Notes under the pieces: model-generated
The model's database searches: none
The model's input: the letters and a program-made list of their open reading frames with translations, nothing else
Told to the model about the DNA's origin: nothing
IMG/VR virus record: IMGVR_UViG_3300012351_000029
Span: 1-22,354 of that record
DNA: 22,354 bases
Reading direction: 5' to 3' (one strand)
Source: a virus
In this document: piece after piece, positions 1 to 22,354 of the stretch
Numbering within the stretch: the stretch's first letter is position 1
How the letters are laid out: each line of letters opens with the position of its first letter
Position numbers and translations under genes: made by a program

Positions 1-180
1 CACGCCCTCTCCTCCATCAGCGAGTGCTACCAGTTGCAGTGTGAGATTCACGAGTTGCAGGCCATCCTGAGCGATTGGGACGCCTATGTAGCGATAGAGA
101 TTACCAGGAAGGCCGTGGCGCGCGCTATTGCTGACATACCGGCGCAGATCCGTCGAGCAAGCGGGCGGAATGCGCATTGA
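1..180 (+). CDS. C-terminal end of an upstream head gene (partial)
   Basis: The frame is open from the first base and stops at TGA 178-180, giving the last 59 residues of a protein that starts outside the window. The visible part is helical and polar, with a Cys-rich patch near its start and an Arg/Ala-rich tail. I do not recognise a family. Its place directly before a scaffold-like gene and the major capsid gene suggests a head gene (portal, protease or head morphogenesis protein), by gene order only. The next gene begins 26 bases after its stop, so the two are probably co-transcribed. Confidence 0.6.
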   Translation, partial: HALSSISECYQLQCEIHELQAILSDWDAYVAIEITRKAVARAIADIPAQIRRASGRNAH

Positions 181-206
181 CTTTCAGGAAGGAATGGATT
201 ACAATT

Positions 207-893
207 ATGCCAGAACCTACAAATCCCTCATCCGGTGCGGGCGCGACGCCTGGCACCGGATCACCCGCGACGGGTACCCCCGCCTCGCCTGGTGCGACGC
301 CAGCGCAGGCCGCTCTTACGCTTGAGGAAGCGTTGAAGAAGATTGCTGAGTTGGAATTGCACGCCTCCAACAAGACCGAGGAAGCAACGCGTCATGGCGC
401 CAAACTGACCGCCGCTGAAAAAGAACTCGCCGCCTACAAAGCAGCAGAGCAAGCGGCCAGAGATGCACAGATGAGCGAGTTGCAAAAGGCGCAAAAGCAG
501 GCCGCCGAGTTGCAAGAGCAGCATGACCAACTGGCCGCCGAACTCGTGACGGCGCGTGTCAATCAGGACGTGGCGAAGTATGCGGGCAAACTCAATTTCC
601 TTGTTGCGCCCGACCTGCTTGCAAAGCTGATCGATTGGGAGGCCGTGGAATTTGACGATGCGACGGGCAAACCAACCAACGTCGAAAAGCTCTTAGAAAA
701 GCTGGCAAAGAACGCGCCCGAACTGGTGAAACCTGCTCCTGGACAACAGCAGCAACAAGGCGCGCCGCCCATTCCTGGCATGAGTCCAGACCGCGCGGCG
801 TATGGCCGCTCATCTATCCAGCCGCCGGGGGGGCGCATCCCGGGCAAAATACCGACACTCGATGATTACTTTCAGGGGAAGGGGAGACCCTGA
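207..893 (+). CDS. Scaffold-like / minor head protein (GP20-like)
   Basis: A 228-residue protein probably acting as an internal scaffold during procapsid assembly. Residues 1-40 are rich in Pro, Gly, Thr and Ala. Residues about 42-125 form a long charged Glu/Lys/Ala/Gln helix typical of a coiled coil, followed by a compact region, a run of five glutamines near residue 185 and a Pro/Gly-rich tail. This composition and the position immediately before the major capsid gene match phage scaffolds and GP20-type minor structural proteins. I place the start at ATG 207 (MPEPTN); a purine-rich AGGAAGGA lies somewhat far upstream, so an in-frame TTG at 177 is possible. The scaffold role is inferred from composition and order, not from a conserved motif. 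Confidence 0.6.
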   Translation: MPEPTNPSSGAGATPGTGSPATGTPASPGATPAQAALTLEEALKKIAELELHASNKTEEATRHGAKLTAAEKELAAYKAAEQAARDAQMSELQKAQKQAAELQEQHDQLAAELVTARVNQDVAKYAGKLNFLVAPDLLAKLIDWEAVEFDDATGKPTNVEKLLEKLAKNAPELVKPAPGQQQQQGAPPIPGMSPDRAAYGRSSIQPPGGRIPGKIPTLDDYFQGKGRP

Positions 894-913
894 GCCTGAC
901 CGATTGAACGTCT

Positions 914-940
914 TGTCTCTACCGTCGTGAGACAGAAGAG
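914..940 (+). promoter_or_regulatory. 5'-UTR hairpin with Shine-Dalgarno, copy 1 (capsid gene)
   Basis: A stem TGTCTC/GAGACA (914-919 with 929-934) closes over a loop holding CCGTCGT and is followed at once by AGAAGAGAG, the ribosome binding site of the capsid gene. The segment CCGTCGTGAGACAGAAG is nearly the same as elements before the tail tube gene (5999) and the fibre-like gene (17773). In this copy the stem partner has shifted but the pairing potential is kept. Confidence 0.6.
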
Positions 941-951
941 AGAGCACACTT

Positions 952-2016
952 ATGGCTATTGGTGCCGGGACCTTCACGCTTGCCGACTACGCGCTGTACT
1001 CCAACAATCCAGCCGTGCAAGCTATCAGTATGTCCCTGATCGATTATGGGAATGTCGCACAGGACATTCCGCTGGTAACCAAAGAATCGCTGATTGCAAA
1101 CGGCGTGCGCTTTGAGGGGAACGTGCCCGCTGACAACTGGGTACCGCTCAACTCCGAGGGTATCTCGGTGCACGCCCAACCAACGCCCTTCAGCGAGCAG
1201 GTCTACATCTTCCGCGAATACGTGGATGTCGACAAATATATCCTCAAAGATAAAAACCAGATCACCGACCCGCGCGCCTCACAGACCAAGATGGTGCTGA
1301 AGGGCCTGACGTACGGCTTCAACTACAAATACTTCAAGAATGACCACATCACCGGCGATGTCAACGCGCCGGTGGGTCTGCGTGCGCGCATCGATGACGC
1401 GGCGTCTGCCAACAAGTTTGGCGTGCGTCCAGAAAACAAGATCGACTGTGGCGGCGCGGCGGCCGACATCTCGTTTGCGGGCGTCACCGCGAAAACCGGC
1501 GCCGCCTTCTTTGAAATGCTTGATCTCCTGTTGTGGAGCGTCGATAGCCCTACTGGCGCGGGCGTCGTGCTCTACATGAACGATTATGTCAACCGGCGCA
1601 TCAACTCGGTGATCAAGTTTATGGGGACATCCGGCGGTTTCGATCAGGGCAAAGACCAGTTCGACCGCACCTTTGATAAATACAGGAGCGCGATCATCCG
1701 TGACCCTGGCGTCAAAGCCGACCAATCGACGCGCATACTTGCGGGCAATGCCATTGCAGCCGGGTCCGGCTCTGTGGGGGAAACAGCAGCTGGGCTTGAC
1801 TCTACCGGCGCCTCTGCCAACTTTGCGAGTATCTACGCCGTCAACTACGGCACCGATCACTTCATGGGCTGGCAGATGACCGATGGTCCCGATGTGAACG
1901 ATCTCGGAATGATCAACAACGGCACCATTTACCGGACCGTGATTGACTGGGCCGTTGGCCTGATGAACCAGAGCACGCGCTCCATTGGCCGTTTGTACGA
2001 CATCAAGATAGGTTGA
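952..2016 (+). CDS. Major capsid protein, HK97-fold
   Basis: A 354-residue protein that would form the icosahedral shell. Its length, single-domain layout and position after the scaffold-like gene fit HK97-fold capsid proteins. Visible traits are the N-terminal ADYAL...NNPAVQAISMSLIDYGNVAQDIPL segment, a central Gly/Ala-rich region, and a C-terminal stretch ending in FMGWQMTDGPDVNDL and DIKIG. No large N-terminal scaffold domain is fused, consistent with the separate scaffold-like gene. The start is fixed by ATG 952 with AGAAGAGAG upstream, placed behind a hairpin shared with two other genes. The last codons are followed by a tandem copy of the same terminus (see the repeat entry). Confidence 0.8.
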   Translation: MAIGAGTFTLADYALYSNNPAVQAISMSLIDYGNVAQDIPLVTKESLIANGVRFEGNVPADNWVPLNSEGISVHAQPTPFSEQVYIFREYVDVDKYILKDKNQITDPRASQTKMVLKGLTYGFNYKYFKNDHITGDVNAPVGLRARIDDAASANKFGVRPENKIDCGGAAADISFAGVTAKTGAAFFEMLDLLLWSVDSPTGAGVVLYMNDYVNRRINSVIKFMGTSGGFDQGKDQFDRTFDKYRSAIIRDPGVKADQSTRILAGNAIAAGSGSVGETAAGLDSTGASANFASIYAVNYGTDHFMGWQMTDGPDVNDLGMINNGTIYRTVIDWAVGLMNQSTRSIGRLYDIKIG

Positions 2017-2034
2017 CGACATCAAAATCGGCTA
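1997..2034 (+). repeat. 19-bp tandem duplication of the capsid gene 3' end
   Basis: Bases 1997-2015 and 2016-2034 are adjacent imperfect copies (15 of 19 identical). Both encode ...DIKIG followed by a stop: TGA in the first copy, TAA in the second. The 19-base offset puts the second copy out of frame, so it is now an untranslated relic of an older terminus or the product of slippage. Confidence 0.8.
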
Positions 2035-2052
2035 AGTGAAAGGGACAAAACG

Positions 2053-2523
2053 ATGCCAACACAAGAGACACCGCCGGTAGAGATGAAAATGCAACCGGAG
2101 GAGTTCGCAGAGTTGCGCGCGCGAGTGGCCGTGATCGCACAGCAGGACATACACCTGGGCCGCGTGCTTGACCTGCTCGTACTGCACCTGGGACACGCGC
2201 ACGGACTTGACCCGACGCGAGAGGACGCGCGCCTTGTTGCTAAGGCCAAAGAAGACGCCCGTGCCGCCGAAGATGCGCGCCTGAAAGACGAAGCCGACGC
2301 CCGCGCCAAACTTCGGACAGCGGAGGATGCGCAATCACGCACACCGTCTGAGCAGGAAGCGTTACTTGCCCGGCGCGCGGCAGAGGATGCGCAGATCAAG
2401 GCCGATGCCGATGCCCTCGCAAAGGCGCGCGAGGAAGAAGACCGATCAGCCAATGCACCGGATAACGTCGCGGTCGCTCCTGTGGTTGAGCCGGAAGCGC
2501 CGCTTGGGGAGACGCCCGCATGA
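2053..2523 (+). CDS. Coiled-coil protein downstream of capsid gene, unknown role
   Basis: A 156-residue protein starting at ATG 2053 with AAAGGGAC upstream. Residues 1-55 look like a small folded domain (LRARVAVIAQQDIHLGRVLDLLVLHLG). Residues about 58-135 are a continuous charged helix built from repeats of the pattern K/REDARxxEDARxKxEADA, a clear coiled coil. The tail is acidic and Pro/Val-rich. It ends by overlapping the next gene (ATGA at 2520), so translation is probably coupled. I recognise no family; a structural or assembly role is inferred from position between capsid and connector genes. Confidence 0.6.
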   Translation: MPTQETPPVEMKMQPEEFAELRARVAVIAQQDIHLGRVLDLLVLHLGHAHGLDPTREDARLVAKAKEDARAAEDARLKDEADARAKLRTAEDAQSRTPSEQEALLARRAAEDAQIKADADALAKAREEEDRSANAPDNVAVAPVVEPEAPLGETPA

Positions 2524-2690
2524 CCCAGCAGCAATTTAATGTGCTTGATACGCTGATCGTCTCGCGGGTTGGCATCAGCGACCAGAAGGAGTTAGCCATC
2601 CTGGCCGCGCTGGCCATTGGTCTGGCGCAATCGCTCAGTTTGACCGCATCAACACAGCTTCAGACGCTGGCACTACAGGTCTGGGGATAG
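2520..2690 (+). CDS. Small hypothetical head-region protein (56 aa)
   Basis: The ATG overlaps the previous stop (ATGA), a standard sign of coupled translation, and the frame runs 56 residues to TAG 2688-2690. The product is mostly helical, with a polar start (MTQQQFNVLDTL) and an Ala/Leu-rich stretch (ELAILAALAIGLAQSLSL) that could be a short amphipathic or membrane-associated helix. No family is recognised. The next gene starts nine bases later with its own GGAGAAAA binding site. Confidence 0.55.
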   Translation: MTQQQFNVLDTLIVSRVGISDQKELAILAALAIGLAQSLSLTASTQLQTLALQVWG

Positions 2691-2699
2691 GAGAAAATC

Positions 2700-3107
2700 A
2701 TGCCAACCGATGCATTAATCGCTTTGCAGGCCAGCGTCACAAAAACTGCCTCGTTTTCGGGCGCGGCACTCATCCTACCAGGGGGCACACCCAGGCGCGG
2801 CATGTGGGCGCGCGTGATATACAGCGCCGCAACCCAGGCGTCCGGCTCCGGTGTGTGGACGTTTTCCGTGGACGCCTGTTACGATGGAATCCCAACACTC
2901 TGGCGCGCGGATTTTCTCGGTGACCCGCCCATCACGCTTACGGCGTCAGCACAAGCCGGAGAATTATACATACCCTTCAATGTTCAACCTACAGTCGTAT
3001 CTGGTGTAATTACTGCTCCACAAATACGATTGTCAGCTACGTTATCGGGTTCGCCCACAACTCCAACTATTACATATCAGGGAGATATTGTATTAGTCAA
3101 GCCGTAG
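2700..3107 (+). CDS. Beta-rich structural protein, possible capsid decoration
   Basis: A 135-residue protein rich in Ser, Thr, Ala and Gly with alternating hydrophobic strands (SGVWTFSVDACYDG, TPTITYQGDIVLV). That is typical of small beta-sandwich virion proteins such as decoration or minor fibre proteins. ATG 2700 follows ATAGGAGAAAATC. The last 150 bases or so are clearly more A+T-rich than the start of the gene and resemble the adjoining endonuclease gene. The stop lies two bases from the stop of the antisense GIY-YIG gene, so the pair is convergent. The function is inferred from position and composition only. Confidence 0.55.
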   Translation: MPTDALIALQASVTKTASFSGAALILPGGTPRRGMWARVIYSAATQASGSGVWTFSVDACYDGIPTLWRADFLGDPPITLTASAQAGELYIPFNVQPTVVSGVITAPQIRLSATLSGSPTTPTITYQGDIVLVKP

Positions 3108-3108
3108 A

Positions 3109-3819
3109 TTATAAGTGTAGTTCGTCAGGGAAGCGGGCTTTGTAGCCTTTATGACTCATCTTGCTCCCCTTAGCAACATGCATGAGATTGGAACGATCAA
3201 GATGATGCTCTTTGCAGAATTGCCTGATACCATAAATCGTTTGCTCAGTCCCATCAGGCGCGGTAACGATAAGGGCTTTCGTGTTGGTTCTCCCCAGCCT
3301 CATTTTCTCAAGAGTTTCAGGCGAGGCTTTCTTACCAAGCCTGGACTGTCTGACTTTCTCACGATGTTCAGGGGTGTGCTTCCTGCCAAGCCCGATGGTG
3401 CTGAGCAATTTGCAGGTTTCAGGCGAGGCTTTCTTGCCGGTATGGTTGGTATTGCCACGCCGGGCGGCGCTCAATTTCTCACGGGTAGCGGGCGAGGCTT
3501 TCATGCCCAAGCAAGAGCCAGCAACGCGGGCAATATTAAAGCCGCGCTTCCCAAAGGGCTTGTATCGATCAAGCCAGTATTGTTCACGCGCGGTCAGGGA
3601 CATGGGAAGAACAAGTTCGATCACTTCAAAGGTGAATGCATCAGGGCCATACTTGTTGAAAGCATGTTGCAGTATCAGATTGCCGTGCTGGTTTCGCCGA
3701 AGCTCGCTAAAATGGCTTGTTTTGCGTTTGCGCAAGTTGACGGCGCTTCCAATGTAGAACTTGCCATTGATCGTGTTGGTAATGCGGTAGATACCCGACG
3801 TGTTGGGTATAGAGGTCAC
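3109..3819 (-). CDS. GIY-YIG homing endonuclease with NUMOD3 repeats
   Basis: A 236-residue free-standing homing endonuclease that would cut a specific DNA site and spread its own gene by recombination. The GIY-YIG domain spans residues about 7-95: SGIYRI and FYIGSA motifs, an Arg-rich NLRKR helix, and the acidic LTAREQYWLDRY segment that should carry the metal-binding Glu. Four NUMOD3-like DNA-binding repeats follow (G-K/R-K-A/H-S/T-P-x-x-x-x-K at residues about 105-185). The C-terminus has a helix-turn-helix-like IYGIRQFCKEHHLDRSNL. GTG 3819 is preceded by AAAGGAG at good spacing, held in the loop of a CTAAC/GTTAG hairpin. It lies antisense between two late genes with its own promoter and structured leader, so it need not be read with the late operon. 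Confidence 0.9.
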   Translation of the reverse strand: MTSIPNTSGIYRITNTINGKFYIGSAVNLRKRKTSHFSELRRNQHGNLILQHAFNKYGPDAFTFEVIELVLPMSLTAREQYWLDRYKPFGKRGFNIARVAGSCLGMKASPATREKLSAARRGNTNHTGKKASPETCKLLSTIGLGRKHTPEHREKVRQSRLGKKASPETLEKMRLGRTNTKALIVTAPDGTEQTIYGIRQFCKEHHLDRSNLMHVAKGSKMSHKGYKARFPDELHL

Positions 3820-3851
3820 TTTCTAACTCCTTTGGTTAGTACCTTGTTGTG

Positions 3852-3914
3852 TGTTGCCAGGAAGTCAAGGTCACTTCTCTTCGAGCGGGGTAATTACTCC
3901 CTCTCTAGGCAACA
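3852..3914 (-). ncRNA. Structured three-way-junction leader, copy A (GIY-YIG gene)
   Basis: Read on the minus strand, stem P1 is TGTTGCC/GGCAACA (3914-3908 with 3858-3852). P2 is a 23-nt hairpin at 3905-3883 with loop AGTAATTA. P3 is GAAGT/ACTTC at 3877-3861 with loop GACCTTG. The joining strands are UA, GAAGA and CU. A leader upstream of the HNH gene at 13811 has the same three stems and lengths, joining strands UA, GAAAA and CU, and different stem sequences that still pair. It begins near the predicted transcript start and ends 32 bases before the start codon. No known riboswitch or ribozyme class was recognised. Confidence 0.7.
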
Positions 3915-3919
3915 TGTCT

Positions 3920-3949
3920 ACTATACCATTCTTTCTGAGGGGGTGAAAA
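3920..3949 (-). promoter_or_regulatory. Extended -10 promoter of the GIY-YIG gene
   Basis: On the minus strand, TGG-TATAGT (3928-3920) forms an extended -10, with a weak -35-like TTTTCA (3949-3944) 18 bases upstream. The segment AGAATGGTATA is identical to that before the HNH gene at 13811. Transcription would start about where the structured leader begins. Confidence 0.6.
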
Positions 3950-4567
3950 GTGGCTGTTAGGTCAACTATGGCAAGCCTCATTACAAGCGTGAGGACGCTC
4001 ATCAATGACCCTGCTGGCGCCGCGCAAACCTTCGACGATCAGACCATCCAGGATGTCTTAGATGAGAGCCGTGTGGATGTGTTCAGCGAACAGCTTGTCG
4101 GCAAACCGACGTGGGGCGCTAGCGGCTTTGTCTACCTGGATTATGAAAGCGACCCTGCTATGCGCGGCTGGGAAGATGGCATGATCTTGAAGCAGTTCTT
4201 CACCATCGTGGTTACGCCGTCGCTTATTGAGCCGATTGCGGGGCATTTCTCATTCGCAGCCAATACCTACCCGCCGGTGCATATTACTGGTCGCTTATTC
4301 GACAGATACCGCGCGGCGGCTGACTTGTTGGAGCGTTTGGCCGCCAAATGGATGCTCTCGTATTCGTTTTCCAGCGACGGGCAGAGTTTTCAGCGCGGGC
4401 AGGCGACTCTGCACCTGGAAAAGCGTATCCAGGCGTTGAGGCGTCACCAGCGCGCGGGCACCATCAGCATGACACGCTCAGACACGAATGCAAGCGGGCA
4501 AGGCGCTAGTCTTACAGGGCCGAGGGAGATCGACTATATGGCGTCTGGCAATCCAGGAGGCGGCTAG
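3950..4567 (+). CDS. Head-tail connector-like protein
   Basis: A 205-residue protein beginning at GTG 3950 with GAGGGGG at normal spacing (MAVRSTMASLITSVRTLIND). The N-terminal pattern of a short helical repeat, ...TFDDQTIQDVLDESRVDV..., and a central block (RAAADLLERLAAKWM...SFSSDGQSFQRGQ) resemble gp6-type adaptor proteins that sit below the portal. The C-terminus is Gly/Ser-rich. Its stop overlaps the next start (TAGTG at 4565). The position between head genes and a head-closure-like gene supports a connector role. The assignment rests on order and sequence character rather than a diagnostic motif. Confidence 0.6.
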   Translation: MAVRSTMASLITSVRTLINDPAGAAQTFDDQTIQDVLDESRVDVFSEQLVGKPTWGASGFVYLDYESDPAMRGWEDGMILKQFFTIVVTPSLIEPIAGHFSFAANTYPPVHITGRLFDRYRAAADLLERLAAKWMLSYSFSSDGQSFQRGQATLHLEKRIQALRRHQRAGTISMTRSDTNASGQGASLTGPREIDYMASGNPGGG

Positions 4568-4929
4568 TGCTATCACCTGCTGAACTGGCATCGATGACGG
4601 CCACCGTCGCGGACTCGCTCGATCAGGTACTACCGTACTACAACCCGATAAAGACGCCTGACGGCTCAGGGCACACGACCGAGACGTTAGCCGCTACGCC
4701 CGATCTCATGCTGAGTTGTACCATCAGCAAGCCATCGGTGACGCAACTGACGCTCTATGCCAGTGTGATTGCGGGCAAGCAAGCGCGCAATATGCGCTAT
4801 ATGCCGACCTCGGTGGTGAGGGAAGGCGGTATCGTGGTGTACCAGGGGAAGAACTGGCGCGTCCAACCGCTGGAATGGGCGTCATCGTATAGGGTGGCGT
4901 CCGACGCGCTGATTGTGACGGTGGTCTGA
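4567..4929 (+). CDS. Head-closure (stopper) protein, phage head-tail joining family
   Basis: A 120-residue protein starting at a GTG that overlaps the previous stop. The second half carries the pattern of head-tail joining proteins of the SPP1 gp16 type: RYMPTSVVREGGIVVYQGKN, then WRVQPLEWASSYRVASDALIV, a beta-barrel with an exposed loop. Such proteins close the DNA exit below the connector and dock the tail. It ends in an ATGA overlap with the next gene, so translation is probably coupled. The length is normal for the family. Confidence 0.65.
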   Translation: MLSPAELASMTATVADSLDQVLPYYNPIKTPDGSGHTTETLAATPDLMLSCTISKPSVTQLTLYASVIAGKQARNMRYMPTSVVREGGIVVYQGKNWRVQPLEWASSYRVASDALIVTVV

Positions 4930-5162
4930 TGATGGATTACGAAAACATCAAAGCGATGATCGAAGCGCGCAAAAAGCAATGGCAAAATCAGGCGGAACGG
5001 GCGAAAAGTCTCCAGGCAGAGATGTCCACGCGCGGCGCCTTAGACCCGCTTATCACTGCTTTAGATGCATCGGTAACGGCTTGCGCGGTCATCTTGCAAG
5101 ACCTGGCGACCGCCTATGACATCTACCAGTCGCAATTGCAAGAGAAAGCCAGGGGCGTGTAA
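4929..5162 (+). CDS. Small helical hypothetical protein in the neck operon (77 aa)
   Basis: The start MMDYENIKAM overlaps the previous TGA, and the stop TAA overlaps the next ATG, so this gene sits tightly inside a coupled set. Residues 5-35 are a charged helix (KAMIEARKKQWQNQAERAKS), and the rest is predicted helical (DASVTACAVILQDLATAYDIYQSQLQEKA). No family is recognised. Translational coupling to neck genes on both sides suggests a role in head completion or tail joining. Confidence 0.5.
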   Translation: MMDYENIKAMIEARKKQWQNQAERAKSLQAEMSTRGALDPLITALDASVTACAVILQDLATAYDIYQSQLQEKARGV

Positions 5163-5578
5163 TGGCTGTAGCTGGTTTTAATCACTTTCCGCAAGTCGCA
5201 GCTGCTATGCACGCGGGGCTGTCGGATATCGTGGCGGAAACGACGGTCGATCTGGGTGATGCCATGGTGGCGCAGATCTATGCCAACGGCCAGGTCGCTA
5301 CGGGCTTCATGGTGAGCTCGGTGTACACGGTGACGAAAAATGGCTCGACCTATGGGCAAGCAGGCACACCGCCGGGGGACTCGTACCTCTTGCCAGAAGA
5401 GACGATAGAGGGGGATATGCAGGGCAAAGCGGCGTGCGCTGCCAATTATGGCAAATGGCAGAACGACGGGACACGGTTTCAACCCGCCAGGCCATTTCTC
5501 GAACCGGCGGTGGAACTGATCAACGGCGAATTTCAGACAAAGCTCGCCGGACTTGAGGGACGAATGCATGGCGTCTGA
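5162..5578 (+). CDS. HK97 gp10-like neck / tail-component protein
   Basis: A 138-residue protein placed between the head-closure-like gene and the tail terminator gene, the usual position of HK97 gp10 homologues. It has an N-terminal helix (NHFPQVAAAMHAGLSDIVAET), a central Thr/Gly-rich beta region containing ATGFMVSSVYTVTKNG, and the family-typical end in which an aromatic-Arg-Pro-F segment (TRFQPARPFLEPAVE) leads into a final helix. Proteins of this family join the tail terminator ring to the neck. Its start overlaps the previous stop and its 3' end overlaps the next gene by 11 bases. Confidence 0.65.
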   Translation: MAVAGFNHFPQVAAAMHAGLSDIVAETTVDLGDAMVAQIYANGQVATGFMVSSVYTVTKNGSTYGQAGTPPGDSYLLPEETIEGDMQGKAACAANYGKWQNDGTRFQPARPFLEPAVELINGEFQTKLAGLEGRMHGV

Positions 5579-5993
5579 AGTAGCCATGTGCTACGCCTGG
5601 ATACATTCGGTGTGCGTAGCGGACAGCGCACTCATGGCAGCAAGCACCGGCGGCGTGTGGCAGGGAATGGCAGACATCGGCACGCAACCACCGTTTACGG
5701 TGTACGGCCGGCAATCGGACATCGATGTGGATACCGTGAACAAGATACGGCTGTGGGCGAGTATTTTAGTGCAAATCAAAGCCGTGGGGCCAGCAGCCCA
5801 GTGGGCGGCGCTGGTGATTATCGCCGATCGCATCGATGCGCTGTTCGGAAATGTGCGCAGCGTCGGCATATCAGGAGGCGGCGTGATTTCCAGCACGCGC
5901 GAGCAAGAAATCGCGATGGATGACCCGCCCATCGCTGGCGCGGGCTGGACAAACTTAGGTGGGTTGTACCGCATCGCACTGAAGGGCAACTAA
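5568..5993 (+). CDS. Tail terminator / tail completion protein
   Basis: A 141-residue protein between the gp10-like and tail tube genes, where the tail terminator is normally encoded. This protein caps the growing tail tube. I choose ATG 5568 (MASEVAM), which overlaps the preceding gene; an in-frame TTG at 5553 is less likely. Visible traits are an N-terminal helix, a beta region (FTVYGRQSDIDVDTVNKIRLWASILVQ) and a C-terminal beta stretch ending in GWTNLGGLYRIAL. The assignment depends mainly on order and length. Confidence 0.55.
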   Translation: MASEVAMCYAWIHSVCVADSALMAASTGGVWQGMADIGTQPPFTVYGRQSDIDVDTVNKIRLWASILVQIKAVGPAAQWAALVIIADRIDALFGNVRSVGISGGGVISSTREQEIAMDDPPIAGAGWTNLGGLYRIALKGN

Positions 5994-5998
5994 TACTA

Positions 5999-6019
5999 CT
6001 GTCGTGATGACAGAAGGAG
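5999..6019 (+). promoter_or_regulatory. 5'-UTR hairpin with Shine-Dalgarno, copy 2 (tail tube gene)
   Basis: CTGTC (5999-6003) pairs with GACAG (6009-6013) over loop GTGAT, followed at once by AAGGAG and, six bases on, the tail tube ATG. The core matches the elements before the capsid gene and the fibre-like gene at 17800. Confidence 0.65.
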
Positions 6020-6025
6020 CATGAT

Positions 6026-7321
6026 ATGCCGTGGGCACCTGAAAGAAGTTCGGTCAACCAAACGCTGCAATTCGGCCTGGAAGCCACGCCTGGCGTGAAC
6101 GTGCCGGCCAACAAGCTCTTGCAGTGCTTCGATATCCAGCTGGGGGCGATGGCCGATGTGAAGCCCTACACGCCAACCGGGCGCAAATATCCATCCATCG
6201 TGATTGAGAACTCGGAATGGGTCGAGGGCACGCTGGGGGGCGAACTCGACTACAACGGCATGGGCTACGCGCTGGCTGGCGTGTGTGGCGCGCCGGTCAT
6301 CTCTGCGGTGGGCGCGTCTACCATTGCCAAATCCTGGGTCTTTACGCCGCCACTCACCGGCTCAGTCCAGCCCCAAACCTTCACCATTGAGCAGGGCGAA
6401 AACAACGCCTACGGCAACGCCATCTACAATCACAAGGTCAACTACGGCCTGATCTCGGAGCTTGGCTATAAAGGCGACCGCAAGGCGGGATTCACCATCG
6501 CCGGCAAGGTGCTCGCCCAGGCGCTACAGCGGGCCATCACCATGACGGCCACCCCCACCGCCGTGGCGCTGCAACCGAGTGCTGGCAAGCACTTCAACTT
6601 CTACCTGGACTCGACCTCTGCGGGGCTTGGCACCACGCAGCTCTTGAAAGTGTTGAATGTCGATTTCGCCTTTGGCAACCTGTACGGCATGTTTTTCCCG
6701 ATGAACCGCGCCAATCTGGGTTACGCCGCGCACGTTGACCTCGATCCGACCTGCGCCATCAAGCTGCTGCTGGAAGCCGATGCCATCGGCATGACGCCGC
6801 TGTCCTACCTGCAAGCGGGCACCACCATGTTTTTGCGCGTGGCCGGTCAGGGGTTGGTCATCGACAACAACCAGACGGTGACGCTGGGCACGCCATCGGC
6901 CGGCAACTTCACCCTGACCTACAAGGGGCAAACCACCGGCAACATTGCCTACAACGCCACCAACGCCGCCGTGGCCACCGCCTTGCAAGGGCTCTCCACC
7001 ATTGGCGCGACGGGCTGCACCGTCTCAGGCGGGCCTGGTAACACCACGCCGTTTGTGGTGACCTTCACCGGCTTACTCGCCACCGATACCACGCCACTGA
7101 CCGGCTCTGGCGCGGGCCTGACCGGCGGCGCATTTGCCATCACGCAGACGCAGGTGTACGCCCTCTTCCAGCACGATATGGCCGTGAAGGTCTCGAAGCC
7201 CTCGCCGTTCTCGGATAAGGAGGGGGTCTTTGCAGAGGAGTGGGAGTTCACGATTGTCGAAGATGCGACCTGGGGCAAGGCGCACGTGTTCACCATTCAG
7301 ACGCTACTGACCGCGCTATAG
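6026..7321 (+). CDS. Major tail tube protein with inserted beta domain
   Basis: A 431-residue protein forming the tail tube. The body (residues 1-275 and 375-431) has the beta-rich look of siphovirus tube proteins (NQTLQFGLEATPGVNVPANK near the start; DKEGVFAEEWEFTIVEDATW near the end). Residues about 285-370 look like a separate module: NFTLTYKGQTTGNIAYNATN, ATALQGLSTIGATGCTVSGG, PFVVTFTGLLATDTTPLT. This Thr/Gly-rich beta domain is common as an add-on in phage tail and surface proteins, and here it is placed between the tube body and its last strand. Translation starts behind the hairpin-plus-AAGGAG element that also precedes the capsid gene. The family call rests on order, size and expression signals. 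Confidence 0.75.
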   Translation: MPWAPERSSVNQTLQFGLEATPGVNVPANKLLQCFDIQLGAMADVKPYTPTGRKYPSIVIENSEWVEGTLGGELDYNGMGYALAGVCGAPVISAVGASTIAKSWVFTPPLTGSVQPQTFTIEQGENNAYGNAIYNHKVNYGLISELGYKGDRKAGFTIAGKVLAQALQRAITMTATPTAVALQPSAGKHFNFYLDSTSAGLGTTQLLKVLNVDFAFGNLYGMFFPMNRANLGYAAHVDLDPTCAIKLLLEADAIGMTPLSYLQAGTTMFLRVAGQGLVIDNNQTVTLGTPSAGNFTLTYKGQTTGNIAYNATNAAVATALQGLSTIGATGCTVSGGPGNTTPFVVTFTGLLATDTTPLTGSGAGLTGGAFAITQTQVYALFQHDMAVKVSKPSPFSDKEGVFAEEWEFTIVEDATWGKAHVFTIQTLLTAL

Positions 7322-7334
7322 AGGAGTTCTTTCT

Positions 7335-7745
7335 ATGCCAGTTACCATTGGACAACTGACCAGTAATACCGCGCTCGCCACCTTTACCGTCATGATCACG
7401 ATAGAGGATCCTGAGACGGGCGAGGAGCACACGACCGAGGAAAAGGTGAACCTCAAGTATTATCCAGGGCGCGTCACCGAGAAAACCATCGGCCTGGCGC
7501 AAAGTTTTACCGCGACGGGCAATGACGCGGATAGCGTGACGGCTGGCTTCAAAGCGTTCAACGAAGAGTTAGTGCGCCTGATTAAATGGTGGGATGTCAT
7601 GGAAAACGACGGGGTGACGATGTTCCCGCTCGACGCGCGCCGCCTGTCCGAACTCTCCATCGATTTTCGCGGCCAGTTGCTGGTTGCGGTGGTGTCCGAT
7701 ATCCGCCCGGAAACGCTAGCGCCTCATCTGAACGGACACAGTTGA
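7335..7745 (+). CDS. Tail assembly chaperone, first frame (gpG-like)
   Basis: A 136-residue protein between the tail tube and tape measure genes, where lambda-like phages encode the tail assembly chaperone that coats the tape measure before tube polymerisation. It has an N-terminal beta part (IGQLTSNTALATFTVMITIED) and a helical middle (FKAFNEELVRLIKWWDVM). AGGAGTT precedes ATG 7335. Its end overlaps the next frame, which is in the -1 register, as in lambda G/GT. I found no convincing slippery heptamer, so a frameshift is possible but not shown; re-initiation at TTGA is the alternative. Confidence 0.65.
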   Translation: MPVTIGQLTSNTALATFTVMITIEDPETGEEHTTEEKVNLKYYPGRVTEKTIGLAQSFTATGNDADSVTAGFKAFNEELVRLIKWWDVMENDGVTMFPLDARRLSELSIDFRGQLLVAVVSDIRPETLAPHLNGHS

Positions 7746-7942
7746 GGCGCTGGCTGGCGACCGAGGGCAAGATGGGGGAGTGTCCGCCCGATTATGCGCT
7801 CTTCCAGGCGGCGAAGTACTGCAACGTGCCGCCGTGGGTGCTGGTAGAACAGCCGCTTGTGTGGAAACTCAAGGCGCTGGACTATCTGAGCGCGGAGGGC
7901 GAGGCGCAGAAGATCATCGCCGACCGGCCACCGAAGAAATGA
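7742..7942 (+). CDS. Tail assembly chaperone, second frame (GT-like)
   Basis: The -1 frame relative to the preceding gene stays open through 7942. Its protein-like part (RRWLATEGKMGECPPDYALF, then a helical stretch with ECPPDY and VLVEQPLVWKLKAL) begins near the end of the first frame. The pattern of a small helical extension with W/L-rich packing is typical of the T part of G/GT chaperones. I give the start as TTG 7742, which overlaps the previous TGA (TTGA). The product may instead be made only as a fusion by -1 frameshifting. Seven bases after its stop the tape measure gene begins. Confidence 0.6.
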   Translation: MRRWLATEGKMGECPPDYALFQAAKYCNVPPWVLVEQPLVWKLKALDYLSAEGEAQKIIADRPPKK

Positions 7943-7949
7943 GCACGCC

Positions 7950-10427
7950 ATGATTTTAGGAAGCCAGATTGTTGGACAAGTCACCGTGCTTGGCGCCGAA
8001 GCCGCCGATGCCAAACTCCTGGGGGTGGGCGCTTCTGCCGATAAGGCGCAAGCGCGCTTTGGCGCATTGGCTGCTATCGGTTCAGGGCTGCTCGTAGCCG
8101 GTCTCGCTGCTGTGGCCATCAAAACAGGCGAGATGGCCGGCACCTTCGAGCAAGCCGTCGTTCGCCTCAATACCGGCGCCGGTGATGTGACCGACAGTTT
8201 TGCCACCCTCTCTTCCGGTATCCTCAAGGTCAGTGTGGCGACCGGCGTCCTATCTGGTCCGCTCACCAAGGCGATGTACGAAATCCTCTCCTCGGGCCAA
8301 AGGGGTGCAAAAGCTTTCGATACGCTCTCTGCCGCTGCCAAGGGCGCGGTCATCGAGCAGGCCAATGTGGTAGACGTGTCCGATACCCTAGCTGGCGCCA
8401 TGACCAACTACGGCACGAAGGTTTTCAATGCCAGCGCCTTCATGAATGGCCTCATCAAAGCCGTGTCTTTAGGGCGGGTTTCCCTGCAGGACCTGTCCGT
8501 CACGATGGGACCCATAGAGCCGGTCGCCCATGCCATGGGCATCTCCTTTGCCGATCTGGCCGCCGCCATGAGTACCCAAACCAATGCCGCGATACCGGCG
8601 GCGCGCGCTGCGACCGGCTTACGTTTCATGATGCAAGCCCTGGAAGTGCCAACGTCCAAAGCCAGCGCCGCCATGAAAAAGTGGGGGCTGGATACCGTTG
8701 CCGTGGCCGACGAGATGAAGGTGAGTCTCCCAGGCGCGCTGCAGATGATCTACGATGCAGCGAAGAAGGCAGGTCCAGAGGGTAGCGTGCCATTCAACCG
8801 GGCCGTCAGCGATATGGTCGGCGGGCAGCGCTCGCTGTCTACCTTCCTGGCCTTGACAGGCGACCACATGAAGGCGTTCAAGGACAATGCGAGCGCTATA
8901 GCGTCTTCAATGAAATCAGGCAAGGGCGAGGTGAGCGGTTGGGCGCTCGCTCAAATCAAATTCAACGTGATTCTGGATAAAGGCAAAGCGGTAGCAGAGG
9001 CGGCGGCCATCGTCCTCGGGACCAAACTCTTACCGATCTTCGGGAGCATCGTGAGTGGCATCACTCCTGTCATCGGCAAATTTGCCGATTTTGTCAGCGG
9101 TCTGAACGCAGGAAGTCCTGCGCTCGCCATCATGGGCGGTGTGCTGGCAGGCCTGGCGGTTGTTATTTATGCGGCTGTCGTTCCGTCGATTCTTGCTGCG
9201 GCTACGGCATTCGGCGCCCTGACTATCGCGGGTGCGCCCGTTTGGATTGTGATGTTGGCAGTGATTGCCGTCGTGACGGCCCTCATCCTCGTTTTTCAGC
9301 ACTGGGGACAAATCACTGATTGGTTAAGAAATGTGTGGGGCGGCTTCGCGTCCTGGGTCGGCAATCTCTTTAGCGCCATGGGCACAAAAATACACGATAT
9401 CCTGACTGGGGTAAAAGACTTTATCGGTCAGAAATTCAGCGACATGGGCACGGCCATCCATGACAAACTGACCGATATCAAAAATGCGGTGGGGCAGAAA
9501 TTCAGCGATATGGGTACAGCCGTCCATGACTCGATCACAAAAACAACAACTGGGGTAGTCGATGCTTTCCATTGGATGTATGACCACAACACCTATGTCA
9601 AAGCGCTTGTTGATGCGAACAAGGTGCTATTCAGCGCTATGGGCACCTTCATCCACGACAAAATGACCTGGATAAAAGAGACGGTCGGTTCCATCTTCTC
9701 ATCCATGGGCACGTTTGCGCATGACAAAATGGTGTGGACGCGGGATACGGTCGGCGGCTTATTCAGCAGCATGGGCACCTATGCACGTGATCGAGCGACC
9801 GACCTGAAAAATTGGGTCGGAGATCGATTCAGTCAGTTAGGAGCAAACGTTCATAGGACGGTAGCTGGACTCTGGAGTGATGTGACGCTGCAGTTTATCA
9901 TGGCCTGGAGCAAGATCAGCGGACCGCTGCAAGACGTGTGGAACAACATTTCTCGATTCTTTACCAATCTTGCGGGCAGCGCCTATAACTGGGGAGTAAA
10001 TCTCATCCAGGGCTTTCTCAACGGCGTTGGCTCGATGGCACAGAATATCGCCAATACGATTGGAGGGGTCGCCAACAACATTGCGGGCTTCCTGGGCTTT
10101 CACTCGCCGGCAAAGATGGGACCTGCCCATGACGCGGATACGTGGATGCCCAACATGATGAAGATGTTCACCCAGGGCATCACGCAGTACACGCCGCAGT
10201 TTCAGGCAGCGCTTTCCGCCGTGGTCATCAAGCCGCAGGCCCTCGGCGCAGCCCCCAACAACTATAGCGGTCTTGCGTATCGCGCGGGAGCAGGGAGCGC
10301 GCCGACGATCATCAATAACATCACGGTCGATCCAGTGCTGACCATGGATGGTGTGCGCGTCTCACGTCAACTCATGCCACATGTCCATCGAGCGATTCTT
10401 TATAATGTCGGGGGATTTGGCGTATGA
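7950..10427 (+). CDS. Tape measure protein
   Basis: An 825-residue protein that sets tail length and is ejected with the DNA. Residues about 1-60 contain an Ala/Gly-rich hydrophobic stretch. Residues 60-330 resemble the phage tail tape measure core (TFEQAVVRLNTGAGDVTDSF, MGISFADLAAAMSTQTNAA, PFNRAVSDMVGGQRSLS). Two strongly hydrophobic segments lie at about 390-450. Then come eight tandem 22-residue units at 474-648 (see repeat entry). The C-terminus holds AGFLGFHSPAKMGP, a motif common near tape measure ends, and it closes with NVGGFGV. If this phage follows the usual scaling of length with tail, the tail would be roughly 120 nm, a rule-of-thumb inference. The stop overlaps an ATG created by a direct repeat (10424). 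Confidence 0.88.
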   Translation: MILGSQIVGQVTVLGAEAADAKLLGVGASADKAQARFGALAAIGSGLLVAGLAAVAIKTGEMAGTFEQAVVRLNTGAGDVTDSFATLSSGILKVSVATGVLSGPLTKAMYEILSSGQRGAKAFDTLSAAAKGAVIEQANVVDVSDTLAGAMTNYGTKVFNASAFMNGLIKAVSLGRVSLQDLSVTMGPIEPVAHAMGISFADLAAAMSTQTNAAIPAARAATGLRFMMQALEVPTSKASAAMKKWGLDTVAVADEMKVSLPGALQMIYDAAKKAGPEGSVPFNRAVSDMVGGQRSLSTFLALTGDHMKAFKDNASAIASSMKSGKGEVSGWALAQIKFNVILDKGKAVAEAAAIVLGTKLLPIFGSIVSGITPVIGKFADFVSGLNAGSPALAIMGGVLAGLAVVIYAAVVPSILAAATAFGALTIAGAPVWIVMLAVIAVVTALILVFQHWGQITDWLRNVWGGFASWVGNLFSAMGTKIHDILTGVKDFIGQKFSDMGTAIHDKLTDIKNAVGQKFSDMGTAVHDSITKTTTGVVDAFHWMYDHNTYVKALVDANKVLFSAMGTFIHDKMTWIKETVGSIFSSMGTFAHDKMVWTRDTVGGLFSSMGTYARDRATDLKNWVGDRFSQLGANVHRTVAGLWSDVTLQFIMAWSKISGPLQDVWNNISRFFTNLAGSAYNWGVNLIQGFLNGVGSMAQNIANTIGGVANNIAGFLGFHSPAKMGPAHDADTWMPNMMKMFTQGITQYTPQFQAALSAVVIKPQALGAAPNNYSGLAYRAGAGSAPTIINNITVDPVLTMDGVRVSRQLMPHVHRAILYNVGGFGV
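9369..9893 (+). repeat. Eight tandem 22-residue tape-measure repeats
   Basis: Units begin with F-S-x-M-G-T and follow F-S-x-M-G-T-x-x-H-D-K-x-T-x-x-K-x-x-V-G-x-x. Units 1-3 and 5-7 fit well, unit 4 (FHWMYDHN...) is diverged and has 21 residues, and unit 8 is diverged. At the DNA level the period is 66 bases. Period multiples of 11 with fixed aromatic positions are known in siphovirus tape measures. Confidence 0.85.
10410..10427 (+). repeat. 18-bp direct repeat, left copy, flanking antisense cassette
   Basis: The 18 bases are identical to 10901-10918 and include the last codons of the tape measure gene (GGFGV and stop) together with an overlapping ATG. The two copies bracket an antisense two-gene cassette. 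Confidence 0.9.
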
Positions 10428-10435
10428 ACACGATG

Positions 10436-10636
10436 CTACAGCGTGCGCTTGAGCCTGAACTGGATTTTGAAGAATTTCGTCGGGTCGGGGACTTCAAGGA
10501 TAGGACCAGAGTCAGCGAAGAGTGGAGTGGTCTGCAAAAAATTGACAAGGCTCCGGCACCGCTCTTGAAAGGCTTCCTCTGTCTCATCAGCATCTCTTAC
10601 CAGAGAGGTGGTGTGCGCCTCTGTCTCATCACTCAT
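10436..10636 (-). CDS. Antisense accessory protein 1 (66 aa), unknown
   Basis: Second gene of a two-gene antisense unit. Its ATG overlaps the stop of its partner (ATGA at 10636-10633), a strong sign of a real coupled pair. The product is acidic at the start (MSDETEAHTTSLVRDADETE), helical in the middle and basic at the end (FFKIQFRLKRTL). No family is recognised. A plus-strand frame across the same bases is rich in Cys, Ser and Ile and looks like a shadow. Lying antisense in a late operon and bracketed by direct repeats, it is probably a recently gained moron-like gene. Confidence 0.55.
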   Translation of the reverse strand: MSDETEAHTTSLVRDADETEEAFQERCRSLVNFLQTTPLFADSGPILEVPDPTKFFKIQFRLKRTL

Positions 10637-10854
10637 AGTGTTTCCAGAATTTCTTTGATTTGCTCTTCTGTGAAGATTTCACGCATGACCTGCATCATCA
10701 TGATTGCCAGGGCTTCTGCAACGCCTTGCGCCTGTATACGATATGTTTCCCGCGCCGTCTCTAGTAAATCTTCCCAGGGCAGTAGATACTCGATGTGCTG
10801 CGCTTCTGCCGCATGCGCAGCTTTTCCAAGTATCTCGCGTATCTCATCTTTCAT
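10633..10854 (-). CDS. Antisense accessory protein 2 (73 aa), unknown
   Basis: First gene of the antisense pair. It is a compact helical protein (MKDEIREILGKAAHAAEAQH, then PWEDLLETARETYRIQ and a Met-rich helix ending TEEQIKEILETL). The start could be ATG 10854, the adjacent TTG 10857 (better spaced from AAAAAGGGG), or ATG 10878. The last is unlikely if the TATACT at 10886-10881 is the -10 box, because transcription would begin near 10874. No family is recognised. The repeated Glu/Ile/Leu helical ends suggest a small dimer or an adaptor; this is a guess from composition. Confidence 0.55.
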   Translation of the reverse strand: MKDEIREILGKAAHAAEAQHIEYLLPWEDLLETARETYRIQAQGVAEALAIMMMQVMREIFTEEQIKEILETL

Positions 10855-10880
10855 CAAGGAATTGCGCCCCTTTTTCATGC

Positions 10881-10886
10881 AGTATA
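10881..10886 (-). promoter_or_regulatory. Putative -10 box for antisense cassette
   Basis: TATACT on the minus strand sits just upstream of the antisense gene pair. There is no good -35 box, so promoter activity is tentative. It lies inside the segment bracketed by direct repeats, meaning the cassette may carry its own promoter. Confidence 0.35.
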
Positions 10887-10900
10887 GCACGATGCACAAG

Positions 10901-10918
10901 GGGGGATTTGGCGTATGA
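10901..10918 (+). repeat. 18-bp direct repeat, right copy, flanking antisense cassette
   Basis: Identical to 10410-10427. This copy supplies the ATG (10915) and the upstream G-rich ribosome binding region of the large tail gene, while the left copy supplies the tape measure stop. Without the cassette one copy would serve both roles with an ATGA overlap. Confidence 0.9.
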
Positions 10919-13110
10919 CGATCACGCGCGTGCAGCAGAATACGGTGGCCTCCTCCGGCGCGGTGACCTCGCAGGCGATCACGCTGCCCACAGGCGTCAC
11001 ACAGGGCAATCTGCTGGTGGTCGCCATCCAGACGGGCATCCACTCGACGCTGCCTACGATTACCCCGCCTGATGGCAGTTGGGTACAGGCGGCGCTCAAC
11101 ATCCCCGTCACCAACGCGGCTGATATCCAGGTCGGCCTCTACTTCCTGCTGGTCGATGGCATCCATGCTGGCGGCAACTCCTGGACGTGGACGTTATCTG
11201 CGCTCCACTCGACGCTCTTATGTATCCAGGAGTGGAGCGCGCCGCTGGGCTGGCCGGCAAGTCCGCTGGACAAAACGGCGGTCGGAAACGTGGCTAGCCC
11301 GAGCATAGCTGCGACCGTCATTGACTCAGGCACGACCGCGACGACGACGCAGGGCGAGGAGTTGTGGATAGCGGCGCTTGGGTATGCCTCGGGCGCGCAG
11401 ACCGAAAGCAGCATCACGGCGGGCTGGTCCAAAGATCAGGAGGTGGTCAAAACCAGTGGCACTCCCTACACGCTGACACAGTTGCACGAGGTGGCAGGAA
11501 GCCCCGGTGCCGCGCACTGCTCGTATGCCATTGCGGTCTCGGAGCAGTGGGCGGGTGCCATAGCGACCTTCAAGGATACCATCGCACTCGCGCTTGCGAA
11601 GACGCTCTCAGGGGTAGGCACCTTGTCCGGCGCGATCTCTGTTCCCCTGGCGCGGCAACTGCAGGCCACCTTTCTAGGCGCGGGCGCGCTCTCGGGCGCG
11701 ATGATGGTGCCTATCCCTGGCAGCACCTACAGCATGTCCATCGGCGGCTTCCTGGCAAACGTGCTCAAAACGTCGCTGCTTGCCAAATCGACGGTTGGGC
11801 GGCGCGGCGAACTCAGTTGCACGGTGTACGACGCGGCGGGCGCCGTCCACTACCAGCAGTACCAGCAGTGCGCCATCTACGACGCGACTGGCAATCCCGC
11901 CTGGACGGGCTATCTCACGAGTCCCGCGCAAAGCCAGCCCGGCTTCCAACCCATGCTGCTCACCACACTCACGGCCACGGACCAGCATTACCTGGCCGAT
12001 AAGCGCGTGGTGAGCGCGCTCTATCGCAATCAGACCTGCGGCTACATCGTGGATGATCTGTGGACGAACATTTTGTCGTACGAAGGCGTCACTATTGGCA
12101 GTGTGGCGGCGGGGCCGGTGGTGCCAGTTGCCAACTTTGGCTATTGTACAGTGGCGGCGGCCCTGGATGCCCTGGTGGCAGCGGCGTCCTCAAGCGGTGT
12201 GCCCTGGTACTGGATGATCGACCAACTCAAGCGGCTGTGGTTCGTGCCCTACACATCCGTCGTCGGTCCTGCGGTGGATGGCACGCTGATCGACGACGGG
12301 CGACTGTCGGGCGTGATGCCAACTGTGACCAACGCCAATCCCAAGTACAGGAATACCCAGTACGCGGTAGGGGGCGTGCAGCAGACGGGGACCAACGACG
12401 AGACGCGCGCCGGCGATGGGCAAACGCGCGCCTTCACCTTCTCCTATGCGCTCTCAGGCGTGCCCTCCGTCTTCACCTTGAACGGCGCCGCGGTGACGCT
12501 GGGCATCAAAGGCCAGACGGGCTATCAATACTACTGGGCAGCGGGCGACCCGGTGATTGCCCAGGATAGCTCACAGGCGCTGCTTGTCAGTACCGACCGA
12601 CTGCGCATGGTGTACATCGGGCAGGTGCCGGCGGTCTTCACGGCGCAGAACTTGACCGCGATTGCGGCACAGGCGGCGCTCGATGGCACATCAGGAATTG
12701 TGGAGGCGGTGCTGGTGGATAACACGCTGGCGACCGCCTCCGACGGGCAGGCCAAAGTCAATCAGCAATTGACGCAGTACTGCGCGCAGGGGCGGCTCTT
12801 TACGTTTGCCACGCGCGACTCGTCATACGCACCGGGACAGTTGAGGAGCTTTACGTACGCGCCGCTGGGCTTGACGTCAGCGCAAATGCTCATCAGCGAA
12901 GTGGATGCCTCCGACCAGCAGGACGGTATCAACCTGTGGTTTACGGTCAACGCCGTGCAGGGGCCGTATGACGTGAACTGGACGGACTTTTTCGGCAACC
13001 TGTTCCGACCGAACACCATTGCGAACAGCATCAATTTAGGCGTGTCGCTCAACGTGCCGCTGGCGCCGTCAACCACGCTGGCGCCGTCCACCACGCTCGC
13101 ACCAGGATAA
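10915..13110 (+). CDS. Large tail / baseplate protein
   Basis: A 731-residue protein directly downstream of the tape measure, the usual place for distal tail or baseplate hub proteins. Residues 1-225 form a beta-rich domain (TVASSGAVTSQAITLPTGVT, QGNLLVVAIQTG, then GEELWIAALGY). Residues about 225-270 contain two GVGTLSGA-type units (ALAKTLSGVGTLSGAIS, LQATFLGAGALSGAMM) like those that fill the protein encoded at 19100. Residues 275-700 look like a tail-hub or baseplate domain (TGYLTSPAQSQPGFQP, YRNTQYAVGGVQQTG, SAQMLISEVDASDQQDGINL). The tail repeats APSTTL. The precise role is inferred from order. Confidence 0.65.
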   Translation: MTITRVQQNTVASSGAVTSQAITLPTGVTQGNLLVVAIQTGIHSTLPTITPPDGSWVQAALNIPVTNAADIQVGLYFLLVDGIHAGGNSWTWTLSALHSTLLCIQEWSAPLGWPASPLDKTAVGNVASPSIAATVIDSGTTATTTQGEELWIAALGYASGAQTESSITAGWSKDQEVVKTSGTPYTLTQLHEVAGSPGAAHCSYAIAVSEQWAGAIATFKDTIALALAKTLSGVGTLSGAISVPLARQLQATFLGAGALSGAMMVPIPGSTYSMSIGGFLANVLKTSLLAKSTVGRRGELSCTVYDAAGAVHYQQYQQCAIYDATGNPAWTGYLTSPAQSQPGFQPMLLTTLTATDQHYLADKRVVSALYRNQTCGYIVDDLWTNILSYEGVTIGSVAAGPVVPVANFGYCTVAAALDALVAAASSSGVPWYWMIDQLKRLWFVPYTSVVGPAVDGTLIDDGRLSGVMPTVTNANPKYRNTQYAVGGVQQTGTNDETRAGDGQTRAFTFSYALSGVPSVFTLNGAAVTLGIKGQTGYQYYWAAGDPVIAQDSSQALLVSTDRLRMVYIGQVPAVFTAQNLTAIAAQAALDGTSGIVEAVLVDNTLATASDGQAKVNQQLTQYCAQGRLFTFATRDSSYAPGQLRSFTYAPLGLTSAQMLISEVDASDQQDGINLWFTVNAVQGPYDVNWTDFFGNLFRPNTIANSINLGVSLNVPLAPSTTLAPSTTLAPG

Positions 13111-13128
13111 AGGAGGTCTCATTATAGC
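13109..13128 (+). repeat. Imperfect direct repeat with SD and ATA, left copy
   Basis: AAAGGAGGT, then seven bases, then ATAGC. A matching copy at 13938-13957 reads AAAGAGAGGT then TATAGC at nearly the same spacing. The HNH gene and its promoter lie between. The copies include a ribosome binding site and a possible ATA start, so the endonuclease seems to have entered at, or duplicated, a translation start region. Confidence 0.6.
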
Positions 13129-13811
13129 AACCGACCGCCACGATGCCATTCATGCGGGAGCTTTGCGCCCTTTCTCAGATTGCATGTGGGGCAAGCTATC
13201 ACGATATTGGAGATATCATTCGTTCCGCCTTTTGAGAGCGGAACGATGTGGTCAGGATGCCACACCTTGCTCAGTTTCGCCTTGCAATAATAACAATGCG
13301 ACTTCTGGCGTTTCAATTGTTCCTGCAATTGTCGTGGGGTATGAGAACCTTGTGAGGCTAGTTTTTGCGCTTTTCGCCTATGCTTGTGTACCTTACTTGC
13401 CAGGCGCCCTTGTTCAGTCTTGCCGTATTGTCGCGAGCGTTCTTGTAGCACTTCTTGCCGTAACAGGTAACGCTTGTGATTCTGTCTATGTATCTCTTCC
13501 TGGTGCTCTTGCTGATAGTGCTTCTGATAGACTTTATATCTTTCGCCTTGCTGCCACTGCCTTAAACGTGCGGCTGTCTCCTCTTTATGAGCGTCACGAT
13601 AGAGCCTTTTGTTTTCGCGCACCTGTTCCTTGTGAGTCTCTTGATACGCTTTACACCTGGCTTTACCGCATACTTTGCATGTTGTGTGCAACCCGTCTTT
13701 CTTGCTTCTATCTCTGTCGAAAAACTCAGGAGTGGCAGGATACGAGTGTGGGCATGTGGAGCATTGCTTTTGTGGGATATCAGAGGAGTCCATGTCTAAA
13801 TTGCCTTTCAT
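13122..13811 (-). CDS. HNH homing endonuclease (free-standing)
   Basis: A 229-residue endonuclease. The N-terminus has a treble-clef-like zinc ribbon (CSTC ... CKVCGKARC, residues 17-50). The middle is a long Arg/Gln/Glu/His helix (residues 50-160). The C-terminal HNH domain carries CYYC, then PDHIVPLSKGGTND, then NIVIACPTCNLRKG, giving the paired zinc cysteines and the His and Asn of the HNH active site (residues about 172-218). It is antisense between the large tail gene and an intron-split gene, with its own promoter and structured leader. ATG 13811 has a weak AAGG upstream. Its closeness to a group I intron that encodes no protein suggests it may move that intron (inference). Confidence 0.88.
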   Translation of the reverse strand: MKGNLDMDSSDIPQKQCSTCPHSYPATPEFFDRDRSKKDGLHTTCKVCGKARCKAYQETHKEQVRENKRLYRDAHKEETAARLRQWQQGERYKVYQKHYQQEHQEEIHRQNHKRYLLRQEVLQERSRQYGKTEQGRLASKVHKHRRKAQKLASQGSHTPRQLQEQLKRQKSHCYYCKAKLSKVWHPDHIVPLSKGGTNDISNIVIACPTCNLRKGAKLPHEWHRGGRLL

Positions 13812-13830
13812 TTAGCGCCTTGTTTTTCTT

Positions 13831-13892
13831 GTTGTCAGGGTGGCAAGGCTACCACCTTTTCGGCCTGGGAAGCTACTCCAAGCCTAGACAAC
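13831..13892 (-). ncRNA. Structured three-way-junction leader, copy B (HNH gene)
   Basis: On the minus strand P1 is GTTGTC/GACAAC (13892-13887 with 13836-13831). P2 is a 23-nt hairpin at 13884-13862 (GGCTTGG/CCAGGCC) with a loop starting AGTAG. P3 is GGTGG/CCACC at 13856-13839 with loop TAGCCTTG. Joining strands are UA, GAAAA and CU. Compared with the leader of the GIY-YIG gene, P1 has a T-A to C-G swap and P2 and P3 are wholly different but paired, while the joining strands and CCTTG in loop 3 are kept. It ends 19 bases before the start codon. Confidence 0.72.
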
Positions 13893-13896
13893 CTTT

Positions 13897-13925
13897 ATTA
13901 TACCATTCTTTTCCCCGCCCGAAAA
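13897..13925 (-). promoter_or_regulatory. Extended -10 promoter of the HNH gene
   Basis: Minus-strand TGG-TATAAT (13905-13897) is a consensus extended -10, with TTTTCG (13925-13920) 17 bases upstream in the -35 position. It shares AAAGAATGGTATA and CTTTTC with the promoter of the GIY-YIG gene. Transcription should start at the first bases of the structured leader. Confidence 0.68.
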
Positions 13926-13937
13926 GCGGAAGTATAG

Positions 13938-13957
13938 AAAGAGAGGTGTACTATAGC
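13938..13957 (+). repeat. Imperfect direct repeat with SD and ATA, right copy
   Basis: Partner of 13109-13128 (about 16 of 20 positions alike with one gap on each side). It provides the ribosome binding site GAGAGG six bases before the ATA that opens exon 1 of the intron-split gene. Confidence 0.6.
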
Positions 13958-13963
13958 CTGGGT
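13953..13963 (+). other. Exon 1 of the intron-split gene (ATA start proposed)
   Basis: ATA GCC TGG GT reads I/M-A-W-V and ends in GGGT, matching the td-type 5' splice site GGGT|TAA. Joined to base 14214 it restores the reading frame of exon 2. No ATG, GTG or TTG is in frame between the upstream TAG and this point. ATA sits at ideal spacing from GAGAGG, so it is proposed as a non-standard start. Confidence 0.4.
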
Positions 13964-14213
13964 TAACTATGCGAATACGGGTGAATAAATGCGCCCCTGC
14001 TGTGTAGCATCCGCTGCATAGTATGCAAATCTCGCTATATCGGGGAAACTCCTGGGAAGGACAATCCCGACGGAAGTTAGAACAGCGCCGTTCTTAACCC
14101 GCTAACGACTACACGCGAGACGCGAAAGCGATGATATAGTCTGGACTCTGGCGATAATCGAACAAGGAAACCAGAGAGGCTAACGGAAACGATTAGCCCC
14201 ACTCGCAAGAGTG
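13964..14213 (+). ncRNA. Group I intron (td-like, subgroup IA), no internal protein gene
   Basis: The catalytic core is complete. P3 is CTCGC 14031-14035 with GCGAG 14115-14119. P4 is TCGGG 14040-14044 with CCCGA 14066-14070. P5 is around 14050-14061. P6 is CGG/CCG with P6a GTTAGAAC/GTTCTTAAC (14076-14098). P7 is GACTA 14107-14111 with TAGTC 14137-14141. P8 is CGC-GAAA-GCG (14121-14130). P9 is CTCTGG/CCAGAG, P9.1 GGCTAA/TTAGCC, and a last hairpin CACTC-GCAA-GAGTG. The strings CGGGGAAACTCC, ACAATCCCG, AACGACTA and GATATAGTCTG are hallmark group I core sequence and closely resemble T4 td. The exact splice sites are inferred from GGGT|TAA, a terminal G and frame restoration. P1 pairs GGGT with GCCC near 13992, leaving a long loop, so the 5' boundary is less certain than the core. 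Confidence 0.85.
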
Positions 14214-14637
14214 AGTAACAATTTCGCCATTTACCAACAATGTGACGCCGCCCGGCATCAATGCGACTTTTTTGAATAACATCGAATCCTTTCTCGATCA
14301 GTTCGCTACATCGGTGGATGCCGACAACAACATCACCACCGACATGTCCGGCAATATGGTGGTGACCTCGATCAAGGCGCGGCTGTGGAGCAAGTCCGGC
14401 CATTCGCTGGTCGATTTCAACTTCGGCAGCGTGAACGCAACCTCGGCCGGGGTCTCGGTCACACATGGGCTGAAAAATGTGGCCGGGGTCGCAACGGCGC
14501 CAGGCACTATTCTGGTGACCGCGAATTCCGGTACAGCGAACGTGACGGTGGTCGCCGGAGGGGTCACCACCACAACCTTCACCGTCTTCAGTTCGGTCAA
14601 CATCAATGTGTGGTGGCTGGCGCTCGCGGCGAGTTGA
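14214..14637 (+). CDS. Tail/virion protein, exon 2 of intron-split gene
   Basis: From the splice junction the frame reads VTISPFTNNVTPPGINATFL, then NNIESFLDQF, and continues to TGA 14635-14637. The spliced product would have about 144 residues. The opening pattern (TNNVTP...NATFLNNIE) is a common start of phage tail-fibre or neck-appendage domains. The remainder is beta-rich (MSGNMVVTSIKARLWSKSGH, VAGVATAPGTILVTANSG). Without splicing, the only in-frame start is GTG 14242, which has no Shine-Dalgarno sequence and would lose the conserved opening; this supports splicing. The small membrane proteins and lysin follow. Confidence 0.65.
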
Positions 14638-14652
14638 GGGAGGGAAAGAGCG

Positions 14653-14853
14653 ATGGACATTATCCTCATATTGCGTGTGCTGATTACGCTCACCTTCCTG
14701 ATATTGGCCGTGGGCGGGCCGGTGGCCATTGTGCAGCTCAAGCGCTTTACCACACTGTACGCGCGCAAGCATGCCGAATTGCTCGTGCGCGTGGAGGCGC
14801 TTGAACGGCGCGTCACACGACTAGAAGCAGGTGGGCACGATGGAAAACCTTAA
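14653..14853 (+). CDS. Small membrane-anchored coiled-coil protein (66 aa)
   Basis: One N-terminal membrane segment (ILILRVLITLTFLILAVGGP, residues 3-25) is followed by a basic helix with heptad spacing (LLVRVEALERRVTRLEAGG). ATG 14653 has GGGAGGGAAAGAG upstream. It overlaps the start of the next gene, which has the same architecture. Its position before a two-helix holin-like protein and the endolysin suggests a part in lysis (holin modulator or spanin-like), but no family is recognised. Confidence 0.6.
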   Translation: MDIILILRVLITLTFLILAVGGPVAIVQLKRFTTLYARKHAELLVRVEALERRVTRLEAGGHDGKP

Positions 14854-15220
14854 CCCGTCTGGCATCCTCGTCATCCTCAACCTGGTGGTACTCGTCGGCG
14901 GTATTATCGGCGGCTACTTCGTCTTGCGTACCAGTCTGGCGCGCGGCGCGCAGACGCTGCAAGAAAATGTGAGAACGGCGCTCAAAGATGAAAACGAGGG
15001 GCTAACGCGGCGCCTGGAACGCGTGGAGGACGATTACGCCATGTGCAAACGCCAATTGGAGCTGGTGGTAGAGATTATGCGGAGGCAGGGCATTATCGTA
15101 GAGATCAACGGGGAAATGGTACAGGTGCGCGATGCGCAAGGGGCGACGTTTGGACGCGGGCGCACACCCGCGGCAAAAAGACCGCGGCCACCTCCCAACA
15201 AACCAAAGGACAACCCTTGA
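14840..15220 (+). CDS. Membrane-anchored coiled-coil protein (126 aa)
   Basis: An N-terminal membrane helix (GILVILNLVVLVGGIIGGYF) is followed by a charged coiled coil (LQENVRTALKDENEGLTRRL, then ERVEDDYAMCKRQLELVVEI) and a Pro/Arg/Lys-rich tail. I choose ATG 14840 (AGGTGG at good spacing) over GTG 14831. It overlaps the preceding gene by 14 bases. The type (one membrane helix plus coiled coil) and place just before the holin-like gene and endolysin fit a lysis-associated protein; the exact role is unknown. Confidence 0.6.
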   Translation: MENLNPSGILVILNLVVLVGGIIGGYFVLRTSLARGAQTLQENVRTALKDENEGLTRRLERVEDDYAMCKRQLELVVEIMRRQGIIVEINGEMVQVRDAQGATFGRGRTPAAKRPRPPPNKPKDNP

Positions 15221-15274
15221 CATATGTTACGACAGATGTTGTGACAAAGTTAGTACAGTATAAAGGAGGAAGTC

Positions 15275-15436
15275 ATGAGTCTTGGATTACTTATTGCGCT
15301 CATCTTGTTGATCATTGTGCTGGTGGGCATCTTTGCCTACCGCTACCGCGCGACGTACGCCGGGGTAGGAAGCTTTGTAGCGGCTATCGCAGCGCTGCTC
15401 TTGTTCCTGATGGCCGTGGGACTCATTCACGTCTAA
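15275..15436 (+). CDS. Holin-like protein with two membrane helices (53 aa)
   Basis: A 53-residue protein with two hydrophobic segments (LGLLIALILLIIVLVGIFAY and SFVAAIAALLLFLMAVGLIH) joined by a short basic turn (RYRATYAG). This size, topology and position one gene before the endolysin are those of a class II holin, which opens the membrane to release lysin. ATG 15275 is preceded by AAAGGAGGAAG, a strong binding site. Twelve bases separate its stop from the endolysin start, with GGAGG between them. Confidence 0.7.
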   Translation: MSLGLLIALILLIIVLVGIFAYRYRATYAGVGSFVAAIAALLLFLMAVGLIHV

Positions 15437-15448
15437 GGAGGATGATCT

Positions 15449-16477
15449 ATGGCATTTGGTCTAGACTACGTGGCAGGCCCGCCCATCGCGGACATGCACG
15501 CGGCGGGGGTCTCGTTTGTCTGCCGCTATCTCTCTGAGGTCAACGCCCAGACCGTGCTGAAGATTTTGACGGCGGGCGAGGCAAAAATGCTGTCTGAGGC
15601 GGGCATTGCCATTGTGAGCAATTATGAGTGGTACGCGACGCGCCCGCTTGAGGGAAGCGCGGCAGGCGCCGGTGACGGCCACATCGCGGCACAACAGCAC
15701 GCGGACTGTGGTGGGCCGGATGGCCGCCCGATTTACTTCAGCGTCGATTTCGATATGACGGCGTCAGAAGAGGCGGCGGTTGCGGCCTACTTCAAGGGCG
15801 TAGCCTCGGTGATTGGCTTGCCGCGTACAGGGGCCTATGGCAGCGCGCCCGCGCTCAAGTACCTGTTCGATAACAAACTGATCACCTGGGGCTGGCAGAC
15901 CTACGCCTGGTCCGGGGGCGAGTGGGAAGCCCGCGCCCACATTCAACAATACCAGAATGGCGTCGTGCTGGCGGGTCATAGCGTCGACTATGATCGCGCG
16001 ACGGTGGCCGACTTCGGCCAATGGAAAGTAGGAGGAGGCACTATGATACCGCAAGGATGGACGGACGACGGGCACACGCTCAGATCACCCAACACTGTGC
16101 CGATTGTGCTGGGCATGCGTGACTTTGTGTTGTCACATAGCTGGGATAAGGATAACTGGGCGCTTGCTCCTGAGAGCAGCATGGCGCAATTGGAGGCGTC
16201 TAATAAGGAACTGGGTGCAGGCTCGCAGCAGGTGTTTCGTTGGACGATGCTGGCCTATACGCCAGAACGCGGTGTGTTCGTGGAGTGGATTGGCGTAGAA
16301 CTGAGCTACCTTCGTGCACAATACGCCTCGCTCTGGAATGCCTACCAGAAACTGCAAGCTGCACCCGCGCCACAGCCTGCAGCGGCACCCGCCGATCCTA
16401 GAGTCGCGCAGTACGCGGCAAAGCTGGCGGCGGTCAACCTGCTGCTGACCCAGGCGCAGCAGGCGGCAGCGTTGTGA
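15449..16477 (+). CDS. Endolysin, DUF1906 (Rv2525c-like) glycoside-hydrolase-like domain
   Basis: A 342-residue protein expected to degrade the host cell wall. Residues 1-195 show the DUF1906 pattern: FGLDYVAGPP start, GVSFVCRYLS, SEAGIAIVSNYEWYAT, GRPIYFSVDFDMTASEEAAV, a GAYGSAPALKYL strand, and QTYAWSGGEWEARAHIQQYQ. The first Asp (FGLDY) and the SVDFD acidic pair are likely active-site residues of this TIM-barrel fold. Residues 195-300 are a second domain I do not recognise, possibly wall-binding. A Pro/Ala linker and an Ala/Gln-rich helix end the protein. The last 44 bases overlap the convergent antisense gene. GGAGGATGATCT precedes the ATG. Confidence 0.8.
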   Translation: MAFGLDYVAGPPIADMHAAGVSFVCRYLSEVNAQTVLKILTAGEAKMLSEAGIAIVSNYEWYATRPLEGSAAGAGDGHIAAQQHADCGGPDGRPIYFSVDFDMTASEEAAVAAYFKGVASVIGLPRTGAYGSAPALKYLFDNKLITWGWQTYAWSGGEWEARAHIQQYQNGVVLAGHSVDYDRATVADFGQWKVGGGTMIPQGWTDDGHTLRSPNTVPIVLGMRDFVLSHSWDKDNWALAPESSMAQLEASNKELGAGSQQVFRWTMLAYTPERGVFVEWIGVELSYLRAQYASLWNAYQKLQAAPAPQPAAAPADPRVAQYAAKLAAVNLLLTQAQQAAAL

Positions 16478-16967
16478 GATCAGGTACGTCTTTCGTGGCT
16501 CTAGCGAGTTGCCGCTTATAGTGGACTGATGCCGACATGGGTTCGTCGGGCCAATAGTGTGCTTCCGCGCCATTATTACAGGAGAGCGCATGCTCGACCA
16601 GATCGTAGGCGCGTTGGGCGATGAGGGTTTCCAATCGCTCAAGCACTTCGGTACTGTCATAGGAGACACCGCTTTGAATGGTACGGAGTTGATCTTCATA
16701 TGTAGGAAAGAAATCGACCACTTTGGCAATGTCTTGTATGAGCAATTTAGCAAAACCGGCAAAATGCGTATCACGGTCACTCATCGGATTGTCCTTTCGC
16801 GCGGCGCGAGGAAAATCTTGATACACGGTCTTTGGCGGGAACGCTGGTTCCTCGATCGGGTTGAATGCAGAAATGGGGAGACCCTCACTCGCATCAAAAT
16901 ACTTGATTGGCATACCAGGATGAGTTGCCCGATAGTGCTCAAGAAAGTTTTTAGTAAGCTCATCCAT
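16434..16967 (-). CDS. Antisense accessory protein (177 aa), possible two-start gene
   Basis: A leftward gene whose 3' end overlaps the endolysin. Residues 1-61 are Pro/Phe-rich (GMPIKYFDASEGLPISAF, EEPAFPPKTVYQDFPRAA). Residues 62-177 start with MSDRDTHFAGFAKLLIQDIA and are largely helical. Both ATG 16967 and in-frame ATG 16784 follow the same string AAAGGACAAT at suitable spacing, so a long and a short product may be made. A -35/-10 pair with 17-base spacing lies upstream. No family is recognised. Strand, promoter and flanks resemble the antisense cassette near 10424, so it is probably a moron-type gene expressed independently of the late genes. Confidence 0.6.
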   Translation of the reverse strand: MDELTKNFLEHYRATHPGMPIKYFDASEGLPISAFNPIEEPAFPPKTVYQDFPRAARKDNPMSDRDTHFAGFAKLLIQDIAKVVDFFPTYEDQLRTIQSGVSYDSTEVLERLETLIAQRAYDLVEHALSCNNGAEAHYWPDEPMSASVHYKRQLARATKDVPDLTTLPPAAPGSAAG

Positions 16968-16990
16968 TGCATTGTCCTTTTGTTGCTGAT

Positions 16991-17019
16991 TTTATAAGGA
17001 GTATACCATGCAACAACAA
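16991..17019 (-). promoter_or_regulatory. Putative promoter of the antisense gene at 16967
   Basis: Minus-strand TTGTTG (17019-17014), a 17-base spacer and TATAAA (16996-16991). It overlaps the start of the rightward gene at 17008, so transcription from the two could interfere. Confidence 0.45.
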
Positions 17020-17427
17020 CCAACCAATCTCTATACCGAGATCGGCATCATCCTGGTCTCCATCGGGTTGATCGGCGGCGGCGTGCTGCTGCTCGTCTTA
17101 GGCAAGATCGCCTTTGCCGATGGGGCGCTGATGTTCACGCTGGCTATCGGCCTGTACGGCGTCAATACCGCTTTGAAAGCCCCGTCTCAGGCACAACAGG
17201 CGCAAATCGGCGCGATCACACAGCAAGCCCTGAATGTGCTGCCCCAGGTTGTGCAGGCTGCCGCAAGTACGCCCGTGTCAGTGCCACCGCAAGCGCAGCC
17301 CATGCCGGTACAGCAACAGGCACCGCCGGTGTATCAGGGGGCGCCGTCCGTTTCGTCGCTTGAAACCATGCCGGTGCTGCCAGCAATGCCGCAGTTCAGC
17401 GCACCATTACAGGCCGTGCAGAGGTGA
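17008..17427 (+). CDS. Small membrane protein with Pro/Gln tail
   Basis: A 139-residue protein with two N-terminal hydrophobic segments (IGIILVSIGLIGGGVLLLVL; ALMFTLAIGLYGV). A Gln/Ala helix and a Pro/Gln/Val-rich tail follow, ending SAPLQAVQR. ATAAGGAGTATACC precedes the ATG. Topology and position next to the lysis genes allow a second holin or a lysis modulator, but this is not proven. Its last ten codons have a diverged inverted copy at 17505-17538, inside the CRISPR array next to it, that encodes the same residues with only synonymous changes (see findings). Confidence 0.6.
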   Translation: MQQQPTNLYTEIGIILVSIGLIGGGVLLLVLGKIAFADGALMFTLAIGLYGVNTALKAPSQAQQAQIGAITQQALNVLPQVVQAAASTPVSVPPQAQPMPVQQQAPPVYQGAPSVSSLETMPVLPAMPQFSAPLQAVQR

Positions 17428-17442
17428 GCCTGACAACTAAAG

Positions 17443-17493
17443 CACGACGCGAACCTCGTGCTCACTTATTCAGCAAGGGAGGTTCGCGTCGTG
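17443..17493. repeat. 15-bp perfect inverted repeat after the membrane protein gene
   Basis: CACGACGCGAACCTC (17443-17457) and its exact complement (17479-17493) enclose a 21-base loop. There is no T-run on either strand, so a simple intrinsic terminator is doubtful, though a bidirectional structured end between the membrane protein gene and the leftward array is possible. Its centre, 17468, is also the centre between the gene end (17398) and the spacer that copies it (ending 17538). Confidence 0.7.
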
Positions 17494-17496
17494 TGT

Positions 17497-17717
17497 GTTG
17501 CAATAAGACTAGCGCTGTACGGCCTGTAGCGGTGCGCTGTTTCAATCCTCAACGACCCCGAAAGGTCGTTGCAATGCACAAGCGACGACTTGAGCCTGTT
17601 CACATCGTTGTTTCAATCCTCAACGACCCCGAAAGGTCGTTGCAATGGGGTGCTGAAGTGCACTTCGGTGAAGCGGCGGTGTTTCAATCCTCAACGACCT
17701 TTCGGGGCCGTTGCAAT
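17497..17717 (-). CRISPR. Cas-less mini-CRISPR array: 3 full repeats, 1 truncated, 3 spacers
   Basis: Three 37-nt repeats lie at 17539-17575, 17610-17646 and 17681-17717, separated by 34-nt spacers at 17576-17609 and 17647-17680. A fourth repeat survives only as its 8 terminal bases (17497-17504), exactly 34 nt from repeat 1, giving a third spacer at 17505-17538. Read on the minus strand the repeat begins ATTGCAAC, has an inverted-repeat centre (CAACGACC/GGTCGTTG) and ends GGATTGAAAC. ATTGAAAC is a well-known 5' handle of crRNAs, so leftward transcription is likely. Repeat 3 has its loop in the opposite orientation. No cas gene is nearby, so host Cas proteins would be needed. No convincing leader promoter was seen. 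Confidence 0.88.
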
Positions 17718-17763
17718 GGTACAGAGTGTACCACATAACACTTCTTTCTGAGTGCTCAGAAAG
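17717..17763. other. Two perfect hairpins between CRISPR array and next gene
   Basis: TGGTACA-GAG-TGTACCA (17717-17733) abuts the last repeat, and CTTTCTGAG/CTCAGAAAG (17744-17752 with 17755-17763) follows. Neither has a T-run. They occupy the place of a leader for a leftward array and could also shield the array from the fibre-gene signals to the right. No function is shown. Confidence 0.5.
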
Positions 17764-17772
17764 CGGAATCTA

Positions 17773-17792
17773 CTGTCGGGAGACAGAAGGAG
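17773..17792 (+). promoter_or_regulatory. 5'-UTR hairpin with Shine-Dalgarno, copy 3 (fibre-like gene)
   Basis: CTGTC (17773-17777), loop GGGA, GACAG (17782-17786), then AAGGAG and an ATG at 17800. It shares TACTGTCG, GACAGAAGGAGC and the geometry with the tail tube copy at 5999, 11.8 kb away. Confidence 0.65.
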
Positions 17793-17799
17793 CAAACCA

Positions 17800-18240
17800 A
17801 TGGCTGGACTCACCACACAAGCCCAGAACAACATCCTCAATCTCATGAAGGGCACCACCTGGCCCACCACAGGCGCGTGGGGCGCGGCTCCGGCCACTAC
17901 CTACGTCGGCTTGTTTACGACGGCGCCGACCACCGATGCCAGCGCCAGCTACACGGGAACGGAGGTATCGGGCGGCGCCTATGCACGCGTCGCCGTGACC
18001 TCCTCTACCGGCTGGTCGGCCATCACCGGCGGCTCAACGGCGCCCTCACAAATATCGAATGCGGGCGTGATTACGTTCCCTACGCCCACCGTCTCCTGGG
18101 GCACCGTCCTGGCGGTGGGCATTTTCGACGCGGCCACGACGGGTAATTTGCTGTGGTTTAACACCATCACCTCGCAGGCCATCGGAATTGGGGTTGTAGC
18201 GTCGTTCGCCATAGGCGCACTGGTGCTAACTGTCGATTGA
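17800..18240 (+). CDS. Tail-fibre-like / minor virion protein
   Basis: A 146-residue protein starting MAGLTTQAQNNILNLMKGTT. The pattern TYVGLFTTAPTTDASASYTG, TEVSGGAYARVAVT, VSWGTVLAVGIFDAATTGNL, LLWFNTI is that of a small beta-domain protein widespread in phage tail-fibre regions. I choose ATG 17800 since the upstream in-frame ATG 17752 falls inside a hairpin and lacks a binding site. It is the third gene behind the conserved hairpin-plus-AAGGAG element, suggesting high expression like the capsid and tail tube. A strong promoter for the next gene begins at its stop. Confidence 0.65.
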   Translation: MAGLTTQAQNNILNLMKGTTWPTTGAWGAAPATTYVGLFTTAPTTDASASYTGTEVSGGAYARVAVTSSTGWSAITGGSTAPSQISNAGVITFPTPTVSWGTVLAVGIFDAATTGNLLWFNTITSQAIGIGVVASFAIGALVLTVD

Positions 18241-18269
18241 TTGACTGATCTTACGCGATGTGATATACT
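18241..18269 (+). promoter_or_regulatory. Strong sigma-70-type promoter of the third endonuclease gene
   Basis: TTGACT (18241-18246), a 17-base spacer and TATACT (18264-18269) are close to consensus. The start codon lies about 30 bases after the expected transcript start, so this HNH gene need not rely on the late operon. Unlike the two antisense endonuclease genes, no structured leader is visible. Confidence 0.75.
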
Positions 18270-18306
18270 ACCCCTATAGAACATGCAAATAGGAGATAGG
18301 AATCAC

Positions 18307-19098
18307 ATGAACAAGAGAAGTTTCACCCAAGAACAGAGAGAAGACATTGTAAAGCGGTATCAAGCAGGCGAGTCACTCGCTCAGATCGGGAGATCATATG
18401 GAACAAAGTACGAAACGATAGGGAAGTACCTCAAAGAGTGGGGTATACCCATCCAAACGTATATCAAACGGAAAGTGACCCCTGCTCAGGAAATCACCAT
18501 TTGCAATCGGTATGCCAATGGAGAAAGTCCTAAACTCCTAGCTGAAGAGTTTGGGATGCATGTCTTCACCATAAGAAATATTGTCGAAGCGAATGGTGGA
18601 GAAATCAACCCTAAAGGCCAGCAATACCGGCGCTTTACTGTCGAGGAACTTGAGACAATGAGGCACATGCGCGATCAAGGGGATAGTCAGAATGCTATTG
18701 CAGTAGCACTTGGTACCAGTCAAATCACCGTGAGTCGTGTTATGAGGGAAAATGGGATAGTGCCTAACCATGTTGGACATCTCTCTGGTGAGAAACATGG
18801 GTCATGGAACGGGGGGGCGCATATGAACGGTGAGTATAGGGAGATATGGCTCGACCCTTCAGACCCTATGGCATCTATGGGAAATCGTCAAGGATACATA
18901 ATGGAGCATCGCTTAGTGCTTGCAAGAAAGCTCGGAAGACCATTGAAAAGCCATGAGACTGTTCACCATATCAACGGTGATAAGTTGGACAATCGCCCTG
19001 AGAACCTACAGGTACGGCAGGGGAGACATGGCACTGGTACGGTCTATTGCTGTGCTGATTGTGGTTCACGAAACATTGTACAGTGTGAGATAGAGTAG
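18307..19098 (+). CDS. HNH homing endonuclease with helix-turn-helix domains
   Basis: A 263-residue protein. Three successive helix-turn-helix units are visible: residues about 5-45 (QREDIVKRYQAGESLAQIGR), 50-95 (NRYANGESPKLLAEEFGMHV) and 105-150 (MRDQGDSQNAIAVALGTSQI). The HNH nuclease follows at about 175-245, with GYIMEHRLVLARKLGRPL, then ETVHHINGDKLDNRPENL: the HH-N-G-D-x-x-D-N-R-x-x-N-L signature of the HNH_3 type. A C-terminal zinc-ribbon-like YCCADCGSRN ends the protein. I choose ATG 18307, after AGGAGATAGG, over the in-frame ATG 18283. Its A+T-rich, moderate-codon style differs from neighbouring genes. It separates two fibre-type genes and starts the next one after a single base. Confidence 0.9.
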   Translation: MNKRSFTQEQREDIVKRYQAGESLAQIGRSYGTKYETIGKYLKEWGIPIQTYIKRKVTPAQEITICNRYANGESPKLLAEEFGMHVFTIRNIVEANGGEINPKGQQYRRFTVEELETMRHMRDQGDSQNAIAVALGTSQITVSRVMRENGIVPNHVGHLSGEKHGSWNGGAHMNGEYREIWLDPSDPMASMGNRQGYIMEHRLVLARKLGRPLKSHETVHHINGDKLDNRPENLQVRQGRHGTGTVYCCADCGSRNIVQCEIE

Positions 19099-19099
19099 T

Positions 19100-20680
19100 A
19101 TGACCACTGCGCTTACCGGCTACGGCGTCGCAACGGCCGCGACCACGCTGACTCAAGCCGGCCAACTCGTGACGAGTTCTGGTGGGACTGCCGCGTCCGT
19201 CAGTACCAAAGTCGGCACGACCACGCAGTACGTCCAAATGTTCGCCAAGGGCACGGCCACGGCGCAAACGGGCGTGGCGAGCATTCCCGCGCCGACCGAT
19301 GCCAATTTCCAGGGCTGGATACTCGATAGCACGCTGCTCGAAGGCCAGCAGCTTGACGCGGGTTCCCTCACGCCGAACTTTGCCATGCTCGGCTCCAATG
19401 GTGGCACCATCACGCTGACGGCCCAGTGGTTTGTGAGGTCCTCGGCAGGAGTCTACACGCAGATCGCCAGCGTGGTCAGCGGGTCGCACACCCTGACGAC
19501 CTCCGCCGCGACCATCCTGAGTACGGCGGTATCGAATGCCGTCCAGGGCTTCAACACAGGCGATAAATTGGTCATGTGGGCATGGGCGGACATCACGGGC
19601 GCGGCGGGCAGTAGTGTCGCGACCATGTCGCTGAGAGAACCGACGAGCGGCACAACTGGCGCAACGGCGACGAGCTTTACCACGGCAGGCTATGACCCTG
19701 CTCCTATCGCGCTCTCCGGGACAGTGAGCGGTGTCGGCACGATAGCGGGGACGCTTTCCGCCTCGCTTGCGATGTCGGGGGAAGCCGACGGGGTTGGCAC
19801 AGCCGCGGGGACGCTTTCCGCGACAACCGCGCTCGCGGCGACGATGGCAGGCACCGGAACGCTTAGCGGGACGCTCTCGACCAGTTCAGGCGGTGCTGGG
19901 CTTTCAGGAGAGTGTGATGGGGTGGGCACGCTTTCAGGCACATTCTCACTCACCACGGCGCTCTCGTCTACCCTTGCCGGGGCTGGCACGCTTGTCGGGA
20001 CAATGGCCGCACGAACGGCGCTCGCTGTGACGCTTTCGGGAGCAGGCCTACTTGTCGGCGCGCCTACACTTTCTACGGCGCTTTCTAGCACGCTTGCTGG
20101 CGTAGGGACGCTTACAGGTGCGCTCTCTGCAAATACCGCGCTCTCAGGCACACTTGCAGGGGTAGGAACACTCTCAGGGGCACTGGAAGGCGCGGGCGCT
20201 CTAGGAGGCACGCTTGCCGGGGTAGGGACACTGAGTGGAACGCTTTCGCTCGGCGCCCCGTTCACAGGCCATCTTCCTGGGGCAGGCCAGATTACCGGGA
20301 CGCTTACCGCAAATACCGCACTTTCCGGGCAACTTGCAGGAACAGGGGCGCTTGCAGGCACGATGGCTCTTACCACGGCGCTTGCAGGCACGCTTACGGG
20401 CGTGGGCGCACTTGCGGGCGTCTTCTCTCTACGGGTAGCGCTCTCGCTCACCTGCATGGGCATGGGCACGCTTTCAGGAACGCTCAGCGTCGCAGGGGTG
20501 GTGACCACGCAATTTCTTACCGCGACCTGGGTGACGCGCGACGGCAAGGCAACCTGGATAACGAGAGATGAGCGTACAGCATGGCGCGGGCGTGATGAAC
20601 AAGCGGCGTGGGGGAGCCGCGATAACCTGGACAGTTGGACGACGCGCGATGAAAAAGATACCTGGACAACAAGGGGGTAG
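19100..20680 (+). CDS. Repeat-rich fibre-like protein
   Basis: A 526-residue virion or surface protein. Residues 1-195 form a beta-rich domain (TLTQAGQLVTSSGGTAASVS, FQGWILDSTLLEGQQL, GDKLVMWAWADITGAAGSSV). Residues about 197-475 consist of some fourteen imperfect units around the motif G-x-G-T-L-S-G-T-L-S with TALSGTLAGV between them (period about 20 residues). The last 53 residues have six 9-residue units with W-x-x-R-D. Low-complexity Gly/Ala/Thr/Leu repeats fit an extended fibre or stalk, and the Trp/Arg/Asp tail could be a tip or binding module. The same GVGTLSG unit occurs in the tail protein at 10915. Function is inferred from repeats and position. Confidence 0.65.
   Translation: MTTALTGYGVATAATTLTQAGQLVTSSGGTAASVSTKVGTTTQYVQMFAKGTATAQTGVASIPAPTDANFQGWILDSTLLEGQQLDAGSLTPNFAMLGSNGGTITLTAQWFVRSSAGVYTQIASVVSGSHTLTTSAATILSTAVSNAVQGFNTGDKLVMWAWADITGAAGSSVATMSLREPTSGTTGATATSFTTAGYDPAPIALSGTVSGVGTIAGTLSASLAMSGEADGVGTAAGTLSATTALAATMAGTGTLSGTLSTSSGGAGLSGECDGVGTLSGTFSLTTALSSTLAGAGTLVGTMAARTALAVTLSGAGLLVGAPTLSTALSSTLAGVGTLTGALSANTALSGTLAGVGTLSGALEGAGALGGTLAGVGTLSGTLSLGAPFTGHLPGAGQITGTLTANTALSGQLAGTGALAGTMALTTALAGTLTGVGALAGVFSLRVALSLTCMGMGTLSGTLSVAGVVTTQFLTATWVTRDGKATWITRDERTAWRGRDEQAAWGSRDNLDSWTTRDEKDTWTTRG
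19688..20518 (+). repeat. Imperfect ~20-residue G-x-G-T-L-S-G repeats
   Basis: Units such as TALSGTLAGVGTLSGALS recur about fourteen times with period near 60 bases, most with synonymous and conservative changes. Recombination between units could change the copy number. The strongest similarity is between units near 20080-20240. Confidence 0.75.
20519..20677 (+). repeat. Six 9-residue W-x-x-R-D repeats at the fibre C-terminus
   Basis: The motif reads ATWVTRDGK, ATWITRDER, TAWRGRDEQ, AAWGSRDNL, DSWTTRDEK, DTWTTRG. Trp is at position 3 and Arg-Asp at 6-7 of each unit. It is sharply different in composition from the Gly/Ala/Leu repeats before it. Confidence 0.8.
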
Positions 20681-20683
20681 TTT

Positions 20684-21043
20684 ATGTCATGGAGTCCAAT
20701 TTCTGTAGGGGATGGGAGACCTTCTCACCATTCCTTTGCAACGGATAGCAGCTTCTTCTCTCTGGCAAGCGTAGCCAATGGCTCTATCGCCATGCACCTG
20801 GAGGATATCAATAATAACAACGCGCTTTACGTCTGTACGGGGGCATGGAACGTGACCAACGTCGGCTCAGTAGGCCCGCCCCTTGTGTTGGCGACGGCAG
20901 ACTTTACCCCGTCGCTGACTGATCTCTTAGCCACGAGTCCCCTGGGCAAACCTGGGCTGTACAAGGCGTATCCCGTCGTGACGCTCTCGACAGGGCCGGT
21001 AGCGATGGATGCGCAGCTAATAGCGGTAGTCGCCCTTCCTTAG
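20684..21043 (+). CDS. Small beta-rich virion protein after fibre gene
   Basis: A 119-residue protein starting four bases after the fibre gene stop, with AAGGGGGTAGTTT upstream as a ribosome binding site. It is rich in Ser, Asn and Val (SWSPISVGDGRPSHHSFATD; EDINNNNALYVCTGAWNVTN), with no membrane helix. No family is recognised. Tight spacing to the fibre gene suggests a fibre tip, chaperone or accessory protein. It is the last rightward gene, and the next gene ends 13 bases away on the other strand. Confidence 0.55.
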   Translation: MSWSPISVGDGRPSHHSFATDSSFFSLASVANGSIAMHLEDINNNNALYVCTGAWNVTNVGSVGPPLVLATADFTPSLTDLLATSPLGKPGLYKAYPVVTLSTGPVAMDAQLIAVVALP

Positions 21044-21056
21044 GAGAGGGAATCGA

Positions 21057-21404
21057 CTAGCCCTGCCTGCGTTCTGCTTGTTTGATGGATGCCAGGCGTG
21101 CCAGGTCGCCCGTCTTGCGCGCGCTTGGCAGATGCCCCACTCCAGTCACGCGCATGAGGCCGGTATCCTCTTTCGGGACAGTCGGCGGCGCTTGTTGCGG
21201 AAAGGGCGCCTGTCGTGCAAGGTCAATCCAGACGGAGGCACGCGCCTCGCGGTCAGCCTGATGATAATGCCCCAGGCGAAACACGCTCTCGTTCATGTCG
21301 GCGAGCATGTGCTTGATGGGACGTGCCAGGCGCAGCCCGCGTTCTTGTTCCTCGGCTGTGACGCCACCCAGGGCGTGAATGACCCAGGCTTTGAAGTCCA
21401 TCAT
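21057..21404 (-). CDS. Hypothetical protein in leftward operon (115 aa)
   Basis: The start MMDFKAWVIHALGGVTAEEQ overlaps the previous gene's TGA (ATGATGG) and follows AGGAGAGAG at good spacing. A longer version from ATG 21431 would overlap the previous gene needlessly. The N-terminal half is helical (KHMLADMNESVFRLGHYHQA), and the C-terminal half is Pro/Gln-rich and basic. It is the last gene of a coupled leftward set and converges on the fibre operon. No family is recognised. Confidence 0.55.
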   Translation of the reverse strand: MMDFKAWVIHALGGVTAEEQERGLRLARPIKHMLADMNESVFRLGHYHQADREARASVWIDLARQAPFPQQAPPTVPKEDTGLMRVTGVGHLPSARKTGDLARLASIKQAERRQG

Positions 21405-21862
21405 GGCTCTCTCTCCTGTCCAGTGTTCCATTCTTCAAAGGCGCGGCGCATATCCGTTTGCGTGTAGGGAAACGGCGTCTTGATGCTGATGCCCGTATCC
21501 GTCACAATGAAGCGCATCAGATCGCGCAGGGCATCGGTATCAGTCAGGACAGGCGTTTCCGAGAGCACGCGCTCTCCCGCAATGATACAGACGTGCGTGA
21601 CGGTTGCCAGCCAGAACAGCAGATCATATGCTCCCTCTGGCCGCTTTTGCCAGTTGAGCGGAACGCGCACACCCGTAAAGATATTGGTAATCCCTGGACT
21701 GCCGCCCTTGTCATGAGCCAGTTTCATGCGCCCTTGCGCCTGCTCGACAGCCAGGCGTAAGGCGCGCACTGCTTCCGCGCGTGGACCGATCGTCCGCTTC
21801 AGCGCGAGATCAAGCATGATGCTCTCAATGGCATAGAGATCGATGGTTCCTTGCTCACTCAT
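21401..21862 (-). CDS. Hypothetical protein in leftward operon (153 aa)
   Basis: ATG 21862 overlaps the previous stop (ATGA) and follows AAAAGGAGCAAGAGGG; upstream in-frame starts would overlap the previous gene more. Visible features are an N-terminal helix (IDLYAIESIMLDLALKRTIG), a helix with VEQAQGRMKLAHD, and a hydrophobic part (GAYDLLFWLATVTHVCIIAG) that could be a buried or membrane helix. No family is recognised. Overlapping starts and stops on both sides indicate one operon. Confidence 0.6.
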   Translation of the reverse strand: MSEQGTIDLYAIESIMLDLALKRTIGPRAEAVRALRLAVEQAQGRMKLAHDKGGSPGITNIFTGVRVPLNWQKRPEGAYDLLFWLATVTHVCIIAGERVLSETPVLTDTDALRDLMRFIVTDTGISIKTPFPYTQTDMRRAFEEWNTGQEREP

Positions 21863-22245
21863 CCCTCTTGCTCCTTTTGCGGGTGCGTCGGCTTTGCCGC
21901 GTCGACGCGCCTGATGGGCACGGTACGCCGCGTCGAGAGCGCTTCGGCCAGCTTCAATGCGAGTTTCCGCCGATCGCGCTGACACTCGCCCAATTCACGC
22001 TCGCTGTCTTCTAACGCGCGTGCCAACCTGGACGCCTGCGGGTCATTGACCATCGTGCGGAGCTTCTCTGCTTCCGCAACAAGTTCGGCATTGCGCGTGT
22101 TGAGCCGATCACGCTGCGCCCTGGCATCATCCCGCTCGCGGATGTGCCGCTCGTCCAGGAAGTGCAGACGGAGCGCAACCCCGACCGCAAGTAGCGTGAT
22201 ACCGGCCATCATAGCCATGACAAGGCCGATCATCCATCCGATCAT
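21859..22245 (-). CDS. Membrane-anchored coiled-coil protein (128 aa)
   Basis: The N-terminal 28 residues are hydrophobic (GWMIGLVMAMMAGITLLAVG), a membrane anchor or signal anchor. Then a long charged coiled coil follows (RDDARAQRDRLNTRNAELVA, EKLRTMVNDPQASRLARALE) and a basic Pro-rich tail. It starts one base after the preceding stop codon, and its stop overlaps the next start. The layout is like the small anchored coiled-coil proteins near the lysin, but no family is recognised. Confidence 0.6.
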   Translation of the reverse strand: MIGWMIGLVMAMMAGITLLAVGVALRLHFLDERHIRERDDARAQRDRLNTRNAELVAEAEKLRTMVNDPQASRLARALEDSERELGECQRDRRKLALKLAEALSTRRTVPIRRVDAAKPTHPQKEQEG

Positions 22246-22246
22246 G

Positions 22247-22354
22247 CTAGACCCCTTTCAATGGCAAGTAGCGACCTGGGTAGAACGTTGCGAGTACGCC
22301 CTTGTCCCATTCGGCTAATTCCCACTTGTCCCGATAGAGTGCCATTATTCGGTC
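22247..22354 (-). CDS. C-terminal end of a leftward gene (partial)
   Basis: The frame is open from the right edge to TAG 22249-22247 and gives 35 residues ending in LYRDKWELAEWDKG, VLATFYPGRYLPLKGV. It contains an internal ATG at 22345, so it could be a 32-residue protein, but the frame continues past the window and a longer gene is more likely. It belongs to the same leftward operon. Function unknown. Confidence 0.5.
   Translation of the reverse strand, partial: DRIMALYRDKWELAEWDKGVLATFYPGRYLPLKGV

Follow-up and report, generated by a model that had tools for sequence, protein, structure and literature searches.

The mini-arrays of the Saccharolobus viruses SPV1 and SPV2, which carry one or two spacers, target nearby loci in related viruses (Medvedeva et al. 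2019, PMC6858448), and the closeness of array and target was left unexplained by these authors. The phage and prophage mini-arrays of Faure et al. 2019, as cited in PMC6858448, are said to be leaderless, and some of their spacers are reported there to target adjacent genes in close relatives, not in the carrier; phage mini-arrays with spacers against adjacent genes in relatives are documented (PMC6858448, PMC11656645). RNA anti-CRISPRs (Racrs) are likewise phage-borne repeats without cas genes, but they are solitary units that mimic CRISPR repeats; type I-C examples exist, one of them proven (PMC10651486).

We find a CRISPR mini-array in IMGVR_UViG_3300012351_000029, a virus record of 22,354 bases that was analysed over its entire length (the window). 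The record is a genome fragment of a tailed, soil-type phage with scaffold, major capsid, tape measure, lysin, and fiber-type genes. The array is probably a new example of a known phage weapon, an attack on close competitors. As in SPV1 and SPV2 (PMC6858448), cas genes are absent, the array is intergenic, a spacer matches a closely related virus, the carrier's own locus differs, and the target lies near the array. In contrast to SPV1 and SPV2, the carrier is a bacterial tailed phage, the repeat is of type I-C, there are three spacers, and the relative matches at 28/34 positions rather than at 100%; reciprocal targeting was not found, as no spacer of the relative's own array matches the window. 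The pattern cited for the Faure et al. 2019 arrays, a spacer against an adjacent gene of relatives, recurs here with another host and another repeat type, and from the Racrs the locus is set apart by a regular array and a matching spacer. Few virus mini-arrays have a target that can be traced, and the window adds to them a bacterial type I-C case from phages of a phylum that has been little studied.

The array is located among late genes, between a small membrane protein gene, for which PHROG and Pfam searches matched no family, and the gene at 17800-18240. It consists of three full 37-nt repeats with a constant start-to-start period of 71, a truncated fourth repeat, and three spacers (S2, S1, and S0) of 34 nt each (Table 1). 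The hairpin is retained in all repeats, including R1, in which the top of the stem-loop is inverted; the sense of the R1 loop is shared by Thermus I-C repeats. A further hairpin, formed by a 15-bp inverted repeat (17443-17457/17479-17493), follows the leader-distal end and probably terminates the array transcript or forms its end structure. The putative leader holds two perfect, operator-like palindromes (17718-17732 and 17745-17762) adjoining the first repeat, and no sigma-70-like promoter was recognized in it. No cas operon was detected among the proteins of this 22-kb fragment that were tested. One GIY-YIG and two HNH genes, which resemble free-standing homing endonucleases, are dispersed through the late genes of the window, and the weak Cas9 matches of the HNH gene at 13125-13811 come from its HNH domain.

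Table 1. Coordinates of the array, its surroundings, and other genes discussed in the text
Feature	Position	Strand	Remarks
GIY-YIG gene	3112-3819	-	resembles free-standing homing endonuclease
HNH gene	13125-13811	-	resembles free-standing homing endonuclease
Small membrane protein gene	17008-17427	+	139 aa; orthologue 75% identical in sister phage (L001/L004)
TTC next to self-match	17395-17397	+	position of type I-C PAM; same TTC in sister phage
Self-match to S0	17398-17431	+	25/34; seed positions 1-8 all paired
Whole inserted cassette	17432-17765		missing from orthologous intergenic region of sister phage
Hairpin	17443-17493		15-bp perfect stem, 21-nt loop; leader-distal end of array; -34.4 kcal/mol, z -7.3
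Truncated fourth repeat, ATTGCAAC	17497-17504	-	leader-distal; 8/8 bases agree, beyond that none
Spacer S0	17505-17538	-	34 nt; copied from the end of the neighboring gene's orthologue
Repeat R3, ATTGCAACGACCTTTCGGGGTCGTTGAGGATTGAAAC	17539-17575	-	
Spacer S1	17576-17609	-	target not found
Repeat R2	17610-17646	-	identical to R3
Spacer S2	17647-17680	-	target not found
Repeat R1	17681-17717	-	leader-proximal; top of stem-loop inverted (GGCCCCGAAAGGTC) relative to R2/R3; hairpin retained
Probable leader	17718-17766	-	from repeat orientation
Next gene beyond the array	17800-18240		
HNH gene	18307-19098	+	resembles free-standing homing endonuclease

The canonical sense of the repeat is the minus strand, ending in GAGGATTGAAAC. 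It shows the features of type I-C repeats: it ends in GGATTGAAAC, preceded by a GC stem, and it belongs to a family that includes repeats beside cas5c-cas8c-cas7c. On a ktedonobacterial contig (L071), repeats identical at 30/37 positions adjoin genes for Cas7/Csd2, Cas8c/Csd1, Cas5c, and Cas3 (csd2, csd1, cas5c, and cas3), and the same repeat family (27-30/37) is found beside a full I-C operon on the Thermus thermophilus plasmid pTHTHE1601. The L071 cas genes run in the canonical repeat sense and lead into the array. The crRNA of the phage array is therefore expected to come from the minus strand, with the leader at 17718-17766 and S0 as the oldest spacer. In this orientation the S0 crRNA has the sense of the neighboring gene, and a TTC is found where the I-C PAM belongs, which is TTC (PMC7913775). 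The TTC precedes the matching sites of both the carrier and the related phage, which lends weak support to a I-C assignment, given that a single spacer is concerned and that the F codon is conserved.

The exact repeat is absent from the species genomes (genome_contigs) and from the other viral contigs (viral_contigs) searched; of four genome matches, three are due to chance and the other is a solitary repeat in Thermosporothrix. This repeat (Thermosporothrix hazakensis, L043:765-803) is 31/37 identical to that of the phage and has no surrounding array in the stretch read. The nearest cellular repeats agree at 30-31/37 positions. Another contig with arrays, L076, has no cas genes among the open reading frames of the 19 kb read. 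The C-terminal part of the phage lysin matches 13 of 400 Chloroflexota genomes, all from the Ktedonobacteria group (G001-G047), and related repeats are also found within this group. Both findings support, but fall short of proving, a ktedonobacterium (Chloroflexota) as the probable host. Host-array spacers from three genomes (G007, G008, and G036) gave no convincing match to the phages (best 25/33), and no convincing prophage copies of the membrane protein were found in Ktedonobacteria.

Reverse-complemented, S0 reads AGCGCACCGCTACAGGCCGTACAGCGCTAGTCTT, and the end of the neighboring gene reads AGCGCACCATTACAGGCCGTGCAGAGGTGAGCCT. The two agree at 25/34 positions, as the initial annotation had noted from the letters, and its coordinates are correct; the mismatches are at 9, 10, 21, 25, 27, 29, 30, 31, and 33. 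Among 300 shuffles of S0, none matched any site of the window at more than 23/34 positions. Both sequences translate to SAPLQAVQR-stop, and the seven differences in 30 bases (ten codons) are all synonymous (P = 5e-6 under random substitution), which bears out the earlier reading of a shared peptide with silent changes only; the TTC claimed to precede the site is also in place. The gap between the self-match and the S0 end of the array is 73 bp. Type I effectors leave every sixth position unpaired, a rule that comes from a I-E study (PMC12871591); counted in this way, the carrier's own site has eight mismatches at read positions, and 21/29 read positions agree.

We searched for the source of S0 in 2.9 million viral contigs (viral_contigs) using a codon-degenerate pattern. 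The scan returned one related phage (the sister phage), represented by two contigs that are 99.9% identical, L001 and L002/L004 (L004 is IMGVR_UViG_3300012199_000003); a further hit, L003, is an unrelated chance match to the pattern. The sister orthologue matches S0 at 28/34 positions compared with 25/34 in the carrier, the match includes the TCTT after the stop codon, and TTC again precedes it. Of its six mismatches, three (6, 18, and 30) are at every-sixth positions, which are not read, and three (9, 10, and 21) are at read positions, such that 26/29 read positions agree. The differences between S0 and the sister are all synonymous (P 6.5e-5), as are the four changes private to S0 (P 0.0026). 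S0 therefore has the history of a coding sequence from another lineage, and, judged from these alignments, it stems from an unsampled third lineage of the neighboring gene. Since the spacer keeps the codon register, synonymous changes reveal where it came from. The initial annotation had regarded its proposal of a foreign origin as refuted should no phage match S0 better than the carrier itself; the sister phage does so, although the stricter expectation of a relative matching at 33-34/34 failed, with no protospacer closer than 28/34 found by the codon-degenerate pattern in the 2.9 million contigs. We could not detect targets of S1 and S2 in the related phage records compared, either as DNA or as six-frame peptides, or in viral_contigs, using two collection scans whose patterns allowed any base at unread positions.

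Comparison of the window with the sister phage revealed that their homology reaches position 17421 (5671 in L004) and restarts at 17766 (5690 in L004), with about 340 intervening bases in the window versus about 18 in the sister. The array is therefore an insertion in the lineage of the window or, less simply, was lost in the sister. The insert itself gave no match in the phage collection. The sister has an array of its own in a different intergenic region (L004:7989-8388), with six repeats, the outer ones degenerate; its repeat (GTTTCAATCTCAGATGAGAAGGATGAAGTGCTGCAAC) agrees with that of the window at 20/37 positions and is unrelated. Arrays thus recur in this phage group.

The initial annotation cautioned that the S0 copy shares its center of symmetry with the 15-bp inverted repeat, and we find that both indeed lie on exactly one axis, 17468. 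The segment 17468-17539 could accordingly have arisen long ago by inverted duplication of the gene end together with its flank, the likeness to a spacer being a by-product. We estimate, however, that a 51-nt hairpin could be placed at about 23 positions within the 73-nt gap. The shared axis would then arise by chance about once in 23 cases, and this coincidence is easier to accept than a 34-nt homology that falls by chance exactly between repeats. The homology stops at the spacer-repeat junction, and only 1/11 bases agree between there and the hairpin arm; at its other end, where the annotation had placed the start of the match, it also stops at the junction, with one additional base in agreement. 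S0 moreover has the 34-nt length of the other two spacers and is adjoined by 8/8 repeat bases, and four private changes that are all synonymous are unlikely in a non-coding copy. The sister locus, where a repeat-free inverted arrangement would have spoken for duplication, contains neither an array nor an inverted copy. We regard an inverted duplication as highly improbable.

The repeats could also act as RNA anti-CRISPR decoys that tie up the I-C Cas proteins of the host, with incidental spacer content. The mimicry of repeats by Racr units, the altered loop of R1, and solitary I-C-like repeats in five other viral contigs are in line with this, but Racrs are solitary, whereas here three regular repeats with full-length spacers are present, and one spacer has a meaningful target adjoining the correct PAM, which makes a decoy function very unlikely. 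TTC and a paired seed, with the first mismatch at position 9, would also suit an S0 crRNA that represses late genes, in the manner of crRNA-like repressors, by binding to the end of the carrier's own gene but leaving it uncut. This site is, however, the 3' end of a gene rather than a promoter, the sister matches S0 better than the carrier does, and the synonymous differences suit a foreign origin; such self-regulation appears to us the most improbable of these explanations. The array could also be decayed or a passenger, taken up from a host chromosome through recombination and not expressed; this would account for the unrecognized promoter, the degenerate last repeat, the repeats that are not all identical, and the failure to find an exact target. 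On the other hand, R2 and R3 are identical, every hairpin is retained, and an array with a different repeat is present at another place in the sister, which argues for recurrence in the group; we consider decay unlikely.

Taken together, the locus is probably a cas-less mini-array of the type I-C family, by which a tailed phage uses the I-C Cas proteins of its host against relatives. A pre-crRNA would be made from the minus strand and cut by the host Cas5d, and the crRNA, predicted to carry S0 after a 5' handle that ends in AUUGAAAC, would be loaded into the host I-C complex. S0 would then guide Cas3 to relatives carrying the orthologue and exclude them from the shared host. The carrier would be spared, or bound weakly, because of the eight mismatches at read positions in its own gene end; some self-binding is possible, as TTC and a perfect 8-base seed are present.

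Our case repeats the unexplained rule of near-self targeting, and it is conceivable, if rather improbable, that the array acts as an RNA-guided counterpart to intronless homing. It would cut the array-less allele of relatives, and in a mixed infection, repair from the carrier would then bring into the competitor both the array and the adjacent gene end, which is recoded and not cut. Of the six differences private to the carrier, five lie in the last 10 of the 34 bases (Fisher P 0.005), and the position of these recoded bases next to the array fits the homing reading. If true, this reading would account for the tendency of virus mini-arrays to target sequences in their own vicinity, and it is testable by ordinary phage crosses. 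A targeted literature search found no paper proposing this reading of mini-arrays.

The solitary I-C-like repeats mentioned above (L112:5210, L113:10694, L114:1225, L115:3957, and L116:4350) share the same sequence (GTTTCAATCCTCACCGGCCTGGTGGCCGGCCAGAGCG) in a conserved context and represent a candidate RNA anti-CRISPR.
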